Shown one piece after another: positions 1-64,000 of a stretch of 64,000 nucleotides of DNA. Origin of the DNA: Desulfogranum japonicum DSM 18378 (GTDB taxonomy: Bacteria > Desulfobacterota > Desulfobulbia > Desulfobulbales > Desulfobulbaceae); NCBI RefSeq assembly GCF_000429945.1, contig NZ_AUCV01000021.1, positions 45,710 to 109,709 of the forward strand, read 5' to 3'. Position 1 is the first letter of the stretch. The number at the start of each line of letters is the position of its first letter. Position numbers and translations under genes: made by a program. The notes under the pieces are model-generated. The model worked only from the letters and a program-made list of their open reading frames with translations, ran no database searches and was not told the DNA's origin.

Positions 1-167
1 ATTACAGTACAAACATTCGGGAATGATCACATTTCCGTGCACATATTGTACACAGTCATCCTATCACCCTGCCAAGAAAAAAAGCCAGCACTATACAAGA
101 CTCTGATCCTGGCTGAAAGTTTTTTTTTGCGCTTCACAGCAAGAGCATCATTTTTTCAGGCCATCGT

Positions 168-1283
168 TCAGGTAAGCATCCGAATATCGTTTGCTGTTAC
201 CGGTTTATTGAAATCCAGGGCTCTTCCCTGTTGCTGAGCCTGATTATATGCTGCTGCATGCAAATTGATACGTCTGCTTTTCTGCAGCTTCAATTTTGGA
301 TGACGCACCTGCACATATTCATCCACTCGCTGCTCCAGGCGTACGAGGGCTGTTATTGCCTGCTGCTCCTGCTCCTTGGTGGCAAAAGTCTCTTCCCGGG
401 CCTGTTGTTCCAATTTTTCGGCAAATCCGGACAACAGCCCGAGTTCAAAGCTTTTCCTTCCAGTTATCCCGGTACCGGCAAATCTCTTTTTATTTGCCAG
501 CCAAAGGGTATCCAGGCGTTCCTGCAGAAAATGATAGCAATGTTCGGCAATGGCCACCTGTTCTTCTGTCCCATAGATTTCTATGGTCCGGTATTCCCTG
601 TCTGCCAGCGGATCGTACTCCAGCCCGATAATCACCCGAACAGAAAAATATTTGTTCAGCAAACCGCACATGCCTTTGGTAGCTGAGGAAAGACGTTGTT
701 TCCCCGTTGACAGTACCACTGCCGTTATCCCGGCCTGTTCATCAAACTGATCAAGTTCAATGCTGTGCCGCTGCATCAATTCACCGGCCTTGGCCAGGGC
801 AGCGGCAGCTTCATGCTCGTTACTGGACCCGCCCAGCTGAAGAAGCTTACGGACTTTTTCAAGTATACGCGAATGCCTTGAGGTATGTTCTTCTGTCGTC
901 AGCAGATGTAATGCCTGTTCCGTATCAGCCTGGGCTCTCTGAAACGGCGGATCCACGCCCAACAATTCGCAGGCTTTCTTAAATCCAGGACCATGGCCTT
1001 TTTCCGCATACTTGTGAAAAGCCCCCATCTCGCTGCAGCATTGATGGGCTATTTCATGCTTGAACACCTGCATGGTAATCTGCCAGGAGTGATTCTGGAT
1101 GAGAAAAGAGCTGAGGGTCAGTATACGATGTTGCTCATCCCAGGACCCCAATACAGTCGTGGAGCGTGAGAGTTGAAAAATCGGTCTTGCCAAGGGGAGA
1201 TCATACAGAAACTGTATGTCTTCCCATTCTTTTTGCAGCTGTCTGAGCCAATTCTGTTCAAATACGTTCAAATTTTGTGGCAT
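168..1283 (-). CDS. SprT-like zinc metallopeptidase fused to DUF2786
   Basis: 371-residue protein. The N-terminal half carries a zincin motif, HEIAH, at about residue 76, followed by HGPGFKKAC, the pattern of SprT-like proteases. From about residue 135 a DUF2786-type segment follows (ILEKVRKLLQLGGSSNEHEAA). No signal peptide or membrane segment is visible, so it is probably cytoplasmic. SprT-like proteins are often linked to proteolysis of DNA-bound proteins, but no substrate can be read here. The start lies 16 bases inside the 3' end of the upstream peptidase gene, so the two are probably co-transcribed. Domain names are from recognition, not from a search. Confidence 0.75.
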   Translation of the reverse strand: MPQNLNVFEQNWLRQLQKEWEDIQFLYDLPLARPIFQLSRSTTVLGSWDEQHRILTLSSFLIQNHSWQITMQVFKHEIAHQCCSEMGAFHKYAEKGHGPGFKKACELLGVDPPFQRAQADTEQALHLLTTEEHTSRHSRILEKVRKLLQLGGSSNEHEAAAALAKAGELMQRHSIELDQFDEQAGITAVVLSTGKQRLSSATKGMCGLLNKYFSVRVIIGLEYDPLADREYRTIEIYGTEEQVAIAEHCYHFLQERLDTLWLANKKRFAGTGITGRKSFELGLLSGFAEKLEQQAREETFATKEQEQQAITALVRLEQRVDEYVQVRHPKLKLQKSRRINLHAAAYNQAQQQGRALDFNKPVTANDIRMLT

Positions 1284-2542
1284 GAATCTCTGGTATCCTT
1301 GCTTGTCTGTGCATATTGCCGCAGAGCCTTAATACGCTCCATTACAGGGGGATGACTGTAATTGAGGAACACATTGAGGGGATGCGGTGTCAGGTTTGAG
1401 AGGTTGCTTACACTAAGTTTCTTCAGGCCTGCAATCAGCGATTCACTTTGTGAAGTTGTGTCTACCACATACGCATCAGCCTCATATTCGTTTTTTCTCG
1501 ATACCTTGTTAAAAAATACAGAAAGGATCGTGGAAATCGGAGAATACAGAAATCCAAAAAACAACAGGCTCGCATATACAGACACATGTTCCATTTGAAA
1601 AGCAGCAAATAAAGCTGAATTCATAAGGAAAAGAGATAAGATATAAAACATGAGACCTGTCTGCAACACAGAAGCGCACAGCATCTTAAGAATATGTTTT
1701 TTCTTGAAATGCCCCATTTCATGCGCAAGTATGGCCACCAATTCCTCTGTCTCCATTTTCTCTATCAGGGTATCGAAAAAGACGATTCGTCGGAAACGGC
1801 CAAAACCTGTAAAAAATGCATTAGCCCTGGTGGAGCGTTTGGAACCATCCATGGTATATATTCCCTGGATGGTGAAATGCTGCTGCTTTGCATATTCGGT
1901 GATGGCATCCTTGAGTTCACCATCCTCCAACGGCTCAAATTTATTAAACAGAGGCATAATCACCACTGGAGCGAGGAACTGTACAACCAGAATAAAACAG
2001 ACCACTGCCCCCCAACAGTATACCCAGGCATATGGACCGGTGCGTTCAAAAAACCAGAGTATAAAACCCAACAACGGAGCTCCTAAAATACTAGCAAGCA
2101 GAAGGGTTTTCAACAAATCCAGAATCAAGGTCTTTACTGTGGTGGTGTTAAAACCGAAACGCTCCTCAATCACAAAGGTGGAATAGATGGAAAACGGCAA
2201 CCCGATCACCATGGTCATAAGTAAAAGAGATCCGATGAACAGCAGGCCGGTAACGACAGGACCAAACCCAGGTGAACGGACTAAAAGGTCCAGCAGGTTA
2301 AATCCCCCGAACAGAATAAACCCCAGGGTCAAAGCAGTGAGTACGCTGTTCTGGAGCAGCCCAAAGCGTGTTGTCACTCTGGTGTATTTCTGGGATTTCG
2401 CATATTGTTCCTCATCATATACCCCTGCAAATTCCCGAGGAAGTCTGGGGTCAAGAGCACGCAGGTTAAGGAGGGACACCATGCATTCCAAAAGATAATG
2501 GCCAAGCAAGACCACCAAAACAAATACAAGATATGGATTCAT
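1268..2542 (-). CDS. M48 family CAAX prenyl protease-like (Ste24/HtpX type) membrane peptidase
   Basis: 424-residue integral membrane protein. The zinc-binding motif HEMGH lies in the segment VAILAHEMGHFKKKH (about residues 270-284), and the downstream glutamate ligand fits NEYEADAYVV near residue 350. Several hydrophobic segments flank the catalytic region, and the length matches Ste24-like M48 proteases (about 400-430). Bacterial members degrade or process membrane proteins; no isoprenylated substrate is expected. The gene begins about 20 bp from MITE copy 1 and overlaps the downstream SprT-like gene by 16 bp, so two metallopeptidases form one unit. Confidence 0.85.
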   Translation of the reverse strand: MNPYLVFVLVVLLGHYLLECMVSLLNLRALDPRLPREFAGVYDEEQYAKSQKYTRVTTRFGLLQNSVLTALTLGFILFGGFNLLDLLVRSPGFGPVVTGLLFIGSLLLMTMVIGLPFSIYSTFVIEERFGFNTTTVKTLILDLLKTLLLASILGAPLLGFILWFFERTGPYAWVYCWGAVVCFILVVQFLAPVVIMPLFNKFEPLEDGELKDAITEYAKQQHFTIQGIYTMDGSKRSTRANAFFTGFGRFRRIVFFDTLIEKMETEELVAILAHEMGHFKKKHILKMLCASVLQTGLMFYILSLFLMNSALFAAFQMEHVSVYASLLFFGFLYSPISTILSVFFNKVSRKNEYEADAYVVDTTSQSESLIAGLKKLSVSNLSNLTPHPLNVFLNYSHPPVMERIKALRQYAQTSKDTRDSCHKI

Positions 2543-2563
2543 AAGGTATTCCTTTTATTTTTC

Positions 2564-2731
2564 TAAGGGTCGCGGATAATAATAAATATCCAAAAATTGC
2601 GTAGGATATCGGTTTGGTAACGTCGTCGCCTCAATGGTCCCATACTGGCCGTATTGAGCCTTTGACGCGACGACGTTACCGGGTTGAGAGACAAGCAAGA
2701 CTGGATACTTTATTCTTTTGCGTGACCCTAA
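2564..2731. repeat. MITE-like element family 1, copy 1
   Basis: Imperfect inverted repeat of about 168 bp. The left end is TAAGGGTCGCGG and the right end, read inverted, is TTAGGGTCACG. Inside is a second long palindrome (AACGTCGTCGC against GCGACGACGTT). Similar copies lie at 12722-12889, 16033-16197 and 16434-16598. No coding capacity. The copy sits just upstream of the M48 peptidase start. The 300 bases beyond it, up to the next gene, show nothing recognisable. Confidence 0.8.
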
Positions 2732-3030
2732 AATAATTCCGAAAATTTCAGCTACGACACCGAACTGAATCTGTAGAAATGTACTGCTTACTTCCCATAA
2801 AAAATAAAACAGAATACAGGATTATCCCGATTACGTCCAGAACCCCTTGGTATGTTCCATCAGGGCAACCTCAACATATTCATATATGATTGTATTTATA
2901 CACGTTCTCAGTGGTTTCATCCCGATCAGATAGCAGTTTGAACCTGTGGCTGCCCCGTTCAATCCCATTTGACAGAAAAGCCAACCGTGTCTATACATTG
3001 TACAAGCATATTTTGAGGAGATTACACTTT

Positions 3031-3732
3031 ATGGAAACCGAACATCCTAAAAAAGGATTCTCAGGCCTCCAGGTTCTGGGTATTATTCTGCTGGTTTTTA
3101 CGCTTACTCTTGCTGGCAGTGTCCTTTTTGCCAGAACCTATCTTTTCCCGCAACCATTTAAACCAGTGGTTCTCTCAGAGAAGGAACAGACTGTTCTGAG
3201 CAGCAAACTGCAGTCTCTGGCTGATATAAAAGCAGCAAATTCCAAAACTGTGAAAGGGTCCGGATACGACCTTGCCGAACCTCCCAAAATGCATGACAAC
3301 GGAGCACTCGTACCACAACCCTACACTGAGAACCCGGCGCATCGTACAGTGACGTTTACGGAAAGGGAACTCAATGGCATGCTGGCCAAAAACACAGACC
3401 TTGCCGACAAAGTGGCCATTGACCTTGACAACGACATGCTCAGCGTTAACATGTTGATTCCACTTGACCCGGATTTCCCCATACTGGGGGGCAAAGTGCT
3501 GCGCATCAATGCAGGAACAGAATTAGCCTATCGGCAAAACAGACCAGTGGTCATCCTCCGGGGCGTATCTCTCATGGGGGTTCCCTTACCCAAAGCATGG
3601 CTAGGTGGGCTGAAAAACGTTGATCTCATAGAAGAGTTTGGAACAGAAGATGGTTTTTGGCAGGCTTTTGCCGAAGGCATCGCATCACTCCAGGTAAGCG
3701 AAGGCACCCTGGAAGTCATTTTAAATGAATAA
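3031..3732 (+). CDS. membrane-anchored protein of unknown function
   Basis: 233 residues starting at an ATG preceded by GAGGAG at 3015-3020, which is preferred over an in-frame start 141 bases upstream that has no ribosome site. A single N-terminal membrane segment (about residues 10-33) anchors a soluble domain that should face the periplasm. The segment FTERELNGMLAKNTDLADKVAIDLDND is typical of small lipoprotein-like or Arc-like periplasmic domains, but I do not recognise the family with confidence. It is transcribed away from the M48 gene, across MITE copy 1. A second plus-strand membrane gene follows 132 bp downstream. Confidence 0.6.
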   Translation: METEHPKKGFSGLQVLGIILLVFTLTLAGSVLFARTYLFPQPFKPVVLSEKEQTVLSSKLQSLADIKAANSKTVKGSGYDLAEPPKMHDNGALVPQPYTENPAHRTVTFTERELNGMLAKNTDLADKVAIDLDNDMLSVNMLIPLDPDFPILGGKVLRINAGTELAYRQNRPVVILRGVSLMGVPLPKAWLGGLKNVDLIEEFGTEDGFWQAFAEGIASLQVSEGTLEVILNE

Positions 3733-3864
3733 CAACTGGCTGGAAACCCCTTGCTTGTGATCAGGCAATTCGCAAATTGTGCACCACCATGGCTATCACA
3801 TCACAGCATGCAGTACTCTTTCACCGGTGACAGAAAAAGTATAATCATATAGATATAGAGGTTC

Positions 3865-4230
3865 ATGAAACAGTTTAAAATTTATCAACACCCGGATGGA
3901 ACACTGCAAGCTGTCAAACAGGGATGGTCCTGGCCTGCCTTTTTTTTCAGTTGTTTCTGGGCGCTGGCCAAAAAAATGTGGCTGACCGGAGCAACCCTCT
4001 TCATTCTTTCTTTAATACTCGGCACCTACATAGCGGAAGCTGGTATGGGAAAAACAGGAGACGACATTATCAACGTCATTTCCCTGGCCATCTCCATCAT
4101 TTTTGGTCTGAAAGGAAACGACTGGTGGGAATCCCTGCTCCTATCCCACGGCTATGAAGAAAAAGAAACCATCACTGCCCGCACACCGCAGGCAGCACTG
4201 GCTACCTTTTATAAAGAGCACAACCTCTAA
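3865..4230 (+). CDS. DUF2628 small membrane protein
   Basis: 121 residues beginning MKQFKIYQHPDG, with the pattern GWSWPAFFFSCFWALAKKMW that is typical of DUF2628 proteins. Two or three hydrophobic stretches follow (about residues 24-70 and 75-92). The family has no firm biochemical role. The gene is convergent with the YkgJ-like gene ending 22 bp downstream. Confidence rests on the N-terminal Trp/Phe-rich motif. Confidence 0.7.
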   Translation: MKQFKIYQHPDGTLQAVKQGWSWPAFFFSCFWALAKKMWLTGATLFILSLILGTYIAEAGMGKTGDDIINVISLAISIIFGLKGNDWWESLLLSHGYEEKETITARTPQAALATFYKEHNL

Positions 4231-4252
4231 TTGCAAAGGTGTATGGAGCAAC

Positions 4253-4921
4253 TCATGTCGTTTTGCCGCAGGTCAGTTTCATCCTGTCGTTCTCCTGGCA
4301 TGCAACAATCCCCAGCGGGGAAAGCAACTGAAAAATCGGTCTGCCTAAATAGAACATCTCCAGTCCCACAGTGAATTGAAACCTGTTCTGCAGCACGCTG
4401 CGATACCTGATATCGAGATTCACCAGCTCTTCAAGTTCCTGCAGCAGCTGGTACTGCTGCGCAGAATCATCCAGACGCTCTTGAATCTCCTGAAAAAAGG
4501 GACAGGCACACTGTTTTTCATGCTCTCTGATATAGGGCAGAATTGGCTCGTCAGCTGCAATCAGATCAAAACGGGACACCAGGTCCTTACCGGTTATGGC
4601 GAGCAACGGTTCCGGCTCAGCGCATTCCAAAAGCCTGCAGGCCAGGGGCCTGTGCCGGTACCTGCTGCACGTTGATTGTTCCTGATCATAATACAGGCAA
4701 CGCCATTGTCCCTGGCTGCCGCGCACCTTTAAAAATTCCCGCTCCACCGGCTGGGGAATCTTTTCCAGAGGCTGAAGGGCCAACTCCCCTTTACGTACTG
4801 TCACCAGGTCATTGCGAACGATGTGCCCATTCCTGACAAGCTCCAGATCCTGGGTGTGCAATGCAGGGCCACCCTGCAGGCAGCATTCCCCGCAACGTTT
4901 ACAACCGCTCGCACCAACCAT
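4253..4921 (-). CDS. YkgJ-family cysteine cluster protein (probable metal-binding)
   Basis: 222 residues. Near the N terminus is CKRCGECC (residues 7-14), with further cysteines in CLYYDQEQSTCSRYRHRPLACR around residues 75-96 and a C-terminal CACPF. This spacing is that of the UPF0153/YkgJ zinc- or iron-sulfur-binding family. The start codon overlaps the stop of the MOSC gene by one base (TGATG), so it is the last gene of the cysE-cysK-MOSC unit. The chemistry is not known. Linkage to cysteine synthesis and a MOSC domain suggests a sulfur or cofactor role, which is inference. Confidence 0.75.
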   Translation of the reverse strand: MVGASGCKRCGECCLQGGPALHTQDLELVRNGHIVRNDLVTVRKGELALQPLEKIPQPVEREFLKVRGSQGQWRCLYYDQEQSTCSRYRHRPLACRLLECAEPEPLLAITGKDLVSRFDLIAADEPILPYIREHEKQCACPFFQEIQERLDDSAQQYQLLQELEELVNLDIRYRSVLQNRFQFTVGLEMFYLGRPIFQLLSPLGIVACQENDRMKLTCGKTT

Positions 4922-5370
4922 CAGGAATCCTCTTGCCCGGAAGAGATAACCTCAATGGTATCTCTCTGATGCAACGTTCCCGGCTTGATCACTTTAGTAA
5001 AAATACCTTCCCTTGGCATAATGCAGTCGCCAACCTGTTTGAAGATTTCACACCCCTGATGACATTTCTTTCCAATCTGTGTCACCTCCAGGACCACCTC
5101 ACCGCTACCCAATAGTGTGCCCACAGGCAGTGTATGGAGCTCAAGTCCTCTGGTTGTTATGTTTTCAGCAAACGCTCCAGGGTCGAGGGACAACCCCTGA
5201 CTTCGCATGAAATCAATGGATTCTTCGGCCAGCAGACTTACCTGCCTGTGCCATTTCCCAGCATGTGCATCCCCTGTAATACCATGATCAACCTTGAGTT
5301 CGATGCTCTTCACAGGTTGTTTCTGTGTACCTTTTGCCTCACTGACATTTAAAGAAACAATAGTTGCCAT
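4921..5370 (-). CDS. MOSC domain protein
   Basis: 149 residues, the size of stand-alone MOSC domains, which handle sulfur from cysteine persulfide for molybdenum cofactor chemistry. The N-terminal pattern (KGTQKQPV, then GDAHAGKWHRQVSLLA) and the central IGKKCHQGCEIF with conserved cysteines match the family. It starts 4 bp after the cysK stop, and its stop overlaps the next start, so it is translated as part of the cysteine operon. The immediate link to O-acetylserine sulfhydrylase supports a sulfur-handling role. Confidence 0.8.
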   Translation of the reverse strand: MATIVSLNVSEAKGTQKQPVKSIELKVDHGITGDAHAGKWHRQVSLLAEESIDFMRSQGLSLDPGAFAENITTRGLELHTLPVGTLLGSGEVVLEVTQIGKKCHQGCEIFKQVGDCIMPREGIFTKVIKPGTLHQRDTIEVISSGQEDS

Positions 5371-5374
5371 TTTT

Positions 5375-6304
5375 CTATTTCTCTACCAGATCTGTAGTTA
5401 AATACCGTTCACCGGTATCCGGGAACATAACGACCAGCATTTTATCCCTGTTTTCTTCCTGAGAAGCAACCTGTAAGGCTGCCGACAATGCAGCTCCGCA
5501 GGAAATACCACACAGTATGCCTTCCTTTCGAGCCACTTCCCTGGCCTGGAAAATAGCGGCATCGTTTTCAACCTGAATGATCTTATCCAGAACTCTGCGA
5601 TCCAGAGTTTCAGGCACAAATCCAGCCCCTATGCCCTGTATCTTATGGGGGCCGGGGGTACCTCCTGAAAGTACTGGTGAGGCAGCAGGTTCAACTGCAA
5701 TCACCCGAATATCCGGATTTTGTTCCTTTAAATATCCACCGGCACCAGTTATGGTTCCACCGGTACCTACGCCTGCCACAAAAATATCTACCTTTCCCCC
5801 GGTCTGCTTCCAGATTTCAGGCCCTGTGGTTTTTCTGTGCATGGCTGGGTTCGCGGCATTGGCAAATTGGTTTGGCATCCAGGAATCATCAATTTGTTCC
5901 CGTAGCTCCCTGGCTTTTGCCAGCGCCCCATTCATTCCCTGTGCTGCGGGAGTTAACACCAGCTCCGCCCCCAGATGCTTCAGAAGCATCCGTCTCTCAA
6001 GGCTCATGCTTTCCGGCATGGTCAGGACCAGCCGATATCCTCGACGCGCACAGATAAAAGCCAGCCCGATACCGGTGTTGCCACTGGTCGGTTCTATGAT
6101 AGTTGTTCCTGAACCAATCAATCCCTGTTGTTCCGCATCTTCAATCATAGCCAGGGCAACGCGATCCTTCACACTGCCAAGGGGGTTGGCTGACTCCACC
6201 TTTGCGTAAATGGTTGCGGCAAGCCCCTGGCCGATTCGATCAAGCCGTACCAGGGGGGTATTCCCCACAGCTTCACTGATGGCATGAAAAACATTCTCGG
6301 TCAT
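5375..6304 (-). CDS. cysK: cysteine synthase (O-acetylserine sulfhydrylase)
   Basis: 309 residues, PLP-dependent, making cysteine from O-acetylserine and sulfide. The start chosen is the ATG that overlaps the cysE stop (ATGA, 6301-6304), giving [21 protein letters not shown]. The PLP lysine lies in [11 protein letters not shown]; the substrate loop is [12 protein letters not shown] and the phosphate loop is [10 protein letters not shown]. The C-terminal part ([14 protein letters not shown]) is intact. Direct translational coupling to serine acetyltransferase gives a two-step cysteine unit, with MOSC and YkgJ genes following. Confidence 0.93.
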
Positions 6305-7266
6305 TTCTTCTGCTCCGGTCCAAAATATTTCAGTTGCGGCGGATCCAGTGCCACCTTGGTATCCGGCCCCACGGACTTGGTCAACCACACGTTACCTCCG
6401 ATAACCGAACGTGCACCAACTACCGTATCACCGCCCAGGATGGTGGCATTGGAATAAATTATTACATCATCTTCTATGGTAGGATGACGTTTCACATTAC
6501 GCAGCTTCTTACCTGCATCCTTGGGCAGCGAGAGAGCTCCCAGAGTCACGCCCTGATAAATACGGACCCGACTGCCGATCTTACAGGTTGCTCCAATAAC
6601 CACACCGGCGCCATGATCTATAAAAAAGGAGCCACCAATTGACGCTCCGGGATTTATATCTATGGCTGTACGATGAAAAGCGTATTCGCTCATGATACGA
6701 GGAATTATTGGAACCTCCATGGTGTTCAGCACATGGGCGACACGATAAATCATGGTGGCAAACAGGCCGGGATAACTGAAAATAACTTCATCGCGGTGTG
6801 CTGCTGCCGGGTCACCTGTCAAGGTTGCCTCAATGTCTGATTCGAGCAAATTTCGAATTTCAGGTAAACAGCTGATCAGTTCCGATGCCAGTTCAAAACT
6901 TCGTTCTCCACACTTTGTACACACCTGGTTATGCCGAAAACAGTCGTGACGGATGGCTGAACCGATCTGGTCGGCCAGGTTTTCCTGCAACAGGCTGAGC
7001 TCCTGCCCCAAATAATAGTGCAAATTGTTGGGACGCAAAACCATGGAGGTAAAATATCCGGGAAAGAGAATGCGCTGCATCTGCTCAACCAGCTCTATCA
7101 CCTCACTCTTCGAAGGTATTGCAACAGGCTCGATATGACTTGCCCATCGTCCGCTTTTAAATCCTTCCGCCAGTGCCTCCACCACCTCGGGAACCGGATC
7201 AGTACCAGTACTGTCCGTTACCGCTTCACTGTTGCAGGTTCCTGGCAGGATATCTTGTTCTCCCAT
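6301..7266 (-). CDS. cysE: serine O-acetyltransferase (long form)
   Basis: 321 residues. The C-terminal half carries left-handed beta-helix hexapeptides and the SAT signature ([31 protein letters not shown], then VTLGALS). The N-terminal 120 residues are longer than in E. coli CysE, as in the long SAT forms of many anaerobes. It acetylates serine to O-acetylserine for CysK, whose start overlaps its stop. No leader or riboswitch was recognised upstream. Confidence 0.9.
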
Positions 7267-7345
7267 AATATACTACGTCCTTAAAGTTAGGCGAATGACC
7301 AACTACCCACAGGGGAGAAAGACAATCTTAAAAATTCCCCGTATT

Positions 7346-7366
7346 GGCACCGCGTTACAGGGTGCC
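7346..7366 (-). terminator. hairpin downstream of metW
   Basis: Inverted arms GGCACC (7346-7351) and GGTGCC (7361-7366) lie after the metW stop and before cysE. On the minus strand a T-rich stretch follows at about 7326-7337. A longer imperfect pairing (CCCGTATT with AATACGGG at 7406-7413) surrounds it. It would separate the methionine and cysteine units. Confidence 0.45.
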
Positions 7367-7462
7367 TGAAATTTTCGCTAGACCTCTGGTGCAGCGCATC
7401 CAAAAATACGGGAGCCAGTATGGTCGCGGAAAGATCAAGTGCACTGTGAGCAGTTTCGCGAA

Positions 7463-8092
7463 TTACACTTGTTCCAACATCATAATTCCATAGGTTGCCC
7501 TGATATTTTTCAGGTACCGTACGGTGTTTCCTTTTACATCCCGCTGATGGGTATTGATAGCGACTTCCCTGACGATGCGGACCTTGATCATACGAAGAAA
7601 ACGCTTAAAGTCACGGATCGACATCACCCGGATATTAGGCGTGTTATACCATTCGTAAGGCAGCTGATCGGTGACCGGAGCAATGCCCTGAAACAGAATC
7701 TGCATACGGCATGACCAATGTGCAAAGTTGGGAAAGCTGACTATGACCCGCTTTCCTATACGCAGGAGATCTGTCAGCAAATTTTTTGGATCAGTTACCT
7801 GCTGCAGAGTCTGACTGAGAATAACAAGGTCAAAGCAGTCCTTGGGGTAATCCCGTACTTCTTCGAGAAAATCTCCCTGAAGAACAGTGAGCCCTCTTTC
7901 AATGCAGCAGGCTACTTTTTCTTCACTCAACTCAATCCCGGTTCCTTTGACCTGTTTCTGTTCCCGCAGATGCGAAAGCAAATCACCTTTTCCACACCCG
8001 AGATCCAGAACGCGGGTATGCGGATCCACCCACGAGGCTATCACCTGCAGGTCAAAACGCATTGCCGGGCTTTTCAAATCAGCATTGCTCAT
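7463..8092 (-). CDS. metW: MetW methyltransferase-like methionine biosynthesis protein
   Basis: 209 residues with the SAM-binding motif VLDLGCGKGDLL near residue 24 and the MetW-specific C-terminal region (FPNFAHWSCRMQILFQG, LPYEWYNTPNIR). MetW works with MetX in homoserine acylation in many proteobacteria. Its start overlaps the metX 3' end by 14 bp, the usual metX-metW order. Confidence 0.9.
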   Translation of the reverse strand: MSNADLKSPAMRFDLQVIASWVDPHTRVLDLGCGKGDLLSHLREQKQVKGTGIELSEEKVACCIERGLTVLQGDFLEEVRDYPKDCFDLVILSQTLQQVTDPKNLLTDLLRIGKRVIVSFPNFAHWSCRMQILFQGIAPVTDQLPYEWYNTPNIRVMSIRDFKRFLRMIKVRIVREVAINTHQRDVKGNTVRYLKNIRATYGIMMLEQV

Positions 8093-9215
8093 GGTATACC
8101 CGCTCCAGAAAACCGCTTATCACGCTTTGTAAACGCCCATTGGGAATTAAAAAGGCATCGTGCCCCCATTGCGCTTCAATTTCACAAAAGCTGACATCGC
8201 TTCCGTTTTTTTTCAATGCTGACACCAGATTTTTGGCCTGGTACGTGGGATACAGCCAGTCCGAGGTAAAAGAGATAACAAGAAACGATACATCAGCGAG
8301 TTGTTCATTGACGAGCAGGGATCCTTCACTCCCCTGCAGATCAAAATAATCAGCAGCTTTGGTTATATACAACAAAGAGTTGGCATCAAACCTGTCTACG
8401 AATTTTTTTCCCTGATAGCGAAGATAACTTTCCACTTCAAAATCGCCGTCAAAGGCAAAAGAAAAGGCTGAGCGATGCAGACGTCGACCGAACTTCTCCC
8501 GCATGGCATCATCTGAGAGATAGGTCACATGACCTATCATACGTGCGACTGCAAGACCATGAGCGGGCCCCTGCCCTTCATAGTAGTTCCCTCCATTCCA
8601 ATCAGGGTCAGCCATGATGGCCTGACGTGCGACCTCGTTAAAAGCAATGGCCTGGGCTGAATGACGTGCCGTTGTCGCCAGGGGAATGGCTGCACCTATC
8701 ATTTGAGGATAGTCGGCACACCAACGAAGAACCTGCATCCCTCCCACGGAGCCACCTATAACGCACAGCAACTTTGTAATACCCAGATGATTGATCAAAT
8801 GCTTCTGGGCTGCAACCATGTCTTTAATGGTCACCATGGGAAAGCTCAATCCATAGGGTTTTCCCGTTGCCGGATTTGTTGAGGAAGGCCCGGTTGAACC
8901 AGCACAACTCCCCAGGATATTGGAACAGACTACAAAAAATTTCTCTGTATCAATGGGTTTGCCTGGGCCGACCATGAAATCCCACCATCCCGGTCGTTCA
9001 TCTTCTTCACTGTAATATCCAGCCACATGGGAATCCCCTGAAAAGGCATGCAGGATAAGTATTGCATTGGATCGGGCTTTGTTGAGTTCCCCTATGGTTT
9101 CATAGGCCAGGGTTATGGGGCCTAGCTGTGCACCACAATCCAACTGCAACAGATCCGGGGATTGGGCAAAGGTGAAATATTCTCGGTTAACAAGAAGCTT
9201 GTTGGATGAAGACAT
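8079..9215 (-). CDS. metX: homoserine O-acetyltransferase
   Basis: 378 residues of the alpha/beta-hydrolase fold, starting at MSSSNKLLVNREY; upstream in-frame codons lack support. The nucleophile elbow is GGSVGGMQVLRW, and the catalytic Asp and His fit SFTSDWLYP and EAQWGHDAFLIP near the C terminus. It activates homoserine for direct sulfhydrylation. The family can use succinyl-CoA instead, and specificity cannot be read with certainty. It overlaps metW. Confidence 0.9.
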   Translation of the reverse strand: MSSSNKLLVNREYFTFAQSPDLLQLDCGAQLGPITLAYETIGELNKARSNAILILHAFSGDSHVAGYYSEEDERPGWWDFMVGPGKPIDTEKFFVVCSNILGSCAGSTGPSSTNPATGKPYGLSFPMVTIKDMVAAQKHLINHLGITKLLCVIGGSVGGMQVLRWCADYPQMIGAAIPLATTARHSAQAIAFNEVARQAIMADPDWNGGNYYEGQGPAHGLAVARMIGHVTYLSDDAMREKFGRRLHRSAFSFAFDGDFEVESYLRYQGKKFVDRFDANSLLYITKAADYFDLQGSEGSLLVNEQLADVSFLVISFTSDWLYPTYQAKNLVSALKKNGSDVSFCEIEAQWGHDAFLIPNGRLQSVISGFLERVYHEQC

Positions 9216-9546
9216 TGTACTGCCAAAAAATAAAAACACCCGTAGCAGACGATACGAATTCGTTATCCAAACCGACTGCAAGGCGGAGAAAGCTGTTGAT
9301 TACCATATGTAGCAGTTCACCGGGGTATAAAAAACCAGGTATAATCCGATGACTGAAACCGTTTATCCGGTACTCCACGTCCGGCTCAGTAAATCTCCAG
9401 GCCACAGTCGGCTACACGATAAGGTCTGGTCGGACGAAAAGAAGTACTGATGACGGTTACCCGTTTCCATCAATATGATGAGAATAAGCATGGAGTGTCC
9501 ACTCTGCCAGATAAAAGTCGCTTTTTCTTGTCCTGCAGAAACAGGG
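9216..9546. other. intergenic region upstream of metX
   Basis: 331 bases between metX and the FG-GAP gene, expected to hold the metX promoter and leader. I looked for an S-box or other SAM riboswitch on the minus strand and did not recognise one. Small inverted pairs are present around 9360-9420, but no known RNA family is supported. Confidence 0.4.
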
Positions 9547-11193
9547 CTAAAACAGAAGCAATAACGGGACTGCCGGATTCAGCCTGCTCCATGCTGGAAT
9601 ACGATGATCAGGTGACATCAATTCCGGGCCACGGTTCCTGCCACTTTTCCACAAAATCCTCGCACCTGCTGATCCAGGCAGATCATAGGCTACAAAACCA
9701 CCACGCATGGTGTTGATCACCAGCTCATAATCAGCATCGCCATCAATATCTGCGATGGTTGGAGCAGCAAGCGCTCCATTAATATGCACACTGGCAGACT
9801 TGGGTCCGGGCAGGTTCTGGGAGAACAGTTCCTGTCCATTACAGTCGACAACATGTAATTTGCCCAGTCGCAACCCGCTGCTGGTGTTCTGCGGCCAGGA
9901 CGTAAAAATGACCTCACTGCACCCATCGTTGTCCAGATCCGCGACCACAGGTTCCGAGGCAAACCGGTAGAAGCCTTCCGCTGCTTTGTATACTGAAAAA
10001 GGCCAGCTGCCGTGCTCCGTCTTGTCCAGCCAGAAAGCGTGAACCCTGCCGTCATATCCTGAAAAAAGTATCTCTGCCACCCCGTTATTATCAATATCTG
10101 CCACAACAGGATTGGGCTGACAATTCTCAATGACACTGTAACTCTCGCTTAACGGTGCGCCGGTATTGACAGGTGCCTGCGACCAATTCCATTGCCCACT
10201 GTTAAATCGACTTCTATCAGCATTAAAAATAAACAGCGAGGTGTATTTTCCAGGAGGATGCCCAACCGCACAGTTGTACATATTGCCTGTCACCACCACT
10301 TCTTTCGTACCGTTATTATCCACATCGGCTATCACAGACGGACCATGGGCAAAATTAGAACGATAGCTTTCTGAACGAACACCGTTGCATTGTCCCCAGC
10401 CCCTCAGTTCTACAGCCAGGTTTTCCCAGACACCAACCTGTCCCCAATACTTGTTACCATATACACTATTGGCACGCACAGGTGTCCCGGCAGCATGAAA
10501 TGCCGTGATATAGTGAACATCAGAAGGCACCACAACTTCTGCATTGCCGCTGCCGTCAAGATCTGCAACCCAGGCATTATCATTAAAGACCCCATAGGCA
10601 TACCCGGTATCCCCTGAGACCTGTGGCCAACCTGAACGTAAGGCGCCGTTATGTTCAAAAACCCAGGTATTAATCTTGCTCGAAACAGCGCCGGTAACAA
10701 TTATTTCACCTGTGCCGTCCCGGTCCAGATCACTGACAAATAAACCACGCAGCTCGCTGTTTGTGGGGCGCTTTGGCCATCCGCTTTCAAAATATCCATT
10801 CTGGTTATAAACACTCACATAACCGCCGCCATGGGCAGTAATTATTTCCAATGCATTGTCGTTGTCAACATCCACTACCCATATACCCGGCCAGGTCCGG
10901 TGGGAATGGCCAGCAGGGCTCGTTCTGTCTTTTCCTGCATCAACCCTCCAACGCACGGATCCGTTGCGCCCGTCAAGCACCACCACTGAATACGCGGATG
11001 CAATCACTTCAGGTATTCCATCCTTATCCAGATCAGCAACTGCTGGTGATGAATACCATCCTGTTTCGCACCAGGATGAATAACATCCCCCTTCTTTCCA
11101 TTTCAGTTGAGGCGCACGTACCTGTGCCCAGGTGGTTGCACTTACCATGAGTAAAAAGGCCAGTGTCATCACCAGCAACCTGGTCCATTGCAT
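9547..11193 (-). CDS. secreted FG-GAP/VCBS repeat protein
   Basis: 548 residues with a clear signal peptide (MQWTRLLVMTLAFLLMVSATTWAQ). The mature part has about seven FG-GAP-like repeats with calcium-binding acidic loops: VADLDKDGIPEV, VVDVDNDNALEI, VSDLDRDGTGEI, VADLDGSGNAEV, IADVDNNGTKEV, VADIDNNGVAEI, VADLDNDGCSEV and IADIDGDADYEL. This predicts a beta-propeller at the cell surface or outside it. It ends in a short hydrophobic tail, NPAVPLLLLF, without the basic residues of a PEP-CTERM signal. Adhesive or binding function is likely, but no ligand can be named. Confidence 0.85.
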   Translation of the reverse strand: MQWTRLLVMTLAFLLMVSATTWAQVRAPQLKWKEGGCYSSWCETGWYSSPAVADLDKDGIPEVIASAYSVVVLDGRNGSVRWRVDAGKDRTSPAGHSHRTWPGIWVVDVDNDNALEIITAHGGGYVSVYNQNGYFESGWPKRPTNSELRGLFVSDLDRDGTGEIIVTGAVSSKINTWVFEHNGALRSGWPQVSGDTGYAYGVFNDNAWVADLDGSGNAEVVVPSDVHYITAFHAAGTPVRANSVYGNKYWGQVGVWENLAVELRGWGQCNGVRSESYRSNFAHGPSVIADVDNNGTKEVVVTGNMYNCAVGHPPGKYTSLFIFNADRSRFNSGQWNWSQAPVNTGAPLSESYSVIENCQPNPVVADIDNNGVAEILFSGYDGRVHAFWLDKTEHGSWPFSVYKAAEGFYRFASEPVVADLDNDGCSEVIFTSWPQNTSSGLRLGKLHVVDCNGQELFSQNLPGPKSASVHINGALAAPTIADIDGDADYELVINTMRGGFVAYDLPGSAGARILWKSGRNRGPELMSPDHRIPAWSRLNPAVPLLLLF

Positions 11194-11703
11194 ATCGATC
11201 TCCTATCACAATCAACATATACGCAAGGAATGGAATATCTCCCATCCCCAACTCTCTGTAATCTTTCACCGGCACTCCACGGAGTCTTCCTGTGGTCGAC
11301 CACCTCTTCGCACGACTGGATTGCCATGCCAGATTGGCTATAGCCTGCCAGCCAATTCGTGTACATATGAAGCACTGATAACCGTTTCCAATCATGGCAC
11401 CGACATTTTCACGCCTTGGTGACCGGTTACGTGAACGATTACAACGAGTTCTTGCTCTACGTTGATTATCGAAAAGTAATCAACATACATATGATGTTAC
11501 GCAGACTGTGTCTGTCCAACTACCCGGCACAACTAGCAGTACTACAATTACACCTATAAGAAATTCTGAAAAAATTCTAGACGAACACCCTAAAAATCAA
11601 TATCATAAAAAGCAAATCCTGTCCAAAAAGGCATTATCTCTTCCCAACGAGTCAGGCATGCGCACAGCACATGCGTCACTTCCATTATGCCCCCGGAGGC
11701 AGT
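11194..11703. other. divergent intergenic region
   Basis: About 510 bases between two divergent genes for secreted proteins. It must hold the promoters of both. No conserved RNA, repeat or operator was recognised. A GGAGG at 11693-11698 sets the start of the plus-strand cohesin-like gene. Confidence 0.4.
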
Positions 11704-12636
11704 ATGCATAAAGCAAAATATTCAGGCGTCTTCATATTTGCATTACTCATGCTGAACGCCTCTTTCTGTTTGGCTCTGCAGTTGGAAGTTTCCAAAGTCA
11801 AATCATTTCCAGGTCGTGAAGTCACGGTGAACATTACGGTAAGTGACTATAATCAGGAAAATATAGCTGGAACCGTTTTCACTCTGACCTACAATTCCAC
11901 CTTTCTCACATTGCGAAATATCAGTTCCAATCATTTCGGCAACTTTCTCAATCAATGGAGCCTTGTCGATCCAGCACCTGATCCGCTTCCCGATACCAGC
12001 GTCACCGTAGGAGGCATAACATATACAAGGCCACTGGCCCACGCCGTTGGCACTTCCCAGGTTATGGTTGCAGCAGCGAGAATTAAAGGCGGACAACCAG
12101 CAGTCCTTATGACGTTTACCTTCATGATAAACGACGTTGCTGGTATTTCAGACAATGTAATCCCCCTTTCCATTCAGCCAAGCGTTGTCTCCGACACCAG
12201 CGCCGGGTACAAAGCTTCAGGAGAACAGGTCCCCATTCTGTACGGCATGGTGGAAGGAGAAACTGATCCTGCCCTTGCCTATCCGGCCTATTCTCCGGCA
12301 ACTGTCTCCGGCTACATAGATGCCACAGAGACTTTTCAGGACGATGATGAAGATGGCATGGATGACAGTTGGGAGATACGATACTTTGCAGACACAGAAA
12401 CAGCGGATGCATTGACAGATTTTGACGGAGACCACTATACAGATCTCCAGGAGTTTCTCAATTCTGTGGCCAATTTGACAGATCCGAACGGAGCTGACTT
12501 TGTTCCAAATGTTGCGAATGCAGCAGGAGGCGTCGGGTATAACAATCCCAACACCTCCAAAGCATTCTGGAACCTCATGCTGCCTGTACTGATTCACCAG
12601 CATGAAAAAAAACAGCCGCAGAAAAACTCCCCCTGA
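11704..12636 (+). CDS. secreted cohesin-domain protein with calcium-binding repeats
   Basis: 310 residues. The start is chosen from the GGAGG six bases upstream. A signal peptide (residues 1-24) is followed by a cohesin-like beta-sandwich (about 25-150: VSKVKSFPGREVTVNITVSD, then GTVFTLTYNSTFLTL). Near residues 215-255 acidic repeats DDDEDGMDDSWE and DFDGDHYTDLQEF resemble dockerin or thrombospondin type 3 calcium loops. The tail contains FWNLMLPVLI. Cohesin and dockerin-like parts in one non-cellulolytic protein suggest surface assembly; the partners are unknown. Confidence 0.75.
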   Translation: MHKAKYSGVFIFALLMLNASFCLALQLEVSKVKSFPGREVTVNITVSDYNQENIAGTVFTLTYNSTFLTLRNISSNHFGNFLNQWSLVDPAPDPLPDTSVTVGGITYTRPLAHAVGTSQVMVAAARIKGGQPAVLMTFTFMINDVAGISDNVIPLSIQPSVVSDTSAGYKASGEQVPILYGMVEGETDPALAYPAYSPATVSGYIDATETFQDDDEDGMDDSWEIRYFADTETADALTDFDGDHYTDLQEFLNSVANLTDPNGADFVPNVANAAGGVGYNNPNTSKAFWNLMLPVLIHQHEKKQPQKNSP

Positions 12637-12721
12637 TCCTTCAAGGGAGTGAACTGCGGCGTTCTCTTCGCGCCTCGCCTCTACGAAAAATATTCTCCTG
12701 AAAAATCCTGATCAAGCCCCC

Positions 12722-12889
12722 TTAGGGAGCACGGAAAATAATAAATATCCAAAAATTGCGTGGGATATCGGTTTGGTAACGCCGTCGCGTCAATGGCTCA
12801 ATACGGCCAGCATGGAACCATTGACGCGACGACGTTAGCGAGTTGAGAGACAAGCAAGATTGGATAATTTATTTTTCCGTGACCCTTAA
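12722..12889. repeat. MITE-like element family 1, copy 2
   Basis: About 168 bp, closely similar to the copies at 2564 and 16033. The ends are TTAGGGAGCACGG and, inverted, TTAAGGGTCACGG. The inner palindrome uses GTCAATGG and CCATTGAC. Its right end overlaps the TAA stop codon of the neighbouring protease gene. Confidence 0.82.
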
Positions 12890-13833
12890 TCAGCCTGTTG
12901 CAAAAGGAGATATATGGGCGCCATTATCAATCCTGATGGGGTCTTCTCAACTTCCCCCACGTAAGATTCGATAAAAGATATGTACTGAGAGGTACGTGTA
13001 TTCACGCCATAATATCCAGCTAAGGCGCATCCATACCCCCATGAGACTATACCGGCGTGCCTCCATTTATTGTTATAATAGACCATGAGCGGCCCACCGG
13101 AATCACCCTGGCAGGAATCTTTGCCCCCATAAGAGTAACCTGCACACACCATGTTACTGGTAATCTGATTTGAATAGCTGGCATTACACACCGAATTGCT
13201 GACAATGGGAACCTCCACCTGTTGGAGCTTTTCGGCATAATCTATGTCATAAGAAGCCTGATTTCCCCAGCCGATGAGGGTTCCTGTCTCCCCGCTCAGA
13301 CTGTTGCTGCTGTCGGTAAAAAGGGCCAATGTCTCTTCAGATGATTCCCGTGCAAGTTCAAGCAATGCCAGGTCACCATCATTGGTACGGCTATTATAGC
13401 CTGGATACGGCACAATTCTTTTTACACTGATTCTGTCACCGCTATTTGTGGTCAAGTCATGCACCCCCATGGCCACATCAATTTCACCGGCTGCCCTGAG
13501 GGAGCTACCATTATAAACGCAGTGAGCAGCTGTAAGCACCCATTTCTTTGTGATCAGGGCTCCTCCACAAAATTGCGCAGAAAAGAAGTCGTTGATATCT
13601 GAGTACAAGAGAGCAGCCATCCACGGCCAGGCACCTTTGACGGCGGTTTCTCCACCCACAATTTTTGTCTGGTTGGAATCTATGGCACTTTCTTCAGCAA
13701 AACCGATCTGCACTGTACCCAGTGAGGATACAATGCACATCTGGAGACAAAAGACCGTTAGTTTGACCCAACGTGCAAGGACTCGCTTACTCTCATCTTT
13801 GTTGTTCTTTGATTCGTTTTGTGTCTTCAACAT
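12886..13833 (-). CDS. trypsin-like S1 serine protease, secreted
   Basis: 315 residues. A long N terminus with a hydrophobic export segment (about residues 22-45) precedes the activation-like site KIVGGETAVKGAWPWMAAL. The catalytic triad is complete: LTAAHCV, DGDLALLEL and GDSGGPLMVYY. Paired cysteines are at the chymotrypsin-fold positions. The tail after the protease domain ends MAPIYLLLQQAD, and the stop codon lies in MITE copy 2. The protein is expected to act in the periplasm or outside; no substrate can be inferred. Confidence 0.88.
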   Translation of the reverse strand: MLKTQNESKNNKDESKRVLARWVKLTVFCLQMCIVSSLGTVQIGFAEESAIDSNQTKIVGGETAVKGAWPWMAALLYSDINDFFSAQFCGGALITKKWVLTAAHCVYNGSSLRAAGEIDVAMGVHDLTTNSGDRISVKRIVPYPGYNSRTNDGDLALLELARESSEETLALFTDSSNSLSGETGTLIGWGNQASYDIDYAEKLQQVEVPIVSNSVCNASYSNQITSNMVCAGYSYGGKDSCQGDSGGPLMVYYNNKWRHAGIVSWGYGCALAGYYGVNTRTSQYISFIESYVGEVEKTPSGLIMAPIYLLLQQAD

Positions 13834-13910
13834 ACCGCATACCTTACTGCTGGGCTAAAAAGAGAACGAAAAAACAACTTACGAACGTTTCTCTCTTCAA
13901 CCATCATCAA

Positions 13911-15593
13911 TTATCTGGTTAACTGCCGATAACGGATTCGATGCGGCTGGTCAGCATCGGCCCCTTTCCTTCGTTTGTAATCCTGCTCATATTCACTGTA
14001 ATTGCCTTCGAACCAGACCACTTCCGAGTTTCCTTCAAAGGCCATTATATGGGTGGCTATACGGTCGAGAAACCAACGGTCATGACTGATAACCACAGCA
14101 CAGCCGGCAAAATTTTCCAGTGCTTCCTCCAAAGCACGCATGGTATTCACATCCAGGTCATTTGTCGGCTCATCAAGCAGGATGACATTCCCACCCTCCT
14201 TGAGCATTCGAGCGAGATGCACCCGATTGCGCTGGCCACCGGAAATCTCGCTGACCTTATTCTGCTGTTCAGCACCTGTAAAATTAAACTTGGCCACATA
14301 GGCCCGGGAATTGTATTCCTTGGTTCCCAGCCAGATAGTATCCTGTCCTTCCGAGATAGCCTCCCAGATGGTCTGATTTGCCCCCAGCGATTCCCGGGAC
14401 TGGTCCACATAGGAAAGTTTCACAGTCTCGCCGATACGTATTGTCCCCGCGTCCGGCTGTTCTTTACCTGTAATCATTTTGAACAAGGTTGATTTCCCTG
14501 CACCATTGGGTCCCACAACACCGACAATGCCGCCGGGAGGCAAAGAAAATTCCACATTATCCAACAGAACCCTGTCATTAAAGGATTTACATAAGCCTTC
14601 CGCCTCGATAACAACCTTGCCGAGCCGAGGTCCTGGTGGGATATAAAGTTCCAGATCGGAATCCATTTTATCCACTTCCTGATTGAGCAGCTTTTCATAG
14701 GCAGTGATACGGGCTTTGGATTTGGAACGTTTACCTTTGGGACTCATGCGAATCCATTCAAGCTCTCGCTGCAGGGTACGTTGCCGTTTGGTTTCTTTTT
14801 TCTCTTCCTGAACCAGTCGTTTTTCCTTCTGTTCCAGCCAGGAAGAATAATTCCCTTTCCAGGGGATACCCATGCCACGATCAAGCTCAAGAATCCAGCC
14901 TGCCACATTATCCAGAAAATAACGATCATGTGTTACCGCGATAACCGTACCGGCATACTGTTGCAGATGCTGTTCCAGCCAGGAGATGGACTCTGCATCC
15001 AAATGGTTCGTAGGCTCATCAAGGAGCAGGATGTCTGGTTGCTTGAGTAGAATACGGCATAAAGCTACCCGGCGCTGTTCACCACCGGAAAGCACTCCTG
15101 TTTTCATATCACCAGGAGGACAACGCAACGCATCCATGGCCATATCCAACTTGCTGTCCAGGTTCCATGCATCCAGAGCATCCAGCTTATCCTGTACCTC
15201 TGCCTGCCGTTCGATCAATGCCTGCATGGCATCATCATCCATGGGCTCTGCGAATTTTTCATTAATGGCATTGAATTCAGCTATCAGATCAACCGTTGAC
15301 TGAACGCCTTCCTCCACCACTTCCCGTACTGTTTTTTCCGGATCAAAACTTGGTTCCTGGGGCAGATAATCAATGGTAAAGCCTTCTGAAAGCATGGTTT
15401 TGCCATCAAAATCCGTTTCCAACCCGGCCAGAATACGCAACAGGGTACTTTTTCCTGCACCGTTCAATCCTAAAACACCAATTTTGGCGCCGTAGAAATA
15501 ACTGAGGGAAATATCTTTCAACACCTGTTTCTGCTTATACTTCTTGCTGACTTTGATCATCGAATAGATAATCTTATTCGGCTCATCACTCAT
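13911..15593 (-). CDS. ettA: energy-dependent translational throttle protein EttA (ABC-F)
   Basis: 560 residues with two ABC domains (Walker A GLNGAGKSTLL and GPNGAGKSTLF, signatures LSGGEQRR and ISGGQRNR) and no membrane segments. The linker has the basic RMSPKGKRSKSKARI region and, in the first ABC domain, the EttA-type arm. EttA binds the ribosomal E site and gates entry into elongation according to the ATP/ADP ratio. The start is the ATG nine bases after GGAG. Confidence 0.9.
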   Translation of the reverse strand: MSDEPNKIIYSMIKVSKKYKQKQVLKDISLSYFYGAKIGVLGLNGAGKSTLLRILAGLETDFDGKTMLSEGFTIDYLPQEPSFDPEKTVREVVEEGVQSTVDLIAEFNAINEKFAEPMDDDAMQALIERQAEVQDKLDALDAWNLDSKLDMAMDALRCPPGDMKTGVLSGGEQRRVALCRILLKQPDILLLDEPTNHLDAESISWLEQHLQQYAGTVIAVTHDRYFLDNVAGWILELDRGMGIPWKGNYSSWLEQKEKRLVQEEKKETKRQRTLQRELEWIRMSPKGKRSKSKARITAYEKLLNQEVDKMDSDLELYIPPGPRLGKVVIEAEGLCKSFNDRVLLDNVEFSLPPGGIVGVVGPNGAGKSTLFKMITGKEQPDAGTIRIGETVKLSYVDQSRESLGANQTIWEAISEGQDTIWLGTKEYNSRAYVAKFNFTGAEQQNKVSEISGGQRNRVHLARMLKEGGNVILLDEPTNDLDVNTMRALEEALENFAGCAVVISHDRWFLDRIATHIMAFEGNSEVVWFEGNYSEYEQDYKRRKGADADQPHRIRYRQLTR

Positions 15594-16032
15594 ATACACA
15601 TACTCCAAAATATGTTCAGTTTACTGAAGAAATAGACACGGCAAGACCTTTGCTTTTCCCTGTGAGGCCGCGAAAAATAAATTATCGGATTATACCTTCC
15701 AAAGCGTCGCAACTCAACATCTACCCATCTCTCCTTTACATTTTCATATACAGTATTGGCCTCCTCAGATGCATTACATCTGCCTGTCAGGGAATATTCC
15801 CTGTAATAGCTGTGTACTGGAAATATCATATTTGCTTTTTGTCAAATGTCTTTTACCTATTAAATCATCAGGAGTATGGACCAGCAGGGTAATATACAGT
15901 ATGATACATACCGCAATACCAATACACACAGAATATTTCCTTCTGTGTGAAATATAAGCATGCCACAGATAACAACAAAATCTCACGTAATTGCCCTTAA
16001 ACCCAGGATGTTTACCTCTGCCAGGTTTTTCC

Positions 16033-16197
16033 TTAGGGTCGCGGGAAATAAGAAATATCCGAAAATTGCGTAGGATATCGGTTTGCTAACGTCGTCGCGT
16101 CAATGGCTCAATACGGCCAGTATGGAACCATTGACGCGACGACGTTAGCGAGTTGAGAGACAAGCAAGATTGGATAATTTATTTTTTCCGTGCCCCC
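16033..16197. repeat. MITE-like element family 1, copy 3
   Basis: About 165 bp with ends TTAGGGTCGCGG and, inverted, GGGGGCACGG. The inner palindrome GTCGTCGCGTCAATGG pairs with CCATTGACGCGACGAC almost perfectly. It is the closest relative of copy 2. Confidence 0.85.
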
Positions 16198-16433
16198 AAC
16201 ACTATACGTCATCACAGGTACCGCTGCCATGTGCAGTCATGATTGCCTGCCATGGCATATCAATGCGGATGCTCACGATGAGGTAACACGTACGACGCAG
16301 CGGTAATCTCCTACATTTATTCACACGTCTCCGGAGATACAATGTAACACCAATACAGAGATCAGGACGACAGACAGTTTCCCCCTTGCTTTCCGTTCCT
16401 CCAACGAATGGAAAACACAAGAAGCAGTTGATT

Positions 16434-16598
16434 TTAGGGTCGTGGAAAGTAATAATTCTCCAAAAACTTGGTAGGATAACGGTTTATCCTCATGACTTTT
16501 TCAATGGATCAAGAGCCAGCATGGAACCCTTGAAACAGTCATAAGAAAGAGTTGAAAGACCAACAAGATTGGATAATATATTGTTTCTGCAACCCTTA
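16434..16598. repeat. MITE-like element family 1, copy 4 (diverged), at the promoter of the sucrose-phosphate synthase gene
   Basis: Same layout as the other copies (TTAGGGTCGTGG left end, inverted TAAGGGTTGCAG right end), but the inner palindrome has changed in a compensatory way (CTCATGACTTTTTCAATGG with CCTTGAAACAGTCAT). It ends 20 bp before the next start codon. A promoter-like TTGAAA, 16 bp, TAATAT lies near its right end and could drive the downstream gene. Confidence 0.7.
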
Positions 16599-16618
16599 CT
16601 TCCAGAGGACCAGTTTAT

Positions 16619-18805
16619 ATGGAGAACAACAAAGGACTTTACCTGCAACTCTTCAGTATTCATGGACTTATTCGTGGCAATATGCCGGAACTGGGAAAAG
16701 ATGCCGATACTGGCGGTCAGATCAAATATGTTCTCGAGCTTGCCCGGGCCCTGGGAGATCATCCCGATGTGTGCCAGGTCGATCTGGTTACCCGATATAT
16801 CGATGATAAGCGCCTGGCAGCGGATTATGCCCAGATCATAGAGCCTCTTTCTGAAAATGCCCGCATCGTCCGGATTCAATGCGGCGGGACCAAATATATG
16901 CGGAAGGAACTGCTCTGGCCGCACCTGGAGGAGTTCATCGAAAGGACTATCCGTTTCATCAAATCAGAGGGACGTATTCCCGATGTTTTTCACGGTCATT
17001 ATGCTGATGCCGGATATGTTGCCATGCAACTCGCCAATGCATTTGACGCCCCTTTTCTGTTTACAGGCCATTCCCTTGGACGAAACAAACGCGTCAAACT
17101 GATCAGTGACGGCATGGATGAGAACAGCATCAATAAACAATATAAAATCGACCATCGCATTCAAATGGAGGAAGACATCATTGCCCAGGCTGATCTCATT
17201 ATTACCTCCACCAGACAAGAGATAGAGGAGCAGTACGGCCTGTATAACGCTACGGCCAAAGGGTTTTGCGTTATTCCACCAGGCATTGATCTAGAGGCTT
17301 TTTACCCGTTCTATGACCTTGAACTGGATTCTGACCTCCTCAGTGAAGAAGTGAAACAGACCCGTTATACACTGCGCAAAGAATTGGACCGTTTCTGGGC
17401 TAACCCGGAAAAACCATTTATCCTTGCCCTCTGCAGACCTGACAAACGTAAAAATATCACAGGACTCCTGGAAGCATACGGTACGAGCAAAGAACTGCAA
17501 GCCATTGCAAACATGGCGATATTCGCTGGAATACGCAGTAATATCAACATCATGGAAGAAAACGAAAAAGCTGTCTTAACCGATATGCTCCTGCAGATGG
17601 ACAGGTATGACCTGTATGGTAACCTCGCCATCCCTAAGAAACATGACTTTGCCACCGAGGTTCCCGAGTTATACAGGTTATGTGCTGAAAGTCATGGGGT
17701 ATTCGTCAATCCGGCGCTTGTGGAACCTTTTGGGCTGACACTCATTGAAGCATCGGCCTGCGGCCTGCCTATCGTGGCGACCAATTATGGAGGCCCCGTT
17801 GATATCATAGGTAACTGTGAAAACGGACTTCTCATCGATGCGTCGCAGCCTGAAAAGATCGCAACGGCAATTAAAAACATTCTCATTGATCCGCAAAAAT
17901 GGTCACAATATTCAAACAATGGTATCAATGGAGTCCGACAGCATTATGCATGGCAGGCACACTGCACCGCTACGCTGCAAAAAATTTATGATCTCCTGCC
18001 CGATTTCATTCAACCCTCACAGGAGAAGGATGCAATGAAAGACTCGCGCTCTTCAAAAAAATCGTACGGCGCCAGACTCACCAACGTGAATCACCTGCTC
18101 ATAACCGACATTGACAACACCCTGGTAGGGGACGCAAAAAGCATGCGTCAACTGTTCAATATTCTGGATGACAATCAAGGACATTTAGCCTGGGGAGTTG
18201 CCACCGGACGCAGTCTGGAACTCACCATTGAGGCCATGACCGAATTCGACATTCCAGTACCTGATATCCTGATCTGCAGTGTTGGCACGGAAATCTATTA
18301 TGGACCTGATATCAGGCATGACAAGGGCTGGCAGAAACATATCTCGGTCCACTGGAAGCCAGAGCGAATTAAGGAAGTGCTGGATGATCTGGGCTTTCTG
18401 GTGTTCCAGGAAGCAGAAGGACAGCGCAGCCACAAAATCAGCTACTACCTGGAAGATAAAAACACCCGACTGGATCGGGTGTACCAGGCGTTACAGGAAC
18501 ATAAGCTGCGCTGCAAGGTCATTTATTCCCATGGCCAATTCCTTGACATCCTGCCCCAAAATGCTTCCAAAGGTAAAGCCATTGATTACGTCAGCTATAA
18601 ATTTGATTTTTCACCACGCCATGTCCTGGTTGCCGGAGACTCGGGTAACGACGAAGATATGATAGCCGGAAAATCCCGTGGCCTTGTTGTAGGCAATCAC
18701 AGTGAAGAACTCAAGCATCTCCAGGGCCAGCCGGATATCCATTTCAGCAATGATGAATATGCGGCAGGCATTATAGACGGCCTGCGTCATTACGGTTTTA
18801 TCTGA
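16619..18805 (+). CDS. sucrose-phosphate synthase with C-terminal sucrose-phosphate phosphatase domain
   Basis: 728 residues. The GT-B glycosyltransferase part (about 1-470) has HGLIRGNMPELGKDADTGGQ, typical of SPS, and EPFGLTLIEASACGLP, the E-x7-E motif. The C-terminal HAD part (about 490-728) has ITDIDNTLVGD (DxDxT) and GDSGNDEDM. The protein could make sucrose-6-phosphate from UDP- or ADP-glucose and fructose-6-phosphate and then dephosphorylate it. AGAGGA lies nine bases before the ATG. It is convergent with sucrose synthase. Sucrose as a compatible solute fits the betaine transporter nearby. Confidence 0.9.
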   Translation: MENNKGLYLQLFSIHGLIRGNMPELGKDADTGGQIKYVLELARALGDHPDVCQVDLVTRYIDDKRLAADYAQIIEPLSENARIVRIQCGGTKYMRKELLWPHLEEFIERTIRFIKSEGRIPDVFHGHYADAGYVAMQLANAFDAPFLFTGHSLGRNKRVKLISDGMDENSINKQYKIDHRIQMEEDIIAQADLIITSTRQEIEEQYGLYNATAKGFCVIPPGIDLEAFYPFYDLELDSDLLSEEVKQTRYTLRKELDRFWANPEKPFILALCRPDKRKNITGLLEAYGTSKELQAIANMAIFAGIRSNINIMEENEKAVLTDMLLQMDRYDLYGNLAIPKKHDFATEVPELYRLCAESHGVFVNPALVEPFGLTLIEASACGLPIVATNYGGPVDIIGNCENGLLIDASQPEKIATAIKNILIDPQKWSQYSNNGINGVRQHYAWQAHCTATLQKIYDLLPDFIQPSQEKDAMKDSRSSKKSYGARLTNVNHLLITDIDNTLVGDAKSMRQLFNILDDNQGHLAWGVATGRSLELTIEAMTEFDIPVPDILICSVGTEIYYGPDIRHDKGWQKHISVHWKPERIKEVLDDLGFLVFQEAEGQRSHKISYYLEDKNTRLDRVYQALQEHKLRCKVIYSHGQFLDILPQNASKGKAIDYVSYKFDFSPRHVLVAGDSGNDEDMIAGKSRGLVVGNHSEELKHLQGQPDIHFSNDEYAAGIIDGLRHYGFI

Positions 18806-18853
18806 CTGAGATATATTATTTTTTCAACCAACGCAGTAACGAAAAACCCCTTT

Positions 18854-18903
18854 ATAACAGGGTGGTTCCATGCGCCAGTGCCGACATAAAAACACCCTGT
18901 TGT
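18854..18903. terminator. bidirectional terminator between the convergent sucrose genes
   Basis: Arms AACAGGGTG (18856-18864) and CACCCTGTT (18893-18901) surround a 28-base loop, midway between the stops of the two convergent genes. T-runs are weak on both sides, so it may be only partly efficient. Confidence 0.55.
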
Positions 18904-18962
18904 AACAACGTGAAAAATTGAAGCGGCTAATCCATTTCTACACAATTCATGGAAAGTTCGGA

Positions 18963-21350
18963 TTAGCCGACATTGCGCATCTGCTCAGCTCTGTGACGAA
19001 ACTGGAGATGATACAACATTTCCAGATAGCGGTTTGTTTCCTCTCGCTCCAGATTCGTCGAAAATTTCCAGAAGCCGTAAATGCAGGTCAGGGTAAGCAG
19101 CCTCTTGGCATACAGCTTCCACGTATACCGTTCGGCAACCCTCTGCCGGCCCTGGGCGCTGATAGTCTCCCAGTAATTGGGATCCTCCGCACATTTTTGG
19201 AAGAAATCCAACATAACCTGCGTCGCTTTATCACCATGATTAGGATCGATATGAAATCCAGAACGTCCATGCTCTATGATTTCCAATGGCCCACCAAAGC
19301 AGGTGGCGAATGTCGGCAATCCGGACACCATGGCTTCAATGACAGTCAGGCCAAAAGCTTCAAAGTAGGCAGGTTGTACAAAAACCCCTTTCCTGTCGGC
19401 CACATAACGATACAACTCACCTGAAAGTTTTTTATCCAGGCGAACTCCCAACCACCGCACCTTGGATTCCAGGTTATAGGTATCAATAATTTCATGCATC
19501 CGTAAAACCTGCTCACGCTCTTCATTATCCCCGCTGTAATCAGGATTGGTGGTACCTCCTATAATCAACAGGTTGCTCAGCTCCTGCAATTCAGGATTCT
19601 CTCCATACCACTGCACAAGCCCGGTGAGATTTTTAATGTGGTCCAGCCTGGCCATGGAAAACAGGAGGGGTTTATCCTTATCCGCCAGTTCTCCGCGACT
19701 GTCCGCTTGCGCCGAGCCATAAATCAAATCCTCAAGCTCTCCATGCAGACCATAGAGCCGCATGTCATTTTCAGTATAGGAAAAATAGGTTTCTTCGTCG
19801 GCTCCCGGGGACACGATATTGAATTTGGGGTCAAACACATCTACACCGTGAATGATACGCTGTAATCCTGGCATGGTAAATGAGCTGTAACTTTCATACT
19901 GCCCCACCACGTCACTGGATCCAGCTATCTCCTGAAAGGTGGAACTGATAATGAAATCAGCGGAATTCATCGCTATGAGATCAGCCGTAAACTGGCAGGA
20001 AAAGTGGTATTGTTCCTCCATATCCTTCCAATACAGGGCGGAATACAGATATTTGGTCTTTTCCAGGGCATGGGCAATGGTGCACATGGTAACTTCAAGA
20101 CTCCGGGCAAGGAGGTAGGCCACCAGATTTCCATCGGAATAATTTCCGATTATCAGGTCAGGGCGCCTGCCCAGCCTGGCGAGAATCTCTTTTTCCGCCT
20201 CACGACTGAATTCCTCCAAATAAGGCCAGACCTGGAAACGTGATATCCAATGGGGGATAATTGTACCATCGTGGTTCCGAAAAGGGATACGTACAATACT
20301 GGCATTGTCCGTTCCATGAACCTGCTCCACCGGGTAGGAGCAGGTTGTACCTTCAGAATCCGGAATAAGACGGGTGATAATCAGAATCTGGGGAGTAAAG
20401 TCCAATCCCTGATTGTAAATTCGTTTCTGCATCTCCCTTTCCAGAGCACGGACCTGGTCCAGAATATATACAACCTGGCCACCGGTATCTGGCCTTCCGA
20501 GCACATGTTCCTGCCCGAAAAAACCATGGGGAGAAAGAATAACCACATTAAAAATCATGGGAATCCTGGCAAGAAACTGTTCCAGGATTTCGTGATCAGG
20601 AGCCTCGAGAAGATCTGCCAGCAGGCTCATACTGATCCTGATTCCTTCGATGGTGCGGCCCCATCCTGGTTCAAACCCCAAAACCCTCAAATCATGGGCG
20701 AGATCCGGCCATTCCCGATCCGGGGGTTGTTTATCCAGATATTCCATGCCCCTGATCAACGCCCTGCGCAAGTCTGCCGTACTATCAATCTTGTTATTGA
20801 TCATAAAAGAGACATCCTGGTAGCCATGCACTTTGAGAAAGGCAAGCAACGGCTCTTCACCCTGGGCAAGTTCATTGGTCAGCTTGGTGGAAAAACGTCT
20901 GTTCAGAAACTCTACTCCATGACCGATTGAGCGTGACTGATTCATTTTAGGAAAGTTACGTTCAAAGGGATTAAAGTCGATTTCGAGAATGGGTATATTA
21001 TAACTGTCATTGACGAGATTTTCCTTAAACGCAAGAAATTCTGCAGTGGAAACCTCTTCAAAACTCATACTTTCAAAATGGTAACGCACGTAGAGCCAGC
21101 GGGCTACCCGAGGCCTGATATCCAGATACAGCCAGGGATCTACAATGGTCGCTTCCTGGCTCTTTTTCAGTGCTTCTGCCAAAGGCGAGTCAAGGAGATA
21201 CTCATGTCCGTTTTCTTTACAGAACCGAAGAAATTCATCCCAGATCTCACTGCCTAAAATAAGATTTCTGCCATCTCCCTGAAAACGTCTGAAGAGGCTG
21301 TATACAGCATCCTGATTATCTTCTACAAAGCGTCGTAATTTTGTCAGCAT
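18963..21350 (-). CDS. sucrose synthase
   Basis: 795 residues, the size of plant and bacterial sucrose synthases. The start is the ATG after AAAGGAG. The N-terminal regulatory region (1-270) precedes the GT4 part with [20 protein letters not shown] and the E-x7-E motif [14 protein letters not shown] near residue 670. It reversibly cleaves sucrose with a nucleotide diphosphate to NDP-glucose and fructose. With the convergent SPS/SPP gene it closes a cycle of sucrose build-up and recovery. Confidence 0.92.
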
Positions 21351-21848
21351 TACGGTCTCCTTTTTGATGGGATGTGCCTCGAAAGAGAAACACATCTGTT
21401 AGGGAAGCTATGCGATGTTCCTGGAAGGTTTATATACTGAAAAAATAAAGCCTATCAACATGGGTGGCTCAGCTTGCAAAGAGTGCAGTTGAGTACGCTC
21501 AATCTGAATATTTAAACAAGGTTATTTTTGGTTATAAACCAAAAGAGTGCAGCTAGCAACCAAGGCAGGGCAAATACAACCAGGTTACTCGGACAAACAG
21601 GTAAATCAAACCAGAATGCTTTGCAATTTACCTTGACATCCATTCTCAAAATAGTATGCTGCAATATTATTTATCCACAAACAGTATCATTCAACATAAT
21701 ATTTATTCAACATAATATTACCTAAAGCAATGAAGTCGGATACCCGACGACCTCATATAAATTGTTGTTCTTTCTGCTTTTCACTTCGCCCAGACCGGGC
21801 AAGGGGAAGTTGATTCCTGAACCCTGGTAATTTGAGCAGAGAAAAATC
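21351..21848. other. divergent promoter region, sucrose synthase and betaine transporter
   Basis: About 500 bases between the two divergent start codons. It is AT-rich toward the right half. It should hold osmotically regulated promoters, but no operator could be identified by eye. AAAGGAG sets the sucrose synthase start. Confidence 0.4.
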
Positions 21849-23060
21849 ATGGAAAAAATCGTTGTTAAAAATCTTTTCAAAATTTTTGGCGAAAACCCCA
21901 AAAAAGCCCTGGAGTTGTTGGATAAGGGTTTGGATAAAGAAGCTATTCTGGATAAAACCGGGATGACCGTGGGTGTCCAGGACGCCAATTTCGAAGTACA
22001 TGCCGGTGAAATTTTTGTCATCATGGGGCTTTCCGGTTCTGGAAAATCCACCCTCGTCAGGATGTTAAACAGACTCATCGAACCCACTGCTGGCTCCGTC
22101 CATGTCGATGGAAAAAATGTAGTGGAGATGACACCGAAAGAACTGGTCAGTTTTCGACTCAATAACATGAGCATGGTGTTTCAATCCTTTGCCCTGCTTC
22201 CCCATCTCACCGTCATTGATAATGTTGCCTTTGGCCTTGATCTGGCAGGAGCAGACAAACAGAAGAAAAAGGAACGTGCCCAGGAAGCTCTGGATCAGGT
22301 GGGGCTTTCCGGATGGGAAGACTCCTACCCCTCTCAATTAAGCGGAGGTATGCAGCAAAGGGTTGGCCTTGCACGAGGGCTGGCCGTTGATCCTGATATC
22401 ATTCTTATGGACGAGGCATTTTCCGCACTGGACCCGCTCATTCGCACTGAAATGCAGGATGAACTGCTCAAATTGCAAAAAAACCACCAGCGAACCATTG
22501 TTTTTATTTCCCACGATCTTGATGAAGCACTTCGCATCGGGGACCGTATCGCCATTATGGAAGGTGGAAGTATTGTACAAGTCGGAACGCCTGAAGAAAT
22601 ACTTCAAAGTCCGGCAGATGATTATGTCCGAGCGTTCTTCCGAGGTGTGGACCCAACCAATGTTATTTCTGCGGGCGATATTGTCCGGGATACCCAACTG
22701 ACAATTATCAAGTCCAAGGCAGGTAGTCTGCGAACCACCCATGAACTCATGTCCAGTAAAGACAGAGACGTTGGATATGTGCTGGATTCACATAGAAAAT
22801 TCCTGGGCGTTGTCACTGTGGACAAAATCCAGCAGCTCATTGAAGAAGGAGCCAAAGACAACCCCATAGACCAGGGATTCATCGAAAATGCTAAACCCGT
22901 ACGAGTGGATGACTCCATGCAGGACATTCTGCCGGAAGTTGCCCGCAGCCCCTGGCCGGTTCCTGTAATTGATGAAGACGGAAAATATCTTGGTGTGGTT
23001 TCCAAAAACCGTTTCCTGCGCACACTGCACCGTGCAGAGCAAGAGATGACTACCGCATAA
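21849..23060 (+). CDS. proV: glycine betaine/proline ABC transporter ATP-binding protein
   Basis: 403 residues: an ABC ATPase (Walker A GLSGSGKSTLVRMLNR, signature LSGGMQQRVGLARGL, Walker B IILMDEAFSALDPL) followed by two CBS-like segments (about 275-395). The N-terminal FKIFGENPKKALELLDKG is typical of ProV/OpuAA. The CBS region senses ionic strength in this family. First gene of proVWX; the next start is 24 bp downstream. Confidence 0.92.
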   Translation: MEKIVVKNLFKIFGENPKKALELLDKGLDKEAILDKTGMTVGVQDANFEVHAGEIFVIMGLSGSGKSTLVRMLNRLIEPTAGSVHVDGKNVVEMTPKELVSFRLNNMSMVFQSFALLPHLTVIDNVAFGLDLAGADKQKKKERAQEALDQVGLSGWEDSYPSQLSGGMQQRVGLARGLAVDPDIILMDEAFSALDPLIRTEMQDELLKLQKNHQRTIVFISHDLDEALRIGDRIAIMEGGSIVQVGTPEEILQSPADDYVRAFFRGVDPTNVISAGDIVRDTQLTIIKSKAGSLRTTHELMSSKDRDVGYVLDSHRKFLGVVTVDKIQQLIEEGAKDNPIDQGFIENAKPVRVDDSMQDILPEVARSPWPVPVIDEDGKYLGVVSKNRFLRTLHRAEQEMTTA

Positions 23061-23084
23061 AACAACCTACAGGAATACGTAATT

Positions 23085-23915
23085 ATGTTTGAGGATAAAG
23101 TAATTCCCCTTGACTCCTGGGTCTCCCAGGCTGTGGATTTTCTTGTTGAAAATTATCGAGAATTTTTTCAAACCATCAAGTGGCCGGTTGAAAAAACGCT
23201 TAACGCATTGGATGTAGGGCTTAATGCCGTTCATCCTCTTATTATCATAGCAGTGATAGCTGCTCTTGCCTACCGGTTTGCATCCAAGGGGCTGGCTCTG
23301 TTTTCTGTTGTCACCCTGGTGCTCATAGGCCTGCTCGGACTGTGGGAGGATACCATGACCACTCTGGCCATGGTGCTGTCCTCTGTCCTGTTCTGCATGC
23401 TGGCTGGTGTTCCGCTTGGCATATGCTCCGGGCGCAGCGACCGTTTTGAAGCAGGATTACGGCCTGTTCTTGATGCCATGCAAACCACTCCTGCTTTTGT
23501 CTATCTGGTTCCCATTGTCATGCTCTTTTCCGTGGGTAATGTTGCGGGCGTCCTGGCGACCATCGTTTTTGCCCTGCCGCCACTCATTCGTTTGACAAGT
23601 CTCGGTATCCGCCAGGTGCATCCGGAGCTGGTTGAAGCAGCTCAGGCTTTTGGTGCCACACGCTGGCAGGTACTGCATAAAGTGCAGATTCCCCTGGCCA
23701 TGCCTTCCATCATGGCCGGTTTGAATCAGACGATCATGATGGCACTTTCCATGGTTGTTATCGCAGCCCTTATAGGTGCGGGCGGCCTTGGCTCACCCGT
23801 TATTCTTGGTCTGAACACCCTGGATATCGGCATGGCTGTCATTGGTGGCTTCGGCATTGTATTGCTGGCCGTCATCCTTGACCGCATCACCCAGGCTATG
23901 GCACAGAAAAAATAA
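23085..23915 (+). CDS. proW: glycine betaine/proline ABC transporter permease
   Basis: 276 residues with about six membrane segments from residue 45 on and the permease EAA-type loop VEAAQAFGATRWQVLHKVQIPLA. The N terminus (PLDSWVSQAVDFLVENYREFF) is the usual ProW/OpuAB start. It forms the channel for betaine or proline betaine with ProV. The next gene begins 58 bp downstream. Confidence 0.92.
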   Translation: MFEDKVIPLDSWVSQAVDFLVENYREFFQTIKWPVEKTLNALDVGLNAVHPLIIIAVIAALAYRFASKGLALFSVVTLVLIGLLGLWEDTMTTLAMVLSSVLFCMLAGVPLGICSGRSDRFEAGLRPVLDAMQTTPAFVYLVPIVMLFSVGNVAGVLATIVFALPPLIRLTSLGIRQVHPELVEAAQAFGATRWQVLHKVQIPLAMPSIMAGLNQTIMMALSMVVIAALIGAGGLGSPVILGLNTLDIGMAVIGGFGIVLLAVILDRITQAMAQKK

Positions 23916-23973
23916 GAGACCGTATACGTCAGAGGAACTTATCGCTACAGATAACTCTAAAAAGGAGAAAGTA

Positions 23974-25005
23974 ATGCTCAGATTTACCAAAGCCGCACTT
24001 GGCCTCACCCTTGCTCTTACACTGAGCGCCGGTTCTGCCCTTGCTTCGGATAAACCCGGAGAAGGAAAGACCCTGCAACCTGCCAGGGCCACCTGGAACA
24101 CCGGTTTTTTCCAAGAGGCACTGGTACGTAAGGGCCTGGAAGAACTCGGGTACAAAGTCAAAAAACCAAAAGATCTGCAAAATCCGATCTTTTATAAATC
24201 CGTTGTTTTCGGGGATGTAGACTACTGGACCAACGGCTGGTTCCCCAACCATGACAGCCAACTCCCCAAGAATTTCGATGAAAAAGCAGGCAAATACGGA
24301 TATGTCGTCAAGGCAGGTGGTTTACAGGGATACCTGGTATCCAAAAAAGAAGTGGATAAATTCAACATCCAGTCGCTGGACGATTTCAAACGGGAAGAGG
24401 TAAAAAAAGCCTTTGATAAAAATGGTGACGGCAAAGCGGATCTGACCGCATGCCCTCCAGGATGGGGATGTGAAAATGTTATCTCACATCATATGAAAGT
24501 CTATGATCTGGATGCGCATATTAACCCTGTGAAAGCTTCCTACGAGGCGGGTATGGCCTCAGCGCTGGCAGCTTACAAAAGCGGTGAGCCTATCTTTTTC
24601 TATACCTGGGCACCAAACTGGACGATCTTCAAGCTCAAACCAGGTAAAGATGTCATGTGGATTAATGTTCCGAAAATCATGCCAAAGGAATCCCAGAAAG
24701 CCGCAGAAGATCGTATGACTGTCTCCGGCATCCAGGGTGCTGTAAGCGATCCTGTGAAGCTTGGCTTCGTGGTTTCAGATATTCAGATAGTTGCCAATAA
24801 AAAATTCATTGCGGAAAATCCCGCTGCCAAGAAATTCTTTGAGGTGTTCACGCTTCCTCTGGAAGATATCAACGAACAGAACACCAAAATGAATGAAGGT
24901 GAAAAATCTCCACAGGATATCGAACGGCACGTCAGCGATTGGATTGCCAAAAATACCGACAAGTGGAACAGCTGGCTGGACGAAGCCCGTAAAGCAGCAG
25001 AATAA
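23974..25005 (+). CDS. proX: glycine betaine-binding periplasmic protein
   Basis: 343 residues, with the start after AAAGGAG. A signal peptide (1-25, ending SALAS) leads into the ProX fold. Aromatic residues for the betaine cage are abundant (DYWTNGWFPNHD, FYTWAPNWT). Two cysteines in CPPGWGCEN match the ProX disulfide loop. It delivers betaine to ProVW and closes the operon before a terminator at 25028-25070. Confidence 0.93.
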   Translation: MLRFTKAALGLTLALTLSAGSALASDKPGEGKTLQPARATWNTGFFQEALVRKGLEELGYKVKKPKDLQNPIFYKSVVFGDVDYWTNGWFPNHDSQLPKNFDEKAGKYGYVVKAGGLQGYLVSKKEVDKFNIQSLDDFKREEVKKAFDKNGDGKADLTACPPGWGCENVISHHMKVYDLDAHINPVKASYEAGMASALAAYKSGEPIFFYTWAPNWTIFKLKPGKDVMWINVPKIMPKESQKAAEDRMTVSGIQGAVSDPVKLGFVVSDIQIVANKKFIAENPAAKKFFEVFTLPLEDINEQNTKMNEGEKSPQDIERHVSDWIAKNTDKWNSWLDEARKAAE

Positions 25006-25027
25006 AACTGACCTGACAAGCCTGCAA

Positions 25028-25070
25028 GAGACCTCAGGCACTGCAAAGGAGCCTGGGGTCTCGCTGCATT
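25028..25070 (+). terminator. terminator after proX
   Basis: Hairpin of GAGACCTCAGGC (25028-25039) and GCCTGGGGTCTC (25051-25062), with a bulge, followed by GCTGCATTTTT. It ends the proVWX unit and is placed before the MarR gene. Confidence 0.8.
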
Positions 25071-25222
25071 TTTCAGTAACACATAGAAGTTTTTCCTTTC
25101 CTTTGTCATACGGTTTTCTGTTATCAGCAGGTGAGAACATAATTTTGTATCCTCTGCATTGTCCCATTGACAGATCTTGAACCTTTATTCTATATACACT
25201 GTGCATACGTCCATGGACCACC

Positions 25223-25744
25223 ATGCCAAACATACCAAAAAATGCTGAAACCAGTCGTACCAATAGCCTTATGGATTTTCGCCAGCAACGAATGCAAAAT
25301 ATTACCAAACAGCTGCGAGTAATTTTCAGAGCTGTTCAGGCCCACTCTAAAACCGTGGAACGTTCCTGCGGCCTGAGTGGTGCAAAACTCTGGATGCTTT
25401 GGGAACTTTTTGCCAGTCCCGGATTAAAAGTTTCCGAGCTGGCCAGGGCTCTGACAATCCATCCTTCCACATGCAGCAACATGCTTGACCAGCTGGAAGC
25501 CCAGGATCTGGTACGCAGGGATCGATCAAAAAAAGATCAGCGTGCAGTGCATCTGTACCTCACGGAATATGGTACCAAACTTTTGGCAGATGCTCCCAGA
25601 CCTGCTCAGGGAACATTATCCGAAGCTCTGGCTAGGCTGAACGATACTCACCTGGTCAATCTGGAAGATGGGCTGAACCAGTTAATAGCTGAAATGCATG
25701 CCACAGATGAAAGTGCAGGAATGCTGCCCATACCGGGAGAATAA
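25223..25744 (+). CDS. MarR-family transcriptional regulator
   Basis: 173 residues. The winged helix is seen in LKVSELARALTIHPSTCSNMLDQLEAQDLVRRDRSKKDQRAVHLYLTEYG, with the DRSKKDQRA wing typical of MarR. Flanking helices would form the dimer. Its place directly after proVWX makes it a candidate regulator of compatible-solute uptake (compare EctR-type MarR proteins). That is inference from position. Confidence 0.85.
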   Translation: MPNIPKNAETSRTNSLMDFRQQRMQNITKQLRVIFRAVQAHSKTVERSCGLSGAKLWMLWELFASPGLKVSELARALTIHPSTCSNMLDQLEAQDLVRRDRSKKDQRAVHLYLTEYGTKLLADAPRPAQGTLSEALARLNDTHLVNLEDGLNQLIAEMHATDESAGMLPIPGE

Positions 25745-25928
25745 TCCATATAGCGGCTACTGGAATATACGCGTACCGCCGAGGATAAAAATTTAAGAAG
25801 AATACAGTCAACGGGCAAAAAAAGTATTTATGGACAGTCACAAGCCCAAAAGATGCTCGATCCCACCGCATAATTAGGCTATAGTCATTGTAGTTGAACT
25901 CAATTTTTCTTACCTGCACGGAAAAGTA

Positions 25929-26420
25929 ATGGAAGTACCACCGATCACTACCTTTCAGGACGCCATTAAACGTCTTGCCCGATTTGGCATCGAAGAACAG
26001 CATATCTACCTGGTAGACTTGGTAATTCTGGCGGAAATGGCCTGGGCCGATGAATGTATTCAACAGGCAGAGGTCGAGCTTCTGGTCGATTACATGCTCG
26101 ATCATGTTCAGGAAATCAACCAACTGGCAGGCTGCCTGGTACTGGATGAATACATGGCTGCAGATTTTGTAGCAGAACTGCTTGGCCAGAAACCAGAGCC
26201 CTCAATGCTCCATGCCATGCGCCAGGCATTTATTCCCATCCGACTTGCCAACAAAAGCCAGCAGGAAGCAGAAGATATTACTGCCAACCTGCTCAGTGCC
26301 TGCCTGGATATCGCCGCCAGCTCTGTCACAAAATATCCTTATGGGCTCAAGGAACGTTTTACAAGGGAAGAAAAATCCTATTTCCACGCCCTGCAGCGTT
26401 TGCTCAGCCAGGCTTTATGA
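25929..26420 (+). CDS. TerB-like all-helical protein of unknown function
   Basis: 163 residues, predicted all-helical. The pattern YLVDLVILAEMAWADECIQQAEVELLVDYM resembles the start of TerB/DjlA-N-like domains (acidic residues that bind metal). No signal or membrane segment. It is separate from its neighbours, with 180-185 bp on each side. The family call is tentative. Confidence 0.5.
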   Translation: MEVPPITTFQDAIKRLARFGIEEQHIYLVDLVILAEMAWADECIQQAEVELLVDYMLDHVQEINQLAGCLVLDEYMAADFVAELLGQKPEPSMLHAMRQAFIPIRLANKSQQEAEDITANLLSACLDIAASSVTKYPYGLKERFTREEKSYFHALQRLLSQAL

Positions 26421-26519
26421 TTTTTAGTAACCGGTAACAAAAATACAGGGGAGTTTCAAGCTGACCGTCTCCCCTACGAGGTGGTATCCATTTTTAACGG
26501 TTACCTTTTTCGCACCCTT

Positions 26520-26562
26520 TTCATATTCCCTTCACATTCTGTTCACACTACCTGGCTAAGAT
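26520..26562 (+). promoter_or_regulatory. cre tag (CreB operator) and promoter of the VIT-exosortase-creBC operon
   Basis: TTCAC (26531-26535), six bases, TTCAC (26542-26546) is a perfect match to the E. coli cre tag TTCAC-N6-TTCAC. A third half-site, TTCAT, lies at 26520-26524 in the same 11-bp register. A -10-like TAAGAT follows at 26557-26562, with no good -35 box, so the repeats overlap the -35 position as expected for an OmpR-family activator. The operon itself encodes CreB- and CreC-like proteins, which implies autoregulation. Confidence 0.8.
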
Positions 26563-26603
26563 GAAAGAAATACCATTATTCATCTTTTACCAGGAGGTTC
26601 CCC

Positions 26604-28595
26604 ATGTATTCCGATCGAATACTGTTCTTCTGCTTGATCGTATTCATCTGTGTGCCCTTCACAGCTACGGCAAAAATACAAAGAGATACAACACTCTCCC
26701 CGTATTTCTTTATTGAAGGTGCAGAAAAATCCCACGATGATTTTCCCCTCAAGGACACCAAAGTCGAAGTAGTGATAAGTGGCGTAATCGCCAATGTCAC
26801 AGTTCGTCAATACTATGCGAATAACGGCTCACATCCAATCAATGCAAAATATATTTTTCCCGGATCAACCAATGCGGCTGTTCATGGCATGACCATGACC
26901 ATAGGTGAACGCCGGATCACAGCGCAAATTCACAAAAAAGAAAAAGCAAAACAAATTTTTGAACAGGCAAAGGCTGCGGGTAAAAACAGTTCGCTGCTCA
27001 GCCAGCAACGCCCCAATGTCTTCAGCATGGATGTCGCCAACATCATGCCTGGAGATACTGTTGAAATCGAGTTACGCTACAGCGAACTCCTGGTACCATC
27101 TGAGTCGATATACAGTTTTGTATTCCCAACGGTTGTCGGCCCCAGATACTCTGACCAACCAGCAACAAATGCCAGACCCGAGGACCAATGGATCGCCAAT
27201 CCCTACCTGAAAAAAGGTGCTCAACCCCATACCGGTTTTTCCCTCTCTGCACGTGTAGCCGCCGGCATGCCCATCCATGATGTTCAATGCAGAACCCATA
27301 AAACACGTACAACCTATATCGACGAAAAAAATGTCGACGTACAACTTGATCCCGCAGCATCCTTTGGAGGAGACCGGGATTTTATCCTCAAATACCGTCT
27401 GCAGGGAAAGCAAATCACCTCCGGACTGCTCTTGCAGAAGGGGGAAAAAGAGAATTATTTCCTGCTCATGGCCCAGCCGCCTCAACGTGTCTTGCCCGAA
27501 GCAATTCCACCACGTGAGTATCTCTTTGTCGTTGATGTTTCCGGCTCCATGCATGGCTTTCCGCTACATACAGCCAAAACACTGATAAAAGACCTGGTCA
27601 TGGGGCTTCGGCCGACAGATCACTTCAACCTGCTCCTCTTTGCCGGTTCGTCAGCAGTAATGGCCCCGGCTTCTCTTCCTGCAAACCAAGAAAACATCGA
27701 CCAGGCTCTTCACTTTGTGAATAACCAGCAGGGAGGTGGAGGAACCAATCTGCTTTCTGCCATGAACGAAGCCCTGAGCCTCCCCAAACGAGAAGGTGTT
27801 TCCCGGACCATTGTCGTGCTCACAGATGGCTACATAGATGCGGAAAAAGAAGTGTTTCACACCATTCAGGAAAACCTGCAGCATAGCAACCTGTTTGCTT
27901 TTGGAATAGGCTCCAGCGTCAATCGATACCTGATTGAAGGCATGGCAAAATCCGGACAGGGCGAACCATTTATCGTCACTGACCCGGATATGGCACCAGC
28001 AACTGCCCAGCACTTTCGCGACTATATTTCAGCTCCAGTGTTGACCAATATTCAGGTTACTGCCAACAACTTCACAATGTATGATGTAGAACCTCAAAAA
28101 TTCCCGGATCTTTTTGCACAGCGACCGGTTCTTGTTTTCGGCAAATGGAGGGGAGAACCGAACGGTGTTCTGGAAATTTCGGGAGCAGGCGGCAATGGCC
28201 CTTTTCATCAAAGCTACCAGGTGACAGAAGCAACCATTGTGCAGGATCGGGGACTGGAGTATCTCTGGGCACGAACTCGCATAAGCCGTCTATCTGATTT
28301 TGCGCAAAACAATATCAACCCTGAACACGTGGCAGAAGTTACCACTCTTGGGCTGACTCATAATCTGCTTACTGCCTTTACCAGTTTCGTTGCTGTTGAC
28401 GAACGTATTCGTAATCCCCACACCCAGGCAGAAGATGTCACCCAGCCACTGCCCCTGCCTAAGGGTGTAAGTAACGCCAGCATAGGAAACGGTTCCATGC
28501 ACAGGGTACCTGAGCCGGAACTTATTTTTCTGCTGCCTTTCATTGGACTGGTTCTTGCCTTCAGATACAGAAAACATCGCAAGGCCCAATCATGA
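26604..28595 (+). CDS. VIT and von Willebrand A domain surface protein with exosortase-type C-terminal signal
   Basis: 663 residues, start after CAGGAGG. Signal peptide 1-23; VIT domain about 30-170 (DFPLKDTKVEVVISGVIANV; INAKYIFPG); vWA domain about 305-480 with an intact MIDAS (D311, S313, S315 in VDVSGSMHG). The last 29 residues form VPEPE, a hydrophobic span, then basic RYRKHRK: a PEP-CTERM-like sorting tail. The stop overlaps the next start (ATGA). Related VIT proteins are the single targets of dedicated sortases in marine proteobacteria; here the neighbour is an exosortase. The ligand is unknown. Confidence 0.85.
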   Translation: MYSDRILFFCLIVFICVPFTATAKIQRDTTLSPYFFIEGAEKSHDDFPLKDTKVEVVISGVIANVTVRQYYANNGSHPINAKYIFPGSTNAAVHGMTMTIGERRITAQIHKKEKAKQIFEQAKAAGKNSSLLSQQRPNVFSMDVANIMPGDTVEIELRYSELLVPSESIYSFVFPTVVGPRYSDQPATNARPEDQWIANPYLKKGAQPHTGFSLSARVAAGMPIHDVQCRTHKTRTTYIDEKNVDVQLDPAASFGGDRDFILKYRLQGKQITSGLLLQKGEKENYFLLMAQPPQRVLPEAIPPREYLFVVDVSGSMHGFPLHTAKTLIKDLVMGLRPTDHFNLLLFAGSSAVMAPASLPANQENIDQALHFVNNQQGGGGTNLLSAMNEALSLPKREGVSRTIVVLTDGYIDAEKEVFHTIQENLQHSNLFAFGIGSSVNRYLIEGMAKSGQGEPFIVTDPDMAPATAQHFRDYISAPVLTNIQVTANNFTMYDVEPQKFPDLFAQRPVLVFGKWRGEPNGVLEISGAGGNGPFHQSYQVTEATIVQDRGLEYLWARTRISRLSDFAQNNINPEHVAEVTTLGLTHNLLTAFTSFVAVDERIRNPHTQAEDVTQPLPLPKGVSNASIGNGSMHRVPEPELIFLLPFIGLVLAFRYRKHRKAQS

Positions 28596-29377
28596 ACCTG
28601 TATCGACAGATAACACAGCACCCTGCCCGCATATGGGCAGGATGCTGTGTTCTCCTGTTTGCCCTGATATTAAAACTGTGGTTCAGCTCTGCCACCCCCG
28701 CTCAACTGTGCTGGCTTCTTGGCCCCATAGCAAAACTTATACAACTGTATACCTCTGTGCAGTTTACCTTTGATCCGCATCTGGGATATGTTAACCAACA
28801 ACTCCAGATCATCATTGCACCGGTATGCTGCGGACTGAATTTCATGCTCATTGTCTTGTGCATGGTTGCCTTCCAGGGAATCATCACCCTGAACAGTTCT
28901 CAGCTCTGGAAATGGCTGCTGGTCACTCCGCTGCTGGCCTACACATACACAATCCTGGTCAACTCAGTACGCATTATTCTGGCAATCTGGCTTTTCAAAC
29001 ATCACATGGAAGCTGGTTGGCTTACCCCTGAGCGTGTACACAGATTGAGCGGCATTCTGATATATTATCTTATGCTGTTGTTTCTCTATAACGCCACCAC
29101 TATATTGTTGGAAAAGATCGAACAATCAGCCCAGACGTGCTCATCGCAGGTTCTCGCTCTTTTCCCATTCTTCTGGTATGCTGGCATGACACTGGTTATA
29201 CCGCTGCTCAACAGAAACAGCTATACGCTCAGGTACTGGGAGCACAGCGCCTCCATTCTGTGCATGTGCATTGTACTCACAACGGCATACTCTCTGTCCC
29301 GCAAACTGTGGCAGTCATATCGATCATCCGGTAAACATACAAATTCCCATGGACAAACCCCTGATCTTGATTGTTGA
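28592..29377 (+). CDS. short exosortase dedicated to the VIT protein (XrtK/N-like)
   Basis: 261 residues with about seven membrane segments. The exosortase catalytic set is visible: Cys80 in APVCCGLNF, Arg127 in NSVRIILA and His150 in VHRLSGILIYY. It should cut the PEP-type tail of the upstream VIT protein and transfer the protein to a cell-envelope acceptor. It overlaps the VIT gene by four bases and the creB-like gene by 29. No polysaccharide genes lie nearby, unlike EpsH-type exosortases. The XrtK assignment is from memory of the family and not certain. Confidence 0.82.
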   Translation: MNLYRQITQHPARIWAGCCVLLFALILKLWFSSATPAQLCWLLGPIAKLIQLYTSVQFTFDPHLGYVNQQLQIIIAPVCCGLNFMLIVLCMVAFQGIITLNSSQLWKWLLVTPLLAYTYTILVNSVRIILAIWLFKHHMEAGWLTPERVHRLSGILIYYLMLLFLYNATTILLEKIEQSAQTCSSQVLALFPFFWYAGMTLVIPLLNRNSYTLRYWEHSASILCMCIVLTTAYSLSRKLWQSYRSSGKHTNSHGQTPDLDC

Positions 29378-30029
29378 AGATGAACCCACCATCGCCGACA
29401 CCATTCAATACGCACTGGAGACCGATGGTTGTCTCACTGAACGAGTGACGGCAGCCTTTCCTGCATTGGAAAGAATACAAGGTAACGTGCCTGCACTGGT
29501 AATTCTTGACATAGGCCTGCCTGACATGAACGGCATTGAGCTCTGTCGACAAATCCGTACATTCAGCTCCGTTCCTATTATCTTCCTCACTGCACGTACC
29601 GATGAAATCGACAGGGTAGTCGGTCTTGAAATAGGTGGAGATGATTATGTGGTCAAGCCATTCAGTCCACGGGAACTGGCAGCACGGGTTCGAGCAATAC
29701 TGAGAAGGACACGGCAATCAGATACAGCCGAATTTCCAACGCCTTTCACCTGTATTCCGGAGAAACGGTTGATATACTATTACAAGACCCCCCTGGAGCT
29801 TTCCCGCTATGAGTACAATCTTCTTGCGCTACTTATAGCCTCTCCCGGAAAGGTATTTACCAGAGATCAGCTCATGGCCAGGGCATGGGACGAGCCAGAT
29901 GCCAGCATGGACCGCACAGTGGATGCCCACATTAAAAACCTGCGTGCCAAACTCAAACAAATCCGTCCGGATATGGACATTATCACCACCCACAGAGGAG
30001 TAGGATACTCTCTCAAAGAGCTGTCATGA
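29349..30029 (+). CDS. creB: CreB-like OmpR-family response regulator
   Basis: 226 residues starting at MDKPLILIVEDEP. Receiver: Asp54 in VILDIGLPDMNG is the phospho-acceptor, with E10/D11 and the lysine in VVKPFSP. The winged-helix C terminus has LSRYEYNLLALLIASPGKVFTRDQL and HRGVGYSL. The short inter-domain segment with FTCIPEKR and an aromatic-rich strand matches CreB. It should bind the cre tag at 26531. Start and stop overlap both neighbours. Confidence 0.87.
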   Translation: MDKPLILIVEDEPTIADTIQYALETDGCLTERVTAAFPALERIQGNVPALVILDIGLPDMNGIELCRQIRTFSSVPIIFLTARTDEIDRVVGLEIGGDDYVVKPFSPRELAARVRAILRRTRQSDTAEFPTPFTCIPEKRLIYYYKTPLELSRYEYNLLALLIASPGKVFTRDQLMARAWDEPDASMDRTVDAHIKNLRAKLKQIRPDMDIITTHRGVGYSLKELS

Positions 30030-31462
30030 AACTGGGATCTCGAATTTTTTGCTGCAACCTTCTGCTGCTGAGTCTTTGTCTCTACTATCCGGTGAGCCAA
30101 TATATCGGCACGCTCAGAACTCGTTATCTGGAAGGGGTGGAAGATCCCCTGGTTGATCAAGCCAATATACTGGCCGAATATGCTGGCAGGGAGATGGCTG
30201 CAGGCAATTTTTCCTCTCAACAATGGCACAACTGGTTCGACAAAGTCTACCATAGGAAACTACGGGCAAAAATATATTCCCTTACCAAAACCAGGGTCGA
30301 CCTCCGGGTCTATATCACTGATGCAAAGGGCAAACTCCTGTTTGACTCTAGCCGTAAGGATGCCCTTGGAAGCGATTATGTTCTGTGGCGGAACGTGCAA
30401 CGTACCTTACTGGGAGAATATGGCGCCCGCACCACCAGAATGGACCGTCTGGATGAGACCTCATCGGTTCTCCATGTTTCAGCCCCTATTCATGAAAAAC
30501 AAAACATCATCGGAGTGCTGACTGTCGCCAAACCGACAGGTAATATCTGGTACTTTCTCAGACAGGCAAAACTGCAGATTATCGGCACCGCGCTATTCAC
30601 CCTGGCCGTTGCCGCACTGTTCAGTTTTCTGCTGGCGCGCTGGTTAGCCGGACCTATTCGTAAATTAACCCGGTATGCCCAGGACATTGCCAACGGCAGA
30701 CATCCTCCACGTCCCAAGTTGGGAAACAGTGATATCGGTATAATGGGAAATGCTTTTTATCACATGCAGGACGCTCTTGAAGGCAAACATTATGTTGAAC
30801 AGTATATTCAGAACCTGACACATGAAATGAAAAGTCCGCTCTCTGCCATTCGCGGAGCTGCTGAACTGTTGACAGAACCCATGCCACCGGAGCAGCAGAA
30901 GCGTTTCCTGGCAAATATCCGGGAAGAATCCCTGCGCATGCAACAGGTAATCGATCGTATGCTGGAACTCTCATCCCTGGAGAACAGGAAAGAACCACTG
31001 CAAACAGAAACGGTGGCAATACAATCTCTGCTCAACAATCTTATAGAATCAGCCCAACCGATTCTTGAACAGAAGCAATTGCGCCTTATAGCTCCTCCCA
31101 GAAGAGAGGATACTGTGCAGGCGGATCTCTTTCTGCTTAACCGTGCCCTGAACAATCTACTCACAAATGCCATGGACTTCAGCCCGACCGGTGGAACCAT
31201 TGAAATACGGCTTGAGACCTTTCCCGGTTCCATAACCTTTGTCTTTCTTGATCAAGGGCCAGGAATTCCTGACTTTGCAGGGGAAAGAATTTTTGAAAAA
31301 TTTTACTCCCTCGAACGTCCTGAAACAGGGAAAAAAAGCACAGGATTAGGTCTGAGTTTTGTGCGCCAGGTAGCCAGGCTCCACAATGGACAGGTTATCC
31401 TGAAAAATCGCTTGCAGGGAGGCACCTGTGCCCAGCTTTCCCTGCCAATAGCCATCTTCTAA
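30026..31462 (+). CDS. creC: CreC-like sensor histidine kinase
   Basis: 478 residues. N-terminal membrane segment, a periplasmic domain (about 30-180) of CreC type (VEDPLVDQANILAEYAGREM), a second membrane segment near 185-205, and HAMP (WLAGPIRKLTRYAQDIANG). The H-box histidine is H266 (LTHEMKSPLSAIRGAAELL). N, G1 (DQGPGIP) and G2 (GLGLSFV) boxes are intact. E. coli CreC responds to growth conditions, and CreBC homologues respond to cell-wall damage in other bacteria. No creD is present here. Confidence 0.87.
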   Translation: MKLGSRIFCCNLLLLSLCLYYPVSQYIGTLRTRYLEGVEDPLVDQANILAEYAGREMAAGNFSSQQWHNWFDKVYHRKLRAKIYSLTKTRVDLRVYITDAKGKLLFDSSRKDALGSDYVLWRNVQRTLLGEYGARTTRMDRLDETSSVLHVSAPIHEKQNIIGVLTVAKPTGNIWYFLRQAKLQIIGTALFTLAVAALFSFLLARWLAGPIRKLTRYAQDIANGRHPPRPKLGNSDIGIMGNAFYHMQDALEGKHYVEQYIQNLTHEMKSPLSAIRGAAELLTEPMPPEQQKRFLANIREESLRMQQVIDRMLELSSLENRKEPLQTETVAIQSLLNNLIESAQPILEQKQLRLIAPPRREDTVQADLFLLNRALNNLLTNAMDFSPTGGTIEIRLETFPGSITFVFLDQGPGIPDFAGERIFEKFYSLERPETGKKSTGLGLSFVRQVARLHNGQVILKNRLQGGTCAQLSLPIAIF

Positions 31463-31692
31463 ATGAGAGCCTGCACCCACACGCTTTGCCATTGAATATA
31501 CTTTTACCATGAATGACAAGCTGTTCATCTCCATTAGGAGATGATTAGGATCAGCCTGTTGCCATTGACAAGCAAATACTCCAAAGTTTTAATTGGTTCA
31601 TAGTGGGGAAGGACTAAGTGGTGCTGAACGCTTAGTCTTCTCCTGAAAGCATCACGAAAGGCAAACCGTACAATTCTCTGCTTCCTCAACCT

Positions 31693-34005
31693 ATGACCAA
31701 ATACATGAAAACTCTTCTTGTTATCGACAAACCAAGCCAAAACAGACAGTTATACATAGAACAACTTCAAAAAGAGGGGTACACAGTCACAGTTACTCCC
31801 ACCAATGAAATTGCAGCGACTTTTCTGCTTAAAAACTCGACCTTTGATGGAATAATCTGTCCGGAAGCCATCCTTTCCCAACCAAACAACACACTCCTAC
31901 CGCTCCTACAGTCGACTCTTCCCAATACACGGATTATACTACTGAAAAAGAACTCAGACGCCACCTTAAACGAAACTCTCCAACTTCCCTTATCAGGCCT
32001 TATAACCCAACCCGTTGATCCAGCCAGACTCATAACCCTGTTGCAGTTCATTGATACACCGGAACAAAGAGTCCAGCTCAGTGATATAGACTTCCCGCAG
32101 TATTTGACAAGCCTGTCCAGCCAGAGTGGCTCAAAAGCCATCAGTATTCAGGGCGAACAAGGCAAAGGATACCTGATTTTTCACCAGGGCAAACTTCATT
32201 ACGCATCATATGGTGATCTGCGGGGAGAGTTGGCTTTTCAGGCCCTGATTGCGCTGGCAAAAGGCTCCTGTCAGGAAAAAAAATTGAAACAGATGCCCCC
32301 GGTCAATATTCACACATCTTTTGAACAACTCATGGAGCAAAGTCAGAAGCAGCAGCAACACCAAGCTGAAGATGCGATTCCTGTACTGAGTTCAGATTTT
32401 CTGATGGATGAAGAAAAAGTCCCCTCCAATACAGCCACTCTTGCCGGCAAACAGGCAACACCCTGGTACCAGCACACTCTTTTCTATGTATCGCTGGTAC
32501 TTTGTATCTGTGCGGCACTGGGTGGTTATATCTTTTTTTACCACCAGAAGGACAGCAAAATTACAAATCTATCCAAAACAGACCCAAAGCTCGCCTCGCA
32601 TCAGCAATCAGATAATAGTGCATCCAATAGCCACCGACTCGCGTCAGCCACTGGCAAAATTTCCACGGTATCAACAGCAAACGTAAATTCCGCTCTGGCA
32701 GTTACTTCATCCGCTTCTCCTGCAATCATTCTCAGGCTCCACGGATCAAACACCATTGGTTCCAAGCTGGCACCTAATCTGGCCTATACATATATGGAGC
32801 AGGTCTTACATGCCAAAGACATCAGAATTGAACAGAAAAAAGCAGCAGTTGAAAAAATCGTTACAGGCCAAACCAACGAAGGGCTTGTTGGCATAGAAAT
32901 TTTTGCCCATGGCTCTTCCACTGGATTCAAAGATTTGCTTGCCGGAAGCTGTGATGTGGGTATGGCAAGCCGTAGAATTAAAGACAAAGAAAAAGCGGCG
33001 TTGAAAGAACACGGCGAAATGACCTCTCCCTCCAGTGAACATATTCTGGCCCTGGATGGCATTGCAGTTATCGTCAACAAGCATAACAACCTGAAAAATA
33101 TAAACATTTCTCAAGTTGGGGATATTTTCAGCGGCAAGATTACAGATTGGGCACAAATACCCGAAAGTGGGTTGAAGGGAGCCATCAACGTGTATTCTCG
33201 TGACGACAAATCAGGAACTTACGACACCTTCAAAAGTATTGTCCTGAAGAAAACGCCTCTTACAGATGGTGCAAAAAGATTTGAATCAAACCCCGAACTC
33301 TCGGACAAGGTGTCCATGGATATGATGGGAATCGGCTTTACTGGCCTTCCCTACATACGTCAATCAAAGGCGATCGCCATTTCCTCACAGGGAACAGCGC
33401 CGGTGCTCCCAAGTTTTTTCACTGTTGCCACAGAGGATTACCCACTGGCACGTCGTCTGTACCTGTACCTTCCTGGAGATTCAAACAACCCGGTTGCAGC
33501 TCGTTTTATTGATTTTTGTCTTGCCAGGGATGGACAAAAAGTTGTGAACAGCACGGGCTTTGTTGACCTGCAGATTCGTGCTTTTACCGCAGCCATTGAT
33601 ACAGCACAAAATCAGGTGCAAAACCATGAAATATTCAACCGCTACCTACAGGAAATTGAGGGAAAAAAACGCCTCTCCCTCAACTTTCGCTTCAATGAAG
33701 GCAGCAAAAATCTGGATAACCGTTCTCTGCGGGATTTGGATCGTATGGTGGACTTTCTTAAAGAATACACCTTTGACACCCTGACCCTTATAGGGTTTAC
33801 CGATAACATGGGCTCATATGCAAACAATACCAGGCTTGCCCTTGAACGGGCCAAAGCCATAGAAAACGAACTCAAGATAAGGGGAATACCTGTACGATCA
33901 ATTCTCAGTGCATCAGAAGAGTTGCCGATTGCCTCCAATACAAGTATTGAAGGCAGGGATAAGAATCGAAGAGTTGAAATATGGGTAGGCGGCCATAACG
34001 GATAA
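31693..34005 (+). CDS. pseudo-receiver/DUF4388/PstS-like/OmpA fusion protein
   Basis: 770 residues. 1-120: a CheY-like fold whose phospho-Asp is missing (DGIICPEAIL). 130-215: a PATAN/DUF4388-like segment (GSKAISIQGEQGKGYLIFHQGKLHYASY). 260-285: one membrane span. 330-620: a PstS-type phosphate-binding domain (LRLHGSNTIGSKLAP; INVYSRDDKSGTYDTFKSIVL). 640-770: an OmpA peptidoglycan-binding domain (LNFRFNEGSKNLDNRS; NRRVEIWVGG). It spans cytoplasm to cell wall and could report phosphate or another ligand inward. It follows creBC by 230 bp. No strong ribosome site; ATG 31705 is an alternative start. Confidence 0.78.
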   Translation: MTKYMKTLLVIDKPSQNRQLYIEQLQKEGYTVTVTPTNEIAATFLLKNSTFDGIICPEAILSQPNNTLLPLLQSTLPNTRIILLKKNSDATLNETLQLPLSGLITQPVDPARLITLLQFIDTPEQRVQLSDIDFPQYLTSLSSQSGSKAISIQGEQGKGYLIFHQGKLHYASYGDLRGELAFQALIALAKGSCQEKKLKQMPPVNIHTSFEQLMEQSQKQQQHQAEDAIPVLSSDFLMDEEKVPSNTATLAGKQATPWYQHTLFYVSLVLCICAALGGYIFFYHQKDSKITNLSKTDPKLASHQQSDNSASNSHRLASATGKISTVSTANVNSALAVTSSASPAIILRLHGSNTIGSKLAPNLAYTYMEQVLHAKDIRIEQKKAAVEKIVTGQTNEGLVGIEIFAHGSSTGFKDLLAGSCDVGMASRRIKDKEKAALKEHGEMTSPSSEHILALDGIAVIVNKHNNLKNINISQVGDIFSGKITDWAQIPESGLKGAINVYSRDDKSGTYDTFKSIVLKKTPLTDGAKRFESNPELSDKVSMDMMGIGFTGLPYIRQSKAIAISSQGTAPVLPSFFTVATEDYPLARRLYLYLPGDSNNPVAARFIDFCLARDGQKVVNSTGFVDLQIRAFTAAIDTAQNQVQNHEIFNRYLQEIEGKKRLSLNFRFNEGSKNLDNRSLRDLDRMVDFLKEYTFDTLTLIGFTDNMGSYANNTRLALERAKAIENELKIRGIPVRSILSASEELPIASNTSIEGRDKNRRVEIWVGGHNG

Positions 34006-34030
34006 AAGAATCCCGCCGACACCTTGTTTC

Positions 34031-34089
34031 TCGGAGTCTGCTTTGTTCTGCAAGCTATAAAGCTATTGCAAAACGGCAGACTCCGAAGA
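34031..34089 (+). terminator. convergent hairpin between the OmpA fusion gene and the RHH gene
   Basis: CGGAGTCTGC (about 34034-34043) pairs with GCAGACTCCG (34076-34085), with a second inner pairing of AGCTATAAAGCT. It sits between convergent stops and could act on both strands, though no long T-run is present. Confidence 0.5.
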
Positions 34090-34103
34090 TGGATGAATAT
34101 TGC

Positions 34104-34676
34104 TCACAGCTCCTCCACACTCTTTCCCTGCCGAACGATTTCCCGCATATGCTGTAAATGCTTTTCCTGCTGCCCCACTCCACTTTCCAGATGTTGATAC
34201 AACGGATCATCTTCACCAAGCAGTTTACCGACTTCATTAAGTAGTTGCTTTCCCCTGGCACAATATCGCTCAACTTCTTCCAAGGCCTGTCGTCTTCTGC
34301 GCTGTTTTTTCTGTTCCGAATCCAGAACGGGCTGTAATCTCTGTATGGATACCTCAACAAGAATGTCCCTTGGCATTTCGTGCTGTTTGGAAACCCGTTC
34401 CAGGGAAATCAAAGAATTCCTGCTTAATACATAGGTCTTCTGCTGTCTTGACTGGGCCTGACTGGTGTATTTTTCAGCTTCCCGGGCAACCCGATCAAGA
34501 ACATCCTGGTCTTCAATCAGTTGGTCAAATAACGTCTTCTGTTTAATTCCTAGCTGGGCTGCTGCAATACTTAACAACCTGATGACCTCTTCGGGCAACC
34601 GAAATGTGGCGCGTACAGATTGCTTGCCTTTTAATGTATCTGCCGTCAATCCCAGGGTGTCAGTTTCTTTTTTCAT
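34104..34676 (-). CDS. putative ribbon-helix-helix regulator with coiled-coil tail
   Basis: 190 residues; the start is set by AGAGGTGA eight bases upstream. Residues 15-50 (KQSVRATFRLPEEVIRLLSIAAAQLG) resemble a CopG/RHH strand and helices. The rest is helical, rich in Gln, Arg and Glu (SEQKKQRRRRQALEEVERY), and probably a coiled coil. It is divergent from the Hsp20 operon and could regulate it or itself; that is inference. Confidence 0.5.
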   Translation of the reverse strand: MKKETDTLGLTADTLKGKQSVRATFRLPEEVIRLLSIAAAQLGIKQKTLFDQLIEDQDVLDRVAREAEKYTSQAQSRQQKTYVLSRNSLISLERVSKQHEMPRDILVEVSIQRLQPVLDSEQKKQRRRRQALEEVERYCARGKQLLNEVGKLLGEDDPLYQHLESGVGQQEKHLQHMREIVRQGKSVEEL

Positions 34677-34798
34677 ACAATCACCTCTCGTCCCGCCTTT
34701 TACCCTTTTTATCATTAATAAGCAATTTGCATTACTTTGTCCATGCAATACAAAAAAGTAATGAAAGCCAAAAAAACATTTTTTTACACATCTCTTCA

Positions 34799-34826
34799 TT
34801 GACACTATTAAAGCAATTACTATTTT
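34799..34826 (+). promoter_or_regulatory. sigma-70 type promoter of the hsp20 genes
   Basis: TTGACA (34799-34804), 16-base spacer, TATTTT (34821-34826), 60 bases before the first hsp20 start. No CIRCE element and no clear sigma-32 box were seen. Confidence 0.55.
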
Positions 34827-34885
34827 ATGAGACAAGAAAGAAATAGATCCAAATTATTAATTGGATAACATCAGGAGGTTACACT

Positions 34886-35332
34886 ATGTGGATGAGAAGA
34901 CATGATTTTGAAAGTTTATTTGAGCCCATGCATTTTTTCAGAACACGCCTTGGCCATGTGCTAGATGAGTTTGACCGGGTCTATACACATGGCACCCCTT
35001 GGCAAGCTGCTGGAAACTATCCGAAAACCAATATGGTTGATACCGGAGAAACACTGGAAATTGTTGCCGAATTGCCAGGCCTGCAAAAAGAAGACCTGGC
35101 TATCAAAATCCAGGGAAATTACCTGGCCATCAGTGGTAAAAGCAGCAACACGGTTCCCGAGGGGTACAGTATTCAGCGGTCAGAGCGCGGAGAAAAATCA
35201 TTCAGCCGAAGCTTTACATTACCCTATGAGGTGAATTCAGAAAAAGCTACAGCAAGTCTAAAAGATGGCTTGTTAAAACTGACACTGCCGAAATCTGAGG
35301 CAGCCAAGCCAAGACAGATAACCATCAACTGA
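34886..35332 (+). CDS. Hsp20/alpha-crystallin small heat shock protein
   Basis: 148 residues; strong GGAGG before the ATG. The alpha-crystallin domain (about 50-140) is typical: VDTGETLEIVAELPGLQKEDLAIKIQGNYLAISG and the closing GLLKLTLPKSE. It should form oligomers that hold unfolding proteins in the cytoplasm. First of two tandem hsp20 genes with a shared C-terminal pattern (SE-x-AKPRQI). Confidence 0.92.
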   Translation: MWMRRHDFESLFEPMHFFRTRLGHVLDEFDRVYTHGTPWQAAGNYPKTNMVDTGETLEIVAELPGLQKEDLAIKIQGNYLAISGKSSNTVPEGYSIQRSERGEKSFSRSFTLPYEVNSEKATASLKDGLLKLTLPKSEAAKPRQITIN

Positions 35333-35462
35333 TGGATGAATTGACAACGCGTTTACAGGGTCACGCCTGCAATGCAATACCACCAAATTGTGCAGGATAA
35401 TACAGGTCATTCAGATGAAAAATTGACCGACGTTGATGGAACACAGGAAGGAGGAAAAATAT

Positions 35463-35852
35463 ATGAGTACAGGTAAAGACGTGGCCACAACCACACAACA
35501 TGAAGTAGCAAAGCCCTCACAGTCTCTGACTGTGGTTACACCAGCTGTTGATATTTTGGAAAATGATCATGAAATTCTTGTACACGCAGAAATGCCTGGA
35601 GTACTCAAAGACGATATCGTGATCCATATTGACAACGGCAAATTGTTTGTTTCAGGAGAACGAAAACTAGTTTCTACAGGGACATCGGCATGGCAGGAAT
35701 TTGGTGACGTTGAATTTCGACGTACCTTTGCCATTCCTCAGACCATTGATGTGGAAAAGGTTCAAGCGCATCTTAAAGACGGCGTCCTGGAACTGCATCT
35801 GTCAAAATCAGAGACAGCAAAACCCAGGCAGATAGAAATACAGGCTAATTAA
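35463..35852 (+). CDS. Hsp20/alpha-crystallin small heat shock protein, second copy
   Basis: 129 residues from the ATG after GGAGG; an upstream in-frame ATG is less likely. The alpha-crystallin domain (about 30-125) has VDILENDHEILVHAEMPGVLKDDIVIHIDNGKLFVSGE. It shares the end KSETAKPRQIEI with the first copy but differs in the N terminus, as in paired class A and B sHSPs that form mixed oligomers. A terminator follows at 35909. Confidence 0.92.
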   Translation: MSTGKDVATTTQHEVAKPSQSLTVVTPAVDILENDHEILVHAEMPGVLKDDIVIHIDNGKLFVSGERKLVSTGTSAWQEFGDVEFRRTFAIPQTIDVEKVQAHLKDGVLELHLSKSETAKPRQIEIQAN

Positions 35853-35908
35853 TTTACACCTGCATCAGCCGGATTCCTCAAACTGGCTACGAAAAAAGCA
35901 ATACACCA

Positions 35909-35939
35909 GGGGCGTCATCAATGATGCCCCCTTTTTTTT
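35909..35939 (+). terminator. rho-independent terminator after the hsp20 pair
   Basis: GGGGCGTCAT (35909-35918) and ATGATGCCCC (35921-35930) with a two-base loop and one G-T pair, followed by C and T8. The 325 bases from here to the next gene are AT-rich with nothing else recognised. Confidence 0.9.
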
Positions 35940-36264
35940 CACAAACAAGACAAAATCGTTGCAGGACAACTAGAATTTTCGCCTCCCGCCCAAACCTGTC
36001 ATCAATGGCCGACAAACACATTGCAACGCTGTACTATATGGCATATAGTTGTTGAAAATTTCCTTATCTCAACATCAACCATCCATACTATTGACTGAAT
36101 ATTCTTTTATGCCGTTCTGTATAGTTCCACTGAAAACTGAAACAGTTCCCAGCTTTTCCCTTATGAAGATTGTTTCAATATTTCAGGCACAGGTTTGTAT
36201 CTTTCGGAATTATCCAGTAACAGCAGTATCTCCAGAAAATTAACGCTAGAATTACCCCTGTTAT

Positions 36265-38979
36265 ATGTCAAGCTCATCTCAACATCTCCAGAACCAACAA
36301 TATCCTGGTCTTCACCCCTGGTACGTATATATTTTTACAGGAATTTCCGTTTCCGGGCTTTATCCATGGCTGCTTGTCTGCCGCCTTTTCTTCAGACAGG
36401 GATATAAAGCAACGGCCTGCCTGCTTGTACTGTGCAACCTGGGCCTATTTGCAGGCCTTGTTTTTCTCTCAATTTTCAGCCAGTTAACCTGGGACACCCT
36501 GTTGGCTATTGCTGTGACGACCAACACCCTCTGGTCCGCAGCAGCGTGGATTATGCAACGTTCTTTTTTCGGAAGAGCGCCAAAAAGATATTACTTGCGT
36601 TCCTGGAAAAGCTGGCTGGCACCATTTTGCATAGCTTTACTCATCGGTGCCGGACTAAGCGTTATCCATGCACTGTTCCCCATCATTGGCGAACGATTCA
36701 GGATGATTCAAAGCCGGGATCTGGAGGAAACCAGGGTTTTGCTCTGGGATCTTTTCCGCTATTTACCCTGGTATCTTCCATATAGTGCACTGGTAGGAAT
36801 CTGGTGGGCAGGAGAAGAACGACGATTTTCTCCTGCCCATATTATTTCATTCCTTGGCGCGATCCTGTTTTTCGGCTGCTGCCTTATTCTGTTGAGCTGG
36901 CTGACCATGTTTATTCTTTTTCAGGGGGAGCTTTCTTACACTGGTTCCAGCTGGGCTCTGTTTCCACGAACAGATACAGATCTGTCTGTGAAACTGCTCT
37001 CTTTCTGGTCTAAAAATATGATTCCCTATGCGGTTATCCCCTTGCTCATTGGAGCAGCTCCCCGATTTAGAGATTTCTGGAAACGTTCATTCATGATCTA
37101 TCCCCTGGTCTGCGTATTGCTTATTGGCCAGGAATTCTTTTCCCCCGAGCTCTGGCAAACATACCAAAAACAGATCATCTATGAACTCTCATCGCCGTCG
37201 TCAGTCAACCGTGAAAGAGCACATAGACAGATGGAGGTCATGATACACCGTTTCCCAAAACATGAAATCCATGCAGACCTCACTCAGGAGCTGGCTGATT
37301 TTTATTACCAGCAGGGAAAAAAGGAAAAAGCCCGGGACCTGTACCATCAACTTATTTCCAGCCCCTCAAGACCCCAGCTTTTTTCCGCCAGAACGCATGC
37401 TGAAGCCGCGCTGTCAAAACCGAAGTATCTCTACACGTCTTCTCCCATCGATATGCCGCTTATAAGCTATAACAAGTATATGACCAATAACTGGATGGTC
37501 CTGCTCAAAGCTGCCCGCCTGCATCGTAAAGATGTTTCCACTGAAGCAGAGCTACTGAGCTCTTTGAAGGATCTCTCAACCAAAAAGGAAAGTATTGCCC
37601 TCAGTCCAATGCCAACCCTGGCTGAACTGGATGATAATGCCCGGAATCTCGGACTTGCCTCATTTATTTTACACACAGATTTTGAGGTCACCCAGAAGCT
37701 TCTTGCCCATGGTTACCCGGTGATTGTACCGGTTAAAAACACCTTTCTCCTTGTATATGGCCTGGACTCTGAAAGAAATTTTGCCATCTGCTCTGACTAC
37801 AGATACCTCTTATATAATCTGAAGCGCAACACAGGAGAAGACATAGATAAAGACCTTCTTCTTGAAAACGGTTCTGACGCAGACCGACACGAAGAACGAA
37901 AGCGCATCGAACATATAAGCAAATTTTATCTTCCCGGAACATACTGGGACAGTCCTTCTCAAAAAGATCTTTCTCCTTTCATGAGCGTACTTTTTGTACC
38001 TGGTGAGGAAAATACAATTGCGGAAATCCTTGGACAGCCCCCCCATGAAATCAAGCGGACAAGCAGGGCCCACCTCACAGCACTTATAGCTCTTAACAGC
38101 CTGAAAAGCGGCGATCCGATCCAGGCCATACACTGGGCACGGAAAAGCAGCCGATTGCAGCCATCTTCCCTGTCTCTCCAAATTGCCAGAACAGCTCATT
38201 TATTCTGGCAAACCAGAGACAGGCAGCCCCTGGCAAAATTTCCTCTTTCCCAAAACCTGCCGGCATTGAAAACCCTGGAAACGCAAATGCAGGATGAGGC
38301 TTCATCCACTTTCATGGAGCAGGCGGCACAGCAATTCAAGCAAGCGCTTGAGCACCAGACCCTGCCATGGATGATACGCATGCAGTATCGCGACCTTCTG
38401 GATCGGAGTATTCCAGAAGAACGAGCCATTCTTCTTTCTCTGATGCGAAAAAATGTAGAATCCGACCCCGGTGACAAACCTGGATGGCTCTATCTGGCGA
38501 GCCTGTATGAATGGCAGGGAGATATGGACCACATGATGCAGGCTCTGGAATCCGCCATATCTGCGGGGCATTGGGACAACAGTCTGGCCCTGGATCTGCT
38601 GACCCTGTACATCCGCTCCAATAAAATAACCCAGGCGGCCGACCTGTTTGGAAAAATTGACAAAAGCAAGGTACAGCACAACGCAGATTATCTCTATTGT
38701 CGTGCCGCCCTTCTGGCCGCTGAAGGAAAAAAACAACTGGCTGACGACCTGTATAACCAGGCAATTACCAAAAGAAAATACACCCCATTTTATCACCTGG
38801 ACTATGCCAGATTATTGCTTACAAACAACAAAGACAGACAAAAAGCCCAAACCGCCCTGGAATGGGCAATACGAATAGATGCCGACGGTGCTGTGCGCCG
38901 GGAGGCGCAGGAACTGCTGGATTCATATTTCCCCGAATCAGAACAGCTCAACGACCAAGGAGCGCAAGGTGTTCAGTGA
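36265..38979 (+). CDS. multi-span membrane protein with inactive C39-like domain and TPR repeats
   Basis: 904 residues. About seven membrane segments fill residues 20-295. At about 395-590 a C39-peptidase-like fold aligns by eye with the next gene product, but the catalytic Cys is not present (region NKYMTNNWMVLLK) and the His position is Asn492 (VPVKNTFLLVYGLD). TPR-type helices (about 620-890: PGWLYLASLYEWQGDMDHMMQALESA) follow. The start has no good ribosome site. It is probably the non-catalytic partner of the downstream protein, in the envelope. Confidence 0.6.
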   Translation: MSSSSQHLQNQQYPGLHPWYVYIFTGISVSGLYPWLLVCRLFFRQGYKATACLLVLCNLGLFAGLVFLSIFSQLTWDTLLAIAVTTNTLWSAAAWIMQRSFFGRAPKRYYLRSWKSWLAPFCIALLIGAGLSVIHALFPIIGERFRMIQSRDLEETRVLLWDLFRYLPWYLPYSALVGIWWAGEERRFSPAHIISFLGAILFFGCCLILLSWLTMFILFQGELSYTGSSWALFPRTDTDLSVKLLSFWSKNMIPYAVIPLLIGAAPRFRDFWKRSFMIYPLVCVLLIGQEFFSPELWQTYQKQIIYELSSPSSVNRERAHRQMEVMIHRFPKHEIHADLTQELADFYYQQGKKEKARDLYHQLISSPSRPQLFSARTHAEAALSKPKYLYTSSPIDMPLISYNKYMTNNWMVLLKAARLHRKDVSTEAELLSSLKDLSTKKESIALSPMPTLAELDDNARNLGLASFILHTDFEVTQKLLAHGYPVIVPVKNTFLLVYGLDSERNFAICSDYRYLLYNLKRNTGEDIDKDLLLENGSDADRHEERKRIEHISKFYLPGTYWDSPSQKDLSPFMSVLFVPGEENTIAEILGQPPHEIKRTSRAHLTALIALNSLKSGDPIQAIHWARKSSRLQPSSLSLQIARTAHLFWQTRDRQPLAKFPLSQNLPALKTLETQMQDEASSTFMEQAAQQFKQALEHQTLPWMIRMQYRDLLDRSIPEERAILLSLMRKNVESDPGDKPGWLYLASLYEWQGDMDHMMQALESAISAGHWDNSLALDLLTLYIRSNKITQAADLFGKIDKSKVQHNADYLYCRAALLAAEGKKQLADDLYNQAITKRKYTPFYHLDYARLLLTNNKDRQKAQTALEWAIRIDADGAVRREAQELLDSYFPESEQLNDQGAQGVQ

Positions 38980-39051
38980 CAGGAAAATTATCCGTAAGCC
39001 ATACCCAGCCAATAACAAAGAGTAACGAACCAGCCCTACATACAACATACT

Positions 39052-41694
39052 ATGAGCGAAACATCCCAACCAACCACGAGTAAGGAGGAGATGCCAGGCA
39101 AACAACGCAGTGAATGCGACAGCCCCCTGCTCTCTCCTGTTTCCCTGGCACTCTTGACTTTGATAGCCAGCCCACTGGCAGGAGGGCTGGCCTGTGCAAT
39201 GGTTTTTGCACGCCTGCAGAAAAAAATCCGCGCCGTTGTTGTCGCTACGCTTTCCCTTCTTATCATGCCACCAGTCTACGGACTGCTCATCTTCCAGCCC
39301 ATCAAGTGGTATTGGTCAAGCCTCGTGCTGATGGCGGTTCACATCTGTTGTACCGCCATTGTCTATATAAGCATGCGTAGAATCTACCTGGCTGATCAGG
39401 AACACTTTTGCATCCGTTTTTCTCCACGGAGACTACAGAAAAAATCGTATATTCTTGCAGGGATGTCAGGTGGCATGCTGTTCAGCCTTATCTTGGGCCT
39501 TGCCTGTTTGAGCATATATATACTGGCCAACGATCACCTTTTTGCCACCCTCATGCCTGTGGCTTTTAACGATGCCCAGGCCTTATCTTTATTGCTCACA
39601 TGTCAGCTTGTCTTGCTGCTTTCAGGTATCATTGCAGGGGGATACATGGGCAAAATCAGACTTCGCATTTCCCCACTGCAAACCGTTGGTTATGCTATAG
39701 CTCTTATCCTGATTGCCCTGACCTGGTTTTTCTTTCTGCAGCTGACCATCGCATTGCCCAGCTTCCAGGCTGGCCAGGCCAGCGGCAGAGGCTGGGGCGC
39801 TGACTCGGCCATCTTTTTTGCCATTAACCTTCTGATTGGATCGTGGTGGATTCCATTTCTGCTCCACTATTATCTGCGTCCGGAATCTGCTGCAGGCAAA
39901 GGATTTCGCCTTGTACAGGTCCTGGCCATCAACAGTTGCGCGGCCATCAGCCTTGCCATCGGCTTCGGCGCACCGACCAACTGGTTCAGTACAGCCGGTA
40001 AATTTTTCGAACAACACGGTCAGGTTTCAAAAGCACTGTGGTGTTATCAGCATGGCCTGGAGAAACAACCGAACCAGAGAATTGCAGGTTACCTCCAATT
40101 CCGGGCTGCGCTTCTGGCCCATAAACTTGGTGATGATCAGGCTGCAAAACATGGGTTTCAAAAAGTTGTAGCTCAGTATAATGTCAACCAGGAACTGGTA
40201 AAACGATCAAGCAGATATCTCGACAATCTTGAAATTGATTCTTCAGACCTGAAAAGAATTGTACTTCCCGGTGTTGAGACCCCGATTACCTTTAAAGATG
40301 CTTATTGTGTGCCCAATTCACTGGCACTGGTCCTCAACTTCTGGGGAGCAAAACTCTCAGCAACAGAGATCGGCCACAGCATTACCGGCCTGGGCCGGGG
40401 GACACTGACCGTAGACCAGGCATGGTATACAGACAGCCTGGGCTTTCGAAACGACTTTTTTCCCATGGCAACCCTGCAGGATATAAAAAATGTCATAGAT
40501 GCGGGTATGCCTGCGCTGGTGTATGTCCCTGGCCATGTGTTTGCCATTGTCGGGTATGATGAGCAGTTGAAAACGCTGGTCACATATGATGTCGCCACCC
40601 AGGATGTCTGGGTGGATTATTTCCAGGAAGATTTTGTCAAAGCCTGGAAAAAAGTCAACGCGACCCTTGCCCTTGTCTATCCTCAGGGTGAGGCATCCAG
40701 AGTACCCGCATCCTTGCGAAACAAAAGGGAAAAGATAAGTGATGCCTACCTCCATTATCACCTGCACTACCTTGACAGCCCTGACGGCTTTCCAAGCAAG
40801 GAACACCTGGAAATTGCACAAAGCCTGCACCCATCGTTTTTTCTACCATATGTAGCACTGATGGAATATTTTCCCAAGAGTCTGAACAAGCCACAGGTGC
40901 AGGAAAATGAAGTAAAAGCAATAAACAGCATCACCAATTTTTTTGCCCATGGGTTTGATGAAGGCGTGCATCTCTGGGGGCAAAGACACTACGAAGATTA
41001 TGCCGAATCCGACCAGAACTTTTATGCAAGCCTTACCTACCTTATATACCGAAACCACCTGGATGATGCCAAACAGGTAATCAATCAAGTCGAAGCCACT
41101 GGACTCATCAGTGACGAAACCAAAGGATTACGAGGTATGCTGGACCTGGCAAATGGAAATCTCCCACGCGGTGTGGAGAGACTGGAAAGCATCTATGAAC
41201 CGGACCTGGCCATTTATCAGGCCGCTGCTCAGATAGCCATGGAAAAATCAAGGGCAGCTGTGGCAAACCTGGTTAGGACAGTGGACAGCTGCACGTGCCA
41301 TTACCAGAGGGATCCGGTCGGCCCCCAGGAAAGCAACATTTCACGATTTAAAAGATCTCAGATGCTTCCATCCATGTATCGTCGTTTCCGGGACAGAAAA
41401 TATATTGTTGGGTTTGATCAATTCGGGTACCCGGCAACATACCTGGCTAATACACTCCTTCTTCAACAAAAGGAATATGGAGACAACTCCAAGGAATTGG
41501 AAGAGGCATGGACGGCATGGATACACTACAATCCTTTTGACTTTAAAGTTGCCAGACAACTGAGCACACTCCTGCAACAGCGTATTGCAGACGCTCCCAA
41601 GGGATCAAAAGCTGTCCACCAGTTGGAAAGACAGCTTCGCATTATAAACAAAAGGGAGCAGGCATACAGGGAATTGTATACAGCTGGGATGTAA
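39052..41694 (+). CDS. membrane-anchored C39-like cysteine peptidase with TPR repeats
   Basis: 880 residues. Six or seven membrane segments (about 25-320) precede a TPR-like stretch (330-400), a C39-type domain with Cys419 (DAYCVPNSLALVLNFWG), His495 (VPGHVFAIVGYD) and an Asp in VTYDVATQD, and helical repeats to the end. This is the same layout as the preceding gene but with an intact active site. C39 domains cut leader peptides after double glycine. No ABC transporter is attached and no substrate is visible. A PEP-CTERM gene lies convergent downstream. Confidence 0.7.
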   Translation: MSETSQPTTSKEEMPGKQRSECDSPLLSPVSLALLTLIASPLAGGLACAMVFARLQKKIRAVVVATLSLLIMPPVYGLLIFQPIKWYWSSLVLMAVHICCTAIVYISMRRIYLADQEHFCIRFSPRRLQKKSYILAGMSGGMLFSLILGLACLSIYILANDHLFATLMPVAFNDAQALSLLLTCQLVLLLSGIIAGGYMGKIRLRISPLQTVGYAIALILIALTWFFFLQLTIALPSFQAGQASGRGWGADSAIFFAINLLIGSWWIPFLLHYYLRPESAAGKGFRLVQVLAINSCAAISLAIGFGAPTNWFSTAGKFFEQHGQVSKALWCYQHGLEKQPNQRIAGYLQFRAALLAHKLGDDQAAKHGFQKVVAQYNVNQELVKRSSRYLDNLEIDSSDLKRIVLPGVETPITFKDAYCVPNSLALVLNFWGAKLSATEIGHSITGLGRGTLTVDQAWYTDSLGFRNDFFPMATLQDIKNVIDAGMPALVYVPGHVFAIVGYDEQLKTLVTYDVATQDVWVDYFQEDFVKAWKKVNATLALVYPQGEASRVPASLRNKREKISDAYLHYHLHYLDSPDGFPSKEHLEIAQSLHPSFFLPYVALMEYFPKSLNKPQVQENEVKAINSITNFFAHGFDEGVHLWGQRHYEDYAESDQNFYASLTYLIYRNHLDDAKQVINQVEATGLISDETKGLRGMLDLANGNLPRGVERLESIYEPDLAIYQAAAQIAMEKSRAAVANLVRTVDSCTCHYQRDPVGPQESNISRFKRSQMLPSMYRRFRDRKYIVGFDQFGYPATYLANTLLLQQKEYGDNSKELEEAWTAWIHYNPFDFKVARQLSTLLQQRIADAPKGSKAVHQLERQLRIINKREQAYRELYTAGM

Positions 41695-41770
41695 CATCAG
41701 AGTTTGAGCGGAACCGCCCAATATAAATCAGAAATCAGGGCAAACGCAAAAGTTTGATTTTTTTGTCCTA

Positions 41771-41803
41771 AAAAAAAGAGCAGAGCGTTTTTTCGCTCTG
41801 CTC
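41771..41803 (-). terminator. terminator of the PEP-CTERM gene
   Basis: Perfect ten-base arms GAGCAGAGCG (41778-41787) and CGCTCTGCTC (41794-41803) around a six-base loop, with A7 at the left edge, which is the T-run on the minus strand. It could also stop the plus-strand transcript. Confidence 0.9.
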
Positions 41804-41836
41804 AGGAGTGCCCAAAAAGATGAAAATGACAGGTCG

Positions 41837-42445
41837 TTACTTGCTGCGTTTTCTCCCAATGGCTGCAAGACCAACAAGACCTGCTCCGAACAGCATCATG
41901 GTTCCAGGCTCAGGAACAGAAGGGTTTGGATCGTCTCCAGAGGTTCCTCCTTCCCCTAAAGCATACACATTCAGGTGTGACAGAGACGGGGTCTGATCAC
42001 CAGGATTACTGAAACTGATGCTATAGGAACCGTCATAAGACCCTCCACCAAACGCTATGCTGACATCATTAAAAAAATACAAAGCAAAACTGTTTGAAGC
42101 TTTAATGGCTAACACCAGGTCAAGAGATGTTGCAGTGCTTCCTCCAGTCCAGGAAAGCGTATATTGACCGTATGAGTCGAGTAATAAATCAAATTCATAC
42201 CCCTGAAAATATGTATCGGAATCTCCTTCAGAAGAAGTAAGCAGGGTGTACGTATTACCACCGACAGATGAACTCCAATCGGTGTTAGCATCATTGCCTT
42301 CAAAAGGCCCAAAGGCATCACTAGCCTGATTACCATTGAGAAAAACGTCAAATAGACTCAAACTGGAACTGGCGCAGTGTGCCTGATGCACAAGACATAA
42401 CGACAAAACGGCAACTGCTAAAGCTGAAAAACTTTTTTTCATCAT
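41837..42445 (-). CDS. PEP-CTERM sorting domain protein
   Basis: 202 residues. Signal peptide 1-24 (ALAVAVLSLCLVHQAHC). The middle is a Ser/Gly/Asp-rich beta-type domain (WSSSVGGNTYTLL; YTLSWTGGSTATSLDLVLAI). The C terminus is canonical: VPEPGTMMLFGAGLVGLAAIGRKRSK, that is PEP motif, membrane span and basic end. It needs an exosortase, but the short exosortase at 28.6 kb has its own target with a different tail, so an EpsH-type enzyme is expected elsewhere. Confidence 0.9.
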   Translation of the reverse strand: MMKKSFSALAVAVLSLCLVHQAHCASSSLSLFDVFLNGNQASDAFGPFEGNDANTDWSSSVGGNTYTLLTSSEGDSDTYFQGYEFDLLLDSYGQYTLSWTGGSTATSLDLVLAIKASNSFALYFFNDVSIAFGGGSYDGSYSISFSNPGDQTPSLSHLNVYALGEGGTSGDDPNPSVPEPGTMMLFGAGLVGLAAIGRKRSK

Positions 42446-42844
42446 TGCCTCCTAAAAAACATTATCTGTTATCTTGAATCGAATTACGTCAATATACACC
42501 GCGAATTTATTGCAAAAATTACACCGGACCATCGTAACAACGACAAATTCATCTTACGCAACGCAATCCCCCGTGAAATCTACCGATACTGACAAACACT
42601 TACATGCCACCTCTCCATTTACAATTTTCCGCTCACCATATATTCATTTTTTCGGAAAAAAAATCCTGAAAAGAGTTTTTTTAAATTTTATCTGCTTGTT
42701 ATCAGCAGCACATGAGCCTGTACAAAGATAATCTGTACTGATTGCTCTTCAGGGCAATTTGTTACTCCAAGAGCTTTGGAGAATATGGTAAGGATATAAT
42801 ATACGCTGTCACCCTTAAGACTAACAACACATACATATTGCCCA
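42446..42844. other. divergent intergenic region upstream of rsmB
   Basis: About 400 bases between the PEP-CTERM gene and rsmB. AT-rich with runs of A and T near 42655-42690. No RNA gene or repeat recognised. It holds the promoters of both genes. Confidence 0.4.
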
Positions 42845-44200
42845 TTGACATCCAGAAAAAACACTCAATCCATCTCCGCAAGAACCCAGGCGTTGTGCAC
42901 GCTTGTCGACTGGCATGCAAGCCGAAAGCCCATAGAAATTTTTCTCAACCAGTACACAGCAGACCTTCCGCAACGGGATAAATCCATGACAAAAAATCTT
43001 GTTTTTGGTGTATTGCGGAATTTGCAGACCCTGGATCAGGTTATAAGCCAATATTCCAAACATCCGCTGGCCAAGATGAAGCCGCGGACTCTGGTGGCAT
43101 TACGTCTTGGGGTCTTTCAATTACTTTTTATGGAGCGCATCCCACAGTCTGCGGCTATCAATGAAACTGTCAACAGCCTGAAAATATCCCGTCAACCCAA
43201 ATGGCTTCTTGGTTTTACCAATGGACTGCTCCGAAATGTTTCCCGAAATAAAGATGTCTTGCTGGAGCAACTCCAAAAAGATACGCCAAACAACCACCCT
43301 GGATGGTTGACAGATCGATGGCAAAAACGATTTGGGAAGGAAAGCATGCAAGCGCTCTACACGGCCAACAACACCATCCCTAAAATCTGCCTGCGAGTCA
43401 ACACCAGTAATTGCAGCCGAACAGAACTCATGTCCCTGTTTGATCAAGCTGGAATACAGGCAAAGCTCTCTTCCCTGAGCCCCGAGGGTATACTCTTGGA
43501 AGAGCCTGAAAGTGTACCGAATTTACCTGGCTATACAGAAGGATTCTTTCAAGTCCAGGATGTTTCGGCACAACTTGCCACCCTGCTTCTCGAACCGAAT
43601 CGCCCGGGACAACGCTTTCTGGATGCATGTGCAGGCCTTGGTGGCAAAACCAGTCACATCGCCCAGCACCTCTGCCGGGACTCGACTCTTAGCGCCACAG
43701 AACCGGATAAAAGACGTTTTGCGCTGCTTCAAGAAAATCTAACACGCCTCACCCTGCAGGACCGTGTCCGGGCTGTACACTGTTCGCTCCAGGAACTGTT
43801 GCAGTCGCAGCCGCAACCTTTTGATGCCATCCTCCTGGACGCGCCCTGCTCAGGAACGGGTGTTATCAGACGCCAGCCCGATATTCGCTGGAATCGTTCC
43901 CTCGAGGATCTGACAGCATACCAAACAACACAACAACAGCTGCTGGAATGTTGCGCAAACCTGCTCAATCCCGGTGGCCGCATCGTCTATGCAACATGTT
44001 CTTTGGAAACAGAGGAAAACCAGGCCGTGGTGAATTACTTTCTGGCAAAGCATGATGATTTTACAATCCAGGATGCCAAACCATTACTCCCACCTGAAGC
44101 AAGGCATCTTGTAACAGCAGAGGGATTTTTTCATCCTCTCCCCCAGGAGCAGTGCGACGGGTTCTTTGCAGCTCTGCTTGTTCGATCACCTCTCTTGTAG
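42845..44200 (+). CDS. rsmB: 16S rRNA (cytosine(967)-C5)-methyltransferase
   Basis: 451 residues. An N-terminal NusB-like helical domain (about 10-140: RTQALCTLVDWH) precedes the SAM methyltransferase with FLDACAGLGGKTSHIA, LDAPCSGTGVIRRQPDIRWN (catalytic PC motif) and YATCSLETEENQAVV (second catalytic Cys). It methylates C967 of 16S rRNA. The likely start is a TTG at 42845 with no clear ribosome site. The first ATG, 141 bases later, would cut the NusB domain, so the exact start is uncertain. Confidence 0.88.
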   Translation: MTSRKNTQSISARTQALCTLVDWHASRKPIEIFLNQYTADLPQRDKSMTKNLVFGVLRNLQTLDQVISQYSKHPLAKMKPRTLVALRLGVFQLLFMERIPQSAAINETVNSLKISRQPKWLLGFTNGLLRNVSRNKDVLLEQLQKDTPNNHPGWLTDRWQKRFGKESMQALYTANNTIPKICLRVNTSNCSRTELMSLFDQAGIQAKLSSLSPEGILLEEPESVPNLPGYTEGFFQVQDVSAQLATLLLEPNRPGQRFLDACAGLGGKTSHIAQHLCRDSTLSATEPDKRRFALLQENLTRLTLQDRVRAVHCSLQELLQSQPQPFDAILLDAPCSGTGVIRRQPDIRWNRSLEDLTAYQTTQQQLLECCANLLNPGGRIVYATCSLETEENQAVVNYFLAKHDDFTIQDAKPLLPPEARHLVTAEGFFHPLPQEQCDGFFAALLVRSPLL

Positions 44201-44279
44201 TTTTCAACAACAATGCTTATAATCGCAATCCACAAATTCCTCCCACTTTATCATCTTTCATTTGAGGAGAATCCCGAAA

Positions 44280-44888
44280 ATGGCTGAAATACGATCAACA
44301 ATGGATCTGGTTATGGAAAGAGCCGCCCGCATGGGTAAGGCTTCCAGTCAAGATATATCAACGGAAAACTCAACCAAAAAAGGCATGCAGCTGGCAGCTG
44401 AATTTCTCAACGACTTGACAGCAGCTGGAAGTCAACCTCCACCACTCATGGAATCCCTTGAGCAGAGCCCAAAAGATGAACAGACTGCAATCCGCAAAGG
44501 GATGCTGGAAACATTAATGCGTAACATTTTCATTCCCCGCGATGAACTGGCTCAGACACGTATAGGCAAAGCTCTGCAGGGAATCATTGAACTCAGCGGT
44601 AATGCGCAGGATATTACTGCCATGTGCCAGGAACTGCAGACTGTCACAGGACAGTACACCACCCACCGGGATCAATATCGCGAGCAACTTAAACAGCAGA
44701 TGCAGATGCAAATAGAGCAAATTCTTGCCCAAAAAGGTATATCCAGTGAAGGCATGAATATAGACCCGACTATGGAACCACAATTTCAGGAGGAGTGGAG
44801 CAGAATCGAAGGAGAACTTAATGGGCAGTATGAACAGGCTCTGAACCAGTATCGTGATCAATTGAAACAGCGCCTGGGAGTTATCTGA
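44280..44888 (+). CDS. hypothetical helical protein
   Basis: 202 residues, start after GAGGAG. Glutamine- and methionine-rich helices (REQLKQQMQMQIEQILAQKG) point to a coiled coil in the C-terminal half. No signal peptide. Its stop overlaps the next start (TGATG), so it is coupled to the aminopeptidase gene. I do not recognise the family. Confidence 0.6.
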   Translation: MAEIRSTMDLVMERAARMGKASSQDISTENSTKKGMQLAAEFLNDLTAAGSQPPPLMESLEQSPKDEQTAIRKGMLETLMRNIFIPRDELAQTRIGKALQGIIELSGNAQDITAMCQELQTVTGQYTTHRDQYREQLKQQMQMQIEQILAQKGISSEGMNIDPTMEPQFQEEWSRIEGELNGQYEQALNQYRDQLKQRLGVI

Positions 44889-46000
44889 TGGGTGCAAAGA
44901 GCCTGCCTTCAACTCGTATCGCTCGCCTGCAGGCAAAGCTTAAACGGAAAAAATTTGACGCCGTTCTGATCAGCCAACCCGATAACCGCCGGTATCTCAG
45001 CGGCTATACCGCAAAAGACCATGGCATTCAGGAACCGGCAGGATTTCTCCTGATTCCGGCAAATGGCAAACCATATTTGCTTACGGATTCACGGTTTACC
45101 CTGCAGGCTGAACAGGAAACCAGTGGTTTTGAAATTGCCATCTATACCAAAGGACTTATCAAATTACTGAAAAAACTGCTGCCGCAGATAGGTGTACAGC
45201 GCCTGGCCTTTGAAAGCCATTACACCTTGCACTCCACCCATTCCAACATGCTCAATATGGGCCGAAAAATCTCTTTGGAGCTTGTTCCGACAAAGGATAT
45301 GCTGGAAAAGATGCGCCTGATAAAAACAGAAGAAGAACTGGCCCTGATTCGGGAGTCAACCCGTATTAACGAGCAGGTCTTTCAATCTGTATACCTCTCC
45401 ATTGAGCCAGGCATGACGGAACAGGAAGTCGCCCTGGCCATCGATTTAACCATGAAGGAAATGGGGGCTGAAGGGCCCAGTTTTGAAACCATTGTCGCCT
45501 TCGGCCCCAATGCTGCCAAACCCCATGCCGTTCCTGGGGATACAATCCTCCAATCAGGAGATATTGTACTCATTGATATGGGACTTATCTACAAGGGGTA
45601 TTGCTCAGATATGACCAGAACCTTTGTGGCAGGAAAACCTGATAATCAATATCTAGAGCGGCATCGCCTGGTGAGGAAAGCTCAGTTGGCCGGTATTGCA
45701 GCCCTCAAGCCAGGAGTGACGGGTCAAGAGGTTGACCAGGCAGCAAGAAAAATATTTGACGATGCCGGATATGGAAAAGCCTTTCAGCACAGCCTGGGAC
45801 ATGGCGTGGGAGTTGCCGTTCATGAAGAACCTCGCCTCTCTCCCTTAAGTCAAAGGACATTGAAGCCAGGTATGGTGGTTACCATTGAGCCTGGCATGTA
45901 CATTCCAGAATGGGGAGGTATCAGGCTTGAAAATATAGCCATTGTAACCCCGGATGGGTGCGAAGTGATTAACAAGGATACTACCTGCCTTGATCTTTAG
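44888..46000 (+). CDS. M24 family Xaa-Pro aminopeptidase
   Basis: 370 residues: a creatinase-like N domain (1-135) and a pita-bread C domain. Metal ligands are all present: Asp in LIDMGLIYKG and CSDMTRTF, His in HSLGHGVGVAVHE, Glu in IEPGMYIP and RLENIAIV. It removes N-terminal residues before proline. The stop codon TAG is the first part of a family 1 MITE end. Confidence 0.9.
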   Translation: MGAKSLPSTRIARLQAKLKRKKFDAVLISQPDNRRYLSGYTAKDHGIQEPAGFLLIPANGKPYLLTDSRFTLQAEQETSGFEIAIYTKGLIKLLKKLLPQIGVQRLAFESHYTLHSTHSNMLNMGRKISLELVPTKDMLEKMRLIKTEEELALIRESTRINEQVFQSVYLSIEPGMTEQEVALAIDLTMKEMGAEGPSFETIVAFGPNAAKPHAVPGDTILQSGDIVLIDMGLIYKGYCSDMTRTFVAGKPDNQYLERHRLVRKAQLAGIAALKPGVTGQEVDQAARKIFDDAGYGKAFQHSLGHGVGVAVHEEPRLSPLSQRTLKPGMVVTIEPGMYIPEWGGIRLENIAIVTPDGCEVINKDTTCLDL

Positions 46001-46026
46001 GGTCGCTGGAAATACAAATTACCCAA
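45998..46026. repeat. decayed end of a family 1 MITE-like element
   Basis: TTAGGGTCGCTGGAAATA followed by CAAATTACCC resembles the left end of the full copies. The matching right end is not seen. It supplies the stop codon of the aminopeptidase gene. Confidence 0.5.
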
Positions 46027-46084
46027 GACCCTTCATCGCCCCCAAAATTTTTGAGTTATCCAGCAATTGAATACAGAGGATATT

Positions 46085-46417
46085 ATGCGTTATTTTATGG
46101 TCGACGAAATCTCATTTCTGGAAAAAGATAACCTCGACAGCTACCTGAAACGAACTCTCAAACCCGGTTCACTGGAAGGGGTCTTTTTCCTTGAACTCCC
46201 CCAGGATCTTTACGGAGAAGCCCAGTTGGGACATGACGACTGCGCACCTTTCTACTTTTCAGTTATTCTGGAAGAGCGTTCCATCAAATTTGAACTGCTG
46301 GTTCGCAGTGCAGCAAATATGCATTGTTCCTGCATAGCCCAGGCTACTCCCGCCCAGAGACAATTTATTTTAGACTTTGCAGACAAGATGCTCAAAGAAG
46401 AAATGATCACAGCATGA
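46085..46417 (+). CDS. conserved hypothetical protein upstream of pyrF
   Basis: 110 residues, starting at the ATG after AGAGGA. A mixed alpha/beta small protein (MRYFMVDEISFLEKDNLDSY) with three cysteines near its end. Its stop overlaps the pyrF start (ATGA), so it is translated with pyrF. Family not recognised. Confidence 0.6.
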   Translation: MRYFMVDEISFLEKDNLDSYLKRTLKPGSLEGVFFLELPQDLYGEAQLGHDDCAPFYFSVILEERSIKFELLVRSAANMHCSCIAQATPAQRQFILDFADKMLKEEMITA

Positions 46418-47121
46418 AGAGAAACAGCATTCCACTTAACGAACGTATCATTTTCGCTCTGGATGTACCCACAGCTGAACAGGCCATTGAATTAGTGGAT
46501 CGCCTGGATGGACAGATTACCTCTTTCAAGGTCGGCATGCAGCTCTTTTTCGCTAGTGGCTGGAAAGTTGTAGACCATATCGCCGCACGTGGTGGAAAAG
46601 TAATGCTGGACCTGAAGCTGTATGATATTCCAGCCACCGTTCGCCTGGCCTTTGAACAATTTGCAGGCAGGGGAGTACATCTGGCCACGGTTCATGGGTA
46701 TACCCCTGTGGTGGAAGCGGCTCTGGAGGCAAAAACAGAAGTGCAGGTTCTTGCAGTCACAGTCCTGACCAGTTTTGGAGAACAGCAACTCCAGGAACTC
46801 AATTACCAGGGGACCATTGAAGACCTGGTGTTTGAAAGAGCAAATCGAGTGATAGGAACAGGATGCCACGGTGTGGTCTGTTCAGCACAGGAAGCCTCCA
46901 TGCTGCGAAGCAAAATCACCTCTGATTTTCTTATGGTTACGCCGGGCATCAGGCCTTCCGGTTCAGATAAAGGGGACCAGCAACGAATTGCCACCCCTGG
47001 CCAGGCCATTGCCGACGGAGCGGATTATCTGGTTATCGGGCGACCAATTCGGGACGCGGAAAATCCAGGCCAGATGATTGCATCCATTAGCAAAGAAATT
47101 GAAATGGCATTGAGTCGATAA
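46414..47121 (+). CDS. pyrF: orotidine 5'-phosphate decarboxylase
   Basis: 235 residues, normal length. The catalytic segment is VMLDLKLYDIP (Asp-Lys-Asp pattern), with IIFALDVP at the start and MVTPGIRPSG for phosphate binding near the end. Last step of UMP synthesis. A stable hairpin follows at 47128-47162. Confidence 0.93.
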   Translation: MKRNSIPLNERIIFALDVPTAEQAIELVDRLDGQITSFKVGMQLFFASGWKVVDHIAARGGKVMLDLKLYDIPATVRLAFEQFAGRGVHLATVHGYTPVVEAALEAKTEVQVLAVTVLTSFGEQQLQELNYQGTIEDLVFERANRVIGTGCHGVVCSAQEASMLRSKITSDFLMVTPGIRPSGSDKGDQQRIATPGQAIADGADYLVIGRPIRDAENPGQMIASISKEIEMALSR

Positions 47122-47127
47122 GAGAAT

Positions 47128-47162
47128 AATCCGATTTCCGGCAGAAGGCTGGAAATCGGATT
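47128..47162. terminator. hairpin after pyrF
   Basis: Twelve-base perfect arms AATCCGATTTCC (47128-47139) and GGAAATCGGATT (47151-47162). No T-run follows, so it may act as a 3' protecting hairpin or a bidirectional terminator with the convergent gene. Confidence 0.65.
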
Positions 47163-47242
47163 CATTCAGACGGGTCTCCCGGCAATGGAGCCTGCAATGC
47201 TGCAGTCCGCATTTTTCAGGAATGCTTTGAACTGCAACAATC

Positions 47243-48040
47243 TCAATTAACTTTCAGTTTGCCGCCCGTTCCCATTCCTCTGGGACCTGTAGCCTTCTGT
47301 GGCTTATAATTTTTGGTAGCCCGAACCAAATTGTTATAGGCATCTGTCATGGCAGCCAGAACCACTTTACCTTCCGGTGTCTTTTTATAGGCGCTCAATG
47401 CTCCTCCCATACTGCTGCCGAACATGCTGAACAAACCGCCAATATCCATGGAACTGCCGCTACCTTCTGCAACAACCACCTGAACTCCTGACCTGTTATC
47501 CACCAGTGTCAGCATGCTCTGTGCATCAGCAGTTTTCAAAGAACTCCCTATCGCAGCTCCAACACTGCCAAACATACCACCAAGGGCACCACCGATTCCC
47601 CCTGTATCATTACTGCCCACAAGCAAACTAGGCGTTACAGTATAATCCGCGGCAACTATCTGCCCTTTGCCAAAACTGCTCCCGGAACGAAGTTCACCTG
47701 ATTGCTGCAGTTGCCTCTCACGCTGCATGTGACCTAAACCTGCGCCACGTTCGACTACGACAAAACAGTTGCTCTGTTGAGCCAGCAGGCGAAGAGCTGG
47801 AACAGTGGACTGAATACCGTAACGTCCGAGTATAGAATACAGATTACCTGAATCCTCATTGACGGCAAGAGTGCCAAAAGGTTCACTGCAATGCTCAAGG
47901 GCAGAATTTGCATTGGTAGTATTTTCTCCACCTGCACTTCCGGTAACAACACTTTTAGATCCGGTTGTGCCCATACTTACTTGACTGCAAGCTGTCAGGC
48001 CGAAAAGGGCCGCGGCCAGCAGCACTGCTGATGCTTTCAT
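47243..48040 (-). CDS. CsgG/HfaB-like outer-membrane lipoprotein
   Basis: 265 residues. A lipoprotein signal (LFGLTACSQ, lipid Cys at residue 18) is followed by a CsgG-like domain: FVVVERGAGLGHMQRERQL, then a GQIVAADYTVTPSLL strand and a glycine-rich GGIGGALGGMFGSVGAAIG segment. CsgG forms a secretion pore for curli, and shorter relatives have other envelope roles. No csg genes are nearby. C-terminal basic tail KATGPRGMGTGGKLKVN. Confidence 0.75.
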   Translation of the reverse strand: MKASAVLLAAALFGLTACSQVSMGTTGSKSVVTGSAGGENTTNANSALEHCSEPFGTLAVNEDSGNLYSILGRYGIQSTVPALRLLAQQSNCFVVVERGAGLGHMQRERQLQQSGELRSGSSFGKGQIVAADYTVTPSLLVGSNDTGGIGGALGGMFGSVGAAIGSSLKTADAQSMLTLVDNRSGVQVVVAEGSGSSMDIGGLFSMFGSSMGGALSAYKKTPEGKVVLAAMTDAYNNLVRATKNYKPQKATGPRGMGTGGKLKVN

Positions 48041-48120
48041 ACTTTATCTCTCCTCTATTCAATAATAAGCCACAAAAACCAATGGCTCTAAAACGATGTA
48101 TAAACCAATACTGTTAACCG

Positions 48121-48261
48121 GTGTCTGTCCATAAATGAAGATTATCGTTGGAGAGCAAGACACCTTCAAAATTTTACCGCAGGCATATAGCAGACATTCC
48201 AAGGATAAAACTTTAAAGACAGCACAGCTACCCGGCGAAAAGACCATTTATGGCCAGGCAC
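48121..48261. repeat. MITE-like element family 2, copy A
   Basis: About 141 bp bounded by GTGTCTGTCCATAAATG and, inverted, GTGCCTGGCCATAAATGG. The inner right flank GAAAAGACC is shared with the copy at 50657-50741. No coding capacity. Confidence 0.7.
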
Positions 48262-49172
48262 TAACTGCAAGCTCATTGTAACCGTTGATCCAGCGGTCCG
48301 GATTCGTTCAAGCGAGTCTCTGCGCTATAGCTGACTATACCATGAGGGGTGATCGGGCCAAGATGCGGTACAGGAGAACAGTTCACTGTTACAGTATCAG
48401 CATTATTTAGGCTATATAAAAAATGCTGGACCGAACCTAGTCCATTTACGTGATGAAATCAAGATTTATCCCTAACTCTGACAAGTTAGAAATGCGGGAA
48501 CAATAATCCACTTCGCTATTTTCCCTTGTGCCGCAACGATAACTTGCATTCTCTTTCTGACGTATTTTACAGGGGCAAGGCATGGGTATACACCAGGTAT
48601 TCCTGGGATCAGGAAAACATAAAAAACGGCATAATCTCCTTAACGTGGCATAATACTATGCTTTCAACGACCTACAGCATCTAGGATGCCTGCCGTGAAA
48701 GCACTTTTTCCACCATACCTGGGCTATTTTCAAAAAAGCAATGCTCGCCATATCAACTCTATGGCTGTGCTTAATTTCCTGAATATGCCTGAACCTGAGA
48801 AAAAATAGCAACCTTCCGACAGCCCCCCTGGTAACATACAGATTTAATAACATTTTTCATATTTTTTCCTATTTTACCATCCTTTTCTTTGTTCCAGACC
48901 AAGGTGTGATACAATGCATAAGAGGCAAACGTACTGAGACTTTTTTTACGGTAAGTAACTCTAGACGACCATTTTTGCAGAAGTTCATTGTCCCCGTAGA
49001 CAGGCTACCAACAACATCTCTCGTTGATCGCTTATCTTTAAACAATTGCCTTTTGCTGAGCGTTTAGACCTCTTACTGTTAAAAATGACCAACGCCGTAT
49101 AAATTGCCCCTCCTCAGGATAATACTTTACGGCCTAGAGTTTCAGCTCATTTAACAAAGGAGGTTATCAGGT
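48262..49172. other. gene-free region
   Basis: About 900 bases with no supported gene. It contains small palindromes (GAACAGTTCACTGTTAC near 48377; AGCATT with AATGCT near 48401-48427) and no known RNA family. Strong AAAGGAGG at 49157-49164 belongs to the next gene. Confidence 0.5.
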
Positions 49173-49406
49173 ATGAGTATTCCCCCTAAGACGAACCCCG
49201 GCTGGAAAGAGATTGTAACAGGAAAAAAAGCATTTAGTCTGAAATTTCTAGCCGCCAAGATTCTTCTAGGCAGGTTAGTACGGACTGTAAAAACAGATCC
49301 GTCTCCCGATAGTGTTTCTGCTGCCATTGACGAGTTGCACGCCTTGTATACCAAGAATGCCGCAACCAAGTCTGCCCAAGACGATATAAAAACCATTTTT
49401 GGATAG
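49173..49406 (+). CDS. small hypothetical protein paired with the next gene
   Basis: 77 residues with a very good GGAGG. Basic first half (NPGWKEIVTGKKAFSLKFLAAKILLGRLV) and acidic, helical second half. It lies 8 bp before the following gene, whose GGAGGAG sits at its stop. Function not recognised. The pair is probably a two-gene unit with highly efficient translation. Confidence 0.65.
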   Translation: MSIPPKTNPGWKEIVTGKKAFSLKFLAAKILLGRLVRTVKTDPSPDSVSAAIDELHALYTKNAATKSAQDDIKTIFG

Positions 49407-49414
49407 GAGGAGTC

Positions 49415-50410
49415 ATGCAACAGGAATTACTTAATATCAGCGAAGTTGAACAACTTATTTCAACCGGCAAGACCCTTCTTATAGCTGGGGATGAAAAACT
49501 CCTGCAACAGTTGCCAAAAGGAAAATGGATTGGAGGAACCATCCCATACTTTATATCTCCTGACCAAGGGGGCCTCGTTAGCCAAGACAAACTCTTTGTC
49601 ACCGACATATCTGCAATCACTGCTTCTACAAATATTAAGGTATATGATCAGAATCAGCTTGGAACGGTCTATACAGATGCTGGTTCCGATGGCTTCAGTT
49701 TTATTATTATTCCTGCCTCCAGTTCCACACATATTTCCTTTGCTGTCAATGCGCCTAACTATAAGGACTTTGGCAGCCAACCGCTGCTCGGCTGGATTTC
49801 AGGCGTGCACCTTGATGATCTGGGGAAAATCAGCCCCAAGGTAGTGAACGGAGAAACCGGTGAGACTTTTCAGGACGAAGCAGTTGTTATGCATGTTGAC
49901 CTCGTACCTGGAAAGACCGTTGATGTGGGAATCATCAATATCTTCGAACAGGGGGACGGAGATACCTTGACATTTACCAATGACGGTTTTTCCTGCTCAG
50001 AGGTAATGGTAAATGGTGTTAAAGAGAATTTTGCCGACTACATTACAAACAATAATCTGGATATTCAACTCCCCTTGGTTGCTGACTACTATGGTGCATT
50101 GATAAACATCAGTTTCCAGAGTGTTGATCCCGGTAAGGATGTGCAATTTTACGCGCCTGTATTTACAGGTGTTCGCTACAAGCACGCCAAACCTTTTGCT
50201 AATTATGCAGATGCTTTCAAGAAACAACTGGAGGAAAGCGGTGCAAAAGAAGAAGATATAACTTTTTCCTGTAACTGTATCCTGAATTATCTGTATTCAG
50301 GACTTGAAGGCCAGCGAACAGATCCTTTTGTGGGGCCGATCACTTTCGGAGAGATTGCTTATCAACTCCTGAATCAAACCCTGGTATATCTCCAGATACA
50401 CGATGCGTAA
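49415..50410 (+). CDS. hypothetical protein (FIST-like or DUF6976-like)
   Basis: 331 residues, no signal peptide. N-terminal alpha/beta part with KWIGGTIPYFISPDQGG and repeated short beta strands. Near the end is the cysteine pair FSCNCILNYLYSGLEGQ followed by GPITFGEIAYQLLNQTLVYLQI, which recalls the C-terminal part of FIST sensory proteins (cysteines, GEIA). The assignment to DUF6976 or FIST is tentative. Co-transcribed with the 77-residue protein. Confidence 0.6.
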   Translation: MQQELLNISEVEQLISTGKTLLIAGDEKLLQQLPKGKWIGGTIPYFISPDQGGLVSQDKLFVTDISAITASTNIKVYDQNQLGTVYTDAGSDGFSFIIIPASSSTHISFAVNAPNYKDFGSQPLLGWISGVHLDDLGKISPKVVNGETGETFQDEAVVMHVDLVPGKTVDVGIINIFEQGDGDTLTFTNDGFSCSEVMVNGVKENFADYITNNNLDIQLPLVADYYGALINISFQSVDPGKDVQFYAPVFTGVRYKHAKPFANYADAFKKQLEESGAKEEDITFSCNCILNYLYSGLEGQRTDPFVGPITFGEIAYQLLNQTLVYLQIHDA

Positions 50411-50656
50411 CAAAAACTTGAATCTCTGGCGGGTTAACACCTGAGTCTGAGTACTTACTCGGTATTACCAAGATACATGTAATACACTTGAAAACTCAGG
50501 CGCACCAGCCACCTGCGGGGCGCACAGGAGTAGCATATCTGCTGTGTTGGCAATGTATTAAGATACTCAAGTCGTATCAATTACATTGCCGCCTCGCATC
50601 TGCGCCACTCCAGAATGCTCACGCATTCAGGGAAAACTCGTTACTCCCACGAACTG

Positions 50657-50741
50657 GATATCTGTCCATAAATGAGGATTCTTGCTCAAGTTGAGGTAAG
50701 CGGGAAACGAGACTCCGAAAAGACCATTTATGGACAGACAC
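50657..50741. repeat. MITE-like element family 2, copy B
   Basis: 85 bp bounded by GATATCTGTCCATAAATG and, inverted, GTGTCTGTCCATAAATGG. The interior has GGTAAGCGGGAAACGAGACTC, close to the start of the 55-bp repeats at 53273, 56251 and 62554. Confidence 0.75.
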
Positions 50742-50751
50742 GAACTAATCC

Positions 50752-50785
50752 CCCCTGTCATCAACGGATGTATCGATGACAGGGG
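50752..50785 (-). terminator. terminator of ilvBN
   Basis: Perfect eleven-base arms CCCCTGTCATC (50752-50762) and GATGACAGGGG (50775-50785). T-run on the minus side is weak. Confidence 0.7.
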
Positions 50786-50822
50786 ATTGTTCTCCGGGTA
50801 AAAGGTAAATACCGTCTCCACC

Positions 50823-51122
50823 TCATGCATGAAAATATTGCTGCAGGTCTGCAAACACCGGATGACCATCCTGGTGCCGGTTGACATGCAATACATCGGA
50901 AAGCTTTTCAAGCTGTTTTACGACCTGATCCAGACGCTCCTCCTCTCCCACCTTGAGAAAAATTCTGCTCTGTCCGCCATCATCAACCGGCAGACACACA
51001 ATGCCCTCCACATTATAGGCGCGACGTGAAAAAAGGCCGCAGACATGTGACATAACTCCGGGATGGTTGCGTACCATCAACTCCAAAACAGCTACATTTT
51101 CCACAGTATTATGCGCACTCAT
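50823..51122 (-). CDS. ilvN: acetolactate synthase small (regulatory) subunit, IlvN type
   Basis: 99 residues, the short form found in E. coli IlvN rather than IlvH (about 160). One ACT domain: VLELMVRNHPGVMSHVCGLFSRRAYNVEGI. It gives valine feedback control to IlvB. The ATG overlaps the ilvB 3' end by 14 bp, with GGAGG inside ilvB. Confidence 0.92.
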   Translation of the reverse strand: MSAHNTVENVAVLELMVRNHPGVMSHVCGLFSRRAYNVEGIVCLPVDDGGQSRIFLKVGEEERLDQVVKQLEKLSDVLHVNRHQDGHPVFADLQQYFHA

Positions 51123-52791
51123 ATTTACCTCCAATCATAACAGAATTTGCAGCACCTGGAGGCACCATGGGATACACATCTTCTTCGATATCAATGGGTA
51201 TAGTAATCAAGGCTGGCCCTTCACTCTGTAATGCCACGGAAAGCAATTCGTCAAGCAGCATGGAAGTGGAGCCGTCAAAGGATTTTAAACCAAATCCCCG
51301 GGCTATGGCAGCCAGGTCAACGGTGTGGTTGTACTCCGATGCAACATAGTGTCCTTCATAAAAAAGCTTTTGCTGTTGCCGTACCAGGCCGAGGGACTGG
51401 TTATTGAGAACCACAACCTTAACATTCAGATTATGCTCGGCAAGGGTGGCCAGTTCCTGAATATTCATCATAATGCTTCCGTCTCCGCTAAAGCAGATAA
51501 CCGGTCTGTCGGGATTTTGCAGAGCCGCACCTATGGCTGCCGGCAGACCAAATCCCATGGTTCCCAGGCCTCCGGAAGTAAGTAACTGGCGAGTTCGGTT
51601 CACAGGGTAGACCTGTGCTGTCCACATTTGATGCTTCCCAACATCAGTGGTCACAATGGCCCGGTCGCCGACTATTTCGGCAGCACGCATGATAATTCCA
51701 TAGGGACTGGCAAAATCAAAATTTTCATCACAAAAGAAAGGATATTCAGCGCGCAGGTTACGCACCCGTTTATTCCAGCCATTGATCTGCCGCTCTGCAA
51801 TCAAAGGAAACAGCTGCTCCAGAGTGGCGCGAATGTCACCTACCAATCCAAGATGAGCCTGTTTCAGTTTACTTATTTCAGCGGGATCAATGTCGATGTG
51901 TACTATTTTGGCATCTGGACAGAACGCTGAAATCTTTCCTGTGGCACGATCATCAAAACGTACACCTGCCGCAATAAGCAGATCACATTCATCCAACATG
52001 ATATTGGTAGAGCGGGCAGCATGCATGCCCAGCATTCCCATGTACAGATCATGTTCCGGGGGCAATACCCCCAATCCCATCAGGGTCATGGCAGTAGGAA
52101 GACACGCTTTTTCAGCAAACCTGCGCGCTGCCTTTCCCGCACAGCTGTGTACAATCCCGCCACCGACGTAGAACACTGGACGTTCTGCCTGATTGATCAT
52201 CTGAGCAGCTGTGTGAAGATCAGTTTCAGAAGGTGCTGACGGCCTGGTAGGTTCAGGCAAATCCGGCAGCCGGTCCACTGTAATATGAGCCAGCTGAACG
52301 TCTTTGGGAATGTCAATCAACACCGGCCCGGGACGACCGCTGGTGGCAGCATGAAACGCCTCAGGAAGAATACGCAGCAATTCTTCTACTGAACGGACCA
52401 GATAATTACACTTGGTGATGGGAATACTCAATCCATAGACATCAACCTCCTGAAAGGCGTCAGTACCAATCATGGAAAGTGGAACCTGCCCTGTTATGCA
52501 TATGACAGGAGTTGAATCCAGGTACGCATCTGCGATGGCTGTAAGAATATTGGTGGCTCCCGGACCGGAGGTGGCAAAACAGACTGCAGGTTTACCCGAT
52601 GAACGAGCCATACCCTGGGCAATAAAACCAGCTCCCTGCTCATGCCGTGCAAGAATGTGCCTGATTTCCGGGAATTGATGTAAGGCATCATAAAGAGGCA
52701 GATTCGCACCGCCGGGAATACCGGCAATGGTGGTAATGCCGAACTTATGAAGCGTCCGTATTATCAGTTGAGCACCTGTCATTTCTTCCAT
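51109..52791 (-). CDS. ilvB: acetolactate synthase large subunit, IlvB type
   Basis: 560 residues, ThDP enzyme. N-terminal GIPGGANLPLYDAL and the catalytic Glu region ARHEQGAGFIAQG; ThDP motif GDGSIMMNIQELATLAEHNLNVKVVVLNN. It makes 2-acetolactate or 2-acetohydroxybutyrate for Val, Leu and Ile. GGGAG lies eight bases before the ATG. Expression is controlled by an attenuator and leader peptide upstream (52853-53020). Confidence 0.93.
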   Translation of the reverse strand: MEEMTGAQLIIRTLHKFGITTIAGIPGGANLPLYDALHQFPEIRHILARHEQGAGFIAQGMARSSGKPAVCFATSGPGATNILTAIADAYLDSTPVICITGQVPLSMIGTDAFQEVDVYGLSIPITKCNYLVRSVEELLRILPEAFHAATSGRPGPVLIDIPKDVQLAHITVDRLPDLPEPTRPSAPSETDLHTAAQMINQAERPVFYVGGGIVHSCAGKAARRFAEKACLPTAMTLMGLGVLPPEHDLYMGMLGMHAARSTNIMLDECDLLIAAGVRFDDRATGKISAFCPDAKIVHIDIDPAEISKLKQAHLGLVGDIRATLEQLFPLIAERQINGWNKRVRNLRAEYPFFCDENFDFASPYGIIMRAAEIVGDRAIVTTDVGKHQMWTAQVYPVNRTRQLLTSGGLGTMGFGLPAAIGAALQNPDRPVICFSGDGSIMMNIQELATLAEHNLNVKVVVLNNQSLGLVRQQQKLFYEGHYVASEYNHTVDLAAIARGFGLKSFDGSTSMLLDELLSVALQSEGPALITIPIDIEEDVYPMVPPGAANSVMIGGKYECA

Positions 52792-52852
52792 AACACATCT
52801 CCCTCATAGCCCTTTTAGGGCCGCAGTGATTGGTGTCAGCGCCAGGCAGGAG

Positions 52853-52925
52853 CAAAAAAAAACCCCTGCCGGCGAGGCGCCGACAGGGGTTGAAAAAACT
52901 CGTTATTACCCGCTACGGCGCCTCG
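52853..52925 (-). promoter_or_regulatory. transcription attenuator of ilvBN
   Basis: On the minus strand the terminator arms are 52878-52891 and 52861-52874 (14 bp, one mismatch, three-base loop), followed by T9 (52852-52860). The anti-terminator is exact: CGGCGCCTCG at 52916-52925, at the end of the leader reading frame, is complementary over ten bases to CGAGGCGCCG at 52873-52882 in the terminator. A ribosome stalled on the Val/Ile codons would free this pairing and let transcription into ilvB continue. Confidence 0.88.
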
Positions 52926-53020
52926 CTCCTCACTAGAATAATGACCACCACGACCACAGAACACACCACTGCCTCGACGATTGCGCCTAGGATGTTAGAG
53001 GTGTGCAGAGTGTTGTTCAT
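52913..53020 (-). CDS. ivbL: ilvBN leader peptide (IvbL-like)
   Basis: 35 codons. The end contains AVVCSVVVVVIILVRSEAP: eight Val, two Ile and one Leu within 14 codons, and the same final Ala-Pro as E. coli IvbL (VVVVVGNAP). A promoter-like TTGACG (53093-53098), 17 bases, TAAGTC (53070-53075) lies upstream. The ribosome site is poor. The stop TAG directly precedes the attenuator. Established E. coli attenuation of ilvBN explains the design. Confidence 0.85.
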   Translation of the reverse strand: MNNTLHTSNILGAIVEAVVCSVVVVVIILVRSEAP

Positions 53021-53272
53021 GAAAGAGGTGCTCGGTACAAGTAACGGTTTTAATCTTTGAGTACTCCCTGACTTACCAGTGTATGTGTAGGGCGTCAAGA
53101 AAAAAGACCTCTCTTTTGCAAAATTGGTCTATTTTATGATCCTGGCATAACGTAGCCGCAATTCATCACGGGGCCTATATTTTCTTGGTTTCACTTACCT
53201 CCTAACTGTAACTGACCACAGGTGCGTCATATTTGGACAAGTGTGTTTTTTGCAGGTAAGCGAAGACTCCGG

Positions 53273-53325
53273 GTAAGCGGAGACTCCGTTAGGCTATCTA
53301 TGCGGGAAACCGCGATCGTGCAAAG
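53273..53325. repeat. 55-bp repeat, copy 1
   Basis: GTAAGCGGAGACTCC, then GTTAGGCTATCTATGCGGG, then AAACCGCGATCGTGCAAAG. It includes the hairpin GCGG-GAAA-CCGC (GNRA-type loop). Near-identical to 56251-56305 and similar to 62554-62607. A truncated extra unit (GGTAAGCGAAGACTCCG) precedes it at 53254. Confidence 0.75.
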
Positions 53326-53376
53326 TTACATGACATTGCAGAAATCGGTTCCGCACCTCTACTCGAAATAACCGAT

Positions 53377-53897
53377 TTATAGACAGACACTAGCCTCCTT
53401 AAGTCCTTCTGAAACAAATGTGGTTACTCCACCTGCTGACGGTATAGTAAAGATATGGTGGTTCTTTATCACCTCTTTCTTCAGAACAGGTTTTACTACC
53501 ATATCGCATTCGATTAATCGGTCGGCCAACAATTGCATTGTCCATTTCGAACGTCCCTTTGGTGTTGGCGAACAGGCTGTTGCAATTAAAAAAGCTTCAG
53601 CTTCTCCATCCAATCTTTTAGGGCGCCTGTGTTTTTTGATTTTGGGGTTAAGCGCTGAATCAAGGCCCTCAAGAACAAAACGTTTACGGACTCTTTCTAC
53701 TGTTAATCGGCTGCAGTGTACAGCCTCTGCAATGGCCGTATCTGTTAGTCCCCCCGTATTTGAGGCCTCATCTGCGTGAAGCAATATTTGAGCATGAATT
53801 AACTTGCGAGCCGCTGTTTTTCCACGAGAAGCCAATTAGTTTAAAATGCCTCTCTCCTCTTCGGTGAGTTTCACTCGATATTTTTTTGCTACCACGC
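53377..53897 (-). pseudogene. IS630-family transposase fragment
   Basis: The minus strand encodes an IS630-type helix-turn-helix region (TDTAIAEAVHCSRLTVERVRKRFVLEGLDSALNPK). The first part (VAKKYRVKLTEEERHF, from about 53897) is in another frame, so there is a frameshift near 53845. The DDE catalytic half is missing: the frame ends in a GTGTCTGTC inverted-repeat end (53377-53392) of a family 2 element, which apparently truncated the gene. Not functional. Confidence 0.8.
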
Positions 53898-53964
53898 TTT
53901 ACTCCTAAGTATTATTTTCTTTAAATTCAATACGTAAGAGCACTACACGTAAAAACACATCAAA

Positions 53965-54212
53965 GCGACCTTGCTGTTGCACTAGGGCCCCGATCAGACT
54001 CGCCTGACTCGATTTCTGTACGTCGCCCGTACTTTCACGCTACTCAGCCGTAGCCGAGGTACATCCTTCAAGGATTCGTTGCCGAATACCCGTTGCAATA
54101 GCGTTACGCCTTTCGCCTCCATCTGGCTGGGCCTGGGACTTGCCTAACTCTCTGAAATCAGGTACGGTTAGGCTCACCCTTAAGAACGTGTGCCGTGCCC
54201 GGCACACAACCA
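53965..54212 (-). mobile_element. group II intron 5' fragment (domain I-like RNA)
   Basis: On the minus strand a structured GC-rich segment begins GTGTGCCGGGCACGGCACAC, typical of a group II intron 5' end, followed by GGTGAGCCTAACC, paired GCCTAAC/GTTAGGC, and the AGTAGCGTGAAAGTACGGGC segment seen in domain I. No RT gene follows it; the IS630 relic interrupts it. Assignment by pattern only. Confidence 0.5.
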
Positions 54213-54315
54213 GGCGATAAAGAGGGACTGCGCGAGGCTCGGCGTTCAGAAAGTCTGAGATAGATCGAAAAGGAATCCTTGTCTAAAAATTAAATATTTA
54301 GAGGCCCCACAGCCT

Positions 54316-54355
54316 CTTAACTCAACGTTCATGGCAACTTTGTCGTCATGAATCC
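54316..54355. repeat. 40-bp palindrome-bearing repeat, copy 1
   Basis: TTAACTCAACGTTCATGGCA and the palindrome ATGGCAAC-TTT-GTCGTCAT, then GAATCC. A related copy is at 60507-60547. It lies directly before the metalloprotease-like gene. Confidence 0.55.
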
Positions 54356-54367
54356 AAAGCTATAAAT

Positions 54368-55153
54368 ATGTTCAATATATTCAAGAAAAAGCCTTTATTA
54401 ACTCAGGAGGCAAAGGATTTTCAAATAGATTGTTTCAAGTGGTTATTGACGTATTTTGGAGGCGATGATTTTTACAAAAAAACCGAACTAATACTCCCAA
54501 CACAACAATATTTTCCGTTAAAATCATCCTCCCCCGATTCTCTAGCAATAGAAACATTCGAAAAAGTTAAGGCTTACGCTTGCATGGAAGAGTGGCCTTG
54601 TGTGCTTGAAGTTCAAGAAAAAGATCCTGAGATTAGAGTAGCACCAACAGTAATTTTACAAAATGTCCCGAATAATCCTTTAGGAACCTTCGAAGCACGA
54701 AGTGAAAACGAAATAGTCATTACCTACAACCCACGTCTATTATCAAACCCTATTCAATTGGTAGCAACTTTTGCCCACGAGTTATCTCACTATTTAACAG
54801 CTACAGCTCCTGAACCACCTCCTGGGGGTATGGATAATTGGGAGTATGCGACAGATATCTGTGCAACCTTCCTAGGATTCGGTGTCTTTGTTGCCAATGC
54901 CGCTTTTACGTTTCAACAATACTCAGATATTGAATCACAAGGTTGGAGCGTTTCTGGTGGTGGCTATCTCTCTGAAGAAGAACACAGCTATGCCTTAGCA
55001 ATCTTCCTTCATTTAAGAGATATAAATCCAGAGCGTGCATATCCTCATTGTGACACTAATATAAAAGCATATTTGAAGAGAGCTTTTAGAGAAATAAATG
55101 ATTCTGATGAAATAGGCATGCTCAAATCTGTAAAATATATAGATAATTCATAG
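54368..55153 (+). CDS. putative zinc metallopeptidase of the accessory island
   Basis: 261 residues with HELSH (about residue 139) in LVATFAHELSHYLTA and a possible third ligand in WEYATDICATFLG, about 25 residues later. No signal peptide. AT-rich, with codon use unlike the core genes. It is inserted between group II intron fragments, and its stop lies at the edge of the RT relic. Role unknown. Confidence 0.6.
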   Translation: MFNIFKKKPLLTQEAKDFQIDCFKWLLTYFGGDDFYKKTELILPTQQYFPLKSSSPDSLAIETFEKVKAYACMEEWPCVLEVQEKDPEIRVAPTVILQNVPNNPLGTFEARSENEIVITYNPRLLSNPIQLVATFAHELSHYLTATAPEPPPGGMDNWEYATDICATFLGFGVFVANAAFTFQQYSDIESQGWSVSGGGYLSEEEHSYALAIFLHLRDINPERAYPHCDTNIKAYLKRAFREINDSDEIGMLKSVKYIDNS

Positions 55154-56250
55154 TCGGGTAGCCGGATAATGAATCTTTACCCATAGATCTTTGATAGAAA
55201 GCAAACCTTGAGTCTTAAGCCATTGCTTAGTCATTCCAGACAGAGTTGCCAATGTGTGGGATAATCTCCACGGGCCTTTCCGACTCAAGCCGACCGAGAT
55301 GGCAGTTCGCAGGAAAGTCCCGAGCTTGATCAGCTCACGCCCCTTGGTGCGACAGTAACGCCACTGTTTCAGGTAGCACATGCGTACCCTGCGACGTAGC
55401 CAGTGGTCGAGTTCGGGTATTGGTCGATACAGCTCCGATATCCCGTAATACCCCATCCAGCCACGTAAATACTCTGCCAATTTGAACAGTCGATAGTCCA
55501 TGGAAACACCCAACTCCGTCCGGTCAACTCCTTGATGCGCTTTTTAAAGCGCACAAAGGCCTTGTCCGACCAACGGATCTTGGCACCAGTAAAGGAAAAA
55601 CCGAGGAAGGTGATCTCGTTGGTGTGAGCCACCTTGCTCTTCTCCTGGTTGACTTTGAGCTTGAGCTTCTTTTCCAGGAACCGGCTAATGCTCGCCATCA
55701 CCCGCTCACCCGCCCGACGACTCTTCACCAAAATGACGAAATCATCGGCATAGCGTGCGAAGCGGTGGCTTCGCCCCTCCAGTTCCTTGTCCAACTCATC
55801 CAGGAGGATATTACTAAGCAGTGGTGAGAACGGGCCACCTTGGGGAACACCTTCACGGGTCTCGTGAAGGCGGCCACCTATTACCACTCCTGCTTGCAGG
55901 TATGTACCGATCAACTTCAAAACACGCTTGTCGCGCACCTTTCTACTGACCCGGGCTATAAGCACATCGTGCTCCACCGTGTCGAAAAACTTCGCCAGGT
56001 CACAAATCGACAGCCACGCGTACCCCTCGCGGATGTAGTGACGGACCTGATACACGGCATCGTGGGCTGACAGTTCCTTACGAAATCCAAAGTTTATTTC
56101 CAAAAAAACAAGGTCGAATATTGGCACCAGGACCTGGACAGACAAGCGCAGACTTCGATGTCCTGTTGAATCAAGTGATCAAGGACAGCAGGTATCCCCA
56201 GAAGACGAGTACTCCCTGTTGCCTTTGGGATCTCTACCCGTTTGACCGGT
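55148..56250 (-). pseudogene. group II intron reverse transcriptase/maturase, broken
   Basis: In pieces on the minus strand: VKRVEIPKATGSTRLLGIP (from 56250), then after a frameshift near 56150 the RT palm with FGFRKELSAHDAV and FARYADDFVILVKS (YADD catalytic motif), then after a second frameshift near 55505 the maturase end GWMGYYGISELYRPIPELDHWL. The N terminus is lost at a junction with a 55-bp repeat. Two frameshifts and truncation make activity impossible as written. Confidence 0.88.
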
Positions 56251-56305
56251 AGGCAAGCGAAGACTTCGTTAGGCTATCTATGCGGGAAACCGCGATCGTG
56301 CAAAG
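56251..56305. repeat. 55-bp repeat, copy 2
   Basis: AGGCAAGCGAAGACTTCG, GTTAGGCTATCTATGCGGG, AAACCGCGATCGTGCAAAG. Identical to copy 1 over the last 41 bases. It abuts the broken end of the RT relic. Confidence 0.8.
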
Positions 56306-56500
56306 AGGTAAGGGACATCGGGAGACTCCGTGGAGAACCTGTGACCAGTTACGACTTTTTTATTTCTTTTGAGGGCCAGAGACAAGCCAATCTGATAAAT
56401 TTTAGACAACCACCTCGTAGTTTCATTTTATACGCAAACTAGGTAAAGTAGCACCACTTCAGTTTGTGCTATCTTCCTCTTTCTTTATCTCAATATATTT

Positions 56501-59179
56501 ATGGCTTACGATGAACTTCAGGTAGTACTCATGCCGGATGGCGCACTTCAGCTTGAATGGGTGACTGTTTCCGGCAAGATGAGCAATAGGCAAAATCTGC
56601 TGCAAAACGAAATCTATGAGCATTATCTGTCCGAGCCGGACAGCTGGCTCCTTTTTCTCGGTTTTACCAGTAGGAAGACTCCCGTCTCATCTTCGTTGAA
56701 TTTCTGGCGGAAGTTGGCTGCTCTCTTTATCAACACACTCAGGCTCTCATCAGACATCGAAGAATTACGTGGTGATATTAATCTCCCTTTAAGTGATGAA
56801 GAGCTTTCGGTCTGGCTCGATTCGGTCCCATTGATGACCGGAAGCGAATACCTGCAGCCGGAAGTTCTTTCGGCAGTATGGAGTGAATTGCACCAGTCAT
56901 TCCGTGGCAAAATCAACGCATACGAAGGGACAGTTGAAGAGTTTTTCAAAGAATATAGCCCCGATATACATCTGGCCGGTCGTATCTACTTTCACTTGGT
57001 TGAAAATAAGGATCATGAAGCTCCATTTGCTTTTCTTGCAACCTATTCCACCATGGTCGGTGAAGAGGGCGAATCGAAACATCTTCCCTTGAAATTCGCC
57101 TTACAGGAATATCGTGACGATCAAGTCAAGCTGCTCGAACTGCTTGTCACCGTCGATACCGCTGCAAAAAAAAGTTGCCTTATCAGGGAAATGCGGGACA
57201 ACGGCGATCTCTTTCATCCATTGGCCTGGTCCGGTCAGCAGGCCTTTCTTTTTTTGCGGGAGATTCCGTTATATGAAGAATCGGGTATCCTATGTCGTAT
57301 TCCGAACTGGTGGAAAAAAAAGAGCGCCAACATCAGCGTGGCCATACATATCGGCGAGAAGATGCCATCCATGGTCGGCATGAACGCACTGCTGGATTTT
57401 TCACCACGTCTTATGGTCGGTGATACGGAAATTTCCGTAGAAGAAACACGCCGATTGCTTGAGGAGTCTGAAGGACTCGCTTTTTTGAAAAACAAATGGG
57501 TGGCCGTCGATCAGGAAAAACTCAGGCAAACCCTGGAGGCTTATGAAAAGGCCAGGCAATTAAACGACGATGGCGGAATGACCCTGCTGGAGGCTATGCG
57601 TTTTTCAATGTCTCCGCAAAAAAAACTGGGGCAAGATAATGCAGAAGCCCTCTCATCCGTCTCCCACGGAGAGTGGTTGAAGAAGATTTTCAACTCACTG
57701 CAAAACCCTGGAGAAATCGGCACAGTGAAAACCAGCGGAACATTCAAGGCCAAACTCCGCGGTTACCAGCAAGATGGTCTAAACTGGCTGTATACACTAC
57801 ATAGCTTAAAGCTTGGTGGTTGCCTGGCTGACGACATGGGGCTTGGAAAGACCATCCAGGTTCTGGCGTTTTTGAATGCCCTGAAAGCAGAAGAGGCAAA
57901 AAGCACAAATACAACACTTCCCTCCCTCCTCATTCTTCCAGCCTCGCTCCTGTCAAACTGGACAAGCGAGATTGAAAGGTTTTACCCGGCGCTGTCATGG
58001 TTTGTAGCCCACCCGGACATGCATAAACCTGCTAAAGTTCCCATCCCGGACAGGGAACAACTTCGTGCTCTGGACCTGGTGATCACAACGTACCAGATGG
58101 TCCAGCGCTATAGCTGGTTGCAGGAAAACTGCTGGAACTATGTCATCCTTGATGAAGCACAGGCGATCAAAAACCCGGGTACAAAACAGACCAAAACGGT
58201 CAAGGGGTTGAAAGCTGAAAACAGAATTATCATGACCGGTACCCCGGTAGAAAACAGATTGTCGGATATCTGGAGCCTGTTCGACTTTGTCAACCCCGGT
58301 CTGCTGGGTAATTCAAAGGAGTTTAGCGAATTCACAAAACAGCTGGAGGGCTCTCCGGAAGGATATACCGGCCTGCGCAAGGTTGTAAGTCCATTTATTC
58401 TCAGGAGACTGAAAAGTGATAAAGCGATTATCTCCGACCTCCCAGACAAGGTGGAGATGAAAAGCTGGGCGCCGATGAGTAAAAAACAGGCCGTGCTCTA
58501 CCAAGAGTTCCTGGAAAGAATCAGCCAGGCCCTGGAAGAATCCGAAGGAATTCAGCGAAGGGGCCTTATCCTTTCTGCCCTGATGAAATTCAAGCAGTTA
58601 TGCAATCATCCCTCCCAATACCTAGGGGAAGAGCTTTTTGAGGAAAAAGAAAGTGGCAAATTTCAGCGGCTCCGGGAAATCTGTGAAACGATCTATGAAA
58701 AGAGGGAGCAGGTCCTGGTCTTTACCCAGTTCAAAGAAATGACTGAACCGCTGTCCCGCTTTCTGACGACCATTTTCAAGCGGGAAGGATTGGTACTGCA
58801 CGGCAGTATTCCGGTGGGACAGCGAAAAAAAATGATCGAAAAATTCCAGGGTTCTGATTATGTACCGTTTTTTGTTTTATCTCTCAAGGCAGGTGGCGTT
58901 GGCTTGAACCTTACGGCAGCCAATCATGTAATCCATTTTGATCGGTGGTGGAACCCGGCAGTGGAGAATCAGGCGACCGACCGGGCCTTTCGGATCGGTC
59001 AGAAAAAGAATGTGATGGTCCATAAATTTCTGACCAAAGGCACCATTGAGGAAAAAATAGACCACATGTTGATGGAGAAAGCCAAACTCTCCGAGGAGAT
59101 TGTCGCCGCTTCCGGGGAAAGCTGGATTACCGAAATGAGCAACAATGAATTACGGGATCTTTTCACTTTAACCGTCTGA
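56501..59179 (+). CDS. SNF2-family DEAD/DEAH-box helicase-like protein
   Basis: 892 residues. Residues 1-390 are an N-terminal SNF2-associated region. Helicase motifs: I DDMGLGKTIQVLAF (about 445), II ILDEAQAIKNPGTKQ, III MTGTPVENRLSDIWSLFDF, V LSLKAGGVGLNLTAANHV, VI QATDRAFRIGQKKNVMVHKF. A DNA translocase fuelled by ATP. The next gene, 23 bp on, encodes a SWIM zinc-finger protein, a common partner in bacteria. Target DNA is unknown. Confidence 0.9.
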   Translation: MAYDELQVVLMPDGALQLEWVTVSGKMSNRQNLLQNEIYEHYLSEPDSWLLFLGFTSRKTPVSSSLNFWRKLAALFINTLRLSSDIEELRGDINLPLSDEELSVWLDSVPLMTGSEYLQPEVLSAVWSELHQSFRGKINAYEGTVEEFFKEYSPDIHLAGRIYFHLVENKDHEAPFAFLATYSTMVGEEGESKHLPLKFALQEYRDDQVKLLELLVTVDTAAKKSCLIREMRDNGDLFHPLAWSGQQAFLFLREIPLYEESGILCRIPNWWKKKSANISVAIHIGEKMPSMVGMNALLDFSPRLMVGDTEISVEETRRLLEESEGLAFLKNKWVAVDQEKLRQTLEAYEKARQLNDDGGMTLLEAMRFSMSPQKKLGQDNAEALSSVSHGEWLKKIFNSLQNPGEIGTVKTSGTFKAKLRGYQQDGLNWLYTLHSLKLGGCLADDMGLGKTIQVLAFLNALKAEEAKSTNTTLPSLLILPASLLSNWTSEIERFYPALSWFVAHPDMHKPAKVPIPDREQLRALDLVITTYQMVQRYSWLQENCWNYVILDEAQAIKNPGTKQTKTVKGLKAENRIIMTGTPVENRLSDIWSLFDFVNPGLLGNSKEFSEFTKQLEGSPEGYTGLRKVVSPFILRRLKSDKAIISDLPDKVEMKSWAPMSKKQAVLYQEFLERISQALEESEGIQRRGLILSALMKFKQLCNHPSQYLGEELFEEKESGKFQRLREICETIYEKREQVLVFTQFKEMTEPLSRFLTTIFKREGLVLHGSIPVGQRKKMIEKFQGSDYVPFFVLSLKAGGVGLNLTAANHVIHFDRWWNPAVENQATDRAFRIGQKKNVMVHKFLTKGTIEEKIDHMLMEKAKLSEEIVAASGESWITEMSNNELRDLFTLTV

Positions 59180-59202
59180 GAAAAGAGATAAAGGAGCATC
59201 TT

Positions 59203-60240
59203 ATGAGTTATTGGAAATTTCCAAAATACGTCACTGTTGCCGAAAAAAAAGCGAAGACGTTGAAAAAGCTGGAGAAACTGAAGAAAAAAAATCCGGGTAT
59301 CAGGCCAGTCCTCCTCCAAGGGACAACTCTAGCACGCAACTGGTGGGGAAAGTCGTGGAACAAGAATCTCGAACGTTATGCTGACTATGAAAACCGCATC
59401 GGCAGAGGAAGAAGCTATGTCCGCCATGGAGCTGTTCTCGACCTGCAGATCAAACGGGAAAAGATCAGTGCGCTGGTGGCAGGTTCTGCTGCCCAACCGT
59501 ACAATGTTGAAATATCCATTAAGCCGATAACCCAAAAACGATGGCAAGAGATTCGACAACAATGTGAGGGACAGCTGCAGTCGCTAAAGGACCTTCTTGC
59601 CGGCAAGTTCCCAGAAGCACTCGCAGATATCTTTTTCAGCCAGGATAAGGGATTATTCCCCGACCCGAAAGCGATCCAACTGGATTGCAGCTGCCCGGAC
59701 TGGGCCACTATGTGTAAACATGTTGCTGCAACACTCTACGGGGTCGGGGCCCGGCTGGATGAGGATCCGGCCCTGTTTTTTATCCTGCGCGGAGTCGACA
59801 TCAACGAGCTGATAGCCAAAGCGGTAGAAGATTCGGCGGAAAAACTTGTTGCCAAAGCCGGAAAGAAGAGCAGCAATGTGCTTGGCGATGCCAACCTTTC
59901 AGACCTTTTCGGTATCGACATGGATGATGCGCCTGATTTCAGTAAAAAGAAAGCTGTACAACCTTCCTCGACGGAAAATAGAAAGAAAAAAACCGCCACC
60001 CGGAAAAAATCGGTCTCCGGCAAACGTACCAAACAAGTACCCCAGCAGCCAAAGACGCGACCGGAAACAGCAACAGCTCATGTTGCCGAGATAATAACTG
60101 CCAGCACCAAAGGGGTCACCATGGGTGAGCTTGTCGAACAGACTGGGTACGATAAAAGCAAACTGTACGCGATCGTGCACAGGTTAAAGAAGCAGGAAAA
60201 GATACTCTCAGTCTCACACGGGGTGTATAAGAAAGCATAA
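59203..60240 (+). CDS. SWIM zinc-finger protein, partner of the SNF2 helicase
   Basis: 345 residues. The SWIM motif CxC-xn-CxH is CSCPDWATMCKHVAATLYG (about 164-182). A lysine-rich linker (about 245-290) leads to a winged-helix-like end (TASTKGVTMGELVEQTGYDKSKLYAIVHRLKKQEKIL). It starts with ATAAAGGAG and follows the helicase closely. SWIM domains bind DNA or protein; the pair is likely one functional unit. Confidence 0.88.
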   Translation: MSYWKFPKYVTVAEKKAKTLKKLEKLKKKNPGIRPVLLQGTTLARNWWGKSWNKNLERYADYENRIGRGRSYVRHGAVLDLQIKREKISALVAGSAAQPYNVEISIKPITQKRWQEIRQQCEGQLQSLKDLLAGKFPEALADIFFSQDKGLFPDPKAIQLDCSCPDWATMCKHVAATLYGVGARLDEDPALFFILRGVDINELIAKAVEDSAEKLVAKAGKKSSNVLGDANLSDLFGIDMDDAPDFSKKKAVQPSSTENRKKKTATRKKSVSGKRTKQVPQQPKTRPETATAHVAEIITASTKGVTMGELVEQTGYDKSKLYAIVHRLKKQEKILSVSHGVYKKA

Positions 60241-60712
60241 TTTGGTGTGACCGTTCAACAGCACCCCACAGAATCTCCCGCGCTTTGTCACTTACCTCTT
60301 TGAACGACCACAGCTCTGTTTTTTTTGGTATTTTTTATGGGAGAATAGTAACCGCAGTTACCTACTCCGTTGCCATTGGACCGCTGATTTGTTACGCTGA
60401 GTAATATCAGATTTGAATTGCCAATCCTGACCCGACTTTGTGAGCTCAAACTTATGATTTGCATCAAGTCATTCCAAAGGACCTAAGCCAATGAACGGTT
60501 TAGGCAATTGAATTCACCGTTTATGGCGACTTCGTCGCCATGAATCGCGGTGCTGATTACGTCAAGCCCATCGTCCTGTCGCTTCGCGCCAGAACAAGGC
60601 ACTTGACCAGACACCGTGAAGATCACAACCAAGCTACGCTTACTTGCACTGCCCAAGATGCGGGTTAGCAACACGATTCGGCTTTCACTCAGCACCATGT
60701 TAATTCAAAACT
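60241..60712. other. gene-free stretch with palindromes
   Basis: About 470 bases. Contains CCTAAGCC/GGTTTAGG (60482-60503), the 40-bp palindrome-bearing repeat copy 2 (60507-60547, ATGGCGAC-TTC-GTCGCCAT) and a GTTAGC before the next gene. No gene or known RNA is supported. Confidence 0.5.
60507..60547. repeat. 40-bp palindrome-bearing repeat, copy 2
   Basis: TTGAATTCACCGTTTATGGC with the perfect palindrome ATGGCGAC-TTC-GTCGCCAT, then GAATCG; related to 54316-54355. The base changes preserve pairing. Confidence 0.55.
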
Positions 60713-62244
60713 ATGACTCTTGACTCTCGCCTCTCTCGCATAGATCAAAACAGATTAAGCATAACTAATCCTTATGGGGTAGCTGCAACTTTATTTGCAA
60801 ATGAAGATGTTCCTGTAGACGCTTCATCTATTTCTGAACTCATTGAGCTTCTCGAAATAAAAAAACTATCGAAAGAGTGGCAGAGAGTACACCTGAAAGC
60901 TTTGGTGTCGTCCCCAAAATATCTCATATCGCACTTACTCCGGATTTTCATAAAGGCAAAGGTATCCCTGTAGGAACTGTACTGGCAACACAAGGTTTCA
61001 TCGTTCCACAGGCAATTGGGAATGACATAAACTGTGGTATGCGCTTACACGCTACTTCTCTCTCTGCTGATCAAATAAAGGCAAACCTGGACAAACTTGA
61101 AACAGTATTTAGGCGCATTTTTTTTGAAGGTGGTCGCAATATTCCGATGTCGAGAGCGCAACGTGAGGCGCTCTTCAAAAATGGAATTACAGGGTTGCTT
61201 GATGCAACCCCCAAAAGCTTAATGGATGGTCTTTGGTCATTATTTCATAATCTTAATATAGAAAACGATCTTAATTCTATTTCGCAAAAAGGAAGCTTGA
61301 AAGCAAAGTCAACCTTCGGGCTTAATGATTTTCTTGGCCCAGCGGACCGTCTTTCTCGAGATAGTCAGATAGGAAGCATCGGGGGAGGAAATCATTTTGT
61401 AGAAATCCAATACGTAAAAAGTATCATTAATGGATCTATTGCTCATGCTTGGGGGCTAAAGCCTGGTATGGTCACAGTAATGGTTCATACTGGTTCTGTG
61501 GCTGTGGGCCACCTAAGCGGTAATTTTTACAACGATCTTGTTCGAAAAATATATCCTCAAAGTCTTAAATATCCCTCAAATAATATATTTCCATTGCCTG
61601 TTGGATTGAAATATCAAAAAGAGGTTGAGCAATTCTGGGATGCTCTAGCCAATGCAGCTAACTTTGCATTTGCAAACCGACTTTTTCTTGCAATTATGGC
61701 TCTTGATGCCTTACAAAACAATTTTGGTCAAGTTGAGTTTTCATTAATCTACGACTCACCACACAATTTAGTATGGAGAGAAACAATTAATGGTGAAAGT
61801 TGTTTTATACACAGGAAAGGTGCTTGCCCTGCTAACGGATTGAATGAAATGGTAAATACGCCATTTGAGTATTATGGAGAACCAGTAATGGTTCCAGGGT
61901 CTATGGGAGCCAGTAGCTATTTGTTAGCTGGGCAAGGCAATCAAGAGTCAATCCGTAGTGCTAGTCACGGAGCTGGCAGGGTTTTATCGAGAGGAAAAGC
62001 CCTAAAAGGATATGAAGCTGAATTTAAAAGGTTTTTAAAAAATTTTAGAGTAGTAACTCCTGTTGATCTGAGGAGACCCGATATCAAGTTAAGAAAAGAT
62101 ATTGTCCTGCAAAAATTTGCTGATATAAAACAAGAAGCTCCTTTTGCTTATAAAGGTATCACCCCCATTGTTGAAACTCTTTCTGGGGCTGGGATAGCAA
62201 CACCAGTTGTAGAACTGGAGCCCTTAATGACAATTAAAGGATGA
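60713..62244 (+). CDS. rtcB: RtcB-family RNA ligase split over two frames by an A7 run
   Basis: The first 51 codons (from 60713) are in one frame; after the A7 run at 60859-60865 the -1 frame (from 60865) gives 459 residues, 510 in all. Joined, the text reads ELLEIKKTIERVAESTPESFGVVPKISHIALTPDFHKG, a normal RtcB N-terminal region. All metal- and GMP-binding residues are present: Cys in NDINCGMRL, His in GGGNHFVEI, VHTGSVAVGH, DSPHNLVWRE, and the GMP-linked His in SHGAGRVLSRG. A GTG start at 60877 gives a shorter 455-residue product. RtcB joins 3'-phosphate or 2',3'-cyclic phosphate RNA ends to 5'-OH ends. Either recoding, a recent mutation or a read error. Confidence 0.82.
60859..60865 (+). 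promoter_or_regulatory. candidate -1 slippage site in rtcB
   Basis: ATA AAA AAA CTA in the zero frame: a run of seven A. Slipping back one base gives ACT ATC GAA, which is the frame of the RtcB body. Transcript slippage by one A would have the same effect. A downstream stimulatory structure was not identified. Confidence 0.5.
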
Positions 62245-62786
62245 CCATGCCTAATGAATAGAGATAGAGTGTATGAGTAAGGTACAAACGAACCACGATC
62301 TTATCCGTGGTTGAACAAGCCCGTCTCTTTAAGTAAATATCTATTTTTCAGATATGTTCAGATAGAGGTGCCTCGCTTACCATTCACCCAGATTGGCGGC
62401 AATCATTCCAGAATTTCAGGATGCGCATCGGCCTGCCGCAATACGGGAATGCAAACGTAACTGACCACGGGGTTAACAACACTTATATTTCAATCAGTTC
62501 CGAGTCGTAACTGGTCGTAGATGCTTCAGTTTTGGGCAAGCTCGTTTTTTCGCAGGGAAGCGAAGACTCCGGCAGGCTATCTATGCGGGAAAGCGCGATC
62601 GTACAAATATAATGCACCTTTGGTCAGTTACCTTTGAGTGTCTTTTCATGCATTGCATTGGTGGCGCGTAGTGGAAAAATCGCATAACCAAAGGGCTCCA
62701 GCGGATTGCCACACGCTGCGCGCTCCACAATCGCACTGAGAAGTCGTTAGATACTCACTGTTAAAAAAGAATAAAGGGAATGATTT
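62245..62786. other. gene-free stretch with 55-bp repeat copy 3 and an attC-like end
   Basis: About 540 bases after rtcB. No prfH or archease gene follows. It contains copy 3 of the 55-bp repeat (62554-62607) and, at about 62686-62752, GCATAAC and GTTAGAT flanking partly paired arms (GATTG with CAATC), which resembles an integron attC site, at low confidence. Confidence 0.4.
62554..62607. repeat. 55-bp repeat, copy 3 (diverged)
   Basis: AGGGAAGCGAAGACTCCG, GCAGGCTATCTATGCGGG, AAAGCGCGATCGTACAAA. About six differences from copies 1 and 2. The flank before it (CTCGTTTTTTCGC) also resembles that of copy 1. Confidence 0.7.
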
Positions 62787-63413
62787 ATGAATAAAATTTC
62801 TATAACAAGGGCTTTGGTAGAATTAAAGACCTTGGATAAAAGAATTCAAAAAATTTTGGAAAACTTGGAACCCGTAACAATCCTGACAGGCAGCAAAATG
62901 GAAGTCGGCATTAAAAGCAAAGAAGATTTTGAAAAAAACACCAAATCTTCATATCAAAGCCTTACAGATCTTATCGAAAGAAAAAGGAAAATTAAGTCAG
63001 CCGTTGTCAAGTCCAACGCAACTACAGAAATTTATGTAGCAAATGAAAAAATGACTGTTGCGGAAGCAATTGAGAGAAAAAGTTCTATTGAAACAGAAAA
63101 AAATATTAGAAAATGTTTAGCAGAAAAATATTTTAAAAAAATCAAACAGGTTGAAAATCACAATGCAAATATCAAAAGCCAGCTTTTTAAATTATTGCAA
63201 GCTACTTATTCAAAACCTGAGACTGAAATATCAAAAGATGATTACGACAGGATTGCAGTTCCGTTTAAAGAAAATAATGAAGCAAAGCTCATTGACCCTC
63301 TTGAAATAAAAAATAAACTACAGTCAATTGAAGAGCAGATTGATATTTTTGAATCGGAAGTGGATATTGCTTTAACAGAATCAAATTCAAGAACTGAAAT
63401 TGAGATTTTATGA
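62787..63413 (+). CDS. phage-type coiled-coil protein of unknown function
   Basis: 208 residues, very AT-rich and lysine-rich. AAAGGGAATG precedes the ATG. The segment VVKSNATTEIYVANEKMTVAEAIERKSSIE recalls a small helical family (DIP1984-like) often found in large tailed phages. Two long coiled-coil regions (about 10-60 and 90-140; 170-200). Base composition marks it as foreign. It lies 90 bp before the permuted tRNA. Confidence 0.55.
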   Translation: MNKISITRALVELKTLDKRIQKILENLEPVTILTGSKMEVGIKSKEDFEKNTKSSYQSLTDLIERKRKIKSAVVKSNATTEIYVANEKMTVAEAIERKSSIETEKNIRKCLAEKYFKKIKQVENHNANIKSQLFKLLQATYSKPETEISKDDYDRIAVPFKENNEAKLIDPLEIKNKLQSIEEQIDIFESEVDIALTESNSRTEIEIL

Positions 63414-63502
63414 TTTCAGCAGTTTTTGATACGAAGAAAAAATAATGCGCATATGGCTGACCATACGAAAGTCGTTAAAAATCGGACCCGGCTCGGGGTT
63501 AA

Positions 63503-63621
63503 GAGCATCATGCATAGGGACCGGTGGTATTTTTATACCGTACAGGTTAAAATCCTGTCTTGCGATTATATCGTGAGTGGCGGAATGGCAGACGCGCCGG
63601 TTGCATTCACTTTGAAAGCTC
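63503..63621 (+). tRNA. circularly permuted tRNA-Leu (3' half before 5' half)
   Basis: 3' half: anticodon stem ACCGG (63520-63524), variable arm GGTAT-TTTT-ATACC (63526-63539), T stem ACAGG/CCTGT with loop TTAAAAT (63542-63558), acceptor CTTGCGA (63559-63565). Spacer TTATA. 5' half: acceptor TCGTGAG (63571-63577), TG, D stem GCG/CGC with GG in the loop (63580-63595), G, anticodon stem CCGGT (63597-63601). The halves pair: acceptor 7/7 (two G-T), anticodon stem 5/5. The class II variable arm and D-arm text are those of tRNA-Leu. Outside, ATGCA (63510-63514) pairs with TGCAT (63602-63606) and GAGC (63503) with GCTC (63618). TAGGG before ACCGG fits anticodon UAG plus positions 37-38. No CCA, and the canonical U33 is absent. 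Confidence 0.75.
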
Positions 63622-63699
63622 AAAATCCAAATCTCAGTTTTCAGTTTTCAGATGTCATGATTCAAAGCTTAAAATGGGGAGCATCCGATGACTATGGCA

Positions 63700-64000
63700 T
63701 CATTTGACGACGCGGAGTCTCTTTTCTCTGGTAACTCTTTTACCTTTGGTCTTTTCCTCATATCCATCAAAAAATGAGTCAAATTTAGAATTGTATTTGG
63801 CGCAGCGCAGTTTCAAAATATTATTGGCGTAGTCCACCTTCCACCAGGCACCGGATCTTTTAAGTCGAATATTGCTGATGAACTTATTGGCACTTTCAAT
63901 TGCCCCGCTACCAAGAGGATAGCCTCCTCGCCGCAACCGGCCATATTCAATTCTATCTTTATTTTTCTTTAGGTAATTGACCAGTGTAGCTCTCTCTGTT
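63700..64000 (-). mobile_element. ISKra4-family transposase, C-terminal end, runs off the window
   Basis: Minus-strand frame open to the window edge. It has YGRLRRGGYPLGSGAIESANKFISNIRLKRSGAWW and ANNILKLRCAKYN, the C-terminal signature of ISKra4 transposases. The start is outside the window. It bounds the permuted tRNA region on the right. Confidence 0.8.

Follow-up and report, generated by a model that had tools for sequence, protein, structure and literature searches.

A tRNA-Leu with swapped halves as the likely arm of a predicted noncoding RNA downstream of a PHROG 1491 gene

In tmRNA, the anticodon side of the tRNA part runs into the body of the molecule. Two features of permuted tmRNA (RF04321) recur in the locus described here: the acceptor of the precursor forms a hairpin, and the body joins the tRNA part at the site of the anticodon stem. 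Permuted tRNA genes, of which 34 had been counted in six algae and one archaeon as of 2014, resemble it in placing the 3' half first, in a break at the anticodon loop and in a short sequence between the acceptor strands (PMC3978253). The bacterial Y RNA YrlA likewise combines a closing stem of the RNA's ends with a tRNA-like part that has D, T and acceptor arms (PMC8394870). GOLLD and ROOL, too, are structured RNAs; they occur in phages and prophages, frequently close to tRNA islands, and the linkers of GOLLD sometimes hold tRNAs (PMC12286853). These four are the nearest known systems, and each fails at least one defining feature.

The locus lies near the end of a 64,000-nucleotide stretch of Desulfogranum japonicum DNA that was analysed as a whole (hereafter the window; contig C17). 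Unlike the algal and archaeal permuted genes, its tRNA is an arm of a larger predicted RNA, its hosts are a bacterium and phages, and the window copy is without A73, CCA and anticodon loop. Unlike YrlA, the RNA has about 320 nt, an extra conserved 3' domain, exchangeable tRNA parts and another neighbour gene, and no Ro60 was found in the host genome; unlike tmRNA, it has the D and anticodon stems of a full tRNA, the acceptor in the window is without A73 and CCA, and no Rfam tmRNA model matches. It differs from GOLLD and ROOL in that the predicted RNA is smaller, lies beside a conserved protein gene and has a permuted tRNA part, and the Rfam models of these families gave no match in the window or in 28 loci (8 + 20, one of which, L006, is unrelated). 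We consider it likely, with a probability of roughly 0.7, that the swapped tRNA-Leu is an arm, joined through its anticodon stem, of a predicted noncoding RNA of about 320 nt that follows a gene of the PHROG 1491 family, and that it acts as a tRNA mimic and not as a source of mature tRNA.

The earlier note on this DNA had proposed a class II tRNA-Leu whose 3' half precedes its 5' half with TTATA between them, and the order and the coordinates both hold. As read from the window sequence, a cloverleaf with swapped halves occupies 63520-63601 on the plus strand, and all of its stems form completely when the halves are rejoined (Table 1). It is a true circular permutation, opened at the anticodon loop and situated in mobile bacterial DNA. 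An outer helix of ATGCA with TGCAT around a TAGGG bulge, also described there, is present in the window, whereas its only close relative (locus L004) retains just GCA/TGC. The window copy has no A73, no CCA and no anticodon loop that could be closed without processing.

Table 1. Features of the predicted RNA, its neighbouring gene and the interrupting element, in window coordinates.
Feature	Position	Strand	Remarks
208-aa protein gene, PHROG 1491 family	62787-63413	+	profile E 1.3e-57, residues 1-207 of 208
P1, 5' strand of predicted closing helix	63453-63465	+	partner TATGGTCAGCCAT on contig C32 (L164 478-490), 13/13 pairs; also in L004 and phages
CGAAA, conserved junction right after P1	63466-63470	+	YGWA after 25/29 P1 helices scoring at least 10
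Small hairpin CCCG-GCT-CGGG, 5' domain	63487-63497	+	hairpin at the same place in the L004 fold
Outer extension of anticodon stem, ATGCA	63510-63514	+	partner TGCAT 63602-63606; TAGGG bulge 63515-63519; only 3 pairs in L004
Anticodon stem, 3' strand ACCGG	63520-63524	+	window sequence
Variable arm, class II tRNA-Leu type	63526-63539	+	5/5 pairs
T arm ACAGG-TTAAAAT-CCTGT	63542-63558	+	5/5 pairs; A replaces C56
Acceptor helix, closed hairpin CTTGCGA-TTATA-TCGTGAG	63559-63577	+	7/7 pairs, two of them G-U; no A73, no CCA
Acceptor parts	63559-63565; 63566-63570; 63571-63577	+	3' strand; loop TTATA; 5' strand
D arm GCG-GAATGGCAGA-CGC	63580-63595	+	3/3 pairs
Anticodon stem, 5' strand CCGGT	63597-63601	+	5/5 pairs
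Start of AAAGCTC-like repeat region preceding the phage 3' domain	63612-63675	+	repeats by eye; ends in TTAAAAT 63669-63675
ISKra4-type insertion element, one end	63676-64000	-	inverted repeat GGGGAGCATCCGAT 63676-63689; transposase ORF 63700-63999

It is important to consider how far such an arm exceeds chance, which the earlier note had regarded as excluded by the layout itself. The layout alone is only moderately rare: dinucleotide shuffling of the 120-mer produces it 9 times in 20,000, and when the 64-kb window is scanned for structure only, there is one match on the plus strand, the permuted tRNA-Leu arm, and two on the minus strand. The folding energy of the 119-mer is unremarkable (z of −1.90, with 9 of 200 shuffles equally good); the fold of 63440-63680 has a z of −0.92 and the tRNA-like part of L004 taken alone a z of −1.44. 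Neither ARAGORN nor Rfam detects a tRNA in the 64-kb window. A tRNA-Leu profile, on the other hand, finds the 3' half (E 0.0018) and then the 5' half (E 0.0053) in L004, in swapped order, and the 5' half in the window (E 0.011), where the 3' half does not fall below E 10. The case for more than chance thus stands because a tRNA-Leu sequence in swapped order is joined by the same locus in a second genome, at 78% identity, and by recurrences in viral loci.

The second genome came from a DNA search of 96 genomes, the host's own and those of relatives, which matched three: its own, G079 (22 bases, inside an ordinary tRNA-Leu) and G047, where the match covers query positions 1-158 of 161 and again lies downstream of a 208-aa gene (L004). 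A protein of G047 (P0004) is labelled Candidatus Electrothrix scaldis, so that by label both genomes belong to the cable-bacterium family. The earlier note had allowed that related genomes might show two adjacent, merely truncated tRNA-Leu genes; L004, the sole close relative, has the permuted layout too. Compared by eye with the window, its acceptor differs by two one-sided changes and one two-sided change, and its T and anticodon stems by one change each, with pairing kept throughout. The acceptor loops, TTATA in the window and CACG in L004, leave neither A73 nor CCA, and in both copies the G19-C56 elbow pair is broken by the loss of one base (C56 has become A in the window, and the D loop of L004 is short of one G). 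Neither bacterial copy could be a normal tRNA. The whole RNA of L004 (8479-8795) folds better than all 100 of its shuffles (z of −3.33), with a minimum-energy fold that includes P1, the T and acceptor helices and the 3' stem, and in which another hairpin takes the place of the D and anticodon stems.

The larger RNA is predicted from a plan that can be read in the sequences downstream of the gene: P1, CGAAA, a small hairpin, a variable arm, AAAGCTC-like repeats, a 3' domain (AAATCC...GGCTG) and then the second strand of P1. In the window this RNA begins at 63453, just downstream of the 208-aa gene. Of 86 downstream regions, which come from 80 viral contigs and 6 named records with duplicates kept, 68 have a strict 3' motif with its pairing stem, compared with 0 of 85 upstream regions, 0 of 86 reverse complements and 2 matches at +1500 to +2000; a slightly looser motif appears in 94 of 123 downstream regions of a larger, deduplicated set. 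The P1 helix scores at least 10 in 29 of 47 nonredundant loci, all picked because their 3' stem is clear; in 40 strand-swap controls this count averages 3.4 and never exceeds 7. We discarded a looser P1 count at a score of 7 (51 of 64, against a control mean of 30.5 and maximum of 37), in which the signal is not separated from noise. The next forward ORF of at least 70 aa starts at least 150 bases past the gene in 82 of 87 loci, and terminator-like sites occur within 120 nt after the RNA in 25 of 93 cases, whereas the 120 nt that directly follow the stop codon contain one in 0 of 94.

Thirty-nine sequences went into a model of the 3' domain (R1), namely those of 35 viral contigs, three phages and one Deinococcus plasmid, with none from the bacterial family of the window. 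They belong to 45 domains picked by a stem-seeking script, of which six (L116 and L128 among them) were left out of R1, and since the selection rule demands the stem, the covariation of R1 is partly circular. R1 matches L004 at 8719-8789 (E 2.3e-7) and contig C32 of the host's own genome (L164 415-483, E 6.6e-7), in both cases where the RNA should end. Over 15 sources it gave one chance match (L067, minus strand, E 0.32) and none in the window, which ends before the 3' domain, in L006 or in L012, a Bacillus plasmid with the gene. In a further search it recovers the 3' domain in 16 of 17 loci, L179 and L184 included, with the weakest matches in L303 and L321 (E 0.008) and none in L178.

That the 3' domain of the host lies on another contig would be explained by an ISKra4-type element, which interrupts the RNA at 63676 and whose other end, followed by the 3' domain, is found on C32 (L164 373-490). 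The inverted repeats at 63676-63689 and L164 373-386 agree in 12 of 14 bases, and a 7-base target duplication, TTAAAAT, flanks the element at 63669-63675 and L164 387-393, so C17 and C32 would join at this element. The transposase match (ISKra4, E 3.4e-25) stays below the model's curated cut-off because only 99 aa lie in the window. As the element cuts an RNA of about 320 nt in two, the window copy probably no longer works.

No match to any Rfam family was obtained for the window's RNA, nor for the body of the RNA in 8 + 20 loci (the unrelated L006 included), and between 63350 and 63760 a search up to E 10 returned only five snoRNA and miRNA matches far below their cut-offs. In open-licence PMC articles we found no description of this RNA, which may be in print elsewhere; in another phage, ICP1, abundant unexplained noncoding transcripts are described (PMC7567579). 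We regard the predicted RNA as a putative new class, one whose permuted tRNA arm can be exchanged.

The neighbouring 208-aa protein belongs to a family that the PHROG 1491 profile recognises in 5 of 5 members tested, and that has 1,317 relatives at E 0.001 among 1,705 candidates. The gene is present in 701 of 50,697 phage records (T5 included) and 12 of 72,556 plasmids, but in only 2 of the 257 genomes searched in the order and in 1 of 297 sampled across the phylum. Its PHROG label, "tail fiber protein", which many records also use, seems doubtful, as neither gene context nor predicted fold suggests it. AlphaFold2 gives a helical bundle (mean pLDDT 91, pTM 0.67) whose best fold match in the PDB is the C. 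diphtheriae protein 3kdq (E 1.9e-3), which we take to be DIP1984, linked to Pfam DUF6847; the 208-aa protein is longer and falls in a separate phage family. By sequence, no relative was found in the PDB (best E 0.55), and Pfam gave weak matches among 29 family members to DUF6847 (2, best E 0.0071), DUF7310 (3, best E 8.1e-6) and LYRM2-like domains (6). Two kinds of candidate were set aside, namely L006 (Verrucomicrobia), taken for a false match, which aligns over residues 18-74 only, at 40%, in a stretch that reads like part of other genes, and 16 viral loci with the window's GACCATACGNAAGTCG pattern, which have no protein relative at E 1 and are attributed to chance.

Gene order suggests that the 208-aa protein may be the partner of the RNA. 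In 35 of 60 viral loci the surrounding 5.6 kb contain tRNA genes, which would suit a function connected with tRNA, without proving it. An rtcB gene for the RtcB RNA ligase (60877-62244, Pfam E 1.1e-95) lies upstream of the 208-aa gene in the window, with further RtcB matches at three places in the genome (C2, C8 and C12). A direct link to RtcB was rejected, given that in L004 another ORF (7044-7757), presumably for a cytidylate kinase, precedes the 208-aa gene.

A copy of the RNA is also predicted in phage T5 (AY692264). The PHROG 1491 gene of T5, at 35303-35929 on the minus strand, is unannotated in the record (L165 3001-3627), where T5p083 is drawn on the opposite strand (L165 2974-3771); in the record of a Salmonella phage, the gene's counterpart is described as similar to T5.085. 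R1 matches at L165 3912-3982 (E 9.6e-5), in a search of seven sources that gave nothing in L012 and only E 0.022 in L167. P1 with CGAAAG is readable in the T5 sequence as well, which places the predicted RNA at about 35295-34935 minus and makes it testable in a laboratory phage.

The variable arm of the RNA is where the tRNA sequences are found. A tRNA-profile scan of this arm revealed a permuted tRNA in the viral contig L128 and one in ordinary order in L125, the latter matched as a tRNA by Rfam. Canonical T arms occur in 17 of 94 arms, against a shuffle mean of 0.07 and a maximum of 1, and a strict permuted-cloverleaf detector finds 9 of 95 arms, against 3 in 9,500 shuffles. L242 is in both lists and is doubtful, lying far downstream. 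Elsewhere the strict detector gave 7 matches in 1.13 Mb, both strands counted, three of which (L179, L180 and L184) lie inside the RNA of loci without the strict 3' motif. The other forms comprise lone T arms (L099, L108, L129), tRNAs in ordinary order (L125, L252, L249) and, read by eye, a tRNA-Asn-like D and anticodon arm without T arm (L116 3121-3431). Common to the tRNA-bearing copies is a tRNA or T arm set on the RNA body, which the permuted ones join by the anticodon side. By the strict rule, 77 of 94 arms, that of T5 included, have no T arm, and so the RNA in general does not need a tRNA arm and its body can do without a tRNA.

We assembled 16 permuted domains: those of the window, L004 and 14 viral loci including Erwinia phage Simmy50 (L169, NC_041974). 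Eleven were found by the detector and five (L128, L169, L182, L186 and L321) by eye; L224 can alternatively be read with its break before the anticodon arm. The alignment, in which we assigned the cloverleaf pairs and whose members were chosen because they pair, has 92.1% of cells paired and 17 of 21 pairs changed on both sides. The covariation score is 0.717, against 0.200 in shuffles, of which 0 of 500 scored as high, for domains that are not all independent (L179 is closely related to L180, and L181 has some sequence in common with L188). For the window and L004, the alignment puts the anticodon stem in the wrong place, which counts against the structure there. Covariation between the halves, which the earlier note had wanted to see in related loci, is found. 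Since the pairing in separately captured tRNAs is inherited from the tRNA, most of this covariation is no proof of selection after capture.

A model of the permuted tRNA itself (R2) proved unsuitable as a counter, with 209 matches in 100 sources and 34 matches in 35. A number of these span the gaps between neighbouring ordinary tRNAs (e.g., L080 1359-1430 and L102 749-819), and loci with only ordinary tRNAs of the host genome match too (L050, L047 and L053), so that R2 does not count permuted tRNAs. Of four matches that we read, L185 1906-1982 (E 4e-10) and L233 889-946 (E 4.6e-14) look permuted, L326 is two ordinary tRNAs and L249 a piece of a tRNA in ordinary order. The L233 match is outside the R2 training set and lies upstream of that locus's gene; the arm there (780-1010), which precedes the PHROG 1491 gene, has a CGAAC junction and may be a second RNA copy or another gene order.

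The variety of arms raises the possibility of passive capture, in which the variable arm tolerates inserts and functionless pieces of neighbouring phage tRNA clusters land there. The nearby tRNA genes in viral loci, the several forms taken up (permuted, ordinary order, lone T arm, D plus anticodon piece) and the lost elbow contacts of the window and L004 copies are all in line with it. We nevertheless think it unlikely. The same permuted topology recurs in loci that share little sequence, and stems are kept through changes in the close relatives: the acceptors of L179 and L180, compared by eye, differ in sequence and still pair 7/7 and 6/7, and the window and L004 behave alike. On this sequence comparison, it is these two close pairs that would show a later constraint. 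The T arm is also far commoner than in shuffles, though unselected capture would give that too.

A further possibility is that the RNA resembles a permuted tmRNA, with the acceptor loop processed away, the tRNA part charged and the body in the position of the anticodon stem. The anticodon side of the tRNA part does run into the body, and in L181 and L185 the sequence includes both a discriminator base and CCA (the L185 assignment is by eye, and the script's own differs). Read by eye, the tRNA-Leu(UAG)-like arm of L185 (1824-2010) has its break in the variable region and keeps A73, CCA and the complete UAG anticodon arm; it would be the best candidate for a chargeable form. This explanation seems improbable all the same, given that the Rfam tmRNA models do not match the RNA itself (window, 8 loci and 20 loci), that A73 and CCA are missing in the window and L004, and that so many relatives (77 of 94) are without a T arm by the strict rule. 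The one tmRNA signal in its favour stands apart from the RNA: viral contig L187 has a separate match to Rfam permuted tmRNA RF04321 (677-1057, 59.6 bits), about 0.9 kb upstream of that contig's permuted arm.

The earlier note had likened the locus to the permuted tRNA genes of algae and some archaea, which are spliced through a circular precursor. On that reading the two halves would be excised and ligated within the anticodon loop, with loss of the acceptor loop. The window arm does carry its 3' half before its 5' half and forms a cloverleaf on rejoining, with the break at the anticodon loop, and in L181 and L188 the 5' half retains an intact anticodon-like loop (TAAGA-CTGCAAA, with TCTTA opposite). 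A ligase would be at hand in the RtcB encoded upstream in the window and at the three further places in the genome. A rejoined molecule with anticodon loop, discriminator and room for CCA is obtained from neither the window nor L004, and only in part from L181 and L185. The host genome has ordinary tRNA-Leu genes for the anticodons UAG, UAA, CAA, CAG and GAG, all five ending in ACCA; together with the missing A73, CCA and anticodon loop, this makes a spliced tRNA unlikely. Moreover, the tRNA sits within a conserved larger RNA and has lost its elbow pair, no RtcB was read among the ORFs directly upstream in L004, and the known permuted genes use a BHB motif and its endonuclease (PMC3978253). 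The splicing reading is thus not supported, and we regard a true permuted tRNA gene as very improbable.

A bacterial Y RNA (YrlA) acting with Ro60 and PNPase is scarcely credible: P1 and the permuted arm do place a tRNA-like part on a stem of the RNA's ends, judged from sequence, and rtcB is nearby, as YrlA occurs with an rtcBA operon in some bacteria, yet no Ro60 (TROVE) match was found in the host genome (0/1; the control matched in 1 of 14 genomes), no Rfam match exceeds its cut-off in 63350-63760, and the predicted RNA is longer than the 90-150 nt given for YrlA (PMC8394870). Permuted introns were dismissed, no Rfam family of any kind reaching its cut-off in the window.

Returning to the arm as a tRNA mimic, we envisage that the RNA would be transcribed and folded in cells as predicted, that the tRNA arm would be joined to its body through the anticodon stem and held out as a mimic, and that the arm could there engage a tRNA-binding enzyme of host or phage, as a decoy or docking handle without a cleavable anticodon loop. 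A far wider proposal, which we hold tentatively and think rather doubtful as a whole, is that an undescribed RNA-protein pair exists in hundreds of phages, including T5, and that its RNA takes up and swaps permuted tRNAs, held by the anticodon stem as decoys or handles against anticodon nucleases or to capture a tRNA enzyme, with the bacterial copy domesticated in relatives of the cable bacteria.

Permuted tRNAs have been known as rare genes; here they turn up repeatedly, in one phage after another, as an exchangeable arm of a predicted RNA next to a single conserved gene. Should the RNA prove real, it would be a new phage RNA class, present in the classic laboratory phage T5, in which one could ask directly why phages attach tRNA elbows to noncoding RNAs.

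Some minor observations concern the surroundings of the gene. In viral contig L079, a Group I intron (912-1188, Rfam, 64.8 bits) lies upstream of the PHROG 1491 gene. In the window, the minus strand at 55369-56145 encodes an RVT_1 reverse transcriptase domain (profile positions 36-204 of 205, E 8.9e-31), perhaps part of a broken group II intron protein.
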